A stretch of 64,000 nt of DNA from Euhalothece natronophila Z-M001 (GTDB taxonomy: Bacteria > Cyanobacteriota > Cyanobacteriia > Cyanobacteriales > Rubidibacteraceae), in NCBI RefSeq assembly GCF_007904085.1, contig NZ_CP042326.1, forward strand, positions 2,914,001-2,978,000, read 5' to 3'. The translations under genes and the position numbers were made by a program. The first letter of the stretch is position 1. Every line of letters begins with the position of its first letter. Positions 1-64,000 of this stretch are shown one piece after another. The notes below the pieces were generated by a model. The model worked only from the letters and a program-made list of their open reading frames with translations. It had not been told where the DNA came from and searched no databases.

Positions 1-1455
1 CGCAATGATACCGAATTGGGACGAGGAAAATTTCGTCTCAAAGGAGATGTATTAGAAATTGTTCCTGCTTATGAAGATCGCATTGTTCGCGTAGAATTTT
101 TTGGCGATGAAATTGATAGTTTACGTTATGTTGATCCAACAACGGGAGAAGTTTTACAAAGTTTAGGGGGACTGAATATTTATCCGGCCCGTCACTTTGT
201 TACTCCTGATGATCAATTAGAAATTGCCTGTCAAAATATAGAAGCAGAATTAAAGCAACGATTAGAAGAACTGGAAACAGAAGGAAAACTATTAGAAGCA
301 CAACGATTAGAACAAAGAACCAAATATGATTTAGAATTACTGAGAGAAGTGGGATATTGTAACGGAGTTGAAAACTACTCCCGTCATTTAGCAGGAAGAG
401 AAGCAGGTGATCCCCCAGAGTGTTTAGTGGATTATTTTCCTGATGATTGGTTATTAGTTGTTGATGAATCTCATGTAACCGTTCCCCAGTTAAGAGGAAT
501 GTATAATGGCGATCAATCGCGGAAAAAAGTTTTAGTTGATCATGGTTTTCGGCTTCCCAGTGCAGCCGATAACCGTCCTTTGAAAGCAGAAGAATTTTGG
601 CAAAAGGTGAATCAATGTATTTTTGTTTCAGCAACTCCTGGGGATTGGGAAATGGAGGAATCAAATGGCAATATTATAGAACAAGTGATTCGTCCAACTG
701 GAGTTTTAGATCCAAAAGTGTTTGTACGTCCCACAGAAGGACAAATTGATGATTTATTAGGAGAAATTCAGCAACGGGCGGAAAAAGAAGAGCGAGTTTT
801 AGTAACTACTTTAACTAAAAAAATGGCTGAAGATTTAACTGAATATTGCCAAGAAAGAGAAATAAGAGTGCGCTACTTACACTCAGAAATTCATTCCATT
901 GAACGTATAGAGATATTACAAGATTTAAGAAAAGGAACGTTTGATGTTTTAATTGGTGTTAATCTTTTAAGAGAAGGGTTAGACTTGCCCGAAGTGTCTT
1001 TAGTTGCCATTTTAGATGCAGATAAAGAAGGCTTTTTACGATCAGAACGGTCTTTAATTCAAACCATGGGACGAGCGGCGCGTCATGTGGATGGACAGGT
1101 AATTTTGTATGCTGATACCTTAACTGAGAGCATGGAAAGAGCCATTCAGGAAACAGAAAGACGGCGCAAGATTCAAATGGAGTATAATGAGCAAAATGGA
1201 ATTACCCCACAATCGATTGTAAAAGCCCAAAGTAATTCTATCTTATCCTTTTTGGATATTTCTCGCCGTTTGAATGCCCAACAGCTAGAAATGGTCTATG
1301 AGCAAGCGGATGATCTACCATTGGATAAAATTCCGCAATTAGTCGAACAATTGGAAGCCGAGATGAAAGAAGCAGCCCAGAATCTAGAGTTTGAAAAAGC
1401 AGCTAATTTGCGCGATCGCGTTAAGAAATTAAGGGAGAAACTTTTAAGAAAGTAA
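1..1455 (+). CDS. uvrB: UvrB, excinuclease ABC subunit B (5' end outside window)
   Basis: UvrB is the damage-verifying helicase-like subunit of UvrABC nucleotide excision repair. The reading frame is open from base 1 (R-N-D-T-E-L-G-R-G), so the gene begins upstream and roughly the last 485 of about 665 residues are present. Helicase motifs are visible: [39 protein letters not shown] and QTMGRAARH. The C-terminal UVR motif ([16 protein letters not shown]) that contacts UvrC is intact just before the stop. A TTG at 16 could be mistaken for a start but is internal. No frameshift is seen. The following gene is on the same strand, about 190 nt downstream. Confidence 0.97.
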
Positions 1456-1643
1456 CATCTAGCATTTTTGATTTGTTATTCGTTAAATTTCGGAACATAA
1501 AGAAACAAACAACGTCAACTTCTACTACAATTAATCGAAGATAACAAGAAAACTGTAATTTAGAAGTGGGCTTTGATAGTCTCCATGATATCAGCCCCTC
1601 TAAACATAGCCTTTCATCTTGTCGTTTACAGAAGGAGGTCGAA

Positions 1644-2063
1644 TTGGGGAGAAGGTGTGACCGAAATCGGAAACGTTCCAAGCGACGAGCTATTTATTGT
1701 CCGCATCATGGTTGCTACCTAGACAGTGTGAGTCAAAAGTACCCCATTTACGCAGATCGCCCAGAACATTTACAAGAACAAGGGATGACAAAGAAAACAG
1801 CAACCCTCGTCCTTGCAACTCGGACGGCGGTTCGGACAAATGTGTGGATAGAAGCCTTTTGGTGTCCTGAGTGTGAAGCGGTAACATGGTATTTAGTAGA
1901 AAGAAACAGCGATCGCAGCTTTAAAGTTTCTCCAGTTCCCCGTGGATTATGGGAAAGAATGGAGGGAGCAATTGATCCATTTGGTAATCCCACTGTCAGT
2001 GAGTTTACGCGTAAGCAAGCAAAACGGTTAACTGACCGACTGTACAAAGATTATAATAATTAA
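1644..2063 (+). CDS. conserved cyanobacterial zinc-ribbon-like protein, function unknown
   Basis: About 139 residues. The frame is open from a GTG at 1566, but I place the start at TTG 1644 because a strong ribosome binding site AAGGAGGT lies at 1632-1639, four bases upstream, and the basic N-terminus (RNRKRSKRRA) follows directly. Two cysteine pairs, CPHHGC near the N-terminus and CPEC mid-protein, could form a zinc ribbon. The C-terminus is basic and reads FTRKQAKRLTDRL. I recognise the overall pattern as a conserved cyanobacterial hypothetical family but know no function. It lies between uvrB and a DUF815 ATPase; nothing in the context fixes its role. Confidence 0.75.
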   Translation: MGRRCDRNRKRSKRRAIYCPHHGCYLDSVSQKYPIYADRPEHLQEQGMTKKTATLVLATRTAVRTNVWIEAFWCPECEAVTWYLVERNSDRSFKVSPVPRGLWERMEGAIDPFGNPTVSEFTRKQAKRLTDRLYKDYNN

Positions 2064-2071
2064 ATAATACT

Positions 2072-2095
2072 GATCTAGGATTGCTATAGCAGATC
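2072..2095. repeat. short palindromic repeat with the MITE core TAGGATTGCTATA
   Basis: GATCT at 2072-2076 pairs with AGATC at 2091-2095. Between them is TAGGATTGCTATA, the reverse complement of the terminal sequence of the MITE at 9239 and of the last bases of this window. It sits in the 56-nt gap before the DUF815 gene and is probably a solo end or relic. Confidence 0.5.
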
Positions 2096-2119
2096 ACCAA
2101 GTAACGAATAACAAAATTA

Positions 2120-3400
2120 ATGTCTTCTGATTATTCTCGCCCTTCTGTAAGTGGCTTATTACAAGATGCAGCGTCTCTATTGCTTTATCAATCAGTGTTA
2201 GCTGATGAAATTGGACAAGCGCTTTTGGCACTATTACACCGATTACATCATAATGATCATCGCAATGCTTGCCTCAGTGCTTATGGCGAGTTTTTTAAGC
2301 TACTGGCAGATGCTAATCAAACTTGGCAATCTCATTTAGTTAATCGCATTTTATCTGATCAAAATCCATTTTCTCGACAAGTCCAGTTTACTGCTTTAGA
2401 AGCATTACCCCCTGCTTTAGTAGAAGCTGCCCAAAATGATCTTTATGCCTTAAAATCTCTCTATAATTTGAGTGGTAAGAGTTTAAGTTTATTAGTCAAA
2501 ACTGCTTGTCAGTTAAAATACTCCCCCACAGTTTGGGAAAGTAGTTTTCAAGCTGATCATTTTCTCCATAATACGGAAAGATGGCAGTCAGTCTTACCGC
2601 AATTGGCGCAATATTATCAAACCTATGGCTGTGGGATTTTCGCTCAATATTATGCCTTTACTTGGCAAAAGGGTGAATTAGTGGGAATTTCTAATCCTGA
2701 TCCGATTACACTCCATGAAATTGTGGGCTATGATTGGCAAAAGGAAACTTTAGAAAAAAATACAGAGTTTCTCTTAAGGGGATATTCGGCGCTAAATGTT
2801 CTCCTTTATGGCAGTCGCGGTTCAGGAAAATCCTCTTTGGTGAAGGGCTTATTAAATCAGTATCGGTTTCAGGGGTTACGGCTGGTAGAAGTTCCTAAGT
2901 CGGAATTAAAGGATTTACCGATTATTTTAGAGCAATTGCGAGGGCAACCGCAGAAGTTTATTATCTTTGTGGATGATCTCTCTTTTGAAGAGGATGATGA
3001 TGCGTTTAAGGCTTTAAAAGTGGTTTTAGAAGGAAGTGTCACAGCGAAAGCCCAAAATGTGGTGGTTTATGCTACCTCCAATCGTCGTCATTTAATCCGT
3101 GAATTCTTTGAAGATCGCCCGCGCCCTAGTGATCAAGATGAGGTTCATGCGTGGGATACGGTACAGGAGAAGTTATCCTTCAGCGATCGCTTTGGCTTAA
3201 CCCTAACCTTTGAACCAGCTAATCAGGAGACTTATTTAAGTATTGTGCATCATTTGGCAGCGTTAGCACAAATTTCGTTGTCAAAAGAAGAATTGGAGTT
3301 TCGGGCGAAACAGTGGGCAACTCGCCATAATGGACGTTCTGGGCGCAGTGCGAGACAGTTTATTAATTTTCTACAGGGTGAGTTATCCTCACAGAGATAG
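2120..3400 (+). CDS. DUF815-family P-loop ATPase
   Basis: 426 residues. The C-terminal half is an AAA-like ATPase: a Walker A P-loop (GSRGSGKSSLV) at about residue 230, and a Walker B strand (FIIFVDDLSFEE) followed by a conserved ATSNRRHLIREFF segment, the arrangement of the DUF815 family. The N-terminal ~200 residues are helical with no domain I recognise. The cellular role of DUF815 proteins is not established; they are widespread stand-alone ATPases. A degenerate second copy of its Walker B region lies at 4018-4077. The 3' end overlaps the convergent toxin gene by 12 nt. Confidence 0.9.
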   Translation: MSSDYSRPSVSGLLQDAASLLLYQSVLADEIGQALLALLHRLHHNDHRNACLSAYGEFFKLLADANQTWQSHLVNRILSDQNPFSRQVQFTALEALPPALVEAAQNDLYALKSLYNLSGKSLSLLVKTACQLKYSPTVWESSFQADHFLHNTERWQSVLPQLAQYYQTYGCGIFAQYYAFTWQKGELVGISNPDPITLHEIVGYDWQKETLEKNTEFLLRGYSALNVLLYGSRGSGKSSLVKGLLNQYRFQGLRLVEVPKSELKDLPIILEQLRGQPQKFIIFVDDLSFEEDDDAFKALKVVLEGSVTAKAQNVVVYATSNRRHLIREFFEDRPRPSDQDEVHAWDTVQEKLSFSDRFGLTLTFEPANQETYLSIVHHLAALAQISLSKEELEFRAKQWATRHNGRSGRSARQFINFLQGELSSQR

Positions 3401-3724
3401 ATGTAATTTAATCGTTGCATCAACTGATTGCATTAGAGATGGTTCTAATTTTCCAATTTGATTGCCTTGAAGCCGCTGTTTTGAGATGGTTCTAATTTGC
3501 TGGGCTTGGACTTTAGAAGGTTTAGGTAAACCACTTTTTTCAGGAGGTAAAAACACTTCAAAGGGATAGATTTTGCTTACTTGTGAAGTTAGGGGCAAAA
3601 TAGTCACAGTAGCCGCGACTCGATTGTTAATATCATTGCTTACAATCAATACGGGGCAGCGTTTAGCTGATTCTGAACCAATGACAGGATCGAGGGCAGC
3701 ATAGTAAATTTCACCACGTTTTAT
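3389..3724 (-). CDS. MazF/PemK-type toxin with a non-canonical start
   Basis: The frame reads K-R-G-E-I-Y-Y-A-A-L-D-P then CPVLIVSNDINN and a TVTILPLTSQ strand, diagnostic of the MazF/PemK endoribonuclease fold (mRNA interferase). The complete N-terminal strand is present, but the codon where methionine is expected is ATA at 3724-3722, preceded by GGG and a TAG stop at 3730-3728. The first canonical in-frame start is TTG at 3649, which would delete 25 residues including the conserved KRGEIYYA strand. The gene overlaps the antitoxin by 14 nt, the usual coupled arrangement. Either ATA is used inefficiently or the toxin is silenced. Confidence 0.7.
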   Translation of the reverse strand: MKRGEIYYAALDPVIGSESAKRCPVLIVSNDINNRVAATVTILPLTSQVSKIYPFEVFLPPEKSGLPKPSKVQAQQIRTISKQRLQGNQIGKLEPSLMQSVDATIKLHLSL

Positions 3725-3935
3725 CCCCTAACCCATCTCCTGCTGTATTTTCCCATGCTTCATCGAGTTCAGCAGAGGCTTCTTGGTACGCTTTTTCCAG
3801 TTCCTGCGTTTTTAATAAGGAGAGTGCTTCCGCAATAACCTGAGAACGAGATTGGCACCGAGTTTTCTGCTGATAATCCTCGATAAAAGCAACCATCTCT
3901 GGGGATAAGGAAATAGAAAGTTTTTGCGATTCCAT
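3711..3935 (-). CDS. ribbon-helix-helix antitoxin of the MazF-like toxin
   Basis: 74 residues from ATG 3935 (MESQKLSISLSPEMVAFI). The N-terminal pattern (KLSISLSPEMVAFIEDY followed by SRSQVIAEAL) is a ribbon-helix-helix DNA-binding fold, and the acidic C-terminal tail (ELDEAWENTAGDGL) is the usual toxin-neutralising region. A start five codons earlier (3950) is possible, but those bases belong to a dispersed intergenic repeat (3940-3985), so I prefer 3935. It is the first gene of the operon and presumably autorepresses it. Its last codons contain the altered start of the toxin. Confidence 0.8.
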   Translation of the reverse strand: MESQKLSISLSPEMVAFIEDYQQKTRCQSRSQVIAEALSLLKTQELEKAYQEASAELDEAWENTAGDGLGDKTW

Positions 3936-3939
3936 TTTA

Positions 3940-3985
3940 TCCTTCGTCATTTATTGTTTGTAAGCCAATGACTAATAACAATGGC
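3940..3985. repeat. dispersed copy of the 49-bp intergenic repeat family
   Basis: The stretch reads TCCTTCGTCATTTATTG then TTTGTAAGCCAATGACTAA, closely matching the unit of the tandem array at 25795-26268. It lies in the promoter region of the RHH/MazF operon. Confidence 0.6.
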
Positions 3986-4017
3986 ATAGAGTATAGGATG
4001 CCTTCTAAAGGATAACA

Positions 4018-4077
4018 TTTGAAGAGTATGATGATGGGTTTAAGGCGTTAAAGTGGTGGTTTATGCTACCTCAAACC
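4018..4077 (+). pseudogene. degenerate fragment of the DUF815 gene
   Basis: Bases 4018-4051 match 2984-3017 of the DUF815 gene (TTTGAAGAG..ATGATGATG.GTTTAAGGC.TTAAA) with a few substitutions, then continue with GTGGTGGTTTATGCTACCTC, identical to 3058-3077. About 40 bases between the two blocks are deleted. The fragment is the Walker B to ATSNRR segment of the ATPase. It lies between the two toxin-antitoxin modules, so a partial duplication of the ATPase gene once spanned this site. Confidence 0.75.
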
Positions 4078-4141
4078 GCTTTTTTGGTTAAGATGGAAGT
4101 AATATGTTTCGTTTATTGCGAATAAGGGAAACCAAATTTTT

Positions 4142-4612
4142 ATGTCTCTTCCCACAGAATCTATTCCACACCGCTTACCTTCTGAATCGGAAACTCAACT
4201 CTCCCAACAAAGTAGCCGTACTTTAGCCGCTCACCTACCCCAGAACGGAACAACACGCACCTTTAAAATCGTGGATGATAACGGGGAAGAAAACGCGATC
4301 GAGCTTCCTGCTTCAGCTCTTCATTTGCTCACAGAGATGCTTAGTCAAATGGCTCAAGGGAATGCGGTTACGGTTGTTCCCATTCCTGCTGAACTAACCA
4401 CCCAAGAAGCTGCCAACCTGCTCAATGTTTCGCGTCCCCATTTGGTGAAACTCCTAGAAGCGGGTGAAATCCCTTTTCACAAGGTGGGCACTCATCGTCG
4501 GGTTCGTTTTGAGGATTTGATGCGGTATAAGGAAAATATCAATCAAAAACGGATGGAAGCCCTTGATGAACTGACAGCACAAGCCCAAGCATTAAATCTG
4601 GGCTACGATTAG
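4142..4612 (+). CDS. excisionase/MerR-type HTH protein, probable antitoxin of the adjacent PIN toxin
   Basis: 156 residues. The C-terminal half carries a helix-turn-helix of the excisionase type: TTQEAANLLNVSRPHLVKLL then EIPFHKVGTHRRVRFEDLM, roughly residues 83-130. The N-terminal ~80 residues are polar with a short segment (IELPASALHLLTEML) that could bind the toxin. The stop is 5 nt before the ATG of the PIN gene, so the two are co-transcribed. Pairing of this HTH type with a PIN protein is a known toxin-antitoxin layout; the assignment here is by family and position. Confidence 0.85.
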   Translation: MSLPTESIPHRLPSESETQLSQQSSRTLAAHLPQNGTTRTFKIVDDNGEENAIELPASALHLLTEMLSQMAQGNAVTVVPIPAELTTQEAANLLNVSRPHLVKLLEAGEIPFHKVGTHRRVRFEDLMRYKENINQKRMEALDELTAQAQALNLGYD

Positions 4613-4617
4613 CCGTT

Positions 4618-5190
4618 ATGCCCTCATCTTTGACTGTTTTGTATGATGCCAGCGTTCTCTATCCTGCTCCCTTACGAGATTTACTCATGCAGTTGGCGCT
4701 TACAGATCTCTATCGCGCCCGTTGGACAGAACAAATCCATGAAGAATGGATAAGAAACCTTTTAAAGAATCGTCCCGATTTAACCCGAACCCAACTCAAT
4801 CATACTCGTCAGTTGATGAATCGTCATGTTCCAGATTGTCTCATTAAAAACTATGAGGAGTTAATCCCAGCACTCACTTTACCCGATCCTGATGATCGCC
4901 ATGTTTTAGCAGCAGCCATCAAAGGAGAGGTTGATGTCATTGTGACCATGAACTTAAGGGATTTTCCAGCTTCTGTACTCACTCGATATGAAATGGAAGC
5001 ACAGCATCCTGATGACTTTATTATAGATTTAATTGACTTAGATTTTTATGCAGTCGTGGAAGCGGTTAAAGCCTGCCATGCCCGTCTCAAAAATCCTCCC
5101 AAATCCGTTGACGAGTATCTTTACATTCTCACCAAACAGCAACTTGCTGTCAGTGTTTCCCGACTACGCAAATTATGGTTTCAAGTTTAA
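4618..5190 (+). CDS. PIN-domain ribonuclease toxin
   Basis: 190 residues. The N-terminal LYDASVLYPAP gives the first PIN acidic residue; LPDPDDRHVLAAAI and VDVIVTMNLRDFP supply the remaining acidic cluster in the usual order. The family cleaves RNA with Mg2+ or Mn2+. The C-terminal ~60 residues extend past the PIN core. The gene is preceded by its HTH partner with a 5-nt gap. All catalytic acidic positions look intact, in contrast to the neighbouring MazF-like gene. Confidence 0.87.
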   Translation: MPSSLTVLYDASVLYPAPLRDLLMQLALTDLYRARWTEQIHEEWIRNLLKNRPDLTRTQLNHTRQLMNRHVPDCLIKNYEELIPALTLPDPDDRHVLAAAIKGEVDVIVTMNLRDFPASVLTRYEMEAQHPDDFIIDLIDLDFYAVVEAVKACHARLKNPPKSVDEYLYILTKQQLAVSVSRLRKLWFQV

Positions 5191-5209
5191 CCGATTGGAC
5201 TGAAATCTA

Positions 5210-5450
5210 TTAACTTTCTCCAAAGAATGCGGGATAAACAAAGGAAAAAGCAGTAGAACTTGGAATAGGAGTTCCATCCATTTCTTCAACAATCACAGTA
5301 TCTAATTTGTCATCCCAGCGGGTTTTAATTTGACAACCATTAAATTGAAGTGTTTTTTCTCCTATCTCTCTCATTTCTTCATAGGAAAACTGTTGACTTG
5401 CCCCACCAAATTTACCCTGAGGAGTTTGGCTCGGATCTTCTTCCCAAATT
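5210..5450 (-). pseudogene. 3' tail of an unidentified gene fused to an IS1 remnant
   Basis: An open frame on the minus strand runs from about 5450 to a TAA at 5212-5210 (FPIWEEDPSQTPQGKF... then MREIGEKTLQFNGCQ... ending FVYPAFFGES). It has ordinary protein-like composition, including a TRWDDKLDTVIVEEMDG stretch, but I do not recognise the family. Upstream it runs straight into the IS1 insA-like sequence in another frame, so its 5' part is gone. An internal ATG at 5374 would give only 54 residues. Best described as the tail of a gene destroyed by IS1-associated deletion. Confidence 0.5.
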
Positions 5451-5642
5451 GGGAAATCGGTTGACGAGAAGGATTATTAACAAATTGTCGCCCACAATGT
5501 TGACAACGAAAGCGCTGTTTTCCATAATGCGTATGTCCATTCTTGACAAATTTGGAAGAGTAACATTTTGGGCAATTCATTGCTAATTTTTTCGTTAACT
5601 TCAATCTCTCAAGATATTGTATCATTACTATTCAGCACTACC
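5445..5642 (-). mobile_element. truncated IS1-family element (left end and start of insA)
   Basis: On the minus strand the element begins with GGTAGTGCTGAATAGTAATG at 5642, a terminal sequence typical of cyanobacterial IS1 elements, and then encodes an InsA-type zinc-finger start: MNCPKCYSSKFVKNGHTHYG followed by QRFRCQHCGRQFVNNPSRQP. Two CxxC pairs are present. Similarity to InsA ends after about 41 codons near 5450, where an unrelated gene tail begins. The InsB/DDE part and the right end are absent, so the element cannot move on its own. Confidence 0.75.
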
Positions 5643-5872
5643 GGTTTACCAACAACATCACCATTTCCCCAATAGCCAAGAATAATTATTCCCCCTTCTT
5701 GATTACAAGTAAAGGTGCGAACAATTCCCCATTCAATTGACCAAAGAACATCCTGACGAACAGGGAGACAATCATAGCGACTAAAAGGGAGTCGTGTTAA
5801 TTTTTCCGGAAAGGTTGGTAATTCTGTCAGTAAAGCCATGTTGGTTACTTGAGTACCGATTACAGTACCCAT
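5643..5872 (-). pseudogene. Crp/Fnr-family regulator, N-terminal fragment cut by IS1
   Basis: From ATG 5872 about 76 residues are readable, including LWSIEWGIVRTFTCNQEGG and IIILGYWGNGDVVGKPV. This is the start of the cyclic-nucleotide-binding-like barrel of a cyanobacterial Crp-family regulator. At 5642 the frame enters the IS1 terminal sequence and stops within it. The rest of the sensor barrel and the HTH domain are missing here and the other half is not seen nearby, so the regulator is inactivated. Confidence 0.7.
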
Positions 5873-5961
5873 AAATTTTTACCCCAACCAAAGACTATCA
5901 TAAGTTTTTGATCCCCTCGTTAAGAGTAGTTTAAGGATTCGTAATCAACACATTAAGGTGA

Positions 5962-6429
5962 CTAACTCAGAAAATTTACTGCTGCATCCACATCCAATAA
6001 ATAAATTGCTTCCTTTTCTTCCTTCCCTTCAAATTGGACAAAGGTAACAAAGGGAGCTACATCATATAAATTAGTCTGACGATAAGCTTTCGGAAGAGGT
6101 TGAATGAAATCTGCCGATAACTCCATCATATTCGGTAAGCTATCTACAGGAATGCCACATAAATCCCCTTGACGAGTTTGAGTGAGAATTAGAAACTCTC
6201 CTTTTTGAGATGGTTGAGATTGATAGGCTAGTTTAGGATGTAAGTTGAGTAACATGATGCTTTTGTTTTCTAGCATCACTAACCCTAACCCCTCAAAGTG
6301 CTGGGTCATCTCAGAAGGGGTTTCAGTTACTTGCAAAATGGCATTAATGGGAAGGGAAAAGTAATAATCTCCAAGGGTAAAGACAATCACTCTAAGGGTC
6401 TTTTCGCTAGTTTCAGTGATATTGGGCAT
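5962..6429 (-). CDS. CheW-domain protein
   Basis: 155 residues that fit a single CheW fold: LRVIVFTLGDYYFSLPINAI, then a GLGLVMLENKSIMLLNLHPKL strand pair, ILTQTRQGDLCGIPVDSLPN and a C-terminal IYLLDVDAAVNFL. CheW proteins couple receptors to CheA-type kinases; in cyanobacteria they act in phototaxis or pilus clusters. No receptor or kinase gene is adjacent. The nearest CheA-like protein in the window is at 49944-53033, with its own CheW domain. It lies downstream of the ferredoxin gene on the same strand, separated by a terminator. Confidence 0.85.
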   Translation of the reverse strand: MPNITETSEKTLRVIVFTLGDYYFSLPINAILQVTETPSEMTQHFEGLGLVMLENKSIMLLNLHPKLAYQSQPSQKGEFLILTQTRQGDLCGIPVDSLPNMMELSADFIQPLPKAYRQTNLYDVAPFVTFVQFEGKEEKEAIYLLDVDAAVNFLS

Positions 6430-6463
6430 AATGGAAGCTGTTTTATTTAGTAGAATGATAAAA

Positions 6464-6488
6464 ACTCCCCCACCCTCGGCAGAGGAGT
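6464..6488 (-). terminator. Rho-independent terminator of the ferredoxin gene
   Basis: On the minus strand ACTCC, a G-rich loop and GGAGT are followed directly by TTTTTATC. The hairpin is 38 nt past the ferredoxin stop and separates it from the CheW-like gene. Confidence 0.65.
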
Positions 6489-6525
6489 ATTTCTATTCTA
6501 TTGAACAGGGCAACTCAGCGTCACC

Positions 6526-6825
6526 TTAGTAGAGTTCTTCTTCTTGGTGAGTAATGATGGTGCAGTCAGAAGCAGGATATGCTACACAGGTGAGAACATA
6601 GCCAGCTTCAATTTGATCATCATCTAAGAAGGATTGGTCAGATTGATCAATTTCTCCGCTTTGTAGTTTACCAGCACAGGTGGAGCAAGCACCTGCACGG
6701 CAGGAATAGGGGAGGTCAAGTCCTTCTTCTTCAGCTACATCAAGAATATATTCATCATCAGGGACTTCGATGGTTTCATTGAGTCCCATTTCTTCGTTCA
6801 CTAAAGTGACTTTGTAACTTGCCAT
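6526..6825 (-). CDS. petF: plant-type [2Fe-2S] ferredoxin I
   Basis: 99 residues, the standard length. Cluster ligands are in the canonical spacing: [14 protein letters not shown] supplies three cysteines (CX4CX2C) and [11 protein letters not shown] the fourth. It carries electrons from photosystem I to ferredoxin-NADP reductase and other acceptors in the cytoplasm. The protein is strongly acidic, as expected. An AAGGAG-type ribosome binding site (TTATAAGGAGAAACTAAAA, minus strand) precedes the ATG. It is monocistronic, with a terminator at 6464-6488. PsaC, the upstream electron donor, is encoded at 13402. Confidence 0.97.
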
Positions 6826-7121
6826 ATTTTTAGTTTCTCCTTATAACAGCAATGAGATTTAATATCGCCTCATTTCTGATACTAAGAGAAAATGTGCAAT
6901 TGTACAGGGAGCATTAGAAATGAGAGAATTAATCTTTAATTAAATAAGTTTTACTTATATCCCTATCTTAGGGTAGAGTCCCAAGTATTAAAGTAGCAAT
7001 ACTTTCTCAATAAGCTGTGTGGCAAGGATTTCAATGTTTTAAGTCTCTCATAATTTTTCCTATATTGGGATTAGATTAGGATTAGTTATAATTATATTTG
7101 GCTACAGTTTATAGGTTTTTC

Positions 7122-7964
7122 ATGGATTTAAAAGCGCGACTAAATCAGCATCTAGCAGAAATTGTGCGCGATCGGCATCCCTATTTTGGTAGTGAGGGGC
7201 ATTTTTATGTTCAACAATACCTTAGCCAGCAGTTTCGGCAATGGGGCAATCTAGAAACTCACGAGTTTGATTTTGAGGGCAATGAGCATATCAATTACAT
7301 TCTCAATATTGCACCTGCTAACGCTTCTTCTAATCCTCCGATCTTACTTGCTGCTCATTATGATGGCGTTCCGGGTACGCCAGGGGCGGATGATAATGCC
7401 ACTGGGGTTGCGGTTTTATTAGAGTTAATGCGAGAGTTTAGTGAAAATCCTCCCTCTGTTCCGTTGCGATTTGTTGCCTTTGATTTAGAAGAGTATGGCA
7501 TGGTAGGAAGTCAGGCGTATGTTGAAGAATTGAAAGAGAAAAAAGAGAAAATTCGCTTAATGTTTTCTCTAGAAATGTTAGGTTATTGTTGTCATGAACC
7601 AGATTCCCAAGAATATCCGCCGGGATTAGAAAAACTTTATCCTAATACTGGCAACTACATTGCTTTTATTAGTAATTTAAGGACGATGACCGATGCTCGA
7701 TTTTTTAGTCGTCAAATGCAAAAGAGTGGTACACCGAGTGAGTGGTTATCTGTTCCATTTTCAGGAAAGAATTTATCAGCAACTCGCCTCAGTGATCATT
7801 CCCCTTTTTGGGATCAAGGCTATAAAGCCATTATGGTGACAGATACATCTTTTATGCGCAATCCTCATTATCATCAGCCCAGTGATACGATAGATACATT
7901 AGATTTAGACTTTTTAACTGGTGTTTGTGAGGGATTAATGACAGGACTAAGAAACTGGAAATAA
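7122..7964 (+). CDS. M28-family zinc aminopeptidase-like protein
   Basis: 280 residues from ATG 7122; a TTG eight codons upstream is in frame but has no support. Peptidase M28 metal ligands are visible: AAHYDGVPGTPGADDNATGV (His and Asp), DLEEYGMVGSQ (catalytic and metal Glu), SDHSPFWDQGY and the C-terminal NPHYHQPSDT histidine. No signal peptide is seen, so it is probably cytoplasmic. The family removes N-terminal amino acids from peptides; some cyanobacterial relatives resemble glutaminyl cyclases, and specificity cannot be read here. It is transcribed alone, ahead of pyrD. Confidence 0.85.
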   Translation: MDLKARLNQHLAEIVRDRHPYFGSEGHFYVQQYLSQQFRQWGNLETHEFDFEGNEHINYILNIAPANASSNPPILLAAHYDGVPGTPGADDNATGVAVLLELMREFSENPPSVPLRFVAFDLEEYGMVGSQAYVEELKEKKEKIRLMFSLEMLGYCCHEPDSQEYPPGLEKLYPNTGNYIAFISNLRTMTDARFFSRQMQKSGTPSEWLSVPFSGKNLSATRLSDHSPFWDQGYKAIMVTDTSFMRNPHYHQPSDTIDTLDLDFLTGVCEGLMTGLRNWK

Positions 7965-7970
7965 TAATAT

Positions 7971-8051
7971 TAGTCATTAGTCATTGGTCATTAGTCATTG
8001 GTTTAAGAATAACGAAGGACAAAGGATAAACAACGAAGGACAACAAACAAA
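7971..8051. repeat. heptamer repeats and a dispersed 49-bp-family repeat
   Basis: TAGTCATTAGTCATTGGTCA heptamers are followed by AACGAAGGACAAAGGATAAA, the reverse complement of the tandem unit at 25795. They fill the whole gap between the M28 peptidase and pyrD. Confidence 0.7.
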
Positions 8052-8060
8052 TAATCAAGA

Positions 8061-9188
8061 ATGTATAAACAAATCATTCGCCCTACTTTATTTTCTTTAT
8101 TAAAAGCTGACCCAGAAGTGTCTCATGAAACTAGCCTCAAGTTATTAAGTTGGTTAGAACAAAATCAAAACCAGTTTCCTGCAAATGTAATATTAAAGAC
8201 AATTTCTAATCAATTGGTTGTCGATGATCCAAGACTATCGCAAACGCTATGGGGAATCAATTTTCCGAATCCTTTAGGGTTAGCGGCTGGGTTTGATAAA
8301 AATGGAGTGGCTGCCAGTATTTGGGATAATTTTGGCTTTGGGTATGCCGAGTTGGGAACAGTAACAGAAAAACCCCAAACGGGAAACCCGAAACCGCGAC
8401 TGTTTCGGCTTCTAGAGGATGAGGGAATTTTAAATCGTATGGGGTTTAATAATCGTGGTAGTGCTACTTTGGCTACTGCCTTAGAAAAACAAGCAATGAG
8501 AGGAGAAAAAGGGGTTTGGGGGATTAATTTAGGGAAATCGAAAGTTACCCCTCTAGAAGAGGCGGCAAAGGATTATTTGAATAGTTTTTTACGGTTGCGA
8601 GAGATTGGGGATTATTTTGTGGTTAATGTCAGTTCTCCCAATACGCCAGGATTGCGATCGCTGCAGGATAGTTCGCAGTTAGGTTTAATTTTAGATGCGA
8701 TTCAAGAGAATAATGATCACCAAAAACCGATCCTTGTTAAGATTGCCCCTGATTTATCTTGGGAAGCTATTGATGAGGTAATAGTTATTGCTCAAAAGTA
8801 TCAACTAGCAGGAATTATTGCTACTAATACGACGATCTCTCGGGAAGGGTTGAAAACTCAATTAATCAATGGAAATACAATAACGGAAGAAGCAGGGGGG
8901 GTGAGTGGTAAACCGTTGCGCGATCGCGCTACTGAGGTAATTCGCTACATTTATCAACAAACCAAAGGACAACTACCGATTATTGGCGTGGGTGGAATTT
9001 TTACCACTGAGGAGGCTTGGGAAAAAATTATTGCCGGAGCAAGTTTAATCCAAGTTTATACCGGATGGATTTATGAGGGGCTAAGCCTAACCAGCAATAT
9101 TTTACACGGATTAATTCAAAAACTAGATCAAGAAGGGCTGACCAATATTTCACAAGCTGTGGGAAGTCAAACTGTTGTTAGTCATTAA
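8061..9188 (+). CDS. pyrD: dihydroorotate dehydrogenase (quinone), class 2
   Basis: 375 residues. It oxidises dihydroorotate to orotate in pyrimidine synthesis, passing electrons to quinone at the membrane. FMN- and substrate-binding motifs are present: GLAAGFDKNGVA, NRMGFNNRG, VNVSSPNTPGLR (class 2 catalytic serine) and GVGGIFTTEEAWEKIIAGAS near the C-terminus. The N-terminal extension of about 50 residues, the membrane/quinone domain of class 2 enzymes, is included. It starts directly after a block of intergenic repeats, and a MITE begins 50 nt after the stop. Confidence 0.96.
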   Translation: MYKQIIRPTLFSLLKADPEVSHETSLKLLSWLEQNQNQFPANVILKTISNQLVVDDPRLSQTLWGINFPNPLGLAAGFDKNGVAASIWDNFGFGYAELGTVTEKPQTGNPKPRLFRLLEDEGILNRMGFNNRGSATLATALEKQAMRGEKGVWGINLGKSKVTPLEEAAKDYLNSFLRLREIGDYFVVNVSSPNTPGLRSLQDSSQLGLILDAIQENNDHQKPILVKIAPDLSWEAIDEVIVIAQKYQLAGIIATNTTISREGLKTQLINGNTITEEAGGVSGKPLRDRATEVIRYIYQQTKGQLPIIGVGGIFTTEEAWEKIIAGASLIQVYTGWIYEGLSLTSNILHGLIQKLDQEGLTNISQAVGSQTVVSH

Positions 9189-9238
9189 CTATAGCCTTTT
9201 TTTTAGATGTAGAGATTCATAGCGATTGTGAAAGTTAA

Positions 9239-9352
9239 TATAGCAATCCTAAATTAGTTGTAAACTTCCACTTTAGTTCCCCCCTTTAATAAGGGGGGTT
9301 AGGGGGGATCGCCAGTTAAGCTACTTTTTACAAATGAGATCATATTGCTATA
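9239..9352. mobile_element. MITE-like element with TATAGCAAT ends
   Basis: TATAGCAATCCTAAATTAG at 9239 and the reverse complement of the right end (TATAGCAATATGATC...) form imperfect terminal inverted repeats of about 26 bp: the outer 9 bases are identical, and GTTGTAAA/TTTGTAAA differ by one base. The middle holds CCCCCCTTTAATAAGGGGGG, a strong hairpin. It has no coding capacity. Its left end recurs at 63987-64000 and its core at 2077. Confidence 0.7.
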
Positions 9353-9362
9353 GAGTTATCAG

Positions 9363-9404
9363 TCATTAGTCATTAGTCATTGGTCATTGGTCATTGGTCA
9401 TTAG
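9363..9404. repeat. heptanucleotide tandem repeat TCATTAG/TCATTGG
   Basis: Six head-to-tail copies of TCATTRG. The same heptamer ends the large array at 26262-26337 and occurs at 7971. Confidence 0.8.
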
Positions 9405-9494
9405 GTTACAAAGGACAAATAACCTAAGATAGATTTAGTAAATCACTCAAGTTGACGATAAGATCAGTTATGAATTGTGATAAAATTTTATATA

Positions 9495-10611
9495 TTAATC
9501 CGTGCGCTAAATAGTTAACATGGGAAAGTGAAGTACGGCAGTTTTCTATATGCAATTAAAAGACGCTCGGAGTTTACCCCCTCAAGCTCAACAAGCAATC
9601 CGTAAAAGGGCGGTCATGGCAGTGATTGAGAACAAACGTTCTCAAGGAGAAGTGGCCCAAGAGTTTGGAGTTACTCGTACAGCAGTTAATCAGTGGGTGC
9701 AACGTTACCGTCGTGGGGGTGAGACAGCTCTCAAAGCTTGTAAACAAGGTCGTCGTGAGCATCCTACCTTGGCGCGATCGCAGGTAACGACAATTACTCG
9801 TCTCATTCGGGATTACAGCCCAGAACAACTACAACTGCCATTTACTCTCTGGACTCGACAAGCCGTATCTCAGCTCATTGAACAATGTTGGGGAATTACT
9901 CTTTCTCAAACGACGATTGGTCGTTATCTGCGTCGTTGGGGACTGTCTCCACAAAAGCCTGCCAAATGCGCTCGTGAGCAATGTCCTCACCAGCTTCAGC
10001 ATTGGTTAACTCATGAATATCCAGCGATTCACAAGCGAGCACAGCAGGAAGGAGCTGAGATTCATTGGGGTGATGAAATGGGATTGCGTTCGGACCATCA
10101 AGCAGGGACTTGTTGGTCTGAGGTAGGGAAAACGCCAATTGTAGAAGGAACTGGGCAACGTTTCAGTTGCAACTTAATTTCCGCCCTGACCAATCGAGGA
10201 ACCCTACGCTTTCAAGTATTTCAAGGGGGATTTAATAGCGATGTCTTTTTGGAATTTTTACGCCGATTAATTCGCTCCAGGGAAAACAAAGTTTTTTTGA
10301 TTGTAGATCGCCACCCAGTACATCGCTCCCGTAAAGTTCAACAATGGGTAGCTCAACATCAGGATGAATTGGAACTGTTTTATCTTCCCCCCTACAGCCC
10401 AGAACGAAATCCCGATGAATTTCTCAATCAGGACATTAAAAGCAATGCTATGAGACGACAAAGACCCCGTAATCGTAATGAACTCATGAAAAGGGTTCGC
10501 TCTTATTTATACAGTCTTCAGAAATGTCCCGAACGTATTAGTCGTTATTTTTGGGCTCAGCCAGTTCAATATGCTGGCCTTTAGGTGTTAACTATTTCCT
10601 GCACGGATTAA
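9495..10611. mobile_element. intact IS630-family insertion sequence
   Basis: Terminal inverted repeats TTAATCCGTGCGCTAAATAG (9495) and GTTAACTATTTCCTGCACGG followed by ATTAA (10587-10611) match over about 25 bp. The element is flanked on both sides by TA (9493-9494 and 10612-10613), the target duplication of IS630/Tc1-mariner elements. It carries one uninterrupted transposase gene. It is inserted 38 bp upstream of the BLUF gene. Confidence 0.88.
9550..10584 (+). CDS. IS630-family transposase
   Basis: 344 residues. The N-terminal helix-turn-helix (GEVAQEFGVTRTAVNQWVQR) binds the ends, and a second winged helix follows. The DDE catalytic domain shows its residues in EIHWGDEMG, FLIVDRHPVHRS and PPYSPERNPDEFLNQ; the third acidic residue is in the usual NPDE context. 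No stop or frameshift is seen, so the transposase could be active. The gene fills most of the 1.1-kb element. Confidence 0.93.
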   Translation: MQLKDARSLPPQAQQAIRKRAVMAVIENKRSQGEVAQEFGVTRTAVNQWVQRYRRGGETALKACKQGRREHPTLARSQVTTITRLIRDYSPEQLQLPFTLWTRQAVSQLIEQCWGITLSQTTIGRYLRRWGLSPQKPAKCAREQCPHQLQHWLTHEYPAIHKRAQQEGAEIHWGDEMGLRSDHQAGTCWSEVGKTPIVEGTGQRFSCNLISALTNRGTLRFQVFQGGFNSDVFLEFLRRLIRSRENKVFLIVDRHPVHRSRKVQQWVAQHQDELELFYLPPYSPERNPDEFLNQDIKSNAMRRQRPRNRNELMKRVRSYLYSLQKCPERISRYFWAQPVQYAGL

Positions 10612-10649
10612 TAAATTAACAGTTAATACACTTTTTAGGGAAATCACAA

Positions 10650-11081
10650 ATGGTTCTTTGTCGATTAATTTATGTGAGTGAAGCAGTGGCAGGGTTAGCT
10701 TATCCTGATCTCAAGGATATTATGGAAAAGTCAGAGAAAAATAATACTCCTATAGGAGTTTCGGGAATGCTTTCTTATAGAAACAACAAGTTTTTACAAG
10801 TCTTAGAAGGAGAACGACAAGCAGTGAGTGGGACTTATGAGAAGATACTAAAAGATGAACGTCATTATAAAAGCCAGTTAATTGAATTTACAGAAATTGA
10901 CTATCGTTTATTTACAAATTGGTCAATGAAAGTGGTGCAAATGGGAGAACAGTTTCCCAAAAAAGTTAAGGAGTTAAGCATGAAGTATTCTGGTTATAAT
11001 GAATTTGACCCAAGAGCGATGACCAGCTATCAATGTTTAGAGTTTATAAAAGAGTTAGCAACTTTAGTGGCTTCAGCTTAG
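10650..11081 (+). CDS. BLUF-domain blue-light photoreceptor, PixD-like
   Basis: 143 residues, a short BLUF protein like PixD/Slr1694. The key residues sit at the PixD positions: Tyr8 in RLIYVS, Asn31/32, Gln50 in KFLQVLEGE, Trp91 and Met93 in TNWSMKVV. The domain binds FAD non-covalently and the C-terminal ~45 residues form the usual output helices. In other cyanobacteria PixD controls phototaxis through a PatA-type regulator, but none is encoded here. Only 3 nt separate it from the FAD oxidoreductase downstream. An IS630 element ends 38 bp upstream and must have replaced or displaced the native promoter. Confidence 0.93.
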   Translation: MVLCRLIYVSEAVAGLAYPDLKDIMEKSEKNNTPIGVSGMLSYRNNKFLQVLEGERQAVSGTYEKILKDERHYKSQLIEFTEIDYRLFTNWSMKVVQMGEQFPKKVKELSMKYSGYNEFDPRAMTSYQCLEFIKELATLVASA

Positions 11082-11084
11082 GTT

Positions 11085-12209
11085 ATGAAAAAATATGATT
11101 TTCTGGTTATTGGAGGTGGCATTACAGGGGCTAGTTTAGCCTATGAGTTGCAAGCACAGGGGGGAAAAGTTTTATTATTAGAGTCGGATCCAAGTCTGGA
11201 TAATGCCACTCGTTACAGTTATGGGGGGCTTCCGTTTTGGTGCGGAACTTCCCCTGAAATGAGAGAACTGTGCGCTGAGGGAATGCGCCTCCATCGTGAA
11301 TTGCCAACGATTCTTGATCAAGATACAGAGTATCAAGAAATTAATCTTTTACTCACAATTAGAAAAGATGAATCCCCAGAAGAAATTTTAGCTCAATATC
11401 AAGGGTGTGAAATTCCGCCTCAATTGCTGAGCGTGGCAGAAAGTTGTGAAATAGAACCATTATTAAATCCTAGCGCGATCGCGGGATCAATTTATTTTCC
11501 TCATGGTCAAATTAATCCTACAAAAACTAACCAAGCCTATCTTAAAACTTTCACTCGCCTTGGTGGAGAAATTCAGTATGAGGAGGTGACTTCTTGGCTG
11601 ATCAATGCTGGAAAAGTTCAGGGAGTCAGGACAGAAAACAATTACTATTATGGCGAAAAAGTCATTCTTTGTGCAGGGGGAGTAACCCAAAAGTTATTAA
11701 AGAATATCGGGATCAAAAGTTCAGTTTATTTTACGCAAGCAGAACTATTAGAAACGCCTCCTCTTGATCTGCAATTAAACAGCCTAATTATGCCAGCGAC
11801 GAATCAACGGCTAATTTTAGAAAAAAATGCTACTGCAGAACATTTATGGGATCAAGAAAATGAAAAAATAGCTAATACAATTATTGATCCAGGAGTCGCT
11901 CAATTTCAAGATAAACACTTATGTATTGGTCAAATTAGCCGTCTCTTGAGTAATCTAAATTATCCAGTTGATCCTAAAAAAAGTGAAAATTGGTTACGTG
12001 AAGAAGTGGGAGAATTATTACCCTGCTTAAAAGATGTTCCAGCAACTTGGCATCGCTGTTTAATTGCTTTTAGCCCAAAAGGAGAATCAGCTATTGGTGA
12101 GGTAGATGGTTATGAGGGAATTTTTCTGTTTTCAGGATTTACTAGTACCTTGTTGTTTGCACCACCTTTAGCGAAAAAATTTGCGCGATCGCTGTTAAGC
12201 GAATATTAA
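11085..12209 (+). CDS. FAD-dependent oxidoreductase (DAO family)
   Basis: 374 residues. The N-terminal dinucleotide motif FLVIGGGITGASLAYEL and LLLESDPSLDNATRYSYGG, plus the C-terminal GYEGIFLFSGFTSTLLFAPP, identify the D-amino acid oxidase/glycine oxidase superfamily. The substrate is unknown; relatives oxidise glycine, sarcosine or other secondary amines. The start is 3 nt after the BLUF stop, so the two are probably co-transcribed; whether this reflects FAD sharing or a shared light response is open. No membrane segment is visible. Confidence 0.85.
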   Translation: MKKYDFLVIGGGITGASLAYELQAQGGKVLLLESDPSLDNATRYSYGGLPFWCGTSPEMRELCAEGMRLHRELPTILDQDTEYQEINLLLTIRKDESPEEILAQYQGCEIPPQLLSVAESCEIEPLLNPSAIAGSIYFPHGQINPTKTNQAYLKTFTRLGGEIQYEEVTSWLINAGKVQGVRTENNYYYGEKVILCAGGVTQKLLKNIGIKSSVYFTQAELLETPPLDLQLNSLIMPATNQRLILEKNATAEHLWDQENEKIANTIIDPGVAQFQDKHLCIGQISRLLSNLNYPVDPKKSENWLREEVGELLPCLKDVPATWHRCLIAFSPKGESAIGEVDGYEGIFLFSGFTSTLLFAPPLAKKFARSLLSEY

Positions 12210-12290
12210 AGCAATATTCAATTAACGTTGAAAACGAATAGAGGATGATTTAGAATATGCCTTATCAATTATTAAAGTGGAGATTTTATA

Positions 12291-13124
12291 ATGCTGGAAA
12301 ATAGTTGGAGGTTTTCTAAACTCAGCTACGGGCTAATTTGGAAAAACAAAGAGCTACTAATTTTCCCCCTTCTATCAGGAATTGCTGAAATTTTTATTTT
12401 AGCAAGTTTTATTATTCCCTTCTTTTTAACATTACAAGGCGGCACAGGTAATATTTTAGCAAGTGCAGGGTTCTACATTGTATTATTTATTTTTTACTTT
12501 GTGACTAATGCCATTGTTTTGATTTTTAATACAGGGTTAATTGCTTGTGTTTTTAAAATTCTTCATGGCTATAATCCATCTTTAGGTTATGGATTATCCT
12601 TTGCTTTTAAGCGTTTACCACAAATTATTAGTTGGTCAATATTATCTGCAGTCATTAGTGTAATTTTAAATGCTTTAGAAAAGAATGAGACTATTAGTAG
12701 CTTAGTTACAGGAATTTTGGGAGTAACTTGGAGTGCGATCACTTATTTTGTTGTGCCTGTAATTGTTATGAATGGCTTGGGACCAATTGGTGCCATTAAA
12801 CGCTCTGGTGAAACTTTACGATCAACTTGGGGAAAAGCCTTAATTGGGAATTTCTCCTTAAAAATAATTGGATTTCTTTTACTACTACCCGTCTTAATTC
12901 TATTAGGAATTGGTTTATTTTTTGCCATTAATGCAGGTTCTCCTGTTGGCATTGGTGTGGTTGCTGGATTAGGAGTTCTTGCGTTTATTGTTGATTATCT
13001 ATTAACGGAAGCAGTGAACTCAGTATTTAAATGTTATCTGTTTGTTTATGCTACGGATCGAGAGGTTCTAGACGAAGGTTATACCGAGGCTTTTGCTGAT
13101 GCGTTTTGCCCCAAACGAAGATGA
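12291..13124 (+). CDS. multi-spanning membrane protein, DUF6159-like
   Basis: 277 residues with about six hydrophobic helices. The N-terminus (MLENSWRFSKLSYGLIWKNK) followed by a helix beginning FPLLSGIAEIF, and the central GPIGAIKRSGETLRSTWGKA, match the pattern of the DUF6159 family. Its function is unknown. The ATG is preceded by AAGTGGAGATTTTATA, a modest ribosome binding site. It stands alone, 81 nt after the oxidoreductase and 277 nt before psaC. Confidence 0.8.
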   Translation: MLENSWRFSKLSYGLIWKNKELLIFPLLSGIAEIFILASFIIPFFLTLQGGTGNILASAGFYIVLFIFYFVTNAIVLIFNTGLIACVFKILHGYNPSLGYGLSFAFKRLPQIISWSILSAVISVILNALEKNETISSLVTGILGVTWSAITYFVVPVIVMNGLGPIGAIKRSGETLRSTWGKALIGNFSLKIIGFLLLLPVLILLGIGLFFAINAGSPVGIGVVAGLGVLAFIVDYLLTEAVNSVFKCYLFVYATDREVLDEGYTEAFADAFCPKRR

Positions 13125-13161
13125 CTCTATTAATCAGTCTCATTACAGTTTGTAAACATGA

Positions 13162-13175
13162 TAACCAGTTGGTTA
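13162..13175. promoter_or_regulatory. inverted repeat upstream of psaC
   Basis: TAACCA GT TGGTTA, a perfect 6+6 inverted repeat with a 2-nt spacer. A second one, GTAACA GAAG TGTTAC, lies at 13275-13290. Both are in the long region before psaC and could be operator sites; no regulator is identified. Confidence 0.3.
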
Positions 13176-13184
13176 CTATTCCTT

Positions 13185-13322
13185 ATGAATGGAAACAATG
13201 AAGTAGTAGCCCTTTTGAGCGATCAAATCAAAATAGATCCTATGGCCTCTGAGTCAGGTAACGGTCAGCAAAAAGTAACAGAAGTGTTACAGAGTTTAAA
13301 GTTTCTTATTGTGTATGTCTAG
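13185..13322 (+). CDS. possible 45-aa small protein upstream of psaC
   Basis: ATG 13185 to TAG 13322 encodes MNGNNEVVALLSDQIKIDPM and a further 25 residues ending KFLIVYV. No convincing ribosome binding site precedes it, though TTACTATTCCTT is adjacent. The composition is protein-like, but I do not recognise it. It may be part of the psaC leader rather than a gene. Confidence 0.25.
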   Translation: MNGNNEVVALLSDQIKIDPMASESGNGQQKVTEVLQSLKFLIVYV

Positions 13323-13374
13323 TGCAGTGAAAGCCTTGCGGTAAACTAAATCAGAAAGAGTCCTTATTTCATAA

Positions 13375-13647
<273 letters not shown>

Positions 13648-13738
13648 GTTTAACCTAAACCCATTCCCCACTTTAGCTGTGTAAACAGTTGGGGTGGGGT
13701 TCTATTATGTGAAAAATTTCGGAGACAGTGACAGTTTA

Positions 13739-14551
13739 ATGAAAAGTTATTTAGCCGCGGCGGTGCAAATGACCAGTAAGCCAGATTTAGAGGAGAATTT
13801 GGCAACTGCATCAGACCTGGTAGAATTGGCAGTGCGACGAGGGGCAGCCTTTGTAACGCTTCCAGAAAATTTTTCTTTTTTGGGACAAGAAACAGAAAAG
13901 GTTAAACAAGCTAGCGAAATTGCCCATAAGAGTGAAAAGTTCCTCAAAACGATGGCGCAACGGTATCAAATTACCATTGTGGGCGGTGGCTTCCCGATTC
14001 CTGTTGGGGATGGCAAAGTCTCCAATACAGCTCTAATGATTGGTAAAAATGGCGAGGAATTAGCCCGTTATGAGAAAGTCCATCTCTTTGATGTGAATCT
14101 CCCCGATGGCAATACCTATCAAGAGTCAGAAACGGTTAAGGCGGGTGTTTCGCTTCCACCCATTTCCATTTCTCCTGAATTAGGTAAAATTGGTCTTTCT
14201 GTCTGTTATGATGTGCGCTTCCCAGAGTTATATCGGCAACTGTCAAAACAGGGGGCAGAAGTTTTACTGATTCCTGCTGCGTTTACGGCTTATACAGGAA
14301 AAGATCATTGGCAGGTATTATTAAAAGCAAGAGCTATTGAAAACACGGCTTATGTCATTGCCCCGGCACAAACGGGAAATCATTATGCTCGTCGCACCAG
14401 TCATGGTCACGCCATGATTATTGACCCCTGGGGGTTAATTTTAAGTGATGCGGGAGAAGATCCCGGGCTAGCCCTTGCAGAAATTAATCCCTCCCGCTTA
14501 GAACAAGTGCGCCGTCAGATGCCTGTCCTCAATCATCGGGTGTTTGGCTAG
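13739..14551 (+). CDS. nitrilase-superfamily carbon-nitrogen hydrolase (Nit/ω-amidase-like)
   Basis: 270 residues from ATG 13739; a GTG at 13694 is in frame but lies in the GC-rich stretch after psaC. The Glu-Lys-Cys triad is visible: LPENFSF (Glu43), ARYEKVHLFDVNLP (Lys) and GLSVCYDVRFPELYR (Cys). The DVNLP and NHYARRTSHGHAMIIDPWG segments resemble the Nit1/Nit2 branch, which hydrolyses deaminated glutathione or omega-amides. The exact substrate is not determinable. The gene is convergent with the YlqD gene, overlapping it by 4 nt. Confidence 0.88.
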   Translation: MKSYLAAAVQMTSKPDLEENLATASDLVELAVRRGAAFVTLPENFSFLGQETEKVKQASEIAHKSEKFLKTMAQRYQITIVGGGFPIPVGDGKVSNTALMIGKNGEELARYEKVHLFDVNLPDGNTYQESETVKAGVSLPPISISPELGKIGLSVCYDVRFPELYRQLSKQGAEVLLIPAAFTAYTGKDHWQVLLKARAIENTAYVIAPAQTGNHYARRTSHGHAMIIDPWGLILSDAGEDPGLALAEINPSRLEQVRRQMPVLNHRVFG

Positions 14552-14997
14552 ATATCACCTCGTATTTCTTGGACAATTCCATCTTTAATGACCACTTCGG
14601 CGTTCATTTTTTTCACTAGGTTATCTCCTACTTGTATGCGGATAAAACTATCCATTTGTCCTTGACCAACTTCTTGTCCTTCTTCTAAGAGTTGCACTTG
14701 TTGGAGTTGTTGGAGAGATTGATTTTTTTGTTCGGTAACTTTGCTTTTTTGTTGATTAACTTGATTCTGGACATTACGTAACTGTTGTTGAACTTGGGGA
14801 TCACTGGGGTTACTACCTTGTTGAGTAACCTGCGCGATCGCGCTTTGTCCCTGATTCTCTAATTGTTGCAGTTGTTCATCATACTTATTAATTTGCGATT
14901 GCAACTGCTGCTGGACTTCTTCTTTCCAACGCTGCGTAACAATCACTTTTAGGTTAATAGGACGTTTCAGTAATAAACTTTTACTTTCTTCGTTCAT
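14548..14997 (-). CDS. YlqD-family protein
   Basis: 149 residues from ATG 14997, chosen because GAAGGAAG lies just upstream. A longer frame from 15030 would overlap the region right after the ligase stop. The protein starts with LLLKRPINLKVIVTQRWKEE, has a long Gln-rich coiled coil (about residues 25-100) and ends with VGDNLVKKMNAEVVIKDGIV, the β-rich YlqD end. Function is unknown. It lies 35 nt downstream of the acyl-activating enzyme on the same strand and may be co-transcribed. Confidence 0.8.
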   Translation of the reverse strand: MNEESKSLLLKRPINLKVIVTQRWKEEVQQQLQSQINKYDEQLQQLENQGQSAIAQVTQQGSNPSDPQVQQQLRNVQNQVNQQKSKVTEQKNQSLQQLQQVQLLEEGQEVGQGQMDSFIRIQVGDNLVKKMNAEVVIKDGIVQEIRGDI

Positions 14998-15032
14998 GGG
15001 GATACTTCCTTCTAAATTAGCCATGGTCAAAA

Positions 15033-16943
15033 TTAACCCTTAACAAACATCCCGTTAATGATATCTTGATACCGTTCACTGACGACAGGGCGTTTAATTT
15101 TCAAAGTTTGGGTCATCATGCCATTTTCTGCTGAAAAGGGTTCTGTAATCAGCTTAAATACGCCAATTCTGTCATCTGGACGATACCCCGGACGATTTTT
15201 CACTTCACGATTCAACTCCTCACGGAATAATTTTTGCACTTTGGAATTGTCTAAGGTTTGTTCTAACCATTGGTCAGAAAAGTCTAACTCTAAACTATTT
15301 TCTTGTGACCATGCTTTGAGAGCGTCAAAATTCGGTACAATTAATGCCCCAAGACAACGCTGATCTTGTCCCACCAGCATAATTTGGTCAATATAAGGGC
15401 TACGTAAACAAGCATCTTCTATGGGTTGCGGTTCTATATTTTCCCCATTAGAGAGAACAATGGTATCTTTTGCCCGTCCCGTTAAGACTAAATCATCGTG
15501 TTTCGTAATCCAGCCCAAATCACCTGTATTAAACCATCCTTCCTCATCAATTGCTTTTTCAGTGGCTTCTGGCTTTTTATAATAACCCTGCATCACTTGG
15601 GGGCCACGAATCAACACTAAGCCTTTTTCCTCTTCTGAGAGAGGCTGTTTGGTTTCAGGATCAACAATTTTGGTTTCCGTTTCAGGAATCGCTTTTCCTG
15701 CTGATCCTCGCAAATTATGATCAAACCGTCGCGCATGAGTTACAGGAGACGTTTCGGTTAAACCATATCCCACTAGCAAGGGAATGCCAATGACTTCATA
15801 GAAATCATCAATATGTTTGGCTAAAGAACCACCGCCACTGATAACGCTTTTTAAGTTACCTCCTGTGGCTTGACGAACCGTTTTATAAACAATTTGATCG
15901 GCTAAATTATGTAGAGGTTGCAAGAAAAAGGCTTGAATAGAAGCAAGTAAACGTTCTCCCCCGGATGGATGTAAGTTGTTTAGATCTAATCCTTCTTTAA
16001 TGCGTTTGGCTTTGATATAGCGGTGGGAGATTTTAAGAAATACAGCAATTAATTTTTTCTTCGCTGGACTTTGATCGGCAAGTTGTTTTTGAATACCATC
16101 ATAAATGGATTCCCAAAGACGGGGAACACCCACCATATAATCAGGTTTTTGTTCTTTTAAGTCTTGCTTGAATGACCGCAAATTGGTATAAACTAGCCGA
16201 CACCCTCGAGATAATAAGAAATATTCCGCTGCCCGTTCATAAGCGTGCCAACTGGGTAAAATGCTTAAGGCTTTATCTGCTGGTTGTGGTTGAATAACAT
16301 CCCCAATCGCACGAACCTGATGCAAAAAGTTACCATGAGATAACATTGCCCCTTTCGGTTTTCCTGTTGTTCCCGAGGTATAAATTAACGTAGCTAAATC
16401 ATTGTCTTGGCGAGTTACAGGGGTAAATTCATGCTTACTTCCCTCATGCATTAGTTGCGAATAAGTTAGAACTTTAATTCCTTCTAACTCGGGGGTTTCA
16501 TCAGAGAGTAAAATCACTAATTGAATGGGCGGATTTTTGATGTCTGCTTTTAATTTTTCTAAGGTTTGATTATTTTCGACAATTAAAGCGATACTATCAC
16601 TATCATCGAGAATATAGAGTAATTCTGCTGCATCAGCCTGGGCTGATCTAACAACATTTGCTGCCCCGGCACTAATTGTTCCTTGATCCGCGATGAACCA
16701 ACGTGGGCTATTATCAGCAAAGAGAGCCACTTTTGTATCAGGTTCAATTCCTTGGGCTTGTAAGCCAGTTGCAAATTGTTGAATTTGTTGGTTTAATTCC
16801 TTATAGGTAATCTCGACAGGAGGATCACTATGAGGGTTATCAAGTGCAATCACCTCTCCATAGTGACTCGCTACTTGAGACCAAATTTCTGGTAAAGATT
16901 GGATGCTGGAATAGTCAATTGGCGTATTTGTTTGCTGAGTCAT
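15033..16943 (-). CDS. aas: long-chain acyl-ACP/acyl-CoA synthetase (AMP-forming)
   Basis: 636 residues. The AMP-binding signature TLIYTSGTTGKPKGAMLSHG, the adenylation motif VGYGLTETSPVTHARR and the hinge GWFNTGDLGWITKHDDLVLTG are complete, and the length fits long-chain fatty acid ligases. Cyanobacteria have a single enzyme of this kind, Aas, which attaches free fatty acids to acyl carrier protein for recycling. That specificity is inferred from the organism, as ACP and CoA ligases cannot be separated by eye. It is transcribed leftward, probably together with the YlqD gene. Confidence 0.9.
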   Translation of the reverse strand: MTQQTNTPIDYSSIQSLPEIWSQVASHYGEVIALDNPHSDPPVEITYKELNQQIQQFATGLQAQGIEPDTKVALFADNSPRWFIADQGTISAGAANVVRSAQADAAELLYILDDSDSIALIVENNQTLEKLKADIKNPPIQLVILLSDETPELEGIKVLTYSQLMHEGSKHEFTPVTRQDNDLATLIYTSGTTGKPKGAMLSHGNFLHQVRAIGDVIQPQPADKALSILPSWHAYERAAEYFLLSRGCRLVYTNLRSFKQDLKEQKPDYMVGVPRLWESIYDGIQKQLADQSPAKKKLIAVFLKISHRYIKAKRIKEGLDLNNLHPSGGERLLASIQAFFLQPLHNLADQIVYKTVRQATGGNLKSVISGGGSLAKHIDDFYEVIGIPLLVGYGLTETSPVTHARRFDHNLRGSAGKAIPETETKIVDPETKQPLSEEEKGLVLIRGPQVMQGYYKKPEATEKAIDEEGWFNTGDLGWITKHDDLVLTGRAKDTIVLSNGENIEPQPIEDACLRSPYIDQIMLVGQDQRCLGALIVPNFDALKAWSQENSLELDFSDQWLEQTLDNSKVQKLFREELNREVKNRPGYRPDDRIGVFKLITEPFSAENGMMTQTLKIKRPVVSERYQDIINGMFVKG

Positions 16944-17014
16944 AGTTTTTTTTATAATTTAAATCTTACTGACTAATGCTTTAACATGATCTTAGTTTAA
17001 TTTGGTGGGAAATT

Positions 17015-17524
17015 ATGACACTTATTACTTGGTTACAAGGGGGAAGCAACCCTGATAATGGCAAAAATTTTGAAATCATCCGCGATTGGTGGAATAACTT
17101 AAGCGGTAAGGAAGTCATTATCTCGCAACGATTAATTCCTGATGATGGAGATGCCTCACGCATTAATTGGGAACCTCAAAAGTTTGATGATCAATTAGTA
17201 ATGTTCAAATCAGAAATGAGAGGAATTACTTTATATTGGCAAAAAAGCTTTTCTGAAGATGAGCGGAACTTCACTCCTTCTAAGTTAGAGTTAGATCAAA
17301 TACAGGAAAATCTTTACATTTATCCTCAATCGCAACCCAAGGTGATCATTCGAGTGGGGATTCCTAATATTCGTTATACCACTTTATCAATGAAAGAGCC
17401 CGAGTTGTCAATTAGTGAGTCCGGTGGAGATAGAATTTTACTAATGCGCGATCGCGATCGACAAATTGCTGTCCAATTGCCACTAACTCCTACGACCTTA
17501 AAAAGGCTTCAGGAATTATTTTAG
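17015..17524 (+). CDS. conserved hypothetical protein
   Basis: 169 residues, cytoplasmic by composition, with no signal peptide or membrane helix. The protein starts MTLITWLQGGSNPDNGKNFE and has several β-strand-like segments (LVMFKSEMRGITLYWQKSF, PKVIIRVGIPNIRYTTLSM) and a C-terminal DRQIAVQLPLTPTTLKRLQ. The fold could be a small β-barrel, but I recognise no family and do not assign a function. It is flanked by the divergent acyl ligase and the convergent S4 gene. Confidence 0.6.
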   Translation: MTLITWLQGGSNPDNGKNFEIIRDWWNNLSGKEVIISQRLIPDDGDASRINWEPQKFDDQLVMFKSEMRGITLYWQKSFSEDERNFTPSKLELDQIQENLYIYPQSQPKVIIRVGIPNIRYTTLSMKEPELSISESGGDRILLMRDRDRQIAVQLPLTPTTLKRLQELF

Positions 17525-17558
17525 TCTTCGCTAATTATTTGAATTAATAACTAAATAA

Positions 17559-17753
17559 TTAATCTAAATTAACAACATAGGTGGTTCCAAAAACCGTAAC
17601 GCGATCGCCATTGACTAACTTGCGACCCCGACGAGTTTCAAGTTCACCATTAACTGATACCTCCTCTTCCCAAATCATCATTTTGGCTTCTCCTCCGGTT
17701 TGGGCAATGCATTGGAATTTTAAGAACTGATCAAGTTTAATGGTTTCACTCAT
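17559..17753 (-). CDS. S4-domain RNA-binding protein (YaaA/RlbA-like)
   Basis: 64 residues, a stand-alone S4 domain: IKLDQFLKFQCIAQTGGEAK, VSVNGELETRRGRKLVNGD and RVTVFGTTYVV match the S4 RNA-binding loop. Small S4 proteins of this size bind structured RNA, often in ribosome biogenesis; the specific target is unknown. The full domain is present and there is no fusion. Monocistronic on the minus strand. Confidence 0.85.
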   Translation of the reverse strand: MSETIKLDQFLKFQCIAQTGGEAKMMIWEEEVSVNGELETRRGRKLVNGDRVTVFGTTYVVNLD

Positions 17754-17949
17754 AGATGGACAATCCCATTAATTAAACAAAACTGATGAAACCCTAGTAT
17801 AGCTTCTCCATGGTCAGGAATCCAAGCAAACTATTCAGTTTCCGATTTTTCAATGAATTACTCTTGATCAGGTGCCGAATGTGGCTTGTCAATTTAATCT
17901 GAGAAAAATTCACGAAAATTAATGGAAATATTAGTAATTTATACTTAAA

Positions 17950-18624
17950 TTAACGAATAATTTCTGCATCTCCTAAAGGAGAAAAGCGAATTTCAATTCG
18001 TCGCCGTGTGGGATTTTCTTGGCGATCAACAGGTGCAAACTCATCAGAATTAGGCAGAAATAATTGGGCAGCAGAATAAGCCCGAAACTGTAAATCTTCT
18101 AATCGCCCTTGGGCTTGAATATTTTGTAACTTTTTGACTACAGCCAGCGATCGCATGAGTCCTAAATCCGTATTAGAACCTGGTTGCAAGGTTTCCATCC
18201 CTGAATTTCCTCTCGCAACATTCTCTAAATTCTTATCGAGATTACTATTACCACCGCCTAAAATTTGCCCATCTGTATGACCAACAATTTCTACCGTATA
18301 GGCTTGGCTTCCGGCTGTAATTTCTTCAATTTTCGCGACCAATTCTTCTTGAATATAAGTTTCTAATGCTGAAGGCAAAACAGCACTTCCCGAAGGAAAT
18401 CTAAACTCTCCTGAGTCTTGAATAATTAAAACTGGTGGTGTGGTTTGTAGTTCTAGTTCCTGTTTGAGTTGTTCATTTTCCTGTGCAATTAAAAAAATGC
18501 GAATTAGTGTAATAAATAGGAATAAGCTTAAAATCATAAATCCATTGGACATTAAATCTGTGAAAGAAGTCCAAATATTGGTTTCATCTAAGCTTTCTTC
18601 AGCATAAAATCTACGTTTAACCAT
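17950..18624 (-). CDS. MotB/OmpA-like membrane protein
   Basis: 224 residues. One transmembrane helix (FMILSLFLFITLIRIFLIAQ, about residues 31-50) follows a short cytoplasmic N-terminus, then a coiled stretch and a C-terminal OmpA-like peptidoglycan-binding domain: YTVEIVGHTDGQ, a DLGLMRSLAVVKKL helix and NPTRRRIEIRFSP. This is MotB topology, yet no MotA/ExbB partner lies nearby. The upstream gene (8-nt gap) encodes a DEP-domain protein, so the two are one operon. They may form an envelope-anchored complex; this is inference. Confidence 0.82.
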   Translation of the reverse strand: MVKRRFYAEESLDETNIWTSFTDLMSNGFMILSLFLFITLIRIFLIAQENEQLKQELELQTTPPVLIIQDSGEFRFPSGSAVLPSALETYIQEELVAKIEEITAGSQAYTVEIVGHTDGQILGGGNSNLDKNLENVARGNSGMETLQPGSNTDLGLMRSLAVVKKLQNIQAQGRLEDLQFRAYSAAQLFLPNSDEFAPVDRQENPTRRRIEIRFSPLGDAEIIR

Positions 18625-18632
18625 AACAAAAA

Positions 18633-19205
18633 CTACTCATCAGCTGTAAAACGATAAAGCACTTCTCCATCTTGAAAAGATCTGATATTCATAGTTAAAG
18701 GAGAGAGAAAATAATTATCCAATAAACGTTCTCCAAGACGAATCGCATCTTCGCGACTAATTTGAAGATATTGTTGTAACCAGTTAACAGCTTCTCGTCC
18801 TGAAAAAGATTCTCGAAAAGTTCTGAATCCTCTACGCCTTTTTTTTCGTGGAACTCCCTGCTTCCCCCGCATTTTAAAAACTAACTGAGTTAAATCAATT
18901 GTGGCAATAAAATCCGTAAAGTATTCATTGTTACTTGAAGATAATTCAGTAACTTCAGAATTTTCATACCAAAGGGTTAGCCGATCTTTTTCTTCTACTA
19001 AAAGAATATAAACTTTTTCTTTGTACTCGCTAAACTTTTGACGACTATATTCAATCGCTCGATTTCTTTGACTAAGGGGAAAAATTTCGCCGCGAACAAA
19101 AACCTTTCCGTAATAACTAATGCCAGGGATCACTTCGACCTTTCCTGTGGGATCTCTTTTTGCCACCTGACAATACTGGACTTGTTTCGCACTCAGCAAT
19201 AACAT
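18633..19205 (-). CDS. DEP-domain protein paired with the MotB/OmpA-like protein
   Basis: 190 residues. The C-terminal ~75 residues, from TFRESFSGREAVNWLQQYLQ through LGERLLDNYFLSPL to GEVLYRFTADE, form a DEP domain, a fold that targets membranes or partners and is otherwise common in signalling proteins. The N-terminal ~115 residues are a β-rich domain with YYGKVFVRGEIFPLSQRNRA that I cannot name, joined by a basic linker (RKKRRRGFR). The stop is 8 nt before the MotB/OmpA-like gene. No motor or secretion gene is adjacent. Confidence 0.78.
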   Translation of the reverse strand: MLLLSAKQVQYCQVAKRDPTGKVEVIPGISYYGKVFVRGEIFPLSQRNRAIEYSRQKFSEYKEKVYILLVEEKDRLTLWYENSEVTELSSSNNEYFTDFIATIDLTQLVFKMRGKQGVPRKKRRRGFRTFRESFSGREAVNWLQQYLQISREDAIRLGERLLDNYFLSPLTMNIRSFQDGEVLYRFTADE

Positions 19206-19436
19206 TTTTTAAGCTACTGTAACTATAAAGCGAGAGAGGAGAAGCATATACCTCCATTAGCAAAGTCTAAAAAAATTCTAATTTCAAGGTTAATTATCTA
19301 TTTTGATGTGGTTATAAGCAAGCCACGCTTAAAAATTTCTTATCGAAACCCAAAATAATTCTAACTGTTTTGACGAGCCTTTTTTGAGAATTATCTTGCA
19401 TACTAGAGAAAGTTACTCGTTAGAGGTAAAATCTTT

Positions 19437-19628
19437 ATGTCTTGGTTAGAATTTGCGTTAGTAACAACTTTTAATATCAGTGTCTGTGTACTCTTACCCC
19501 GATTAGTTACCTTAAATTGGGGAAAACTGATGCAACGAATGATGGTGAATACTAATAAATCCGTTTCCTCTCAGTCCTCCCATTTTTCCACCTCCGTAAG
19601 GATGGTTGCCTCGAAAACAAATCGCTAA
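19437..19628 (+). CDS. small putative membrane protein
   Basis: 63 residues: one hydrophobic helix (WLEFALVTTFNISVCVLLPR) followed by a Ser-rich tail. The ATG is preceded by GTTAGAGGTAAAATCTTT, with a possible GAGG ribosome binding site. I do not recognise it. It is followed by a strong hairpin at 19631-19672, consistent with a short transcribed unit. Confidence 0.4.
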   Translation: MSWLEFALVTTFNISVCVLLPRLVTLNWGKLMQRMMVNTNKSVSSQSSHFSTSVRMVASKTNR

Positions 19629-19630
19629 CA

Positions 19631-19672
19631 GAGGTAGTTGGTTTGTGGGCAATTTAGCCACCAACAACCTCA
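19631..19672. terminator. hairpin between the small gene and pnp
   Basis: GAGGTAGTTGGT pairs with ACCAACAACCTC across an 18-nt loop. There is no clear T-run on either side. It is a possible shared 3' hairpin for the small gene and pnp, which converge here. Confidence 0.4.
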
Positions 19673-19691
19673 TGAGGCTAGATGAATAGCG

Positions 19692-21852
19692 TTATTCTTT
19701 TGCTTCTGTAGCAGCTCGAGCGGCAGCCGCTTCGTCAGGATGGATATTAAGACGAGTGAGGTTTAAGCGTCCTTTGTTATCAATTTCCCGCACTTTGACG
19801 ACCACTTCATCGCCAACAGCTACTTCATCCTCAACCTTTCCTACTCGATATTCTGCGAGTTGTGAAATATGAATCATCCCTTCTTTTCCAGGCATTAATT
19901 CCACAAACGCACCGATGGGAATAATGCGAGTAATGCGCCCTACACAAACATCCCCTTCACTGATTTTATGGGTTAAACCTTTGACTTGATTGAGAGCAGC
20001 GATCGCGCTTTCTCGATCTCGGGCGGAAATCGTCATTGCCCCGTTTTCTTCAATATCAACCTTTGCCCCTGTTTGTTCCGTAATATTTTTAATGGTTTTT
20101 CCACCGGGGCCAATCACCAACCCAATCATATCAGCGTCAATTTTGTAATTAATCAGATGGGGAGCAAATGGCGATAACTCGGGTCTTGGTTTGTCAATAG
20201 TGGCAAGCATTTTTTCCAAAATATGGAGTCGCGCTGGTCGGGCTTGTTCAATGGCTTGACGAACCACTTCTAGACTTAAACCCGTAATTTTCATGTCCAT
20301 TTGCAACGCCGTGATGCCGGTTTCACTTCCAGCCACTTTGAAGTCCATATCCCCAAGGAAGTCTTCTAGGGCTTGAATATCGGTTAACACGCGAACTTCT
20401 TCTCCTTCTTTAATTAAGCCCATAGCAGCTCCACTCACAGGCTTAGAGAGAGGCACACCAGCATCCATGAGAGCAAGAGTCGAACCGCAAACTGACCCCA
20501 TGGAGGTAGAACCATCAGAGGATAGCACCTCAGATACCACCCGCAACACATAAGGAAAATCATCTTGTGAGGGTAAAACAGGAGTAATGGCTCGTTCAGC
20601 TAACGCCCCGTGACCAATTTCTCGTCGTCCAGGAGAACGGAGAGGCTTGGTTTCGCCCACTGAATACGGTGGGAAATTATAGTGATGCAGATATCGTTTC
20701 TCATCGTTGGGATGGAGTTCATCCGCTAAATCTTGGGCATCGCCGGGAGTTCCCAAGGTTGCTGAAGAAAGAACCTGAGTTAAACCGCGACGGAATAACC
20801 CACTCCCATGAACTCGTTTTGGAATTACATCCACATCGCACTCAATGGGGCGTACTTCGTCCAGTTTTCGCCCATCAACTCGAACATTCTCTTCAATTAC
20901 TTGATTCCGCATGAGAGTGCGAGTGACTTCCTTGAAAATTTTACCGATGGCTTTTGGATTTTCTTCCACCGTCACCCGTAAGGGATCGTCTTCAGAGCGT
21001 TGCGCGATCGCGTCTTCAATCTCCTTCTGCTTAATTTCCTCTAACAGTTCATCCCGTCCCTTTTTATCAAGATCAAACTGTTGCAGAACTTTTTTAATTG
21101 GTTCTGTGGCCTGTTTCTTAATAAATTCTTCTAATTCAGGATGACTAGCTGGCGGTTCTTCAGTGGCTAAGGCAATTCCCTGATCTTTCATCAACTGCTG
21201 TTGCGCTTCAATTAAATCACGAACCGCCTCATAACCAAACTCAATCGCTTCAATCACATCTTGTTCAGGTAACTGGTTAGCCCCCAGCTTCTACCATCAC
21301 TACCCCTTCAGGGGTTCCAGCGACAACTAGATCCAAATCCCCATTATTAATTTCGTCATAGGTGGGGTTAATGATAAAGTCATCGCCAACTAATCCGACA
21401 CGCACTGCAGCCATGGGACCTTGGAAAGGAATTTGGGCACAAATTACCGCAATAGAAGCACCCGTTACCGCTAACACATCTGGGGGAACTAACTCATCCA
21501 TAGATAAGGTAGTAGCGACCACTTGAATATCGTCTCGAATCCACTGCGGAAACAAAGGGCGTAGGGGACGATCAATGAGGCGACTGGTTAGGGTAACCTT
21601 TTCAGGGGGACGACCTTCTCGCCGTAAAAACCCCCCTGGAATGCGACCGGCAGCGTAGAGTCTTTCCTCGTAATCCACCATTAAAGGTAAAAAATCAATT
21701 CCTTCTCGTCCCGTGCTGCGAGTGGCGGTGACTAGCACGGAAGTATCTCCACATTCAATTAAAACTGAACCATCTGCTTGAGGCGCAAAGCGTCCAACTT
21801 TGAGCCGAATATCCCTGCCGTCGAAGGATATTGACTGTTCAAATTCCATCAT
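19692..21852 (-). CDS. pnp: polynucleotide phosphorylase, reading frame broken by a 1-nt shift
   Basis: PNPase is the phosphorolytic 3'-5' exoribonuclease of the RNA degradosome. Two frames together encode the full ~719-residue protein: 21852-21277 ([20 protein letters not shown] to VVMVEAGG-stop) and 21257-19692 (first RNase PH remainder, second RNase PH domain, KH domain with [19 protein letters not shown], and S1 domain). They join at a run of five G (minus strand; 21281-21285). With four Gs the sequence reads [20 protein letters not shown], exactly the expected family sequence. Both halves are otherwise intact, so this is either a sequencing error or a recent mutation. Confidence 0.92.
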
Positions 21853-22011
21853 TACTGTTTGTTTTCCTTATGTAACTATGCTCTTTACTTTCTCTGTGGC
21901 AATGCTAGCACTAAAGAATTGGCAATTGACAGGGAAGAGAATAATCCTAATCCATGTATAAGGCAAACCGTTGCTATATTAGATACTTGTTCCCTGTTAA
22001 GGCTTGTTCTT

Positions 22012-23997
22012 ATGTCGGTTTCATCTCTTGAGTCAGCTTCAGAATCAAATTCTGAAAATATCCTGAAAAATCATTGGACAATTGAGGATAGTGAACAACT
22101 CTATCAAATTCAAGGCTGGGGCGATCCCTATTTTTCCATTAATCGTGCAGGACATATTACTGTTTCTCCACAAGGCGATCGCGGTACATCTTTAGATTTA
22201 TATCAACTGGTAGAAGCCCTTAGAAAACGCAATATTGGACTGCCTGTTTTAATTCGTTTTCCTGAAATTTTAGCTGATCGCGTTGAACGATTATATGCCT
22301 GCTTTGATCGCGCCATTTCTCGCTACAATTACCCTGGAACTTATCGCGGTGTTTTTCCCATTAAATGTAATCAACATCGCCACCTCGTAGAATCTTTAGT
22401 TGAATTTGGACAGCGTCACCAATTAGGTTTAGAAGTGGGTTCAAAGCCCGAATTAATGATTGCTTTAGCTAGCTTGAATCCTTCTCAATTTAATCAAAAA
22501 AAAGAAGAAAAATCTTTATTGATTTGTAATGGTTATAAAGATCAAGAATATATTGAAACTGCTATTTTATCACGACGGTTAGGCTATGAAACGATTATTG
22601 TTGTTGAACAATTAGAAGAGTTAGCATTAATTCAAAGTGTGAGCGCAGAATTAAATATTAAACCCGTCATTGGAGTAAGAGCCAAATTAAGCACACGCGG
22701 AACAGGAAGATGGGGCAGTTCTACCGGCGATCGCGCTAAGTTTGGTTTAACCATTTGGCAAATTTTAGAAGTAGTAAAAATTCTCGAATCATCCCAAAAA
22801 TTAGACTGCTTGCAACTTCTTCATTTTCATGTGGGCTCACAAGTTTCTTCCATTAGTGTAATTAAGGAAGCCATCCGAGAAGCTGCCCAAATCTATGTAG
22901 AATTAAGTCATCTCGGCGCAAACCTAAACTATTTAGATGTTGGGGGAGGATTAGCAGTTGATTACGATGGCTCGAAAACTAATAAAAATAATGCTTCTAA
23001 AAACTACAATATGCAAAACTATGCCAATGATATTGTGGCTGAAATTAAAGAAGCCTGTGAACAAGCTGAGATTCCTGCGCCCACAATTATTAGTGAAAGT
23101 GGACGCGCGATCGCTTCTCATCAAGGTGTCTTAATTTTTGACGTTTTAGGAAGTAGTGAGCAACCAATAATTCCTCCACCAGTTGTGGAAGAAGAAGAGC
23201 ATTTAATTATTCGTAATCTTTGGGAAACTTATGCCCTAATTAATGAAGAAAACTATCAAGAAGCTTATCATGATGCCATTCAATTTAAACAAGAAGCGAT
23301 CAGTTTATTTAATTTTAGTTATCTTAGCTTAAAAGCCCGAGCCAGAGCAGAACAACTGTATTGGGCTTGTTGTAACAAAATTTTTGAAATTATTAAAAAT
23401 CAAGAAAATGTAACGGAAGAACTACAAGAATTAGCTAAAGTTTTAACCTCAATTTATTATATTAATTTATCTGTTTTTCAATCTAGCCCCGACCATTGGG
23501 CGATTGATCAACTATTTCCGATCATGCCAATTCATCGTCTGAATGAAAATCCCAGTCAACGAGCAATTTTAGCAGACTTAACCTGCGACAGTGATGGAAA
23601 AATTAGTCAATTTATTAATCCTAAAGGAAAACTACCCAAGAACTTTTTAGAACTACATCCTTTAGAAAATAATCAACCCTATTATATAGGAATGTTTATG
23701 GTTGGGGCTTACCAAGAAATTATGGGTAACTTACATAACCTATTTGGGGATACCAATGTTGTTCACATTCGCACCCATCCCCAAGGCTACAAAATTGAGC
23801 AATTTGTTCGTGGTGACACGATTAGCGAAGTGTTAGAACAAACTCAATACTCAGGGGAAGCCTTATTAGAAAATCTTCGTCGTCATACTGAACAAGCCTT
23901 AGAAAAAGACTTAATTTCTCTAGCAGAATCCCGACATTTACTTAAAAATTATGAACGTAGTTTGAGTCACTATACTTATCTCAAAAAAGAAGATTAA
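22012..23997 (+). CDS. speA: biosynthetic arginine decarboxylase
   Basis: 661 residues from ATG 22012, chosen because the family normally starts shortly before the NHWTIEDSEQLYQIQGWGDP segment; an earlier start at 21859 would add 51 residues unlike the family. PLP-dependent, fold III: the Schiff-base lysine is in GVFPIKCNQHRHLVESL, and VGSKPELMIAL, LLHFHVGSQVSS and the GGGLAVDYDGSKT substrate loop are present. It converts arginine to agmatine, the first step of plant-type polyamine synthesis. It is divergent from pnp with a 159-nt shared upstream region containing TTGACA-like sequence. Confidence 0.95.
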   Translation: MSVSSLESASESNSENILKNHWTIEDSEQLYQIQGWGDPYFSINRAGHITVSPQGDRGTSLDLYQLVEALRKRNIGLPVLIRFPEILADRVERLYACFDRAISRYNYPGTYRGVFPIKCNQHRHLVESLVEFGQRHQLGLEVGSKPELMIALASLNPSQFNQKKEEKSLLICNGYKDQEYIETAILSRRLGYETIIVVEQLEELALIQSVSAELNIKPVIGVRAKLSTRGTGRWGSSTGDRAKFGLTIWQILEVVKILESSQKLDCLQLLHFHVGSQVSSISVIKEAIREAAQIYVELSHLGANLNYLDVGGGLAVDYDGSKTNKNNASKNYNMQNYANDIVAEIKEACEQAEIPAPTIISESGRAIASHQGVLIFDVLGSSEQPIIPPPVVEEEEHLIIRNLWETYALINEENYQEAYHDAIQFKQEAISLFNFSYLSLKARARAEQLYWACCNKIFEIIKNQENVTEELQELAKVLTSIYYINLSVFQSSPDHWAIDQLFPIMPIHRLNENPSQRAILADLTCDSDGKISQFINPKGKLPKNFLELHPLENNQPYYIGMFMVGAYQEIMGNLHNLFGDTNVVHIRTHPQGYKIEQFVRGDTISEVLEQTQYSGEALLENLRRHTEQALEKDLISLAESRHLLKNYERSLSHYTYLKKED

Positions 23998-24141
23998 AAG
24001 TTATAGAGATTGTTCTCTGAAAGTCTCCAACTACTTGCTGAATTAGCCAAATGGAAAATACCGAATCCTTAGCACAGGGAAGGCAAACAATTGATCCCTG
24101 ATATGATCAGAATTAAAACTAAAACTCACTGTCATCCTCTT

Positions 24142-24960
24142 ATGAATTTGTTAACAAAAATCCTATCTCCAAAAACTGCCCCTCGTAAGCGTCATCGTGG
24201 TATTGAGATTAAAAATTCTCAAGAAGTTGAATTAATGCGAGAGTCAGGGCGTATTGTTGCAACTGTTTTAAAGGAAATTTCTGAAATTGTTGAACCTGGA
24301 ATGACCACTGCTGATTTAGATGATTATGCAGAAAAACGGATTCGAGAAATGGGTGCGACTCCTAGTTTTAAGGGCTATCATGGTTTCCCTGGATCAATTT
24401 GTATCTGCGTGAATAATGAAGTGGTGCATGGGATTCCTAGTGGGAAAAAGGTGATTCGCAAGGGAGATTTATTGAAAGTCGATACCGGGGCGTATAAAGC
24501 AGGATTTCATGGAGATTCCTGTATTACGATCGCGGTGGGAAAGATTAAACCGAAAGCCCAAGAATTAATGACAGTGGCCGAAAATGCCCTTTATCAAGGG
24601 ATTAATCAAGTAAAAGCGGGAACTCAGTTATTAGAAATTGCTGGGGCGATTGAAGATTATGTGACCAGTCAAGGATATAGTGTAGTAGAAGGCTTTACTG
24701 GGCATGGGGTAGGACGCAATTTACATGAAGCCCCTGCGGTGTTTAATGTTCGTACTAATCAACTCCCCAATGTGAAATTAAAGGCGGGAATGGTACTAGC
24801 GATTGAACCGATTGTTAATGCGGGATCAAAGTTTACTCGGACGTTGCGCGATCGCTGGACTGTGGTTACAGTTGACAAGTCCTTATCAGCCCAATTTGAG
24901 CATACTGTATTAGTTACGACAGATGGCTATGAGATTTTAACCGATCGCGATTCTATTTAA
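24142..24960 (+). CDS. map: type I methionine aminopeptidase
   Basis: 272 residues from ATG 24142; an upstream in-frame start at 24091 gives 17 extra residues without family support. The metal ligands are in order: [20 protein letters not shown] (two Asp), [13 protein letters not shown] (His), AIEPIVNAG (Glu) and [10 protein letters not shown] (Glu). It removes the initiator methionine from nascent proteins. The N-terminal extension of about 30 residues ([18 protein letters not shown]) is basic and could contact the ribosome. Cyanobacteria often carry several map copies; only one is in this window. Confidence 0.93.
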
Positions 24961-25068
24961 CTCAAGGATAATGATTGCAACCAGAGACAACTTTCGCCAA
25001 TTAACCATTTTGTAATTGATTCATTTATTTAGAATGAAAGTAAGAAAAATAACCTGTCATTAACCCTT

Positions 25069-25779
25069 ATGAGTCGCCCGATCGCGCCACTACAGGTAAA
25101 ATGGGAAAAACTCCCCGCAGACTACATTCTCCCCGATGATCCTGTGGATAATATTGCTCAACCTGCCCTTGCTGCCGCCCTTACTGAGAGTCTTGATCTC
25201 GCTGGCTATCTCGGGGAAACTACCTTTACTTGCACCAATTATGGCATCTGTGCGGTGGTTGATGGCAAAATTGTCGTAAAAGCCCCTGATTGGGCTTACG
25301 TGGCGCAAACTTGGGTGTCTCCTGAAGCAATTGCAAGAAGCTACACCCCAAAGCTAGAAGGTGAGATTCCAACGATTGTGATGGAATTTCTCTCAGAAGC
25401 CGAGGGAACAGAATACTCCATTAAGCCCACTTATCCCCCCGGAAAATGGTTTTTCTACGAACAAATTTTACAAGTTCCTTATTACGCAATTTTTGATATT
25501 GCAACAGGGAATTTAGAAGTGTATCAGTTAAACTCTTCTCAGATGTATGATCTCCAACCGCCGAACGAAAAAGGACGTTATTGGATTACAGGATTAAACT
25601 TGTATTTAGGCGTATGGGAGGGAACACACCGCAATCGTCAAGGCTACTGGTTACGTTGGTGGAATGAACAGGAAGAGTTATTATTATGGGGGACTGAATT
25701 AGTCCAAAGAGAGCGCGATCGCGCTAAAACCCTCAAAGCTCAGTTACGCTCTTTAGGGGTTGAACCAGAAGACAATTAA
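25069..25779 (+). CDS. Uma2-family (DUF820) putative endonuclease
   Basis: 236 residues. PAPLQVKW-type start, PDWAYVAQTWVSPEAIARSY and IVMEFLSEAEGTEYSIKPTY, followed by KWFFYEQILQVPYYAIFDIA, fit the Uma2/DUF820 family, a restriction-endonuclease-like fold hugely expanded in cyanobacteria. The acidic and lysine residues of the fold (PDWAYV, VMEFLS) are present. The biological role is unknown. The C-terminal helix (QRERDRAKTLKAQLRSLG) is a common feature of the group. A 49-bp tandem array begins 15 nt past the stop. Confidence 0.85.
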   Translation: MSRPIAPLQVKWEKLPADYILPDDPVDNIAQPALAAALTESLDLAGYLGETTFTCTNYGICAVVDGKIVVKAPDWAYVAQTWVSPEAIARSYTPKLEGEIPTIVMEFLSEAEGTEYSIKPTYPPGKWFFYEQILQVPYYAIFDIATGNLEVYQLNSSQMYDLQPPNEKGRYWITGLNLYLGVWEGTHRNRQGYWLRWWNEQEELLLWGTELVQRERDRAKTLKAQLRSLGVEPEDN

Positions 25780-25794
25780 TTCCACTAATGTTTG

Positions 25795-26268
25795 TCCTTC
25801 GTCCTTTGTCCTTCGTTGTTTGTAAACCAATGACTGTTGTTAGTCCTTCGTCCTTTGTCCTTCGTTGTTTGTAAACCAATGACTGTTGTTAGTCCTTCGT
25901 CCTTTGTCCTTCGTTGTTTGTAAACCAATGACTGTTGTTAGTCCTTCGTCCTTTGTCCTTCGTTGTTTGTAAACCAATGACTGTTGTTAGTCCTTCGTCC
26001 TTTGTCCTTCGTTGTTTGTAAACCAATGACTGTTGTTAGTCCTTCGTCCTTTGTCCTTTGTTGTTTGTAAACCAATGACTGTTGTTAGTCCTTCGTCCTT
26101 TGTCCTTTGTTGTTTGTAAACCAATGACTGTCCTTTGTCCTTTGTCCTTTGTTGTTTGTAAACCAATGACTGTTGTTAGTCCTTCGTCCTTTGTCCTTTG
26201 TTGTTTGTAAACCAATGACTGTTGTTAGTCCTTCGTCCTTTGTCCTTTGTTGTTTGTAAACCAATGAC
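25795..26268. repeat. tandem array of a 49-bp unit, about ten copies
   Basis: The unit starts TCCTTCGTCCTTTGTCCTTC, continues GTTGTTTGTAAACCAATGAC and ends TGTTGTTAG. Copies begin at 25795, 25844, 25893, 25942, 25991, 26040, 26089, 26131, 26180 and 26229. The first five are essentially identical; the later ones share CCTTTG in place of CCTTCG. Copy seven lacks its last 7 nt. There are no spacers, so this is not a CRISPR. Single copies occur at 3940, 8010 and 44618. Confidence 0.92.
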
Positions 26269-26337
26269 TAATGACCAATGACCAATGACCAATGACTAAT
26301 GACTAATGACTAATGACTAATGACTAACTAATGACCA
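26262..26337. repeat. heptamer tail TAATGAC/CAATGAC running into the GH13 gene
   Basis: About nine heptamers (YAATGAC) follow the last 49-bp unit. The final bases include the stop codon (26330-26328) of the amylase-family gene on the minus strand. Confidence 0.85.
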
Positions 26338-27782
26338 ATTATAATTCCCTGACGCGCAGGTAAAGTCAAATTCAGTCCATCATTTTCCCACCCATAGTTG
26401 GCTTCTCCCTGTAATAAACGGGAAGGTTGACTATGTAATTTTTCCTTAGAGACTTTAACCATGGCTTCTTCTGTGCCAGAATTAATGGCAATAATCAGTT
26501 CTGAGGCGGCTAAACGACGGGAAAAGACATACACTAATCCTTCTGCATAGAGAATGTTATACTCTCCTGTTCGTAAAGCTGGATAACTGTGGCGCAATTG
26601 AATTAAATTCTGATGCCATTGTAATAACTCCTGATCCCACTCCTCTTGTGGGGGAAAAGTGCGACGAGAGTCGGGATCTAATCCACCGGGTAAACCCACT
26701 TCATCCCCATAATAAATACAGGGTGCACCTGGGAAAGTGAGTAATAATAAAGTAGCCAGTTTAACACTAGCGCGATCGCGCTGGGCAATACTTAACAATC
26801 GAGCTGTATCATGGCTTGCAAGGAGATTAAGTTGGGTTAAGGTGATCTCCCACGGATAGAGGGCGAGTAACTCCTCTATATGTGAACCATATTCCGTTGC
26901 ATTTAACGCTGGATAAGGCTTATAATCAGGCTGTTCTACTAACTCCCTATCAACGCGATCGCGCGCTGTAAAAGCAATCGTGGGGCCAGTAAACACATAA
27001 TTCATTACCCCATCAAACTGTTGACCATCTAACCAGCGTCGGGCATCTCCCCAAATTTCCCCAACAATATAAGCCTCAGGATTAACCTTCTTCACTCGTT
27101 CCCGAAATTCCTCCCAAAACCCCGGCACATCAATCTCAAAGGGAACATCTAATCGCCAACCATCAATTCCCTGCTGTAACCAATATTCCCCTACACGCAT
27201 AATGTATTCACGCACATCAGGATTTTCATGATTAAACTGAGGGAGCGCGCGATTATCCACCCAACTCGCATAATTCGCAGGTAAATCGCCATTATAAGCT
27301 GACACTGGCCAATCATAAATCTTAAACCAATCCACCCACGGGGAATAGGGGCCATTTTCTAAAATGTCATTAAAGAAGAAAAACCCCCGACTAGCATGAT
27401 TAAACACCCCATCTAAAACCAGTTTCATATTCCGTTGATGCACCGCTTTCAACAACGCCTGAAACGCCTCATTTCCCCCTAACATCGGATCAACGCGATA
27501 ATAATCATGAGTGTGATAACGATGATTACAAGCAGACTGAAAAATCGGGGTTAAGTAAAGTGCCGTTATCCCTAATTCCTGCAAATAATCTAACTTTTCA
27601 ATGACTCCCCACAAGTTTCCCCCTTTATATCCTTGTAGCGTTGGCGGATCATACCAGGGTTCAAACTCTACCTGTTGAAATTGATAGTCTGCATTTTTTG
27701 GGAAATCTGCTTTGGCAAATCGATCTGGGAAAATTTGGTAAAATACCGCATTTTTCACCCAGTTAGGGGTTTGAATGGACAT
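26328..27782 (-). CDS. GH13 alpha-amylase-family glycoside hydrolase (cyclomaltodextrinase/neopullulanase-like)
   Basis: 484 residues. The (βα)8 catalytic motifs are complete: LVLDGVFNHASRGFF, GWRLDVPFEI (nucleophile Asp), AYIVGEIWGDAR (acid/base Glu) and NLLASHDTARLLSI. It begins directly with WVKNAVFYQIFPDRFAKADF, without the N-terminal β-domain of typical neopullulanases, so it is a short form. It probably acts on cytoplasmic maltodextrins from glycogen; no signal peptide is present. The last two codons (GH-stop) lie inside the heptamer repeat, so the C-terminus is set by the repeat array. Confidence 0.9.
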   Translation of the reverse strand: MSIQTPNWVKNAVFYQIFPDRFAKADFPKNADYQFQQVEFEPWYDPPTLQGYKGGNLWGVIEKLDYLQELGITALYLTPIFQSACNHRYHTHDYYRVDPMLGGNEAFQALLKAVHQRNMKLVLDGVFNHASRGFFFFNDILENGPYSPWVDWFKIYDWPVSAYNGDLPANYASWVDNRALPQFNHENPDVREYIMRVGEYWLQQGIDGWRLDVPFEIDVPGFWEEFRERVKKVNPEAYIVGEIWGDARRWLDGQQFDGVMNYVFTGPTIAFTARDRVDRELVEQPDYKPYPALNATEYGSHIEELLALYPWEITLTQLNLLASHDTARLLSIAQRDRASVKLATLLLLTFPGAPCIYYGDEVGLPGGLDPDSRRTFPPQEEWDQELLQWHQNLIQLRHSYPALRTGEYNILYAEGLVYVFSRRLAASELIIAINSGTEEAMVKVSKEKLHSQPSRLLQGEANYGWENDGLNLTLPARQGIIIGH

Positions 27783-27873
27783 AAAATCGTTTTCTTTCCA
27801 GCTCCTCCCTATTGTACTGGTTTCTAACTTTACTTTTCTGTTACAAAGTATTTAGCGTATCTTGGCAAAACCC

Positions 27874-28770
27874 ATGACTTTATCTCAACTCTCAATAGAA
27901 ACAAAAACTTGGACTTGGCACGGTTATCCTATTACTTATCAAACCTGTGGCGAAAATGGAACTCCTATTGTCTGCGTTCACGGCTTTGGTGCATCATCTG
28001 GGCATTGGCGCAAAAATTTACCCACTCTCGGACAGTCTTTTCAATGTTATGCTATTGACTTAATTGGCTTTGGTGGTTCAGCCAAACCCAAGCCAGGTAA
28101 CGAAATTAACTATACCTTTGAAACTTGGGGACAGCAAATTGTTGATTTTTGTCAAGAAGTTGTGGGAAGTCCCGTTGTTCTAGTGGCAAATTCTATCGGC
28201 TGTGTCGCCGCGATGCAAGCCGCAGTTATACAACCTGACATTAGTTTAGGAGTCATTAATCTCAATATTTCCCTGAGACTATTACATGAACGAAAGCGCG
28301 ACACACTACCTTTGCACCGTCGTTTGGGCGCACCCCTGTTCCAAAAGATATTAAGTTATCCTCCCCTTTGTCGTTTATTTTTTCAGCAGCTAGCAAAACC
28401 AAAAACCGTTCGTAAAGTCTTATTACAAGCCTATAATCATCCTGAAGCGGTTACTGATGAATTAGTAGAAATTTTAATTACCCCTGCTAAAGATGAAGGA
28501 GCGCCTGATGTTTTTGCGGCTTTTATTGGCTATTCTCAAGGGCCACTCCCAGAAGACTTATTACCTCAATTAAGTTGTCCAGTGCTTATTTTATGGGGAA
28601 CAAAAGACCCTTGGGAAGATATTGAACTTGGGAAGAAATTAGGGGAATTTGAAACAGTCGAAAAGTTTATTCCCCTGTCTGATTTAGGTCACTGTCCGCA
28701 AGATGAAGCACCCGAAGTTGTTAACCCCATTATCGAGCAATGGATCAATGAACATGAGTTTATTCATTAG
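27874..28770 (+). CDS. alpha/beta hydrolase
   Basis: 298 residues from ATG 27874; a TTG four codons upstream is also possible. The oxyanion segment PIVCVHGFGASSGHWRKNLP, the nucleophile elbow LVANSIGCVAAMQA (Ser), the acid strand PVLILWGTKDPW and the His in SDLGHCPQDEAP show a complete catalytic triad. The group is widespread in cyanobacteria and plant chloroplasts (some members act on chlorophyll or lipid esters), but the substrate cannot be assigned. Divergent from the GH13 gene with 91 nt between them. Confidence 0.88.
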   Translation: MTLSQLSIETKTWTWHGYPITYQTCGENGTPIVCVHGFGASSGHWRKNLPTLGQSFQCYAIDLIGFGGSAKPKPGNEINYTFETWGQQIVDFCQEVVGSPVVLVANSIGCVAAMQAAVIQPDISLGVINLNISLRLLHERKRDTLPLHRRLGAPLFQKILSYPPLCRLFFQQLAKPKTVRKVLLQAYNHPEAVTDELVEILITPAKDEGAPDVFAAFIGYSQGPLPEDLLPQLSCPVLILWGTKDPWEDIELGKKLGEFETVEKFIPLSDLGHCPQDEAPEVVNPIIEQWINEHEFIH

Positions 28771-28831
28771 TCATCAAGAAGTGAGGGAGGACTTTTGGCT
28801 AGCTTGATTTTCCGCGATATCAACAAAGTTT

Positions 28832-29128
28832 ATGCTCGAATTTGACTGGGATGAGAGAAAACGGTTTATCAACAAGGAAAAACATGGGATTGACTTCTAT
28901 TTTGCCTGTAGGGTGTTTTGGGGGGAAACACTTCAGAAGAAGGTATGGAAAAATGGTGAAGAGAGAAAAATTGCGATTGGTAAGATAGGAGATGATGTTA
29001 TAGTTGTCGTTTTTGTAGAGCGAGAAAATACCATCAGACTAATTAGTGCTAGACCAGCAAGCCAAGATGAACGTAAATTCTACCAACAACGTTACCCGCG
29101 TAACCGCAAAAGAGATTTGGGAAACTGA
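28832..29128 (+). CDS. brnT: BrnT-family toxin
   Basis: 98 residues with the family signature: FDWDERKRFINKEKHGIDF, KIAIGKIGDDVIVVVFVER and RLISARPASQDERKFYQQR. BrnT has a RelE-like ribonuclease fold and halts translation; its BrnA partner neutralises it and represses the operon. The core residues look intact. The 3' end overlaps the antitoxin start (29067) by 62 nt, an unusually long overlap consistent with coupled translation. Confidence 0.9.
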   Translation: MLEFDWDERKRFINKEKHGIDFYFACRVFWGETLQKKVWKNGEERKIAIGKIGDDVIVVVFVERENTIRLISARPASQDERKFYQQRYPRNRKRDLGN

Positions 29129-29273
29129 AGACACTACAGATTTAGAACGAGTCAGATCAATGACCGATGAAGAAATTAAAGAAGCAATCGCTGACGATCC
29201 TGATACGTTTGAAACGGATGAGGAATTTTGGGAAGATGCTGTTTCTTGTCCTCCCCTAACGTTTGTCGATTGA
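29067..29273 (+). CDS. brnA: probable antitoxin of BrnT
   Basis: 68 residues from ATG 29067, chosen as the start within the overlap with the toxin gene. The protein is very acidic: TTDLERVRSMTDEEIKEAIA then DDPDTFETDEEFWEDA. That pattern (a short acidic partner directly after BrnT) is the BrnA-like arrangement in cyanobacteria, although the ribbon-helix-helix part of classical BrnA is short or missing here. Assigned mainly by position. Confidence 0.75.
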   Translation: MNVNSTNNVTRVTAKEIWETEDTTDLERVRSMTDEEIKEAIADDPDTFETDEEFWEDAVSCPPLTFVD

Positions 29274-29293
29274 CATTTTCAGCAAGCCCTAAA

Positions 29294-29683
29294 TTACAGT
29301 GATTGCAAGGTTTGATGTTTTTTCAAAGCCATGCGAATGGCGGCATGAACTTCTTTATGCTTAAAGGGCTTAAGAATATAACCATAGCAACCACTATCTT
29401 CCGCTCTTTCTAAGGTTTTATCGTCGCCATAAGCAGTTAAATAAATGACTGGAATATTGAAGTCTTGATGGAGTTTGGTTGCCGTTTCAATGCCATCCAT
29501 GTCCCCCTCAATGGCAATATCCATTAACACTAAGTCTGGAGACGTTTCCTCAATTTGTTCTAGGGCTTCGTTTCCTGAAGAAGCAATTCCAACTACTTCA
29601 TAATCTAGATTTTCTAATTTCCTAGCTAATCCTTTGGCGATGATAAATTCGTCTTCAACAATAAAAATTTTAGCCGTTGCCAT
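29294..29683 (-). CDS. single-domain response regulator
   Basis: 129 residues, a lone receiver domain: KIFIVEDEFIIAKGLARKL (acidic pair), SPDLVLMDIAIEGDMDGI (phospho-acceptor Asp), VIYLTAYGDDKTL (Thr) and GYILKPFKHKEVHAAIRMAL (Lys). The IAIEGDMDGIETA form is typical of regulators paired with HisKA_2 kinases. No output domain is present. It is 11 nt downstream of the kinase gene and probably its partner, acting by protein contact or phosphorelay. Confidence 0.9.
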   Translation of the reverse strand: MATAKIFIVEDEFIIAKGLARKLENLDYEVVGIASSGNEALEQIEETSPDLVLMDIAIEGDMDGIETATKLHQDFNIPVIYLTAYGDDKTLERAEDSGCYGYILKPFKHKEVHAAIRMALKKHQTLQSL

Positions 29684-29694
29684 GATTTACTATC

Positions 29695-31749
29695 CTAATA
29701 ACGTTTGCGATACTTTCGTTCTGAGAATGTCAAGATAAATGTTGTTCCATTATCTTGTTTTATCTCTAAATTTCCTTTAATTTGTTGGGTTAAGGTAGAA
29801 ATTAACTCCATTCCTAAAGAATCTAACTTAGTAATATCTAATTCCTCGGGAATCCCCACACCATTATCTTTAACTATTAGTGTAACTTCTTTTTCACTAT
29901 CTTGAGACAGATAAAGCCAAATTTTTCCCTTTCGGTTATCAGGAAAGGCGTGCTTAAAGGCATTAGAGATCAATTCATTGACTATTAAACCACAGGGATT
30001 TGCGGTTTCGATATTAAGAAATATTAAATCAACCTCTGTTTCTAGAGAAATACGACTCTCTGTAATATTATAAGACTCAAATAGATTTTCTAGTAAGGCT
30101 TCTAAGTATTCGCCAAAGTCTATTTTATTAAGTCCAGTTGAGCGATAAAGTTTCTCATGGATTAATGCCATAGATTGGACTCGGTTTTGACTGTCTTCTA
30201 AAATAGAAAGCACTTGGGGATTATCTGTATAATCACTTTGAAACTCTAACAAATTGGATACCACTAAAAGATTATTTTTAACGCGATGATGAATTTCTTT
30301 TAAGAGCATTTCCTTTTCTTGTAAAGAGTTTTCTAATTCTGTTTCATAACGCTTTCTCTCCGTAATATCACGATACATCCAAAGATGTCCTTGATGAAAG
30401 TTATCAACAATAACAGGAATATAATCTCGCTCTAGAGTTTTATGATTTTGCAAAACCCATTCTTCGTTAGTAACTAAACTATTGGCTTCTAAAATCTCTT
30501 GATTACGTTGCTCAAAGTTTGATTGATCCTGAAATAACTCTCCATAGTATTCTTCAAATTCATAATTACTTTTACCAACGAGTTCATTCGGGGTGACGGA
30601 AATATCAAAAAGATCGCAAAAAGGTTGGTTAACCAAAAGAACATTTAAATTTCTATCTTGTAACACGACTCCAACTTGTAAATTTTTGATGAGCGTAATT
30701 AAGCGAGAAGTTGTGGCGTGTAACTGTTGTTCAACTTGCTTACGTTCAGTAATATCAATTCCCACAGAAACAGCAGCCTTCCCTTGATTATATTTTTGAG
30801 CAACTAAAAGATGATACCGAGGAACGCCATTGACATAATTTTTAATGGTGGTTTTACTCAAGATTTGCTGAGAGTCTTGGAAAAAGCTTTCAATAAATCC
30901 TCCAAATTCTTGACGATGATTAATAAAGCCAATATCTTTGCCAATAAATTCTTCAGGCTGCATTTTAAGGGCTTTTGCTAAACGTTGATTAACCCCTAAA
31001 TATTTCAAATCAGAATCAATCCAAGAAATAAAGCCTGGCACCGCATCAATGACAGCTTGCAGTTGTTCGTTGGCTTTTTCTAGCTGTTGGGTACGTTTCT
31101 TGACTTTTTCTTCTAGTTTTTGATTAAATTGTTTTAATTCGGCTTCTGCTTGTTGAGATTTTTCGTAAAGTTGGGCTTGCTGAAGCGCGATCGCGATTTG
31201 AGCGGCTAATCGGTCTAAGAGTTCAATTTCTAATTCACTCCAATAACGAGGCTGACGCTGTTCATAGGCATAAATCACCCCCCAAAACTGTTCCCCTTGT
31301 TCTAGCGGCACAATAATTTTTGCAATGTCTTCTGAGGAGGTATCTTGAATTTTTTTCGGATTCTTTTCAAAATCACTAAATTGCTTGTCTAATTCTTTTG
31401 TGATATCACCCTGCTTAGATTGGGAATCAGAACTCGCAATAGCACGCAGTTCCCATTGTTGTGGAGAAACACGATGGTAAATAAAGACTTGTTCAACATT
31501 TAAGAAGGCTTTTACCTGTTGAGCAGTTGTCTTAAGAATTTCTTTAATATCTAAGGACTGGCGAATTTCTGCTACCATTTCCTCTAACAAGCGGTTACCT
31601 TGGGCTTGCTGTGACAGTTGCTCAGTATATTGCTTAACTTCTCCTTGCAAGTCTGCCTTTTGCTGTTTTAAGTTCTCCCGTTGTTTTTGTTCAAGGTGAC
31701 TAATTTTTTCCCTTAGCGAATTAACTAAGGCAAGGGTGTTAACATCCAT
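29695..31749 (-). CDS. sensor histidine kinase (GAF-PAS-PAS-HisKA_2)
   Basis: 684 residues, cytoplasmic. After an N-terminal coiled coil comes a GAF domain (about 60-195; VEQVFIYHRVSPQQWELRAI), a second coil, two PAS domains (about 225-345 and 350-465, each ending in a DITERK signature), then a HisKA_2 dimerisation helix (LKEIHHRVKNNLLVVSNLLE; phospho-His) and an HATPase (NELISNAFKHAF, VKDNGVGIPEEL, LGMELIST). The GAF lacks an obvious chromophore cysteine, so a bilin is not indicated. The signal is unknown. It is the first gene of a two-gene operon with the response regulator. Confidence 0.92.
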   Translation of the reverse strand: MDVNTLALVNSLREKISHLEQKQRENLKQQKADLQGEVKQYTEQLSQQAQGNRLLEEMVAEIRQSLDIKEILKTTAQQVKAFLNVEQVFIYHRVSPQQWELRAIASSDSQSKQGDITKELDKQFSDFEKNPKKIQDTSSEDIAKIIVPLEQGEQFWGVIYAYEQRQPRYWSELEIELLDRLAAQIAIALQQAQLYEKSQQAEAELKQFNQKLEEKVKKRTQQLEKANEQLQAVIDAVPGFISWIDSDLKYLGVNQRLAKALKMQPEEFIGKDIGFINHRQEFGGFIESFFQDSQQILSKTTIKNYVNGVPRYHLLVAQKYNQGKAAVSVGIDITERKQVEQQLHATTSRLITLIKNLQVGVVLQDRNLNVLLVNQPFCDLFDISVTPNELVGKSNYEFEEYYGELFQDQSNFEQRNQEILEANSLVTNEEWVLQNHKTLERDYIPVIVDNFHQGHLWMYRDITERKRYETELENSLQEKEMLLKEIHHRVKNNLLVVSNLLEFQSDYTDNPQVLSILEDSQNRVQSMALIHEKLYRSTGLNKIDFGEYLEALLENLFESYNITESRISLETEVDLIFLNIETANPCGLIVNELISNAFKHAFPDNRKGKIWLYLSQDSEKEVTLIVKDNGVGIPEELDITKLDSLGMELISTLTQQIKGNLEIKQDNGTTFILTFSERKYRKRY

Positions 31750-32000
31750 AATTCACGTTTTTCATCCCATCCATAACTTTATTTTAAAGAAAAATGTGAT
31801 TTATATCGCAAAAAGACCAAGTTTTAATAACTTCTCTAAATTTTTGCAAAGCAGGAAGCAAAGCGTCAGTAAATCTCCTTGACTCCTTAATTTCATCCCC
31901 AAGATTGACTCCAAGCAAATGTGTTAAAGTTAATATAAGTACATAAAAGGATCGGAATTAAAAGCTAATCCCTAGTCTTATTGGCTAAAATAGTTAATAG

Positions 32001-32070
32001 AAACGGTTAGCTATATCCGTTTACAATGCCAGCAAGGAAATCCTAACTTGGGTATTCTTGTAGGCAAGTT
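32001..32070 (+). promoter_or_regulatory. two-hairpin leader upstream of the 47-aa gene and aroQ
   Basis: AAACGG (32001-32006) pairs with CCGTTT (32017-32022), and AACTTG (32045-32050) with CAAGTT (32065-32070). Both lie 30-100 nt before the small gene. The 350-nt gap from 31750 to 32101 otherwise shows nothing coding; a TTGACT at 31905 may be part of a promoter. Confidence 0.4.
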
Positions 32071-32101
32071 GAAGTGAGGTCTCAGAGGAGCCATCTGTTC
32101 A

Positions 32102-32245
32102 ATGGAATATATCGAAGAAGCACTAGAAAAATTAAAAAACTGGGCTCGCAGGCTGATTGAGCTTCTGGGTGGGCCAGAAATGGAGCCAGAATCAGAGCCA
32201 ATCCCTGTTCCAGTTGAAGAACGTGTTTCCCGTTATTATCGCTAA
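32102..32245 (+). CDS. 47-aa acidic/proline-rich small protein
   Basis: ATG 32102 to TAA 32245: [20 protein letters not shown], then [20 protein letters not shown] and a basic VSRYYR end. An amphipathic helix is followed by a Pro/Glu tail, and the composition is clearly protein-like. AGAGGAG at 32083-32090 is a reasonable ribosome binding site. The stop is 17 nt before the GTG of aroQ, so it is probably translated from the same message. I believe similar small proteins occur in other cyanobacteria but cannot verify this. No function is known. Confidence 0.65.
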
Positions 32246-32262
32246 AAACGCGTTTAACATCA

Positions 32263-32715
32263 GTGTCACAATTACGAATTTTGGTGTTACACGGTCCTAA
32301 CCTAAACCTCTTAGGTGTTCGTGAACCCTCTATTTACGGGGCTTTAACTTTGGAGCAAATTAATGCAGCTCTGGAAACTCATGCTGCAGGGCTGCATAGC
32401 ACTATTCAATGTCAGCAATTTAACTCAGAAGGGGCAATTGTTGAAGCCATCCACAATGCTCTTGATGAAAAGGATGGTATTTTAATCAATGCTGGGGCTT
32501 ATACCCATACTAGCGTTGCTATTCGAGATGCTCTCTCAGGAGTAAAGTTGCCGATTGTAGAGGTGCATCTTAGTAATATTTATCAAAGAGAAGCCTTCCG
32601 CCATTATTCTTATATTGCGCCCATTGCGGTGGGACAAATTAGTGGGTTTGGGATAGATAGTTATTTATTGGGCTTAGAGGCTTTAGTCCGCCATCTTCAG
32701 CGAGAAGGGGGATAG
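32263..32715 (+). CDS. aroQ: type II 3-dehydroquinate dehydratase
   Basis: 150 residues with a GTG start. Catalytic motifs: [22 protein letters not shown] region with the active-site Tyr, [18 protein letters not shown] (Asn) and [20 protein letters not shown] (His, Arg). It dehydrates 3-dehydroquinate to 3-dehydroshikimate in aromatic amino acid synthesis; the dodecameric class II enzyme is unrelated to AroD. AroB, the previous step, is encoded at 43509. The next gene begins 3 nt after the stop. Confidence 0.95.
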
Positions 32716-32718
32716 TTA

Positions 32719-33471
32719 ATGCGTCATCTCCTCTTGTCTCGTTGGCAGGGAAGTATTTTTGCAGCTTGTTTAGGGCTAGATTGCTCTTTAGTGTGGCAGC
32801 AAGGAATTGAAAGTCTAGCTACAAAAGAAGATTGGCAACTATCTTTTACGGAAGAAACCGCAGGGGAAATACTTTTAATTAGTTTACCGAGATTACTGTT
32901 TTTTTGTGATCAGCCAGAGGAAACAATTACAAAACCTCATCACTTAGCAGAGAGTCAGCTTGCTATAAATAGCTATGTCAGGGCAATGGCACTAATTTTA
33001 AGGGAAAAGCTAGTGGCAGAAAGGCTGTTTCAGGATTTAAAAGCCACTTTTGGACAAGATTATGATCATGAAAGTTTACAAACGCTACAGATTAGTTTAG
33101 AAGAGGGAAAATCGTTACAGGAAGTCAAAGAGCAACTGCCCTTAAGTTGTTGGGAAATTTGGTTAGCTTTATACTGTTTTGTAACCAGTGCAGAAGACGT
33201 TGTTTTAACGATTAATCGTGCTGAGCAATTTGGTGGTGCAGAAGTAGTAGCTTTAGCAGGTGCTTTGTCGGGAGCGCATAATGGTGTGAGTGGGATTCCG
33301 ATTCCTTGGCGTTGTCGCTATAGGGAACAACTTAAACATTGGAAAACTAAATTAGAAGCCATGTTTATTACTTGGAGTGGCAGTTATCAATTTGCTAGGA
33401 TGGGTCAACCTATGGATATCAATCATTTAAACGCGATCGCGCTTCCAGAGGTCATTCAACCTCGTTATTAG
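32719..33471 (+). CDS. degenerate ADP-ribosylglycohydrolase-fold protein
   Basis: 250 residues. The C-terminal region EIWLALYCFVTSAEDVVLTI, NRAEQFGGAEVVALAGALSG and AHNGVSGIPIPW follows the DraG/ADP-ribosylglycohydrolase pattern, and the N-terminus GSIFAACLG corresponds to the family start. The metal-binding residues are not there: the usual GGDADT is GGAEVV, and no TDDT motif follows the N-terminus. It is therefore probably not a hydrolase. It follows aroQ by 3 nt and must be translated from the same message. Confidence 0.65.
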   Translation: MRHLLLSRWQGSIFAACLGLDCSLVWQQGIESLATKEDWQLSFTEETAGEILLISLPRLLFFCDQPEETITKPHHLAESQLAINSYVRAMALILREKLVAERLFQDLKATFGQDYDHESLQTLQISLEEGKSLQEVKEQLPLSCWEIWLALYCFVTSAEDVVLTINRAEQFGGAEVVALAGALSGAHNGVSGIPIPWRCRYREQLKHWKTKLEAMFITWSGSYQFARMGQPMDINHLNAIALPEVIQPRY

Positions 33472-33536
33472 TTATCTTAAAAATTTAATCATTTAAAATT
33501 AATGCTGATTCCGAATTTGGAAAGGAATTTTAAGCG

Positions 33537-35906
33537 ATGAAATATGCTTCCCGTATGATCCAACTATTAACTCGTCATCGTAGAAATTGGCTTTCCTTGA
33601 CTCGGTTTATCAAGAGATGGGGTGGGCTTTTTTCTGGTTCTGGCTTAGTTTTTTTACTGGCTGTATCAACACTCACAGGAGTAGTGGGGAATAGTCTCTA
33701 TAATCAGCCTCAGTTAGGAATGGGAGCGCGATCGCCGCAAACCATTGTCGCCCCCTCAGATTTAACGATTAAAAATGAACGAGAAACAGAGATCAAACGG
33801 GAACAAATGCGTGAGCAACAAACTCCTGTTCTCAAAATTGACCAAGAGAAAAATAATCAAATTCTCAAAGCCTTAGACACTCAATTAGCAGAATTATCCA
33901 CTTTACGACAACAAGCTGGGGCGGACTTATTTATTGGAACTAATCGCATTTCAGAGGTTGTCCAAGTTTATCTTCGCACTTGTTCCCCGCGGGAGTGGAG
34001 TGAAATTTTAGGAAGTTTAGACGAACCTGTCGAAAATCCTAATTCCCTATTAAAAAATGCCCAAAATCAGCTTTACCGACTTTCACAAATTCTATCACCA
34101 AGAGAGTTTTCTGATGTAATTACCACCATTCAAGAGGTGCGCGAGCAATATAGAAATACCTTAACAAACACTCGTGAACCTCACGATTGGGAAACCAATC
34201 AATTGAGTAAAGCTCAAAAAATGGTTTTATTACAGCTATCTCCTTCAGGGTGGGAAAATACAAAAAGTGGGATTAAAAGAACGGCTCGACAAATGCTAGC
34301 ACAAGGAATTAGTGCCGGGATTCCCACGTCGGTTTTAGATAATGCAATTAGTGTACAACTAGAAGGAAAAGTCCCTGCAGTAAGTGGTTTTCTAGCAATA
34401 GAACTGCTTCAAGATCTCTTAGAACCCAATTTAATTGAAGATCATGTTCAAACGGAACGTCAAGCCGAACAAGCCGCTTCTGAAGTTACCCCTGTGATGT
34501 TAAGCATCGAAGAAGGAGAAACCATTGTTCGAGAAGGAGAAACCATTAGTTATGAACAGTTTTTATTATTAGATGCGTTTGAACTGAGTCAACGAAGCAT
34601 TAACTGGTTAGGATTAATTGGTTGTGTTATTTTAGTTAGCTTTGCGATTGCGATCTTTTGGTTGGTGAAGCGACAAGTCAGACGAGATTTGCGACTGCGA
34701 GATCAACTTTTATTAACGTTTCTGAGTATAATTAGTCCTTTACTGTTAATGTTAGGAGTGCCTTATTCTGCATTACCCGCCGTAGCCTTATTAGTGAGTA
34801 GTTTTTATGGCCCAACTTTAGCCTTAACTCAAGTGAGTCTCCTTACAGGCTTACAAGTCTATATGCTAGTCAGCGCAGAGGAAACGTTGATTCCTTGGGA
34901 AGCATTAATGACAGGGGCAATTGGAGGATTATTAGCCGCTACGATTGCAGGAAAACTGCGATCGCGCGAAGAATTAGCCCTTTTAGGCGGCGGAATTGGC
35001 TTAGTTCAAGGGGCAGTTTATTTATTTCTGAGTTTTGCTACCAATGGTACTGGGGAAATTTATCTAGCAGAAGGAATTTTCCATGGGTTATCAGGGTTAG
35101 GAGGAAGTATTATTGCCTTTGGGTTATCTCCTTACTTGGAACGCTTATTTGATCTGGTCACTCCCATTCGCTTAGCAGAATTAGCCAACCCCAATCGCCC
35201 CATGTTACAACGGTTAGCCATTGAAACCCCTGGCACCTTTCAACATACCTTATTTGTGTCTTCGTTAGCCGAGGCAGCGGCGCGAGAATTAAATTGTAAT
35301 GTGGAATTGGTACGGGCGGGAACGCTTTATCATGATATTGGGAAAATGCACGATCCCTTGGGATTTATCGAGAACCAAATGGGGTGCAAAAATAAGCATG
35401 ATGAGATTAATGATCCCTATGAAAGTGCCAAAATTATTAAAAAGCACGTCACTCAAGGATTGGTGATGGCGCGTCGGATTGGATTACCGAAAGTAATTCA
35501 GGATTTTATTCCTGAACATCAGGGAACATTACTGATTTCCTATTTTTATTTTCAAGCCAAACAACAGGGAAATGGAGATGTATCTGAGGCGGATTTTCGC
35601 TATGATGGGCCTACGCCTCAATCACGGGAAACAGGCATTGTGATGTTAGCAGATGGCTGTGAAGCGGCGCTGCGATCGCTGAATGATGTATCGGAAGAAC
35701 AAGCCCTCGCTATGGTAAATAAAATTATTCGGGCCCGTTGGCAAGATCAACAGTTAAAAGATGCTAATTTAACCAAGACAGAATTGAAACAAGTGGCACA
35801 AGTATTTGTGCGAGTTTGGCAACAAAGTAATCATAAACGCATTGCTTATCCTAAAGCGGCGTTAGATGCCAAATACTCGTCTTCTTTGAAAAAAAAGGAA
35901 TGTTAA
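33537..35906 (+). CDS. 7TM-HD phosphodiesterase (PgpH/YqfF family)
   Basis: 789 residues. An N-terminal signal/transmembrane helix (about residue 38-60) leads to an extracytoplasmic helical 7TMR-HD domain of about 270 residues, followed by seven transmembrane segments (about 360-545), and a cytoplasmic HD domain: PGTFQHTLFVSSLAEAA, GTLYHDIGKMHDPLGFIENQ and EHQGTLLISYFYFQAK. In Firmicutes PgpH hydrolyses cyclic-di-AMP; the HD metal residues are intact here, so the same activity is likely. It begins 66 nt after the preceding gene. Confidence 0.93.
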   Translation: MKYASRMIQLLTRHRRNWLSLTRFIKRWGGLFSGSGLVFLLAVSTLTGVVGNSLYNQPQLGMGARSPQTIVAPSDLTIKNERETEIKREQMREQQTPVLKIDQEKNNQILKALDTQLAELSTLRQQAGADLFIGTNRISEVVQVYLRTCSPREWSEILGSLDEPVENPNSLLKNAQNQLYRLSQILSPREFSDVITTIQEVREQYRNTLTNTREPHDWETNQLSKAQKMVLLQLSPSGWENTKSGIKRTARQMLAQGISAGIPTSVLDNAISVQLEGKVPAVSGFLAIELLQDLLEPNLIEDHVQTERQAEQAASEVTPVMLSIEEGETIVREGETISYEQFLLLDAFELSQRSINWLGLIGCVILVSFAIAIFWLVKRQVRRDLRLRDQLLLTFLSIISPLLLMLGVPYSALPAVALLVSSFYGPTLALTQVSLLTGLQVYMLVSAEETLIPWEALMTGAIGGLLAATIAGKLRSREELALLGGGIGLVQGAVYLFLSFATNGTGEIYLAEGIFHGLSGLGGSIIAFGLSPYLERLFDLVTPIRLAELANPNRPMLQRLAIETPGTFQHTLFVSSLAEAAARELNCNVELVRAGTLYHDIGKMHDPLGFIENQMGCKNKHDEINDPYESAKIIKKHVTQGLVMARRIGLPKVIQDFIPEHQGTLLISYFYFQAKQQGNGDVSEADFRYDGPTPQSRETGIVMLADGCEAALRSLNDVSEEQALAMVNKIIRARWQDQQLKDANLTKTELKQVAQVFVRVWQQSNHKRIAYPKAALDAKYSSSLKKKEC

Positions 35907-36031
35907 GACAAACCAATTGGAGAACGCTTGTCTGAGTCGATCCTACAGCTAATTCAGCCTCTTCTGCCTAAATGCGAGAAGATTCCCTTGTACACTCTTA
36001 TCTAGATATATAGTCGTTCCAATTCAGTTCT

Positions 36032-36080
36032 GTAGTGCAGCCATCTTGGCTGCTACTAGGGAGCAAGATGCTCCCACTAC
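36032..36080. repeat. double-hairpin repeat with complementary loops
   Basis: GCAGCC ATCTT GGCTGC (36037-36053) and GGGAGC AAGAT GCTCCC (36059-36075) lie inside an outer stem GTAGTG/CACTAC. The two 5-nt loops are reverse complements. This is a REP-like element of the kind scattered in cyanobacterial genomes. Confidence 0.7.
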
Positions 36081-36110
36081 TTTTAAGTTGCTGTTTTTTA
36101 TATGAAATAT

Positions 36111-37180
36111 CTAAATGTTTGCTACAGATAAAGCATTGAGAATAAAGTCCCATCCAGTGATCTGAGTAATCACTTGAGAACTTAATTTTGATAAGATTTT
36201 GGAAAGTCGCTTTCTTAAATCATCTAAATCGGGAAAGAATTCCCATTTCAAAGGTTTCTTAATTTCTTGCCATAATCGTTCAATGGGATTAACTTCTGGG
36301 GAATAAGGTGGTTGGAAAATTAAAATGACATTATCAGGAAGTTGTAACTCTAACCAAGTATGGCAACGACTGTTATCAACTTGTATTAAGTGTAAATCGT
36401 CAGGATATTCTTGAGCAAACCAGCTTAAATACTGCTCAAAGCAAAGACCATCAAGATGAGAAAATTCTCTGAAAAAATTCTCTCCCGTTCTCGGTTCCAC
36501 TAAACCGTACAACCATAAATAATCAAACTTCCACTGTTTTTTTCCTGTCGGTTGAATTCCTTTACCTGTAATTTTTGTATCGTGAAGTGTGATTAACCCG
36601 ATTCGAGATTCATCTTGGCACCAATATCTAATGTTTTGATATCGTTTAACCTTTTCTGAATTAGCTTCTAGTTGGGTTGTAACAATTTCACTTAGTTTTT
36701 TTTAAAAGCTTCCGGTGCTCCCAATTCCTGTTTGCTATGAACTGGACGTGGCACTTTCAGTTTTCCTTCTAAACCATAGCGGACTCGTTTATGAACAGCA
36801 CTATAACTAATATCAATATCTTGAATTAACTGAAGCCATGTTTGAATTTCCTTATAACTAGAAAATCCTTCTGGATCTTCTAGTTCTTGGATTAATTTTT
36901 TTTCTACTGATGGCGTGATTTTAGGGACTCGCCCAGGACTTTTCTTAACTTCTAAAAGACCTTTGAGACCTCCTTTGCGATATTTACTGAGCCATCTTGA
37001 TACTGTCGTTCGGTGTTTTCCGATTAGGGAGGCGAGCGCGCCGGTACTTCTGACTTGGTTCGTTTTCAGCCAATACAAGACTTGGATTCGTTCTTTGACT
37101 TCACTGTTTTGGGAGAAGTTGAGCTGTTTTTTAAGCTCTTGAGCTGACTCGGCAATCTCAATTTTAATGACACCTGCCAT
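36111..37180 (-). CDS. IS630 transposase made by -1 frameshifting
   Basis: Frame A (37180-36692, 162 residues) carries the HTH region: TGALASLIGKHRTTVSRWLS and SYKEIQTWLQLIQDIDISYS. It ends ...GCT TTT AAA AAA AAC TAA. The heptamer A AAA AAC at 36701-36695 is a canonical slippery site; a -1 shift continues as L-S-E-I-V-T-T-Q and stays open to the stop at 36111. Frame B supplies the DDE residues: WCQDESRIGLI, HLIQVDNSRCHTW and PPYSPEVNPIERLWQEIK. The fused product would be about 355 residues, normal for the family, and nothing else is broken. This organisation is known for IS630. Confidence 0.85.
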
Positions 37181-37264
37181 AGCTAATCTCGATTACTAAC
37201 AATCTCTCCCTCTATTTGTAGCATACACAGTTCCATTTCATATTATTTGGAATCACTATAAAAA

Positions 37265-37285
37265 TCCTCTCCTAGTAGGAGAGGA
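37265..37285 (-). terminator. Rho-independent terminator of the mechanosensitive-channel gene
   Basis: TCCTCTCCTACTAGGAGAGGA on the minus strand is a near-perfect 9-bp stem followed by TTTTT, about 30 nt after the stop. The IS630 right end begins six bases further on. Confidence 0.85.
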
Positions 37286-37313
37286 GATTAGCAATACTTA
37301 AAATTTACGATAA

Positions 37314-38981
37314 CTATTGATCAGAGGACTTAAAGTTGTTGAGCCATTCTCGCACCTGTTCGGCAGCAATTTCACGAGAGCCTAAACCAAAGGCGAGCGC
37401 GATCGCGACAGCAATTGATCCGAATAGTAAGCCAAATGCCAAGTTAACAATGTTAGGTGCAATTCCCATTTGTTGTAATCCCAAAGCCAAACTAAAGGCA
37501 ATAATCACAATGCGAGCGGCTTGGGCAAGGGTGCGGCTTTGTCTCATGCCAGAACTAGAAATGAGATTAAAGGCAAGATTGGCAAAGTATAACCCAATGG
37601 CAAAGATAATTAAACCAGCAATAATTCGCCCAGAAACTTCAACAATGCCACCCACTAACTCTGTAAGAGCTTGAATATCAAGAATACTAGCTGCTCCTAA
37701 AGTAGCAAACAGCATTAACCCGACAAGGGTAATAATTCCCATTAACTCTGAGGGAGTTCGGGTGGGAACTTGGGCTTGAGGAGCTTCTCCTTGATCAGTA
37801 ATAATTGTGTCTGCTTCCTCACTTTCCTCGGTTTCACGAGCCGGACGTTGTAAGCCTAACCAAGTTGAGATATTGTTAAACCCGACATCGGTAAGGAAGT
37901 TAGTAACAAATTCACTAATGTACTGAGCCAGGAAGTAAGTAACCAGAAGGACTAACGTCGCTCCAAAGATTCTCGGTAAGGTATTGAAAAATTGACCCAA
38001 CATGGTCACCGCTGGACCAGAAATTGCTTGGATTTGTAGGGCTTCTAAAGCCGCGATCGCGACGGGAATTAAAATCAGCACATAGACTACTGTGCCGATA
38101 ATCCAAGAGAGAGATTGAGTTTGACCAGTTCCAGATAAGCCAATACGACCACCGAGTTGATCAGCACCAGTAGTGGTAAGAAGATTGGTAACAATTTTGC
38201 GGACAATCTGAGCAATAAACCAACCGATAATCCCAATTAAAATTGCAGCAAAGATATTGGGAAGGATACCAAGAACCCCATTAACTAATTCTTGAACCGG
38301 TCGTAAAGTTCCTTCTAACTCTAAGGTACTCAGAACTGAAGGCAGGAAAATCAGGAAAATCAGCCAGTAGAGGGTATTACCAATGGTGTCACTGATTAAC
38401 AGTTCATTGTCAGTATCGGTGCTACCAATTTGTTCTCCAAAGCGCTGATCAATATCCATGGCTCGTAAAATCCGAACCGTTAAAATTCTCACGAGGGTAG
38501 CAAGTAGCCAAGCAATCCCAAGGAGAATCGCTGCTGCCGCAATTTGAGGTAAAAAGCCCGTGACTTGATTGAGGAGGGCGTTCAGCGGTTCTGTCACTGC
38601 ATCCAGTTGCAGTGGTTGCAACGCAGCAACAATTACAAATAGTCGAACTAGCCAGAGAACAATTTCACCAATCCAGTTTTCTACCGGAGGTGGTTCTTCT
38701 CCCTGTTGTCCAGTTAGCCAAGTTGCAATTCGCTGATCAAGCTTAGTTCTTTTGATAAATTGCTTATTGACCACACGTCGGATCCACGGAGCCACTATCA
38801 ACCAGCCAGCGAATAAGATGAGTAAAGCATAGACAAAAGCAGAAACATCTTCAGTAATGAGGGTTGCCAGTTGATTACCTAGAGCTCTACCAAATTCCTG
38901 TATAGCAGTCAACCCATTTTCAGTTTGCGCCAAAAGTCTCGGTGGTTGGATAAAGACAATCGAATGATTAGCGATAATCAT
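37314..38981 (-). CDS. mechanosensitive channel-type membrane protein (TM-helix repeats)
   Basis: 555 residues, with about ten or more transmembrane helices. Repeated units such as FLPQIAAAAILLGIAWLLAT, ILPNIFAAILIGIIGWFIAQ and TLPRIFGATLVLLVTYFLAQ are the conserved TM-helix repeats (PF05552) found in MscS-related and CmpX-like proteins. The C-terminal FGLLFGSIAVAIALAFGLGS resembles the MscS pore helix. The acidic central loop (about 370-405) is likely cytoplasmic. Expected role: small-conductance channel in osmotic adaptation; the typical β-domain is missing. Confidence 0.87.
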   Translation of the reverse strand: MIIANHSIVFIQPPRLLAQTENGLTAIQEFGRALGNQLATLITEDVSAFVYALLILFAGWLIVAPWIRRVVNKQFIKRTKLDQRIATWLTGQQGEEPPPVENWIGEIVLWLVRLFVIVAALQPLQLDAVTEPLNALLNQVTGFLPQIAAAAILLGIAWLLATLVRILTVRILRAMDIDQRFGEQIGSTDTDNELLISDTIGNTLYWLIFLIFLPSVLSTLELEGTLRPVQELVNGVLGILPNIFAAILIGIIGWFIAQIVRKIVTNLLTTTGADQLGGRIGLSGTGQTQSLSWIIGTVVYVLILIPVAIAALEALQIQAISGPAVTMLGQFFNTLPRIFGATLVLLVTYFLAQYISEFVTNFLTDVGFNNISTWLGLQRPARETEESEEADTIITDQGEAPQAQVPTRTPSELMGIITLVGLMLFATLGAASILDIQALTELVGGIVEVSGRIIAGLIIFAIGLYFANLAFNLISSSGMRQSRTLAQAARIVIIAFSLALGLQQMGIAPNIVNLAFGLLFGSIAVAIALAFGLGSREIAAEQVREWLNNFKSSDQ

Positions 38982-39081
38982 GGTTTTTTCTTAATAGAAT
39001 AAAGAGTGTGTACACTTAGCCAAGCATTAGGCTGATATTAAGAGCAGTATAAGCAAAGACTTGGCAATAATGCCATTAAAA

Positions 39082-41139
39082 CCCACATTCCGCACCCCAA
39101 CTGTCACATCGTCCGTTCCCCCTGGCTGAAATGAGAAGAGTTGCTCTTGGTACGTCCATTGGTCACATTGTAAGAGTGACTGCTTTTCAGGGACTCCCGT
39201 AGCACCCAGAGCCAAAAAAGGTGGGTTTCCAGAGAAGGAAAAGAAAGATAAACTAATCAATAAATCTTTTCTTGATGAGAATGAATTATGGTTAGTGTCT
39301 CGAATCACTTATCATCAATCGAAGTCACCAATTTAGACCATTTAGGAATTGTGGCAGGGTTAATTGATGAAATCGGACTGGTAGAACAAATCAATGAATT
39401 AGTGGTAGAACAAGCAGGAGAAAAAGTTAGCCCGGGTCATGCAGTTAAGGCAATGATTCTCAACGGATTGGGACTTTTTTCATCTCCCTTATACCTATTT
39501 CCAAAATTCTTTGAAGGCAAACCAACGGAACATTTAATTGGAGAAGGAATTCAAGCAGAACACTTAAATGATGATCGATTAGGACGAGTCTTAGACAAAT
39601 TATATTTAACGGGATTAGAAGACATATTTCTCAGCATCGCCTTAAAAGCAGTCCAAAAATTTTCGATTGGTGCAGAAAGTATCCATCTCGATTCAAGCTC
39701 TTTAAGTGTCGAAGGAGAATACGAAAATACTTTAATAGAAGAAGCCAAGGTAGAAGTAAATTCGGAAGAAGGAGAAAAGCGAAATCCTCCTCAACAGATT
39801 CAAATTACCTATGGTTATTCTCGGGATAAACGCCCAGACTTAAAACAGTTTATGGTCGATTTAATTGGTAGTGGCGATGGGGATATTCCCCTTTTCTTAA
39901 GAACCGGAAGTGGCAATGAATCAGACCAAAAAATATTTCCTGAAATCTTTAAGCAATTCCGAAATCAAGTTAATTTCGATTCATTGATGGTAGCAGATAG
40001 GGCACTATACACCGCGGAAAATTTGAAACAAATGCAAGACTTGAAATGGCTGACGCGAGTTCCCTTCCGTCTGAAACCAGCTCAAGCTCTTGCTAGACAA
40101 ATTAAATCCTCTCAAATGAGTTCCAGTTCTCTTGAGGGATATCGTTACTCGATTCACCAGAGAACTTCTGGGGGAATTGAACAACGATGGTTAGTGGTAG
40201 AAAGTGAAGAAAGAAAGGAATCCGACCAAAAACGTCTTCTAAAAAAAATAGAGAAAGAGCGACTGGAAGGAGAAAAACAATTACGACAGTTATCTCGACA
40301 AACTTATGCTTGTGTCCCTGATGCCATCAAAGCAGTCAAAAAACTAGAAAAGAAATTTAAGTATCATCAAATCAGCCAGATTGAAACTCGTGAAGAAAAT
40401 AACAATCACCGCAAGCAAGCTCGGGTTAAAGTTCAAGCAGACTTAGAAGAAAATTTAGCCCTGATTCAGGAAGAAAAACAACTAGCTGGACGGTTTCTTC
40501 TCGCCACTAATGTTCTAGATGAAGCTGAACTTTCTCCGAATCAAATGCTCATTGAATATAAAGAGCAACAGTCAACGGAAAGGGGATTTCGGTTCTTAAA
40601 AGACCCCATGTTTTTAGCAGACAGCATTTTCATTAAATCTCCTGAACGAATTCAGGCGATGGTCTTAATTCTGGGCTTGTGTCTGCTCATTTATAATTTG
40701 GGGCAAAGAGAACTGCGCTCGGCTTTAGTTAGACGAGGGGAAATGGTTAAAAATCAATTAGGGAAAGAAACCAATTCTCCTACTTTACGTTGGATTTTTC
40801 AACAATTTCAAGCGGTTCACTTGTTGAAATTTAGAGGAGAAAACGAAGTTTCTAATCTCACTGAAGAGAGATTAAATTTACTACAATTGTTTCCCAAACC
40901 TTGCCAACAATATTATTTATTAGTGTAAGGGAAGTTTCCCCGAAGGAGTGAAAATCAAAGCTGAAGTCAGTTAAGAGCTGCTGTAATTTCAGGCTTAGGA
41001 ATTCTCAATTACTCTTGGTTGATGAGAATAAGAAGAGTTCACCCTGATTCTCCCCCTAAGTTTGATGCTAAAATCAATCAATTCCCCTTGATACGGTCGC
41101 CAAACGGACAAGGTGACAGTTGAGGGTGCGGAATGTGGG
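39082..41139. mobile_element. IS1634-family insertion sequence
   Basis: Ends CCCACATTCCGCACCCCAAC (39082) and GTTGAGGGTGCGGAATGTGG-G (to 41139) match in inverted orientation, and the similarity continues to about 37 bp with GACAxxGTCCGTT. TTAAAA flanks the element at 39076-39081 and 41140-41145 as target duplication. It contains one intact transposase gene. It inserted about 50 bp downstream of the tnpB stop at 41191. Confidence 0.88.
39288..40928 (+). CDS. IS1634-family transposase
   Basis: 546 residues. The N-terminus EVTNLDHLGIVAGLIDEIGL and LNDDRLGRVLDKLY are characteristic. The DDE residues are in ESIHLDSSSLSVEGEYE (Asp), SLMVADRALYTAENL (Asp) and EYKEQQSTERGFRFLKD (Glu), with the long insertion of this IS4-related class between the second and third residues. 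No disruption is seen, so it could be active. Confidence 0.94.
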   Translation: MVSVSNHLSSIEVTNLDHLGIVAGLIDEIGLVEQINELVVEQAGEKVSPGHAVKAMILNGLGLFSSPLYLFPKFFEGKPTEHLIGEGIQAEHLNDDRLGRVLDKLYLTGLEDIFLSIALKAVQKFSIGAESIHLDSSSLSVEGEYENTLIEEAKVEVNSEEGEKRNPPQQIQITYGYSRDKRPDLKQFMVDLIGSGDGDIPLFLRTGSGNESDQKIFPEIFKQFRNQVNFDSLMVADRALYTAENLKQMQDLKWLTRVPFRLKPAQALARQIKSSQMSSSSLEGYRYSIHQRTSGGIEQRWLVVESEERKESDQKRLLKKIEKERLEGEKQLRQLSRQTYACVPDAIKAVKKLEKKFKYHQISQIETREENNNHRKQARVKVQADLEENLALIQEEKQLAGRFLLATNVLDEAELSPNQMLIEYKEQQSTERGFRFLKDPMFLADSIFIKSPERIQAMVLILGLCLLIYNLGQRELRSALVRRGEMVKNQLGKETNSPTLRWIFQQFQAVHLLKFRGENEVSNLTEERLNLLQLFPKPCQQYYLLV

Positions 41140-41144
41140 TTAAA

Positions 41145-41245
41145 AATTGAATTCGGGTTTATTTTAACTGATACTTGTCAAAATTTCTCTTCAAACTTCA
41201 ATGTGATTCATAAACTGCGCTAATCCGCTTCGCGCTCGGTTAGCG
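41145..41245 (-). ncRNA. presumed ωRNA region of the first TnpB
   Basis: The 3' end of tnpB plus about 45 nt carries the hairpin at 41218-41245. In known systems the RNA extends past the right end into flanking DNA, which gives the guide. Here IS1634 lies only 45-50 bp downstream of the stop, so the guide could read into it. Exact ends are inferred. Confidence 0.35.
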
Positions 41246-42396
41246 TTTTCAGTAGCCCTGGAAATCCTACACGATAGAATCTCCGAGCCTCCAGGCTGGT
41301 TTATAGAGCAACCCCATTTTTGTATCATCAAAGCACCATTGAGATCGGCATCTCCAACCCAACCACAGTATTGATTAGAACACTTAAAACTTTTATTGGT
41401 TCTTATTCCAATGTGTTTGCAACAGTGGCAAGTCTGACTGGTATAGGCAGGAGGAATAGCAATTACTTTTACTCCTTCCTTAACCCCTTTATATTCCAAG
41501 AAAGTTCTTAATTGATAAAAAGCCCAAGAGTTAGACCGTCTTCTTTCAGTCTTGTTTCTGGGTTTCTGGTTAGTCCGTTCACGAATACCAGTTAAGTCTT
41601 CAATTGCCACTGCGGAGTTAGTCTCTTTTGCTTCTGAGATGATAGTTTGACTAATGTTGTGGTTAACCCACTTTTGATATCTCTTTTCACGCCCAGATAA
41701 CCGTTTCAAGACCTCTTTGCATCTTCTGCGAGACGATCTTGTGCCCTGACGCGCTTTTTTCTGAAGAGATGATCTTACTCTAGAAAACTTATCTCTTTTT
41801 CGTTGGATTTCTTTCCCATCCCATCCTTGATTAGTGGACGTTCTAGCTATTTCCCGTCTCCCAAAGTCAACTCCAATAACCTTGTCAGTTTTTTGAGGTT
41901 CTGGATAATCAATCGTTATCTGAACATGACAATACCATTGACCATCTTTATGTTTGCAAATTTGAGCCGAAGTGGGCTTGCGCCCTGTTAGTTTACCCTT
42001 ATGGTAATTGCTGGTTCTTAAGGCTAGTCTTAACCGCTTACCAAGAGTAGAGACGCTAACTGTCCAATCTTTTTCCCGAAAAGAGAAAGTCCTACCATCA
42101 CAATCGAAAGAGGTGGGTTTGAACCCTTTAACTTTCCGACCTTTATGTTTGGCAGTCTTTCGGTTAGAGGCGACCCTAGCGCAAGCACGGACAATATGGT
42201 TAGCCTTTAACCCAAACTGTTCTTTAACATTGTTATAGCAGACAGCTTGGATTGAGTTGCGATTGGTTAAACGATGGTTTACGTTCTCATTCACCCAAGT
42301 ACAAGCATTAGCAAAAGCCTGAGCAGTTTCTTCAAGTTGAGTGGCTTGCTCAGGTTCTACATTTAGCTTTACTACAAGGGTCAGAGTCTGTTCCAT
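41191..42396 (-). CDS. tnpB: TnpB RNA-guided nuclease (IS200/IS605 superfamily), orphan
   Basis: 401 residues. The split RuvC acidic residues are present: VIGVDFGRREIA (Asp), SAVAIEDLTGIRERT (Glu) and GDADLNGALMI (Asp). A CxxC zinc finger (SQTCHCCKHIGIR and FKCSNQYCGWVGD) separates the last two. TnpB proteins cut DNA guided by an ωRNA made from the element's 3' end. A hairpin (GCTAAnCCG...CGGTTAGC, 41218-41245) lies within the last codons, as expected for such an RNA. No tnpA is nearby, so transposition in cis is not possible. A LE-type hairpin lies at 42442-42474. Confidence 0.9.
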   Translation of the reverse strand: MEQTLTLVVKLNVEPEQATQLEETAQAFANACTWVNENVNHRLTNRNSIQAVCYNNVKEQFGLKANHIVRACARVASNRKTAKHKGRKVKGFKPTSFDCDGRTFSFREKDWTVSVSTLGKRLRLALRTSNYHKGKLTGRKPTSAQICKHKDGQWYCHVQITIDYPEPQKTDKVIGVDFGRREIARTSTNQGWDGKEIQRKRDKFSRVRSSLQKKARQGTRSSRRRCKEVLKRLSGREKRYQKWVNHNISQTIISEAKETNSAVAIEDLTGIRERTNQKPRNKTERRRSNSWAFYQLRTFLEYKGVKEGVKVIAIPPAYTSQTCHCCKHIGIRTNKSFKCSNQYCGWVGDADLNGALMIQKWGCSINQPGGSEILSCRISRATENANRARSGLAQFMNHIEV

Positions 42397-42763
42397 CTTT
42401 TTTAAAAAGTCACGACGATGAGTCTAGCACATCTAAAGTTGGTTTAGCTTCGGGGATCGAACCCGTGGCTAAACGCGCTATCCCTCTACGACCCGCTTCG
42501 CTGAGGTCCTAGCCTCCCGCGCTTTCGGTGAAATTCATCGCTATAATTCTCTCTTTACAGTACTTATACTCATGCTATTACCACGTTAGGCTTAGAGTTT
42601 AGGGAATGATTTAATTAAGGGAATTACTATGAATCCTTTAATAAACTGCTCTCACTTATAAAGGTTAATTAGATTGGGGAACAAGTCTCTCGGCAATTAT
42701 GTTACCTTTACATGGGCTTAATATTTATTTACAATCCAATCAAGGAGGATTTAGGATACCGCT
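42397..42763. other. left-end region of the first TnpB element and permease leader
   Basis: 367 nt without a gene. GTTTAGC (42442-42448) pairs with GCTAAAC (42468-42474) around a second short stem CGGG/CCCG; this is the subterminal hairpin expected at an IS200/IS605 left end. Further upstream a GACC/GGTC hairpin holds a CGCTTCGCT loop. From about 42560 on only AT-rich leader sequence is seen, ending with AAGGAGG at 42741 for the permease. Confidence 0.5.
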
Positions 42764-43507
42764 GTGACTATTTTATGGTTAGTAGGGGCAAGTTGCATCG
42801 GCTGGTTTATAAGCAGCCTTGTTGGTGGGGGAAGTCCTCTAATCTTAATACCGGTAATGAGCTTATTTCTCGAAGCCTCTGCAATTCCTCCCATTATTAC
42901 GATTGGGATGTTATTTGGTAATGGGCAACGAGTGGGATTATATTGGCAAGAAATTGATTTAGAATTGACGCGTTGGTATTTGCCAGGTGCTATTTTAGGC
43001 GCGATTGCAGGAGTTTTTTTATTTACAAAGCTACAATTAGAATGGCTAACACTCTTGTTAGGGATTATTCTCATCACCTCAATTTTTAGTTACCGTTTAG
43101 CAGAAATTTTACCCTTATTTCAAGTTAAAAGCTGGTACTTTTTGCCAGTTGGTTTTATTTATGCTTTTCTCTCTGGATTGATGGGGAGTACTGGTCCTTT
43201 ACTTAATCCTTTATATCTTAATTATGGTTTAGAAAAAGAAAAAATGATTGGCACAAAATCTGCTCATGTTTTAGTGGTTCATATTGTAAAAATCTTTACC
43301 TATCTTAGCTTCGGAATTTTTTCTTCTTCTATTATTGTCTATGGCTTAATCATTGGTATTGGAGCTTTTCCAGGAAATTGGCTAGGTCAAAAGGTTTTAG
43401 TTAGAATGGAAACAACACAGTTTCGGAAAATCGCGATCGCGTTTGTTTTAATTAGTGGTTTCATGTTAATTTGGAATCAAAGACATATTCTTAGCTTTAT
43501 TTATTAA
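42764..43507 (+). CDS. TauE/SafE-family permease
   Basis: 247 residues, GTG start, seven to eight transmembrane helices. The N-terminal [20 protein letters not shown] and the central [20 protein letters not shown] are the two inverted half motifs of the TauE/SafE (DUF81) family, which exports or imports sulfite, sulfonates or other anions. Substrate unknown. An AAGGAGG at 42741 is 16 nt upstream of the GTG, longer than usual; no other in-frame start exists after the TAG at 42752. It is 1 nt before aroB. Confidence 0.87.
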
Positions 43508-43508
43508 A

Positions 43509-44612
43509 ATGTTATCAGAAATTACAGTTAATTTAGAAACTAATTCTTATCAGATCGCGATCGCGCCTCAATTAATTAATAACATTGGCAGTTACTTACA
43601 ATCTCTTCCCATTGGCAATAAAATTATAGTGGTATCTAATACCATGATTTTTGACCACTATGGTGAATCACTAATTAAAGCTATAGAAAAAGCCAACTTT
43701 TCCGTTTCCTATAAAATTCTTCCTGATGGGGAACGACATAAAACCCTTCTTTCGGTGCAAAAAATTTATGATCAAGCCCTAGAAAACTATCTGGAACGAT
43801 CTTCAACCCTAATTGCCCTTGGTGGCGGTGTAATTGGCGATATGACAGGGTTTGCTGCGGCTACTTGGTTAAGGGGAATTAATGTTATTCAAATTCCCAC
43901 CTCTTTATTAGCGATGGTTGACGCAGCCATTGGCGGAAAAACAGGAGTCAATCATCCCCAAGGAAAAAATTTAATTGGCGCATTTCATCAACCCAAATTA
44001 GTCTTAATTGATCCCGAAGTCTTAAAAACCCTTCCTCATCGTGAATTTCGTGCTGGAATGGCAGAAGTGATCAAATATGGGGTGATTTGGAGTGATGACT
44101 TATTTCAACAATTAGAAAGCGCACAACGCTTAGATCAGTTAGATTATCTAAGCTCAGACTTATTACAAAATATTCTTACACAATCCTGTCAAGCCAAAGC
44201 TGATGTAGTGAGTCAAGATGAAAAAGAAGGAGGATTAAGGGCTATTTTAAACTATGGTCATACCGTTGGTCATGCCATTGAAAGTTTAACGGGATATCGC
44301 TTAGTGAATCATGGTGAAGCCGTTGCCATCGGCATGTCAGTAGCAGGAAAAATTGCCGTTAAAATGGGGTATTGGTCAGAACAAGAAAGCCAACGTCAAG
44401 ACCAATTAATTCTCAAAACAGGGTTACCCAAAACAGTTCCCCCCATGTTGAAAGTTGAAGACATCTTAGAAACCCTAAAAAGTGATAAAAAAGTCAAAAA
44501 TGGGAAAGTTCGATTTGTATTGCCACAAAAAATTGGCGCAGCCACTGTTACTGACGAAGTGAGTCCAGAAATTGTGAAAGAAGCAGTTAAAGAATGTCAA
44601 GAAAGTACATAA
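43509..44612 (+). CDS. aroB: 3-dehydroquinate synthase
   Basis: 367 residues. NAD-binding and active-site motifs: [51 protein letters not shown] and [13 protein letters not shown] (zinc ligands). It converts DAHP to 3-dehydroquinate in the shikimate pathway; AroQ, the next step, is encoded at 32263. The ATG follows the permease stop by 1 nt, so they share a message. The gene has no defect. Confidence 0.97.
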
Positions 44613-44617
44613 GTTTT

Positions 44618-44643
44618 TGTCCTTTGTCCTTTGTACACTAATG
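44618..44643. repeat. fragment of the 49-bp intergenic repeat family
   Basis: GTCCTTTGTCCTTTGTAC followed by CACTAATGAC matches the unit of the tandem array at 25795, just after the aroB stop. Confidence 0.55.
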
Positions 44644-44647
44644 ACAA

Positions 44648-44932
44648 GTGAGCTACTCCCGTTAAATCGAAGATTCTAACGGGAGCTTCCTACCCAATCG
44701 GTTGCTTTTCTAATCGTAGGAAAAGAGAAGTCTTACACCAAGGCGATAGGCGAACAGCCCGGCTCCCGAGCTTTATAGATAATTGGATGGAAGAGAATCA
44801 AAAATTCTTTTATATCTTGGCTTGGTTTTCGCCGAAAAAAGTTCCCCATCTGAAACTTTTTCCATGATAGCACGACTGTTCTCATTCATCTCACCGACAA
44901 ATCAAAGATTCTGTCGGGAGACTTCTGAGAAC
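44648..44932. mobile_element. non-autonomous IS200/IS605-like element (PATE-type)
   Basis: Two related hairpins bound about 285 bp: TCCCGTTA/TAACGGGA (44657-44684) and CCGACA/TGTCGG (44894-44917). Both have the loop AATCxAAGATTC and are followed by GGGAGxCTTC or GGGAGCTTC. Such subterminal hairpins are how TnpA recognises IS200/IS605 ends. The interior has no open frame; it includes GTAGGAAGCTCCCG- and CGCCTATCGCCTTGG-type stretches that resemble the 3' region of tnpB elements. It supplies the end of thrB. Confidence 0.6.
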
Positions 44933-45852
44933 GGATAGTTAAATGTTGCGCCAGTGGCATTAATGTCTAGAGGATAAACAGTGGCTTGTACTGCTTCCTT
45001 TTCCCACGCATTTTGCATCACTTCGGCAACTTTCATGGCATCTCCCTTACTGGTAATAGCTAATAGGGTAGGCCCTGCACCACTAATCGCTACTCCATAC
45101 GCCCCAGCACTTAACGCTGCTTCCTCCACTTGAGGATAACCGGGAATTAGCTGTTGACGATAGGGTTGATGGAGTTGATCCTGCATTCCTAAGCCTAGCC
45201 AGTGAGAGTTTCCCGTTTCTAACGCCCGTAGAAGTACCCCTAAGTGAGAACTATTAAAAATAGCAACATCACGAGAAAATTGTGAGGGTAACACCGATCG
45301 CGCTTCTTGGGTAGAAAGCTCAAAATTAGGAATCGCCACCACGGGAACAAAATCATCTGACCAAGGAATTTGGCACACCTCCCAGTGTTTATCCGTCGGA
45401 ATTGAGAGGCGACATCCTCCCAAGAAAGCAGGAACAATATTATCAGGATGACCTTCAAGCGCGATCGCGATTTGTAATAACTCCCACTCCTGTAAAGGAT
45501 TTCCAGACAACGCATTAGCAGCCAATAGCCCACCAACAATCGCCGTCGCAGAACTCCCTAATCCTCTAGAAAGCGGAACTCCCAATTGAATTTTAATTGT
45601 TACAGCAGGAGGAGACTCCCCCAAATGTTCATAAAACTTAGTAAAAGCTCGATAAAGTAAATTATCTGACCCTTGACTTACCGCCTTAGCTTCCTCTCCA
45701 GTCACAACAATTTCTACAGGAGAAGCAGAAGCCTCTTGCAGGATAAACTCAAATTGATTGTAAAGTGTCAAAGCAACCCCCAAACAATCAAATCCCGGCC
45801 CGAGGTTTGCACTTGTCGCTGGAACTTCTACCACTACTTTGGAAACTACCAT
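44902..45852 (-). CDS. thrB: homoserine kinase
   Basis: 316 residues, GHMP kinase family: VEVPATSANLGPGFDCLGVA, PLSRGLGSSATAIVGGLLAA (ATP loop) and AYGVAISGAGPTLLAI. It phosphorylates homoserine in threonine synthesis. The normal family end is near LDINATGATFN; here a further ~11 residues (YPFSEVSRQNL) are encoded by the left hairpin of the non-autonomous element, which provides the TGA. The catalytic domain is complete, so the enzyme is probably active. Confidence 0.94.
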   Translation of the reverse strand: MVVSKVVVEVPATSANLGPGFDCLGVALTLYNQFEFILQEASASPVEIVVTGEEAKAVSQGSDNLLYRAFTKFYEHLGESPPAVTIKIQLGVPLSRGLGSSATAIVGGLLAANALSGNPLQEWELLQIAIALEGHPDNIVPAFLGGCRLSIPTDKHWEVCQIPWSDDFVPVVAIPNFELSTQEARSVLPSQFSRDVAIFNSSHLGVLLRALETGNSHWLGLGMQDQLHQPYRQQLIPGYPQVEEAALSAGAYGVAISGAGPTLLAITSKGDAMKVAEVMQNAWEKEAVQATVYPLDINATGATFNYPFSEVSRQNL

Positions 45853-45879
45853 AACTATCCTGATTGATGAGCCAACTCA

Positions 45880-45943
45880 TCCTACCTTAAATTTCGAGTG
45901 AATAAGTCGTGAACTACGCAAAGCCACTACGTTGAGCTTTGCG
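45880..45943 (-). ncRNA. presumed ωRNA 3' region of the second TnpB
   Basis: The hairpin at 45917-45943 overlaps the last codons and stop. The RNA would continue leftward into the flank, toward thrB (start 45852). Boundaries are inferred from known TnpB elements. Confidence 0.35.
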
Positions 45944-47120
45944 CTTCCTGCCCAACAGACTGCGACACAGTAGAAGTTTTACGACCTCTACTATCTCGAC
46001 TTACATCTGGGCGACAGGCGATCTCCCCCGTTCCAGAGGAGATAATTCGCACTCCTTCGTCTCTGATATTGATAGCGGCGTTGATGTCTCGGTCGTGTTC
46101 TGTACCACACTTTTCACACCGCCAATGTCTAATCTCAAGTGGAAGGTTTCTTACTTGATTTAGACAGACATGACAAGTCTTAGAGCTGGGGAAGAATCTA
46201 TCAACTTCTTGATAGACTTTACCTTCCCACTCTGCTTTATATTTCAACATTGTGCAAAATTGACCCCAACCCACCTGACTAATTGCTTTAGCTAGGTTGT
46301 GGTTTTTGACCATATTCTTGACGGCTAAATTCTCCACACAAATAACTTGGTTTTCGTTTACTATCCTGCGCGATAGCTTGTGCTGGAAATCTAACCGACA
46401 ATCAGATATTTTTTTGTGAACTCTAGCGACTTGTTTGCGAGTTTTATTTCGATTGTTAGACCCTTTTTGTCTTCTAGAGAGACGTTTTTGCTGAGCCTTT
46501 AACTTTTTCTCATGCCTATCAAGCCATTTTGGGTTTTCAAACTTAGAGCCATCGCTGGTAATCGCAAAATGATTAATTCCAAGATCAATACCAATTGCTT
46601 TTCCCTCACTAGATTGTTCAGGTAATTCTTTCCCGTCTTCTGTCAAGATCGAAGCATAGTAATGTCCTTGACAATTCAGAGACACCGTAACACTTTTAAT
46701 TGTCCCCTCAATTTCTTGGTGAATCTTGGCGTAAACCACTCCCATTTTGGGGAATTTTAAGCCGTCACCAACGAGAGAAACATTTTGAGGATAAGTAATT
46801 GATTGCCTTCGGTGTTTAGCCCTGAAGGAAGGAAAAGAAGCCCGTCCTTCAAAGAAGTTAATGAAAGCTCTTGATAAGTTGAGAGCAACCAATTGTAAGC
46901 ACTGGGAATAAGGTTCTTTCAACCATTCGTATTCTTGTTTGAGCTTTTTAATCTCCTTCTGAATAGCGAATCGGTTAAGTCCTTTTCCTGTTGCTTTATA
47001 GGTTTCGCACGTTAGGTTGAGAGAATAATTCCACAAAAAGCGATAACACCCAAAGCTCTTTGCTAGGTGCTGTTCTTGCGCTTTTGTTGGATAGATTCTA
47101 ACTTTGGTAGCTCTCAACAT
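45927..47120 (-). CDS. tnpB: TnpB RNA-guided nuclease (IS200/IS605 superfamily), second orphan
   Basis: 397 residues of a different TnpB subgroup. N-terminal helix-turn region (RIYPTKAQEQHLAKSFGCYR), RuvC Asp in AIGIDLGINHFAITSDGSKF, Glu in QVICVENLAVKNM, zinc ribbon SSKTCHVCLNQV and HWRCEKCGTEHDRDINAAIN (last Asp). A hairpin CGCAAAGC/GCTTTGCG (45917-45943) spans the stop codon, as in ωRNA/RE ends. GTCCCC/GGGGAC (47305-47335) is the left-end hairpin. There is no tnpA. It inserted between thrB and the coiled-coil gene. Confidence 0.92.
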   Translation of the reverse strand: MLRATKVRIYPTKAQEQHLAKSFGCYRFLWNYSLNLTCETYKATGKGLNRFAIQKEIKKLKQEYEWLKEPYSQCLQLVALNLSRAFINFFEGRASFPSFRAKHRRQSITYPQNVSLVGDGLKFPKMGVVYAKIHQEIEGTIKSVTVSLNCQGHYYASILTEDGKELPEQSSEGKAIGIDLGINHFAITSDGSKFENPKWLDRHEKKLKAQQKRLSRRQKGSNNRNKTRKQVARVHKKISDCRLDFQHKLSRRIVNENQVICVENLAVKNMVKNHNLAKAISQVGWGQFCTMLKYKAEWEGKVYQEVDRFFPSSKTCHVCLNQVRNLPLEIRHWRCEKCGTEHDRDINAAINIRDEGVRIISSGTGEIACRPDVSRDSRGRKTSTVSQSVGQEAQSST

Positions 47121-47345
47121 AATCCAATAAAATTTTTAGTGATAAATCTATCGTAGCACAAATTTGTAGATATGTGTTCTAAGTTCGCTTTCATGAGGGG
47201 CTGTGGGCGCCCTTCGGTGCGGGCTTCTTGCGTTCTGGTGTTTCCCCAGAACTAAGCCCTTAGAATCGCATTCCGTCCTCACTTCGCTTCGGTTTATAAG
47301 TCCCGTCCCCAATTCGCTTCGCTGAAGTTGGGGACTTCTCGCTCA
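47121..47345. other. left-end region of the second TnpB element
   Basis: Highly structured 225 nt: TTCTGG-loop-CCAGAA, GGGCGCCCTTCGGTGCGGGC and the terminal GTCCCC AATTCGCTTCGCTGAAGTT GGGGAC (47305-47335). The loops repeat CGAAGCG, also found in the first TnpB element. No coding frame. The element edge is probably near 47340. Confidence 0.5.
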
Positions 47346-47430
47346 CACTAGTTTAAATTATCTCTAGCACAACATTTCTTTTTGCATTAAGGTAAAAGGT
47401 AAGTTTTACAGCAATGCCTTCGGAAGAACT

Positions 47431-48540
47431 ATGAGCGAACCTAATACTCCTCAATCTAACTACTCCTCCTTTGATAACAACGATACCTCTTCTACAAATG
47501 ATGATTCCCTTGACGAACTCATTGCCTTTCTAGATGATTCTAATTCTGAGTCAGAAAACATTGATCCCGAAGACCCCTTATTCATAGAAGAAGCTGTAGA
47601 AGAGGAATTGAATCAAACCTCATTAAAAAAAGAAGTTGAAAATCCTCAAGAGGAGGAACTAAGTAATGAAAGCCTTTATGAACAAAACCACAGAATCCTC
47701 TATCATAATGCTCAACTCCAAAAAGCCTTAGAAAGCACCCAAGCAGAACTTGAACAACAAAAGTTTCAGTTACGTCAAGCTGAAGAGTTGAATGAACAAC
47801 AAAGTGATGAACTCAACGCAGCTTATGAACAACATCTAAGTTTATCCCAAGAATTAAAAAGCACTCGTCAAAACAACCAATATCAAGAAGAACAAATTAC
47901 TCATCTTCGTAACTCCCTTCAAGTTTCCCAACAGAGAGTTGCCCAACTAGAAAGAGAATGCGCCCTCATTCAAAAGCAGTTCCAAGAGCAATCTTATAAA
48001 CTTTCACAGGCAGAAAAGCAAGTGCGAGAACTGTCATTCCGTTTGCAACAACAACGCCGTTACACTTGGCAATTTAAAGTCGCCCTCAATAAATATTTAG
48101 AAAACAACCCTCAGATTGAAAGTAATTATTCTCTTGCTATTAACTCTGTTCCATCCCAGCCGATTCCAGCCTGGTCTAGTCAAAATCAGACTTTTTCTAA
48201 TTCTAATCATGAGGCAAAAGAGTTTAGTCTTTTAGATCAGGAAGCACCTGAAGAAGCAGAACAGCAATTGTTAGAGGATAGCATAGAATCTCCTTCTGAA
48301 GCAGAAATAAGTAGGGAGCTTGAGACATCAAACACAGAAATAGAAGACTTTAATATCCACGAGTCATCCACAGAATCCCTCTTTTCACCGCAACCGACAA
48401 ATGAATCAGTAACGGAAATTGACCCCCCCTCTCATTATCCCGAAAAAGAAACCTCTCCTTCTCCAACTCTCCCTCGCTATCAAAATCGTAAAAAGCGCAC
48501 ATCATACGCCTCTGTCCAATTACCGAATTTCAACCGCTAG
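47431..48540 (+). CDS. coiled-coil protein, function unknown
   Basis: 369 residues. An acidic, Ser/Asn-rich N-terminus (LDELIAFLDDSNSESE, about 1-70) is followed by a long coiled coil (about 75-225; QLQKALESTQAELEQQKFQL to VRELSFRLQQQRRYTWQFKV). The C-terminal ~140 residues are low complexity and end in a basic KKRTSYASVQLPNFNR. No signal peptide. The shape suggests a cytoplasmic scaffold. Family not recognised. The ATG is preceded by CGGAAGAAC. Confidence 0.7.
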   Translation: MSEPNTPQSNYSSFDNNDTSSTNDDSLDELIAFLDDSNSESENIDPEDPLFIEEAVEEELNQTSLKKEVENPQEEELSNESLYEQNHRILYHNAQLQKALESTQAELEQQKFQLRQAEELNEQQSDELNAAYEQHLSLSQELKSTRQNNQYQEEQITHLRNSLQVSQQRVAQLERECALIQKQFQEQSYKLSQAEKQVRELSFRLQQQRRYTWQFKVALNKYLENNPQIESNYSLAINSVPSQPIPAWSSQNQTFSNSNHEAKEFSLLDQEAPEEAEQQLLEDSIESPSEAEISRELETSNTEIEDFNIHESSTESLFSPQPTNESVTEIDPPSHYPEKETSPSPTLPRYQNRKKRTSYASVQLPNFNR

Positions 48541-48643
48541 CTAATTTCTCTCATAAGTGCGGTGCGAAGCAACCCTAAAATCGTTTAAACTAGCCACAAG
48601 AATCTATTAATGACTTGCTCATTTATTACTAAAGAGACTAACT

Positions 48644-48907
48644 ATGACAACTGGCGCTAATTTTATAACAAACGTTCTCGTTAATACTATCCAAATCTAC
48701 CTGCTGCTACTTTTTGTTCGCATTCTCCTCAGTTGGTTCCAAACAGCAGGCTGGGCACAACAAGCAATGTCATACCTCAGCCCAATTACTGATCCCTATC
48801 TTAATATTTTTCGCTCTTTTATTCCCCCATTAGGTGGAATTGACTTATCCCCTATTCTTGCTATTTTTAGCCTACAAATTATTGCTAGTTTGCTTGGCAG
48901 CTTTTAA
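48644..48907 (+). CDS. YGGT-family membrane protein
   Basis: 87 residues with two transmembrane helices (VLVNTIQIYLLLLFVRILLS and the C-terminal DLSPILAIFSLQIIASLLG) and the linking SPITDPYLNIFRSFIPPLGG, the YGGT (YlmG) signature. Relatives affect cell division or nucleoid/thylakoid placement in cyanobacteria and plastids, but the mechanism is unclear. It overlaps the convergent secreted-protein gene by 4 nt. Confidence 0.9.
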   Translation: MTTGANFITNVLVNTIQIYLLLLFVRILLSWFQTAGWAQQAMSYLSPITDPYLNIFRSFIPPLGGIDLSPILAIFSLQIIASLLGSF

Positions 48908-49344
48908 AAGCTACTTCTAGGACTAACAGAGCTAGAAAAGCCAGAAGCCTTAAATTGCTCTAACTTTAAAGGCGTTGGTTGATTCGCCGGTACACTAATT
49001 CTGAGGCTGAACTCACTAACGCCAGGGGGGACTTCCGCAATTGAACCTACCCGAGTGCGATTTTGTAATACTGGATTGCCATTGGCATCATAAATCCGCC
49101 CATACACATCAGCATCGTAAATTGTTTTTCCAGAAGTGTTTTTGGCTTCACCAGTCACCATAAAACAATTCGCAGCCTCCGAATTATAGCTGAGTAAGCC
49201 CCCTTGGTATTCTTCTGGACAGTCTTGATAAGAAAGGTTAGAAATTTGAATTTGGGTAAGAGCTTCAGCCTTCGGGGCAGCTAAAAAGCCTATTAGTAAA
49301 AAGACGAAGGAAAAGATAACAACAGCTAAATTGCGAAATATCAT
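48904..49344 (-). CDS. secreted FxLYD-like protein
   Basis: 146 residues. Signal peptide MIFRNLAVVIFSFVFLLIGF...APKAEA at the N-terminus. The mature part reads ISNLSYQDCPEEYQGGLLSY, VTGEAKNTSGKTIYDADVYG and FSLRISVPANQPTPLKLEQF, an immunoglobulin-like domain of the FxLYD type. Two cysteines may form a disulfide. The role is unknown; probably periplasmic. Confidence 0.75.
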   Translation of the reverse strand: MIFRNLAVVIFSFVFLLIGFLAAPKAEALTQIQISNLSYQDCPEEYQGGLLSYNSEAANCFMVTGEAKNTSGKTIYDADVYGRIYDANGNPVLQNRTRVGSIAEVPPGVSEFSLRISVPANQPTPLKLEQFKASGFSSSVSPRSSF

Positions 49345-49520
49345 ATTTTTCTTATATTTTTCTCCTCATCCTATGTTAGTGCAATTTGCCCATGTCTTCT
49401 ATGTTTTTGCAGTTCATGTGAGCATCATGTCAGAAATTCCTCATAAAGTGTAACAAAAAATACAGAAATAAAATCTATAATGAGCTTAGGACAGAGAAAA
49501 ATCAAGTAAAGTAAATAACC

Positions 49521-49937
49521 ATGAGACTAACTTATCGTGGCATTCAGTATGACTCCGAGTCTAATCCTTTAGAAGTAACTGAAGGAGAAATTGCAGGGAA
49601 GTATCGCGGACAACCTTGGCATTATCATTACCCACGGCACATTCCTCAATTACAGCCGAAACTTTTACTGAATTATCGAGGCGTGTCTTATAGTAAGCGT
49701 CCTGTGATTAAATGTTCTCCTTCTCCAGAGATGAATATTCCTGCCGTTAATGCTAATGGAGAGTTGCCAACTCCAAAACATTTTAGCTCTAGAAAGCCAG
49801 AAAACAGTGCAGAACAAGCTCATCTTGAGAATATTCGTCGTAACCTAGAGCGTCGTATCTCTGTGGCAAAAGAAAAAGGAAATGAAGAGCTAGTTTCAAT
49901 CTTAAAACAGGAGTATCAAACCATAACGCAAAAATAG
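49521..49937 (+). CDS. DUF4278-domain protein
   Basis: 138 residues. Two copies of the L-x-Y-R-G-(I/V)-x-Y repeat are visible: RLTYRGIQYDS at the start and LLNYRGVSYSKRP at about residue 56. This is the DUF4278 signature, nearly restricted to cyanobacteria and often stress- or light-regulated. The C-terminal half (ENIRRNLERRISVAKEKGNE) is helical. Convergent with the CheA-like gene. Confidence 0.85.
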   Translation: MRLTYRGIQYDSESNPLEVTEGEIAGKYRGQPWHYHYPRHIPQLQPKLLLNYRGVSYSKRPVIKCSPSPEMNIPAVNANGELPTPKHFSSRKPENSAEQAHLENIRRNLERRISVAKEKGNEELVSILKQEYQTITQK

Positions 49938-49943
49938 TTACTG

Positions 49944-52900
49944 CTAAGGCTTTAGATTTTTGCCTACCGTTCCTAATAAGTCTTGATCTAGGTAAGGTTT
50001 GGTTAAATAATCCGAAGCCCCTAACTCCATGGCAATACGTTGATACTTATCGCGAGTGCGAGAGGTTAACACAATTACAGGAATTTGGGCAAAGTTAGGA
50101 TTTTGTCGTGTCATACCAATAAACTCTAAGCCATTCATACGAGGCATTTCTAAATCACAGACAATTAAATCCACTTTTGCCCCTTGTTGTAGTTGTTCTA
50201 AGGCTTCTTGACCATCTTTTGCCTGAATGACATGGTGTCCTGCTTTTTGCATAATCATGGAAAGAGTTTGCCGTTCTGTAATGGAGTCATCTACCACTAA
50301 GAGAGTGCGGTATTTTTCAGTATCAATGGGACGATTATTTTGCTCCGAAGCAGTTGCCCCTGCTTCATCATGGATGCTTGTTTCTTCCCCTTCTTGATGA
50401 ATGCTGTAGGGATTAGTATAGTCCTCTTTCAAACGCTGATGGGGAAGGATTTTGTTGGTTTGAGAGGCGAAACTTTTTTGGGAACTAGAATCAATATTAA
50501 GTTGAGGAGAAATACCAACACGGGATTTATTATGACGAATTAGGGCTGCCCCATCAATAACTAGACTTAGGCGACCATCGGCTAAAATGGTACAGCCATA
50601 GGCATAAATGGGGGGTTGAATCGTAGTTGAGATCGGTTTTAATACTAATTCTTGTTCTTCGATTACCGTATCAATTTCTAATCCTACTAAGCCCTCTGGG
50701 GTTCTTATTAATAAGATGGGGGCAACGCCTTCACTAGCTGTGAGAAGGGTTGTTGTTTCTTGGATTTCTGTTTCTGACTTAGGTTGAGCTTGCAGAAGAA
50801 AGTTTGCATTTGGGGGATAATTTAAGAGTTGGGTGAGAGGATGAATGGGAACTGAGATTGGATCATCTTCTTTGCGCGATCGCCATTGTAAAACTTTTTG
50901 ACTCCCTAACCATTTGATTTTTTCTTCCTCTGGAATTAATACCTGTTCCACTTCATCGGCAATAAAGCTATATACCCCTTGACCGGCCTGACAGACCAAT
51001 AAACGGGCATTCATTAGTGCGCCGCGAATTTGTAGATAAAAAGTGGTTCCCACCCCAATTTCGCTTTCTACAGTAACCGAGCCATTAATTTTCTGCATTT
51101 GGGAATACACGACATCTAGCCCAATACCTCGCCCTGATAAATCAGTTGCTTTACCCACGGTAGAAAAGCCCGGTTCACATAATACTCGTAAGAGTCGGTC
51201 TTCGGGATGAGGAGAATTACGAATTTCTTTGACTTGCGCTGGGGTGAGAAGATTTTTCTCTTGGGCGCGTTGACAAATTTGCTCGACATTTAAGCCGCGA
51301 CCATCATCTTTTACTTCTACAATTGTGCGGTTGCCCTGATTATAAGCATAAATCCAAATTCGTCCTTGAATTGGTTTTCCTTGCTGTTTTCTTTGTTCGG
51401 GGGATTCTATGCCATGATCAAAGGCATTCCGAACTAAATGCAGGAGGGCATCATACAGGTTTTCGGTAATTGCTTTATCCACTAATACCTGCACCCCTGA
51501 GAGTTTTAGTTCTACGGACTTGTTGTAAGATTCACTTAACTTTTTAACCATTGGCGGAAAGCGGTTTAATACTTTCTCAATGGGAAGCATTCGCACTGCT
51601 TCTAAACTATCTCGTACTTGTCGAGAAAGCCGTTGTTCTCGCTCTACGGAAGTGGCATTGGCACGGGCAATGTGGTTAACATCATCAAGACCTTGCTCTA
51701 GTTGAGAATTTTCTTCAAGGGAAGCATATAAGAATTGAGCAAAGTCACTGTTAGCATATTCGGCGGGAAGTTTATCTCGGAGTTGGAAAAGGGTACGTCG
51801 GTGTTGGGATAGCCAACCTCCTAGTTTTTGTAGGGCATTTTGATATTGTTCGTCTCTTAGAGAAAGCAGGTTTTGGTTAATAGAAAGCTCTCCCACGAGA
51901 TGGTTGAGATTTTCGACTTGTTCTAAGTCAACCCGAATACTTACGCCAGTACGAGGAGTAGGAGTTTGCTGTTGATGAAATTGAGCAGATTCTAGTTCGG
52001 GATCTTGACTGGCTTTGAGCTTCGTTGCTTCCTGTTGAGAAATAATTTCTGTTTTCTCTGCTGAAGGGGGATTTTCAGGTTCACTTTTTTGCGAAGCGTT
52101 AGTAATGATCTCGGTTTCTTCTTCTTGTTCTAAGGGATAAGTGACAAAGGGATCAGTTTCAGGTTCAGTTTGCCAATTACCAAATGTATCTTCGAGGGAG
52201 AAAGATTCGTCAGAAAATTCCACTTGAGAAGCAGTAGAGGCATTAATTGATTCAGTGAAGGCTTTGAGGATTTCGGAAGGTTCGCCTCCTCGATCGCGAT
52301 CGCCGTTTAAAACAGCATCTCGAGCTTCTGAAATATTATTCACTACTTCTTGAGCAATATCACCAGCTGCTTGGGGATTTTCTTCTAATGCTGTGAGAGC
52401 GGTTTGAGCAATTGCTTTAAATCCCTCTAAGCTCAAGGACTCTGCTAAGCCCACAAAAACATCCATTTGTGGTTTCACCGCTTCAACAATGGTTTCTGGA
52501 TCAGAGGTTTCTTCTAAAACGGCTTCAATCTGTTCAAGACGCTGCTTAACTCCCACTTGAAAAACCGACTGGGTCATATCAAACCCGAGTTCTGAGGATG
52601 AAGGAATCGCTGGTTCTTCATCAAAACAATCCCCTAACTTTTCTTTTAGCTTAGAAAAAATCTGCTCTGCTCGTTCTAGGTTCTGCTCATCACTACTGTT
52701 ATCTCCTTCTATTTCGTTATTATAGGCAACCCGTAAGCATTCATAAATATCGAGAAGGAGGGTTTCTAATTCATTATCAAAAATGGCGTTAGGGGAAAGA
52801 AGTGCTCCAAATACATCTTCTAATTGATGAGCAATTTTTTTAATCGTGTCTTGCCCGACATTCGCTGCTGCGCCTTTCAGAGTATGAGTTGCTCGCATTA

Positions 52901-53033
52901 AGCCATGAACGGTTGGCTTGGAGTGATCTTCACGAATGTTATAAATCCCCGCTTCGACTTGTTCTAAAAGATCTGGGGCTTCGTTACGGAAGAGTTCGTA
53001 ACTTTGTTGGCGGATTTCTTCGTCGGTAGTCAT
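49944..53033 (-). CDS. CheA-type hybrid histidine kinase with CheW and receiver domains
   Basis: 1029 residues. Hpt domain with RATHTLKGAAANVGQ (phospho-His50), a long acidic linker, a CheA dimerisation domain (about 370-465), a HATPase with N-box HLVRNAFDHGIESPE, VKDDGRGLNVEQI and GRGIGLDVVYSQ (about 480-640), a CheW-like domain (about 645-830) and a C-terminal receiver DLIVCDLEMPRMNGLEFI (about 910-1025). This is the architecture of PixL/PilL-type kinases in cyanobacterial phototaxis or pilus systems. No receptor or response regulator gene is near, so the system's input is unknown. Confidence 0.92.
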   Translation of the reverse strand: MTTDEEIRQQSYELFRNEAPDLLEQVEAGIYNIREDHSKPTVHGLMRATHTLKGAAANVGQDTIKKIAHQLEDVFGALLSPNAIFDNELETLLLDIYECLRVAYNNEIEGDNSSDEQNLERAEQIFSKLKEKLGDCFDEEPAIPSSSELGFDMTQSVFQVGVKQRLEQIEAVLEETSDPETIVEAVKPQMDVFVGLAESLSLEGFKAIAQTALTALEENPQAAGDIAQEVVNNISEARDAVLNGDRDRGGEPSEILKAFTESINASTASQVEFSDESFSLEDTFGNWQTEPETDPFVTYPLEQEEETEIITNASQKSEPENPPSAEKTEIISQQEATKLKASQDPELESAQFHQQQTPTPRTGVSIRVDLEQVENLNHLVGELSINQNLLSLRDEQYQNALQKLGGWLSQHRRTLFQLRDKLPAEYANSDFAQFLYASLEENSQLEQGLDDVNHIARANATSVEREQRLSRQVRDSLEAVRMLPIEKVLNRFPPMVKKLSESYNKSVELKLSGVQVLVDKAITENLYDALLHLVRNAFDHGIESPEQRKQQGKPIQGRIWIYAYNQGNRTIVEVKDDGRGLNVEQICQRAQEKNLLTPAQVKEIRNSPHPEDRLLRVLCEPGFSTVGKATDLSGRGIGLDVVYSQMQKINGSVTVESEIGVGTTFYLQIRGALMNARLLVCQAGQGVYSFIADEVEQVLIPEEEKIKWLGSQKVLQWRSRKEDDPISVPIHPLTQLLNYPPNANFLLQAQPKSETEIQETTTLLTASEGVAPILLIRTPEGLVGLEIDTVIEEQELVLKPISTTIQPPIYAYGCTILADGRLSLVIDGAALIRHNKSRVGISPQLNIDSSSQKSFASQTNKILPHQRLKEDYTNPYSIHQEGEETSIHDEAGATASEQNNRPIDTEKYRTLLVVDDSITERQTLSMIMQKAGHHVIQAKDGQEALEQLQQGAKVDLIVCDLEMPRMNGLEFIGMTRQNPNFAQIPVIVLTSRTRDKYQRIAMELGASDYLTKPYLDQDLLGTVGKNLKP

Positions 53034-53367
53034 TGCTTTTGTATTTTTAATTGAGCAGAAATCTCACGTTTTCAAGGGCAGTAAGAGAATGAGCAACACA
53101 CCCAAGTTATAGGTGATTGGGTAAAGGTTAGTTTTCCCAATGCTAATCACAAGCTACTGATGCCAAGTATAGAGTAGCACATTTAGCAGGAAAGAGGTTT
53201 CTCATTTGGCAAGAGGCTCAATTTTTTGTTTAGTGCAAAATATCAAGTTTTATATCTTATCTAAATCACAAATTTCGTTGCAAAACGTAAAAAAATCGCT
53301 AAAAGTAGAGAATTTAATGCTTTTAACAATGCACAATAGGCAATCAGAGTTTAGAATAATGCAGTGA

Positions 53368-53426
53368 AACATAGAACAGATCAGTATCATAGCTGATTAG
53401 GGGCTAGTTACCTAGCTCTCTATGTT
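53368..53426 (+). promoter_or_regulatory. three-way-junction structured leader upstream of hupB
   Basis: AACATAGA (53368-53375) pairs with TCTATGTT (53419-53426), a perfect 8-bp stem. Inside are two hairpins: ATCAG-TATCATAG-CTGAT and GGGCTAG-TTAC-CTAGCTC (7 bp, one G-T). A further hairpin CTTGC-TCAGC-GCAAG follows at about 53445. The structure starts about 140 nt before the hupB ATG. The rest of the 473-nt gap (53034-53506) shows no open frame. Confidence 0.5.
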
Positions 53427-53506
53427 AGTAAATGCAAAGAAAACTTGCTCAGCGCAAGCAATCTGGCGTTATTGTAGAGAAACACTCGTAAATTAGGAGA
53501 GTAAGA

Positions 53507-53794
53507 ATGAATAAAGGAGATTTAGTTGATCAAATTGCCGATCGGGCAACTGTTACCAAAAAACAAGCCGATGCTGTTTTAACAGCGGCGCTTGAAACTA
53601 TCATGGATAGCGTATCTAAAGGGGAAAAAGTCACCTTAGTTGGCTTTGGTTCTTTTGAAAAGCGGGAACGGAAAGCACGGGAAGGACGAAATCCGAAAAC
53701 TGGAGATAAAATGGAGATTCCTGCTACTTCAGTTCCGGCTTTTTCTGCAGGGAAACTGTTTAAGGAACGAGTAGCCCCTGAAAATAATAAGTAA
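53507..53794 (+). CDS. hupB: HU-family DNA-binding protein
   Basis: 95 residues: MNKGDLVDQIADRATVTKKQ start, VTLVGFGSFEKRERKAREGR and NPKTGDKMEIPATSVPAFSA, the DNA-binding β-arm with the conserved proline, and a short C-terminal tail. HU bends and compacts DNA in the nucleoid. GGAG before the ATG is the ribosome binding site. It is followed by the cobD-like gene 19 nt later and preceded by a structured leader. Confidence 0.96.
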   Translation: MNKGDLVDQIADRATVTKKQADAVLTAALETIMDSVSKGEKVTLVGFGSFEKRERKAREGRNPKTGDKMEIPATSVPAFSAGKLFKERVAPENNK

Positions 53795-53813
53795 CTAAGG
53801 GACATCAAACTTA

Positions 53814-54914
53814 ATGACACGACCAATACACGGAGGGAACTTAAATTGGGCTGCCCAGTTAGCTGGGTGTTCTCCCTCTGTGATATTGGATTTTTCTGCA
53901 AGTATTAACCCCCTTGGTCCTCCTGAAAGTGCGCTGAAAGCGATACAGGGGGGGCTAAGTTCCCTCAAGCATTATCCTGATCCCAATTACTCCCAGCTGC
54001 GGGAAGCTCTTGGCAAATGGCATAATCTTGACTCCAATTTAATTATACCTGGAAATGGGGCAGCAGAATTACTTACTTGGGCAGGACGAGAATTGGCAAC
54101 CTTGGATGCGGTTTATTTATTGACTCCTGGCTTTCGGGACTATACACGGGCTTTAGAGGCATTTGGGGCAAAAATAACCCCTTGTCCACTTAATGTGGCG
54201 AGAATGGCTCAAAAAACAGCAGAGCGTGAAGATTTAATTTTAGATGTTCCCTCCAGTGAAAACTGTGGTTTGCTTTTAAATAATCCCCATAACCCCACCG
54301 GTCAATTGTTCTCTCGTCGCTCAATTTTGCCCTATTTAGAGCAGTTTGCCTTGGTGGTAATAGATGAAGCCTTTATGGACTTTTTGCCCCCAGAAGAGCA
54401 AGAAAGTCTAATCAGAGAGGTAGAAAATTATCCGAATTTAGTGGTGCTGCGATCGCTGACCAAATTTTACTCCTTACCAGGGCTAAGAATCGGCTATGCC
54501 GTTGCTCATCCTGATCGCCTTAAACAATGGCAAAAATGGCGTGATCCGTGGGCTGTGAATAGTTTAGCTAGTGAGGCAGCAATGGCAGTATTAGAAGACA
54601 CTACCTTTCAAAAGCAAACTTGGGGCTGGTTAAAAAGAGCGCGATCGCGCTTCTATCATGATTTAGCAAGTATTTCTGGTTTATCCCCCCTTCCTGGGGC
54701 TGCTAACTTTTTCCTCATTGCAACCGATTTTTCTGCTACCGAGTTACAAGCCCAACTTCTCCAAGAATTTCAAATTTTAATTCGCGACTGTCTTAGTTTT
54801 CCTGAACTTGGCGACCATTATTTTCGAGTTGCCATCCGTCAACAAGAAGATAACCAAAAACTAACTCAAGCCATAAAAAATACGCCAATTCTCAAGGAAA
54901 AGAACTCAAATTAG
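53814..54914 (+). CDS. cobD: L-threonine-O-3-phosphate decarboxylase-like aminotransferase (CobD/CobC)
   Basis: 366 residues, fold-I PLP enzyme. The opening MTRPIHGGNLNWAAQLAG and FSASINPLGPPESALKAI are typical of CobD (the histidinol-phosphate aminotransferase branch that makes the aminopropanol arm of cobalamin). NNPHNPTGQLFSRR, VVIDEAFMDFLP and RSLTKFYSLPGLRIGYAVAH (PLP Lys) are complete. The gene sits directly after hupB. The alternative, a HisC-like transaminase, is less likely given the N-terminal motif. Confidence 0.85.
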   Translation: MTRPIHGGNLNWAAQLAGCSPSVILDFSASINPLGPPESALKAIQGGLSSLKHYPDPNYSQLREALGKWHNLDSNLIIPGNGAAELLTWAGRELATLDAVYLLTPGFRDYTRALEAFGAKITPCPLNVARMAQKTAEREDLILDVPSSENCGLLLNNPHNPTGQLFSRRSILPYLEQFALVVIDEAFMDFLPPEEQESLIREVENYPNLVVLRSLTKFYSLPGLRIGYAVAHPDRLKQWQKWRDPWAVNSLASEAAMAVLEDTTFQKQTWGWLKRARSRFYHDLASISGLSPLPGAANFFLIATDFSATELQAQLLQEFQILIRDCLSFPELGDHYFRVAIRQQEDNQKLTQAIKNTPILKEKNSN

Positions 54915-54952
54915 CCTTTTCAAAAGGTTGTTTAAGAAAGAGTAAATATAAA

Positions 54953-54978
54953 ACGCCCTAGCAAAAAACTAGAGCGTC
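54953..54978 (-). terminator. terminator of the pnt operon
   Basis: On the minus strand ACGCTCTAG TTTTTTG CTAGGGCGT forms a 9-bp stem with one mismatch, followed by TTTTATATTT. It is 28 nt after the pntB stop and also lies 39 nt past the cobD stop. Confidence 0.85.
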
Positions 54979-55005
54979 TATCGTTAACAACCTAGAAACT
55001 TAATT

Positions 55006-56421
55006 CTAAAGCTGCTTCACTTCTGAAACTAACTCCCCAAGCATTTCTTTAGCACTACCAAATAGCATAGTAGTTTTATCCTTGAAAAAGAGTTCATTTT
55101 GGATTCCGGAGAAACCAGTGCCAAGACTACGTTTAATGACAATGGTTTGCTTTGCCTTATCTACTTCTAAAATTGGCATTCCATAAATGGGGCTTCCTGC
55201 ATCATGACGCGCCCCAGGGTTAACCACATCATTTGCGCCCACAACTAAGGCAACATCAGTTTGTTCAAACTGGGGGTTAATGTCATCCATGTCGTAAAGC
55301 TGGGTATAAGGGACATTGGCTTCTGCGAGCAACACATTCATGTGTCCAGGCATTCTGCCAGCCACGGGATGAATCGCATACCGCACATCAACGCCACTTT
55401 GTTCAAGGAGGGTTGCTAATTCCTGGATAGATTGTTGGGCTTGAGCTACTGCCATGCCATAACCAGGAACAATGACCACAGAACGGGCATAGCGTAACAT
55501 CATCGCCGCTTCTTCTGAACCAATACTGCGGACAATTTTATCCTCGCTATCGCTACCACCAGCAACACCAGTGGCTTCACCACCGCCACCGAATGCGCCA
55601 AAGAGAACGCTGATTAAAGAGCGATTCATGCCTTTACACATGATTTCGGTGAGGATTAAACCGGAAGCCCCAACTAATGCCCCAGCGATAATCAGCATAT
55701 TGTTCATCACTACAAAACCAGCAGCACTGGCAGCGATTCCAGAAAGGGAGTTTAACAGGGAAATCACCACAGGCATATCGCCACCACCAATGGGAAGTAC
55801 AAATAGCACCCCAAATACGGTGGCAAGTCCAATCATGGTAAAGAAAGCCGCTTGGTCACCAGTATTGGCAATTAAAAAGCCACTGCTAACAAAAAATGCA
55901 CCAGCAATAGCGATATTAACAGGTTGCTGTAACGGGAAAGTTACAGGCTTACCAGTAATAACTCCTTGTAATTTGCCAACTGCAATCAAACTGCCGCTGA
56001 GAGTTGCGCCCCCGATAAAGATCCCTAAAATAACGGTAATCGTTGCATTTAAAGGAACAGCACCTTCACTATGGACTAATCGCCAAAATTCGCCCATCGC
56101 AACTAACGCCGAGGCTGCTCCCCCTAAGCCATTGAGGAACCCTACCATCTGGGGCATTGCTGTCATGGCAACGGTTTTAGCAATAATCACACCAATGGCA
56201 CTCCCAATGGCGATGCCGATTAAAACCCATTGATAGTTGAGAATATTTTGGTCAAGTAGGGTAACGACAACTGCCAATAACATTCCAGTGGCGGATAAAA
56301 AGTTCCCATTACGAGCAGTAGCGGGGGAACCAAGTTTCTTTAAGCCCAGAATAAACAGGGAAGCCGCCACTAAATAGCCAATTTGAATCCCTGTTGGGAG
56401 CAATGTTGTTAAGTCGTTCAC
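55006..56421 (-). CDS. pntB: NAD(P) transhydrogenase subunit beta
   Basis: 471 residues. An N-terminal block of eight or nine transmembrane helices (proton channel, with GFLNGLGGAASALVAMGEF) and a C-terminal NADP-binding domain: IVPGYGMAVAQAQQSIQELA, PVAGRMPGHMNVLLAEANVP, DVALVVGANDVVNPGARHDA and GTGFSGIQNELFF. It couples hydride transfer between NADH and NADP+ to proton flow. It is the last gene of pntA1-pntA2-pntB. Confidence 0.97.
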   Translation of the reverse strand: MNDLTTLLPTGIQIGYLVAASLFILGLKKLGSPATARNGNFLSATGMLLAVVVTLLDQNILNYQWVLIGIAIGSAIGVIIAKTVAMTAMPQMVGFLNGLGGAASALVAMGEFWRLVHSEGAVPLNATITVILGIFIGGATLSGSLIAVGKLQGVITGKPVTFPLQQPVNIAIAGAFFVSSGFLIANTGDQAAFFTMIGLATVFGVLFVLPIGGGDMPVVISLLNSLSGIAASAAGFVVMNNMLIIAGALVGASGLILTEIMCKGMNRSLISVLFGAFGGGGEATGVAGGSDSEDKIVRSIGSEEAAMMLRYARSVVIVPGYGMAVAQAQQSIQELATLLEQSGVDVRYAIHPVAGRMPGHMNVLLAEANVPYTQLYDMDDINPQFEQTDVALVVGANDVVNPGARHDAGSPIYGMPILEVDKAKQTIVIKRSLGTGFSGIQNELFFKDKTTMLFGSAKEMLGELVSEVKQL

Positions 56422-56437
56422 GTATGATTATTCCTCC

Positions 56438-56719
56438 TTACTTCTTGAACATCTGTAACATTCGGTCTGTGACTAAAAAGCCACCTACTACGTTAACGGT
56501 AGCGAGAACTACGGCAATAAAGCCCATTACGGTGGTGACAGTGCTATTGTTACTAGCACCAGCAATTAACACTGCCCCAATGACAGTAATGCCGGAGATA
56601 GCATTTGCCCCTGACATCAGTGGGGTATGGAGGGTTGGGGGCACTTTATTAATGACTTCAAAGCCCACAAATGCTGCCAGAACAAATACGAATAAACTGG
56701 CAATGAGTGTTGTTTCCAT
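56438..56719 (-). CDS. pntA2: NAD(P) transhydrogenase subunit alpha part 2
   Basis: 93 residues with three transmembrane helices (LIASLFVFVLAAFVGFEVIN, NAISGITVIGAVLIAGASNN and VTTVMGFIAVVLATVNVVGG). In cyanobacteria the α subunit is split; this is the membrane part. 16 nt before pntB. Confidence 0.95.
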   Translation of the reverse strand: METTLIASLFVFVLAAFVGFEVINKVPPTLHTPLMSGANAISGITVIGAVLIAGASNNSTVTTVMGFIAVVLATVNVVGGFLVTDRMLQMFKK

Positions 56720-56740
56720 GGTTATCTGCTTCCTTAGTAA

Positions 56741-57892
56741 CTATACTTTTGACTCCGTCTTAGAGGCTAAGATCTCTTTCACTTTTTGGTTCCGAAGTTC
56801 GCCATCATAGGTAAGACAAATGCCATCAATGATGTCGTCTTCAAAGTCAAGTTGCATTTGTCCATCTTTGACCAGATATTGCAAGAGGGTAGAAATGTTT
56901 TTGCTATACATCTGGCTGGCGTGAACAGGAAGGGAGGAGGGGACGTTAATAGGACCAATGACGGTAATTCCAGGTTCCATTTGAATGTCTTTTCCAGCTT
57001 CGGTGGGTTCACAGTTCCCCCCCTGTTCCCCAGCTAGGTCAACAATAACTGACCCTGGTTTCATTTCCTTAATCATGTCACTGGTGACAAGCTGAGGAGC
57101 CCGTTTCCCTTGCACTTGGGCGGTGGTAATTACAACATCGGCATTGGCTACCTCTTTGGCAATGAGTTCTTGAGATTTTTGTTTGGCATCTTTGGAAACT
57201 TCTTTAGCATAACCGTCTTTGGTAGTAGTTTCTTCTTCAACGCTCATTTCCACGAACTCACCGCCGAGGCTTTGCACTTGCTCTTTGACTTCTGGGCGAA
57301 TATCAAAGGCTTTCACTAAAGCGCCAAGACGACGGGCGGTAGCGATGGCTTGTAATCCAGCCACACCAACGCCAATGACAAACACGGTTGCCGGGCGAAT
57401 GGTGCCGGCTGCGGTGGTTAACATGGGGAAAAATTTGGGCAGTGCAGTTGCTCCTAAAAGCACGGCTTTATAACCTGCAATGTTGGCTTGAGAGGATAAC
57501 GCATCCATGCTTTGAGCGCGGCTGGTACGGGGCATTAATTCTAAGCTAAAGGTGTTAATGCCTTTTTCTCCCAGTTTTTGGATTAGTTCTGGCTCTCCAA
57601 AGGGGTTGAGTAGCCCAATGAGAGACTTTCCAGCTTGTAAAAGAGGGAGTTCTTCTTCTTTTAGCGGCGAAACTTTAACAATTATGTCAGTATTTTGCCA
57701 AAGGGTGGCTTTATCGCTGACAATGGTAGCACCAGCTTCTTCATAGGCGCGATCGCTGAAAAAGGCTGCGTCTCCAGCTCCACTTTCCACGTGAATTTCC
57801 CAACCTTGTTTTACTAGACGGGAAACAACATCCGGGATTAACGCAACACGGCGTTCTCCCACTTCGATTTCTTTGGTTACTGCTACTTTCAT
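56741..57892 (-). CDS. pntA1: NAD(P) transhydrogenase subunit alpha part 1
   Basis: 383 residues, the NAD(H)-binding domain I. MKVAVTKEIEVGERRVALIP start, AGYKAVLLGATALPKFFPML, FVIGVGVAGLQAIATARRLG (Rossmann) and VDLAGEQGGNCEPTEAG. It resembles alanine dehydrogenase, but followed by pntA2 and pntB, with 21- and 16-nt gaps, is certainly transhydrogenase. First gene of the operon. Confidence 0.96.
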   Translation of the reverse strand: MKVAVTKEIEVGERRVALIPDVVSRLVKQGWEIHVESGAGDAAFFSDRAYEEAGATIVSDKATLWQNTDIIVKVSPLKEEELPLLQAGKSLIGLLNPFGEPELIQKLGEKGINTFSLELMPRTSRAQSMDALSSQANIAGYKAVLLGATALPKFFPMLTTAAGTIRPATVFVIGVGVAGLQAIATARRLGALVKAFDIRPEVKEQVQSLGGEFVEMSVEEETTTKDGYAKEVSKDAKQKSQELIAKEVANADVVITTAQVQGKRAPQLVTSDMIKEMKPGSVIVDLAGEQGGNCEPTEAGKDIQMEPGITVIGPINVPSSLPVHASQMYSKNISTLLQYLVKDGQMQLDFEDDIIDGICLTYDGELRNQKVKEILASKTESKV

Positions 57893-58043
57893 ATTGAATT
57901 TAGTCGTTCTACAAGTTCTACCTTAAGCGACAACAAATGATCTATTCTTAATTTCTACTGGTCAGTTGTCAAATATCTTAATGTCTTTAAGAATAATAGC
58001 AGATGGTATTTTAGGGAATTTTTGAGTTTTCATTAAAAAGCGT

Positions 58044-58493
58044 ATGAAATTTGACCAACCTTGGCTACGACTCTTTTTGGCTTTACTATTGAGTCTGGCT
58101 TTAACCGCTTGTGGCAATAATACGCCACCTAAGGGACTAGCTCCGGGACGAGATATCGTTAGGCACGCGATCGCGCGTCAGCTCACTTTAACTGAAGATC
58201 GTCTCACCAACCAACTAGATAATCCTAGCACAACCGAGTTTGAAATCAAAAATTTAAATATTAAAAATCTCACCCCTGTTTATATTGCTGATTTGCCTAC
58301 TTATAAAATCAGTGGCACTTATTCCCTAAAATTAAAGTTGCCTCGACAAGATATTACTCAAAATAAAAATACTTTTGAAGTTTATCTCCAACGACAAATA
58401 GAAGGTAAAACTTGGCGACTTTTAATTCGCAAAAATGAATCTAATCAAGAAGAAAAAAAAGTTAGAACTTGGGCTAGTTATTTAGTTACTTGA
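58044..58493 (+). CDS. putative lipoprotein
   Basis: 149 residues. N-terminal signal ending in the lipobox LALTACGNN (Cys at about 22). The mature domain is mixed α/β: IVRHAIARQLTLTEDRLTNQ, PVYIADLPTYKISGTYSLKL and FEVYLQRQIEGKTWRLLIRK. No family recognised. It is alone; pntA1 diverges from it and the ABC operon follows 381 nt later. Confidence 0.75.
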   Translation: MKFDQPWLRLFLALLLSLALTACGNNTPPKGLAPGRDIVRHAIARQLTLTEDRLTNQLDNPSTTEFEIKNLNIKNLTPVYIADLPTYKISGTYSLKLKLPRQDITQNKNTFEVYLQRQIEGKTWRLLIRKNESNQEEKKVRTWASYLVT

Positions 58494-58874
58494 TTTTCCT
58501 AAATAATGCGCCATTTTTTGTTAATATCAAAGTAGTATTTTAAAACTAAAATACCATTAAATCTATTTAAATACTTGAGCTCAAGTCAGTTACTTTGCTA
58601 TTAAAATTAGAAAGAAACAAATTCTTCTGTAATGCCAGCTTGTTGAGGTTTTTGTGACTTGGAAAACTCCTTTTTAAGAGAATGATAAGAGAGATTAGTG
58701 ACTCGTCAATTACTTTTAAGGTTTTGCACTAGAATTTGTTATCGGTTTATAAAGGAGAAACAACAATAGTTTTGAAAAGTAGTATTAAATCTTAACAATT
58801 AAAAACTTAAAAATTCCCCTTCCTAAGACTTACTAGATTTATAATTGGAGTAAACTAAACCATGAGGAAAGGTT
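58494..58874. other. 381-nt intergenic region with a palindrome
   Basis: AT-rich, no open frame. ACTTGAGCTCAAGT at 58573-58586 is a perfect 14-bp palindrome, a candidate operator for the ABC operon. An AAAGGAGAAACAACA resembling a ribosome binding site at 58751 has no clear gene after it. Confidence 0.4.
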
Positions 58875-59630
58875 ATGGGGCAACCTGATTCTAGTTTAAT
58901 AGAAAAAGAGAGAAACCCAGCCAAAACGCCAGTTCTCTTTCAGGGGCGAGGTATTACTAAAACTTATCAGATGGGGGAGGTAAAGGTGCAGGCGTTACGG
59001 GCGGTTGATCTTGATCTTTACCAAGAAGAGTTTGTGGTGTTACTAGGCCCCTCTGGCAGTGGGAAGTCAACCTTGCTCAATATTTTAGGTGGCTTAGATA
59101 CTCCTTCCAGTGGGGAGGTATTTTTTCGTCACTATAACCTCACTCAAGGCGGCGATCGCGTTCTCACTCGCTTTCGGCGAGAAGCCATTGGCTTTATTTT
59201 CCAATTTTATAACCTGATTCCTAGCTTAACAGCGCAAGAAAATGTTGCCCTCGTTACTGACATTGCCTCCCATCCCATGAAGCCAGCAGAGGCACTGGAA
59301 ATGGTGGGACTGGGAGATCGCCTAGATCACTTTCCCTCGCAACTTTCGGGGGGAGAACAGCAACGAGTTGCCATTGCTCGCGCGATCGCGAAACGACCAG
59401 AAGTAATGTTTTGTGATGAACCAACTGGGGCTTTGGACTTAAACACAGGGAAATTGGTGTTGGAGGTGTTAAGTAAAGTCAATCAAGAGCTTGGCACTAC
59501 CCTTGTTATTATTACCCATAATGCTGGCATTGGGGCAATGGCTGATCGCGTGATTACGATGCGAGATGGGCAAATTTACAGCATTGAGCAAAATGCCCGT
59601 CGTGCCAATGCTGAGGAACTCACGTGGTAA
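58875..59630 (+). CDS. ABC transporter ATP-binding protein (MacB/LolD family)
   Basis: 251 residues. Walker [22 protein letters not shown]-loop [19 protein letters not shown], signature [16 protein letters not shown] and Walker [13 protein letters not shown]. The [18 protein letters not shown] start and [10 protein letters not shown] are typical of the MacB/LolD/DevA group, which powers mechanotransmission with FtsX-type permeases. The permease gene follows 25 nt later. Confidence 0.94.
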
Positions 59631-59655
59631 CTTTTCCGAAATTGGGGTGTTAGCC

Positions 59656-62025
59656 ATGGGGACGCTTGATCGCAAACTCTATCGAGACTTAATTAATTTA
59701 CGAGGGCAAGTAATTGCCGTGGTGCTAATTGTCGCCTGTGGGATTGCCAGTTTAGTTACCATGATGAGTACCTATGACTCCTTATTGCTCTCTCAAACCA
59801 CCTATTATCAGCAATATCGTTTTGCCGATATTTTTGTGCAATTACAACGGGCTCCGAATCCTTTACTAGAGCAGATTCGAGAAATTCCAGGGGTTGCCCA
59901 AGCGCGATCGCGCATCGTTGAAGATATTACCCTAGATGTTCCCAACCTTGCTGATCCTGCGAAAGGGCGATTAGTTTCCATTCCTGAAGAACAACAACCG
60001 ATGCTCAATGACTTGCACCTGCAATCAGGGCGGTATATTGAAGCAGGGCAACGCAATGAGGTAATTGCCAGTGCTGCTTTTGTAGAAGCAAATGATTTGG
60101 CATTGGGAGATACAGTGGATGGGGTGATTAATGAGCGTTGGCAGTCTTTACGCATTGTGGGAACCGCCCTTTCCCCTGAGTATGTTTATGAAGTAAGTGG
60201 CACAGAATTATTACCTGATAACCGTCGCTTTGGGGTAATGTGGATGGCGCGAGAAGGACTGGCAACAGCGTTTGATCTCGATGGGGCATTTAATAACGTA
60301 ACTCTTTCCCTAACCCCTGAAGCTAACCCCTCTGAGGTCATTAATCAATTAGATGAACTGTTAGAACCCTATGGGGGATTAGGGGCTTATGGTCGCGAAA
60401 ATCAGATATCCCACCGCATTTTATCCGATGATATTGAAGCCCTACAAGTGGCGGCTCTAATCTTACCCATCATTTTTTTAGGGATTGCAGTATTTTTACT
60501 CAATCTGGTGTTAGCGCGATTAGTGAGTAGCCAACGTGACCAAATTGCAGTTTTGAAAGGATTTGGCTATCACAACTGGGAAGTGGGGCTACACTTTCTC
60601 AAATTAGTGTTAGTGATTGTGTTGCTAGGGGCAATGGTGGGCATTGGGATAGGGCGGTGGTTTGGGGAAAATATGACCCAATTTTATACTCAGTTTTACC
60701 AGTTTCCAGCAGTCCAATATGAGGCGCGGTTGGAATTAATTTTGGGAACGGTTTTTGTTAGCGCGATCGCGGCTTTTGTCGGTGCTTTTAAATCAGTTCG
60801 CCATGTAGTCAGTTTACCCCCAGCAGAGGCGATGCGTCCCGAACCCCCTCCCACGTTTCAGCCAACAGTGATTGAGCGGTGGGGATTACAAAAATTCTTT
60901 TCTCCTGCTGGGCGGATTATCTTACGCAATTTAGAGCGTCGCCCCTTACAAGCAGCCATGTCTGTAATAGGAATTGCCCTCGCCGTGGCGATTTTAGTGG
61001 TGGGGCAATATCTCAATGATGCCATCGAAACCATTATGGAGGTTCAGTTCCGCCAAGTGCAACGGGAAGATATTACGCTCACTTTTAATCAACCGCGATC
61101 AGTACCGATTCAGTATGAGTTGGCGCAACTGCCTGGGGTTTTACAAGTGGAGACTTTTCGCGATGTTCCTGTGAGACTACGTTTTGAACATCGTAGCCAC
61201 TTGGGTAGCATTACTGGTATCTCCCCAGAAACGGAACTTCGACAACTGATTGATTCCCAACGCCAACGCTTTTCCCTGCCACCAGAAGGGTTGGTGCTTC
61301 CCACAAAACTAGCAGAGATGTTGGAGGTAGCGGTAGGGGATACTCTGACTTTAGACATTTTAGAAGGCTCGCGTCCCACCCGAGAAGTCCCTGTTGTGGC
61401 GTTAGTTGATGAATTATTGGGGCTTACTATGTATATGAATCTCGAGGCCCTACAGACAGTGGTGGGGGATAATCCGAGCTTGTCTGGTGCTTATTTGGCG
61501 GTGGATGAACATTACTTACAGTCTCTTTATCAAGAATTAAAGGAAACGCCAGCCGTAGCAGGAGTATCCCAACGAGAAAACGCCCTCAAACAGTTTGAAG
61601 AAACCATGGGAACCACCTCAGGAGTGATGAATGGGGTATTACTGGTATTTGCCAGCGTGATTGCTGTGGGGGTGGTTTATAATGCGGCTCGAATTGCCTT
61701 ATCTGAACGTAGTCGGGAATTGGCAACGCTGCGGATTATTGGTTTTACTCAAGGAGAAATTAGCTTCATTTTGTTAGGGGAACAAGCCCTCATTACCTTA
61801 GTGGCTGTACCCGTGGGATGGGGATTAGGGTATGGGCTATCTTGGTTGCTTAATCAATCGCCAGCGCAAAATACTGAGTTTGTGCGAGTGCCATTTGTGA
61901 TTCAGCCGTCTAGTTTTACCTTTGCTTTTCTCGTCATCGCGATCGCGGCTATAGCCACTGGTTGGTTGATTCGACAACAGTTACAAAAATTAGACTTAAT
62001 TGCCGTTTTAAAAACTCGGGAGTAA
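59656..62025 (+). CDS. FtsX-type ABC permease, two FtsX domains
   Basis: 789 residues from ATG 59656; upstream frame overlaps the ATPase gene and is not used. N-terminal helix (VIAVVLIVACGIASLVTMMS), a large extracytoplasmic MacB-like domain, then three helices with FLLNLVLARLVSSQRDQIAV (FtsX), a second extracytoplasmic domain and a C-terminal FtsX: IALSERSRELATLRIIGFTQ. The double FtsX layout suits a macrolide/lipid-type exporter. Works with the HlyD protein (5-nt gap). Confidence 0.92.
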   Translation: MGTLDRKLYRDLINLRGQVIAVVLIVACGIASLVTMMSTYDSLLLSQTTYYQQYRFADIFVQLQRAPNPLLEQIREIPGVAQARSRIVEDITLDVPNLADPAKGRLVSIPEEQQPMLNDLHLQSGRYIEAGQRNEVIASAAFVEANDLALGDTVDGVINERWQSLRIVGTALSPEYVYEVSGTELLPDNRRFGVMWMAREGLATAFDLDGAFNNVTLSLTPEANPSEVINQLDELLEPYGGLGAYGRENQISHRILSDDIEALQVAALILPIIFLGIAVFLLNLVLARLVSSQRDQIAVLKGFGYHNWEVGLHFLKLVLVIVLLGAMVGIGIGRWFGENMTQFYTQFYQFPAVQYEARLELILGTVFVSAIAAFVGAFKSVRHVVSLPPAEAMRPEPPPTFQPTVIERWGLQKFFSPAGRIILRNLERRPLQAAMSVIGIALAVAILVVGQYLNDAIETIMEVQFRQVQREDITLTFNQPRSVPIQYELAQLPGVLQVETFRDVPVRLRFEHRSHLGSITGISPETELRQLIDSQRQRFSLPPEGLVLPTKLAEMLEVAVGDTLTLDILEGSRPTREVPVVALVDELLGLTMYMNLEALQTVVGDNPSLSGAYLAVDEHYLQSLYQELKETPAVAGVSQRENALKQFEETMGTTSGVMNGVLLVFASVIAVGVVYNAARIALSERSRELATLRIIGFTQGEISFILLGEQALITLVAVPVGWGLGYGLSWLLNQSPAQNTEFVRVPFVIQPSSFTFAFLVIAIAAIATGWLIRQQLQKLDLIAVLKTRE

Positions 62026-62030
62026 TTATT

Positions 62031-63419
62031 ATGAATAATAACCATAACATAACAGTTTCTTCTTTTGACACAGAAACTCCCTCCCCTACTCGCAAGCGAG
62101 CTTTTCCGAAAAAGTGGCTTTATGGGGCGGGTGCTGTCGGATTAGTTGCCCTGATTGCTTATACGTTGCGCCCTCAACCCCTGAGTGTGGATTTAGGAGA
62201 AGTGGAACGAGGAACGCTACAATTAACGGTGGATGCAGAAGGACGAACACGGGTGCGCGATCGGTTTACGGTGTCAGCCTCAGTGAGTGGGAATTTGCAA
62301 CGGATTTCCCTACAAGCAGGAGATGAGGTAGAAGAGGGGATGATTCTTGCCCAAATTGATCCCCTACCGATTACCAGCCAAGTGGAGGCAACACAGGCGC
62401 AATTACAAGCCTTACAAGCAGAAATGAGTGGTGTTGAAACCCAACGCCCTAAACCTGAAGCCCTGAGAGAGGCAGACTCTCGCATTGAATCCGCTTTAGC
62501 CAGAAAACGGCAAGCGCAAGCCCAAGTAGAAGAAGCAGAATCGGCATTTAATCAAGCCCAGCGCGATCGCGATCGATCCCAAACTCTCTGGGAAGAAGGG
62601 GTGATTCCTCGCCAAGACTTAGAAAATGCTGAACTCAGAGAAACGCAACGGCGACGGGAGTTAAACACAGCACGGGAACAGGTGGCAGTCGCAGAAGCTG
62701 ATATTCAGGGAGCGCGAGAACAACGGGCTAATCTAGAAGCGCAACAACAAGATCCCGATTATCTACTGGATGTTTATCAATCTCGGATGGCGGCAGTGGA
62801 AGCAGAGTTAGAGCAACTTTCTGCTGATGCTGAACGAACCAATATTGTAGCTCCCAGTTCTGGTCAAGTTTTAGAGGTGCTAGAAAAAAGTGCGCGTCAT
62901 GTTAATGCTGGCACTCCTCTCATTGAAATTGGCAATCCAAATCAACTAGAAATCGTGATTGATGTTCTCTCCACCGAAGCCGTGCGAGTTCAACCAGGAG
63001 CGACGATTCAAGTAGAACGCTGGGGAGGAGATACCCCTCTGCAAGCCACAGTACGCAAAGTTGAACCCTCAGCATTTACAAAAACCTCTGCTTTAGGAGT
63101 AGAAGAACAGCGAGTTAATGTCATTGCTGATTTTACTGAAGATCAAGTGCCATTAGGCGATGGTTATCGGGTAGAAGCAAGAATTGTAACTTGGGAGGAA
63201 GATGAGGTTCTGAAAGTTCCCATTAGCGCATTGTTTCGCTGTGAAGAAGACTGGTGTGTTTTCGTGAAAGAAAATGGACGCGCCCAACGGCAAAAAATTG
63301 ATATTACTCAGCGCAGCGATCGATTTGCGGCTGTCAAATCAGGATTAAATGCAGGAGATTTAGTGATTCAACATCCCAGTGATGAAGTTACCTCTGGAAC
63401 TCGTATTCAGGGTGAATGA
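62031..63419 (+). CDS. HlyD-family membrane fusion protein
   Basis: 462 residues from ATG 62031. A transmembrane helix (WLYGAGAVGLVALIAYTLRP, about 28-47), a lipoyl half (VSASVSGNLQRISLQAGDEV), a long hairpin coiled coil (about 115-260), the second half (NIVAPSSGQVLEVLEKSARH) and a β-barrel (VQPGATIQVERWGGDTPLQA). It bridges an ABC permease to the outer membrane. The gene order ATPase-permease-HlyD resembles exporters of the DevBCA type, although the order differs. Confidence 0.92.
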   Translation: MNNNHNITVSSFDTETPSPTRKRAFPKKWLYGAGAVGLVALIAYTLRPQPLSVDLGEVERGTLQLTVDAEGRTRVRDRFTVSASVSGNLQRISLQAGDEVEEGMILAQIDPLPITSQVEATQAQLQALQAEMSGVETQRPKPEALREADSRIESALARKRQAQAQVEEAESAFNQAQRDRDRSQTLWEEGVIPRQDLENAELRETQRRRELNTAREQVAVAEADIQGAREQRANLEAQQQDPDYLLDVYQSRMAAVEAELEQLSADAERTNIVAPSSGQVLEVLEKSARHVNAGTPLIEIGNPNQLEIVIDVLSTEAVRVQPGATIQVERWGGDTPLQATVRKVEPSAFTKTSALGVEEQRVNVIADFTEDQVPLGDGYRVEARIVTWEEDEVLKVPISALFRCEEDWCVFVKENGRAQRQKIDITQRSDRFAAVKSGLNAGDLVIQHPSDEVTSGTRIQGE

Positions 63420-63448
63420 TATTATCCCATTTTGCTCATTGATTACTC

Positions 63449-63943
63449 TTACTCAGGTAGTTCTGAAGAGTGATGACTAACAATTAACCATTCTGAGCCA
63501 TCCCATTGATAAGTATAGCTATAGCGCGCCGTAACTATTTCCCCCGTATCAGCAAAGGTGAAGGTGTAAATACCAGCATCTACTGCAGTATTACAGTGAA
63601 TTTTAATGTTGCGAAAATTAATTTCTCCAGATGGACTTTCCTCTAGAAAATCATCAAAGTAATCCTTCTTTTCTTCTCGGGTGAGGCGGGGTTGATTTGA
63701 AACAGTGGGTAAAAGAGTTGATTCCTCTGCGTAGTTATCAGCTACTTTACTTGGTTCACCTGTTTCTAACGACTCATTCCAACGCTCAAAAAGTGAAGCG
63801 ATTTCCTCTTCCGAAGTTGCTTTACAAGTTTCTTCCCGTGTCTCTTCGTTATTAGTGTTATTAGTCTCTGCAACTCCATGAGAGACATAGCCCACTAAGG
63901 TAGCAGCAAGGAAAGATACACTTAAGGTTATAATTTTTTTCAT
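63449..63943 (-). CDS. secreted SnoaL-like (SgcJ/EcaC) protein
   Basis: 164 residues. A signal peptide (KKIITLSVSFLAATLVGYVS, cleaved near HGVAE) precedes a NTF2-like domain: EEIASLFERWNESLETGEPS, VADNYAEESTLLPTVSNQPR and ARYSYTYQWDGSEWLIVSHH. The fold resembles SgcJ/EcaC and CaMKII-association domains. Secreted members are common in cyanobacteria; the ligand is unknown. Three cysteines are present in the mature protein. Confidence 0.8.
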   Translation of the reverse strand: MKKIITLSVSFLAATLVGYVSHGVAETNNTNNEETREETCKATSEEEIASLFERWNESLETGEPSKVADNYAEESTLLPTVSNQPRLTREEKKDYFDDFLEESPSGEINFRNIKIHCNTAVDAGIYTFTFADTGEIVTARYSYTYQWDGSEWLIVSHHSSELPE

Positions 63944-63986
63944 AAAATCTCCTTTGATTTGGTTAAGGTATTAAAAGAGCCACAAT

Positions 63987-64000
63987 TATAGCAATCCTAA
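63987..64000. repeat. start of another TATAGCAATCC MITE
   Basis: TATAGCAATCCTAA, identical to the left end of the element at 9239; the rest lies outside the window. Confidence 0.55.

Follow-up and report, generated by a model that had tools for sequence, protein, structure and literature searches.

The mRNA of the nucleoid protein HU seems, in many cyanobacteria, to begin next to an unusually conserved promoter with a folded stretch, the closing stem of which is maintained by compensatory changes in its two arms. What has been preserved is base pairing between the 5' end and a segment about 55 nt further on, not one sequence or inner shape. The structured stretch of the hup leader is probably functional, and its most likely role, tentatively, is that of a 5'-terminal domain that protects the HU mRNA, a proposal for which we infer both the transcription start and the stabilising role.

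The hup leader of Euhalothece natronophila Z-M001

Among the proteins of the nucleoid, HU is a major one. In the window, by which we mean the whole stretch of 64,000 nt analysed here and to which all positions refer, the hup gene for a protein of 95 aa occupies positions 53507-53794 of the + strand (PF00216, E 7.4e-33) and is preceded by a Shine-Dalgarno-like AGGAG (53495-53499) in a region that is predicted to be open in relatives. Among the matches returned, the nearest relatives of this HU came from a Halothece MAG (95% identity) and another cyanobacterial MAG (92%). A gap of 473 nt (53034-53506) separates hup from the start codon (53033) of a kinase gene on the opposite strand, whose product combines Hpt, HATPase, CheW and receiver domains; downstream of hup follows a class I/II aminotransferase gene. 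One Nostocaceae genome (G457) gave 14 HU-like matches, several of which are 92-aa frames ending in TAG, while most of its relatives have one HU-like match each.

The initial annotation had drawn an RNA with a perfect 8-bp closing stem, two inner hairpins and a third hairpin further downstream in this gap, and we recovered all of these elements in place. In the minimum free energy (MFE) structure, P1 (AACAUAGA/UCUAUGUU) joins 53368-53375 to 53419-53426 (+5..+12 and +56..+63 relative to the predicted start) by 8 perfect base pairs. It encloses P2 (53379-53385/53392-53398), which has 7 pairs instead of the 5 drawn before, and P3 (53401-53407/53412-53418), with 7 pairs including one G-U; the third hairpin, CUUGC-UCAGC-GCAAG, is formed by 53444-53448 and 53454-53458. 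Folding of 53362-53470 with RNAfold yielded an MFE of -33.5 kcal/mol compared to -22.73 +/- 3.26 kcal/mol for 200 shuffles, none of which was as stable (z -3.30), indicating a stability above chance for this composition. The earlier impression that no known riboswitch is present was borne out by Rfam 15, which, riboswitches included, gave no match at gathering score in the window and 20 related loci, and a known riboswitch or other Rfam element was rejected on this ground. Four Rfam matches below threshold lie within 53000-53900, all of them outside the fold. A search of 53034-53540 for terminator-like sites returned a single one, at 53443-53459 of the minus strand, so that we discarded a terminator or attenuator. 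The suggestion that the structure might be a separate small RNA was likewise abandoned, because the + strand of this interval contains no terminator-like site and the best 30 loci of the sequence model described below all lie beside HU.

A hup-specific promoter block

The fold is preceded by a conserved block with the -10 element TAGAAT at 53352-53357, of which AGAAT shows no variation in an alignment of 28 diverse sequences. The upstream part of the block (53302-53345), delimited in the same alignment, has the consensus AAATCCATATAAATTAAAGGTTTCAnCGATCCATAT in relatives and is degenerate in E. natronophila; no clear -35 element was seen in the block. With a query of 181 bp, 15 of 60 relatives were matched, outside the genus only by query bases 1-48, and a block of the type AAATCCATATAAATTAAAGGTTTCAnCGATCCATAT...cTTAGAATAATGCAGTGAAAC recurs among the 130 regions upstream of hup collected from the order. 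These regions and further HU loci made up a set of 240 upstream regions, in which some genomes are represented twice. A 25-base core was present at 18/25 or better in 216 of the 240 regions, in one of the 240 reversed and in none of the 240 reverse-complemented sequences; we quote this cut-off because 16/25 still matches 20/240 reversed sequences and 82/240 reverse complements. The 17 regions without a core match at 16/25 were dropped, leaving 223 leaders.

A sequence-only model of the promoter block (R1) found a single strong site in the E. natronophila genome, located at hup (53302-53397, E 5.9e-16; next best 0.05; 150 of 1228 first-look candidates scored). Among 194 genomes sampled across the phylum, 79 contained a match at E <= 0.01. 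Of these, 58 are among the 63 listed members of the order, 10 belong to the same class but not to the order, and 11 are more distant, with weak matches (0.003-0.0096) that are probably due to chance. All of the best 30 loci (30/30) lie beside HU. An exact-pattern search matched 34 of 291 genomes, with HU present in 27 of the 30 loci fetched. A general promoter scan of the gap was not above chance (one promoter found, 1.4 expected), so the promoter assignment rests on conservation.

By the usual spacing from the -10 element, transcription is predicted to start near 53364 (about +/-2) at the G of CA-GTG, four bases before P1, and the RNA would begin with GUGA followed by P1. A start downstream of 53430 had been named in the initial annotation as an argument against its own proposal; the conserved -10 element puts the likely start upstream of the fold instead. 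The average folding propensity of 65 non-redundant leaders in 75-nt windows changes around the same position: the mean z lies between -0.33 and +0.03 at -90..-40, falls to -0.59 at -30, -1.58 at -10 and -1.67 at 0 (n=63), and stays at -1.0 to -1.6 at +10..+80, with mildly negative values (-0.68 to -0.85) also at -150..-110.

Some further features of the block were noted. The conserved box of about 40 bp upstream of the -10 element (53302-53345, in hup promoters throughout the order) contains a direct repeat, ATCCATAT ... ATCCATAT, with copies 26 bp apart in the consensus as read by eye, and we recognised no known factor site in it. The conserved ATGCAGTGA after the -10 element (53360-53368 and relatives) can be read as a two-codon frame, ATG-CAG-TGA, which is probably coincidental because it spans the predicted start and is replaced by ATTCATTGA in Nostocaceae. 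TTTCA-like boxes flank the start at fixed positions, -43 and +24 and thus about 66 bp apart, with an inverted TGAAA at +2 between them.

These boxes raise the question whether the sequence around +1 is conserved mainly as an operator or promoter part bound by a putative factor at the DNA level. With loose patterns, the box at -43 was found in 165 and the box at +24 or +23 in 188 of 216 leaders, most aligned leader rows are free of indels from -60 to +32, and conservation upstream of the start is strong. Moreover, the hup transcript was reported to drop strongly after knock-down of gyrase in Synechocystis (cited part of PMC9825172), an effect that would most simply be exerted at the promoter. 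However, control at the DNA level leaves unexplained why the variable arms at +1..16 and +52..68 coevolve and why the signal is larger on the sense strand (see below), and we consider it rather unlikely as the main reason for the conservation. Possibly, the TTTCA-like boxes form a DNA operator alongside the RNA structure, and both the upstream box and the TTTCA boxes require a DNA-level reason in addition to a stabilising function of the leader.

Coevolution of the closing stem

Selection on pairing was assessed by an alignment-free swap test on the hup leaders, in which the duplex energy of the first 16 nt of each leader with its own downstream stretch is compared to that with the stretch of every other leader. 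After exclusion of 17 leaders shorter than 90 nt, among them the 58-nt Roseofilum type, the remaining 206 of the 223 leaders were thinned to 93 with less than 75% identity. Where the leader is short, inspection by eye suggests that the 5' arm has its partner at a smaller distance (GAAACUC/GAGUUUC). For P1 (+1..+16 against +40..85), own partners reached -8.35 kcal/mol and swapped partners -6.43 kcal/mol, and none of 5000 permutations was as low; the control windows +19..40 (near, p 0.14) and +86..110 (far, p 0.46) showed no such difference. The P2 arm (+14..31 against +36..70) gave -10.44 versus -8.60 kcal/mol (0/5000; far control p 0.61). When the partner window was slid, Z was -3.2 at +28, -5.4 at +44, -8.3 at +52..68, -1.8 at +60 and 0.0 at +76, with the peak at the position where E. 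natronophila has the 3' arm of P1. When instead the anchor was slid, Z reached -8.4 at 0, and the 19 other anchors (-150 to +40) ranged from -3.6 to +2.5. The background of the test is thus wider than a standard normal distribution; the peak at anchor 0 lies about five background standard deviations out.

The signal persisted in a set with less than 60% identity (n=64; P1 Z -6.6 for +40..85 and -5.9 for +52..68, P2 -6.0, far control -0.0), in which the near control reached Z -2.2 (p 0.019), and without the genus of E. natronophila (n=88; P1 Z -7.7). It was larger on the sense than on the antisense strand (Z -9.0 versus -6.1 for P1 and -7.5 versus -4.8 for P2), a difference that is expected if G-U pairs contribute. 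In 64 of the 93 leaders, P1 reaches a duplex energy of -6 kcal/mol or lower, with arms as different as CUUCGAGGG/CUCUCGAAG, GAAACAUCGG/UCGAUGUUUC and AAUCCGAU/AUCGGAUU, and all four Watson-Crick pair types occur at +8, +10, +14 and +16 in a table that, being fitted to the duplex, is biased in favour of pairing. In a family with a diverged -10 element, inspection of seven leaders by eye revealed some P1-like pairs, e.g. GAGUUGAUG/CAUUAACUC and AACACUU/AAGUGUU. The pairing of P1 itself is thus under selection, and the compensatory change in relatives by which the initial annotation wanted its proposal to be judged is present in the closing stem as matching change across many families.

It is very improbable that AT-rich leaders merely fold into something by chance, with no structure being selected. 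The lack of conservation of the inner hairpins and the missing alignment-based consensus (see below) would fit such an explanation, but they are countered by the z of -3.3 in E. natronophila and by the swap tests with their null far controls.

Variation inside the domain

Projection of the E. natronophila structure on a MAFFT alignment of six leaders of the genus, this genome included, showed P1 paired in 43 of 48 cells and the third hairpin in 30 of 30, compared to 25 of 42 for P2 and 20 of 42 for P3. One pair of P1 was changed on both sides (A-U to C-G), and the third hairpin displayed only one-sided G-U changes. RNAalifold on the six leaders retained P1 and the third hairpin and dropped P2 and P3 (-9.2 kcal/mol). 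Three members (L048, L050 and L051) have mismatches in P1, and the z for pairing with the own partner was -2.2 in E. natronophila and L049, -1.0 in L047, 0.0 in L048 and +0.9 in L051. In single-sequence MFE structures of the first 100 nt, this P1 was drawn for E. natronophila only among the six, and L047 formed a similar stem with a shifted partner. Conservation within the genus does not extend to P2 and P3, so the three-way junction is a version of the domain peculiar to this genome: what stands of the proposed three-way-junction RNA before hup is a structured leader with a conserved closing stem, and the junction as a conserved object was rejected.

In 53 aligned Nostocaceae leaders, P1 was nearly invariant, with 383 of 424 cells paired (gaps counted as unpaired); its variation was mostly between G-C and G-U, and one sequence had changed on both sides. 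RNAalifold found no consensus in a MAFFT alignment of 33 mixed leaders (0.0 kcal/mol), in 48 Nostocaceae leaders (0.0) or in 19 Coleofasciculus-like leaders (0.0), and for 53 longer Nostocaceae leaders it reached -1.56 without drawing P1. Six close Gloeocapsopsis-like leaders yielded a P1/P2 consensus (-15.7).

Accessibility of the leader

Base-pair probabilities were calculated for the 93 leaders, each extended by 45 nt into the coding sequence, and compared to shuffles. On average, +1..+8 was slightly less paired than in shuffles, indicating that the unpaired 5' tail is longer in many species than the 4 nt between the predicted start and P1 in E. natronophila. Pairing was increased at +9..+32 (0.62-0.69 versus 0.54-0.57) and decreased in a loop at +33..+36 (0.35 versus 0.61). 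The ribosome site (-25..-11 relative to the start codon) was predicted to be more open than in shuffles (0.39-0.48 versus 0.57-0.58), and so was the start codon. Leader length varies from 101 to 383 nt among the 93 leaders and is 58 nt in some others, and the distance from P1 to the ribosome site varies. Together, the open ribosome site and its varying distance make a riboswitch or a switch that masks the Shine-Dalgarno sequence unlikely and suggest that the domain exerts its effect at the 5' end without involving the ribosome site. Masking was rejected for the predicted openness of the site, and a riboswitch with a conserved ligand core and a switch additionally because the inner shape is not kept and a + strand terminator is missing from 53034-53540.

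The loop at +33..36 and a conserved TTTCAGCGATTTT strand could also provide a docking site for a putative trans-acting small RNA or RNA-binding protein. The strand is conserved and the loop is predicted to be unpaired, yet the TTTCAGCGATTTT strand is altered in E. natronophila and its genus, and we regard docking as quite unlikely.

Discussion

The 5' stem-loop of the ompA mRNA of E. coli shields the 5' end from 5'-end-dependent RNases and leaves the ribosome site free. We would place the hup leader among the structured mRNA leaders, where it may work like such a capping stem. In this proposal, the stretch would be the 5' leader of the HU mRNA, transcribed from the conserved hup-specific promoter with a start near 53364, and P1 would hold the first ~65 nt together as a closed 5'-terminal domain, with the ribosome-binding region further down remaining open. 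The inside of the domain would consist of two hairpins in E. natronophila by happenstance, creating a three-way junction there. Capping in the manner of ompA would hide the 5' end from 5'-end-dependent RNases and could thereby give the abundant HU protein a long-lived mRNA with a free ribosome site. Both leaders have a stem sequence that is free to vary and a ribosome site left open, in hup by prediction, and the hup stem would likewise lie close to the 5' end if transcription starts where predicted. The hup domain is longer (~65 nt), varies inside and occurs at a single gene, whose promoter is conserved.

According to the cited part of PMC10989914, cyanobacteria possess RNase E and a 5'-end-sensitive RNase J, which fits a capping role. 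Close RppH homologues are absent from them according to the same article, which makes decay from the 5' end less certain in these bacteria. In Synechococcus 7002, the correlate of mRNA stability reported in the cited part of PMC7406221 is a 3' U-tract terminator. The absence of RppH homologues and the 3' correlate argue against a stabilising function, as do the P1 mismatches and own-partner z values of the deviating genus members, the weak pairing of +1..+8, the missing RNAalifold consensus in mixed and Nostocaceae leaders and the wide background of the swap test.

The most interesting rival explanation is a feedback by HU, which might bind its own leader at the stem or junction, alter translation or decay and so set its own level. 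HU reads nucleic-acid shape rather than sequence, which would fit a pairing that is kept without its sequence at an element specific to hup. Binding of HU to dsRNA and to the rpoS and dsrA RNAs has also been reported (cited parts of PMC6105893 and PMC5683647). However, the junction shape, which would be the best HU target, is not conserved, and we consider feedback unlikely, though worth keeping in mind. If true, it would explain why pairing, and not sequence or inner shape, is kept at one gene across several orders. The binding of HU to the structured leader of rpoS mRNA resembles this hypothetical interaction, but there another gene is regulated, and binding to its own leader is hypothetical here (PMC6105893, cited part).

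Other known systems share single features with the hup leader. The psaA motif (RF01752) and other 5' UTR motifs described for cyanobacteria in the cited part of PMC2864571 are cis-acting leader RNAs with hairpins as well, but psaA is another gene and the hup leader has no Rfam match. Three-way-junction riboswitches have the junction shape in common with the leader of E. natronophila, whereas the hup leader lacks a conserved core at the junction and its inner hairpins change within the genus. The words hup and histone are absent from the main text of two structured-RNA screens (PMC2662882, PMC2864571), and our literature search, which covered main texts, returned neither a cyanobacterial hup leader element nor a mapped hup start.

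Control of HU synthesis by the leader, as considered in the initial annotation, is plausible as a putative function. Beyond hup, the swap test can reveal structure in leaders in which consensus folding sees none, and the leader is possibly a part for stabilising foreign mRNAs. Anabaena HU was cited as essential for heterocyst differentiation (PMC3610870, cited part), and our literature search found no account of how the dose of HU is set in cyanobacteria. A promoter found only at hup, together with a coevolving 5' leader domain, provides a concrete and easily tested handle on HU dose.
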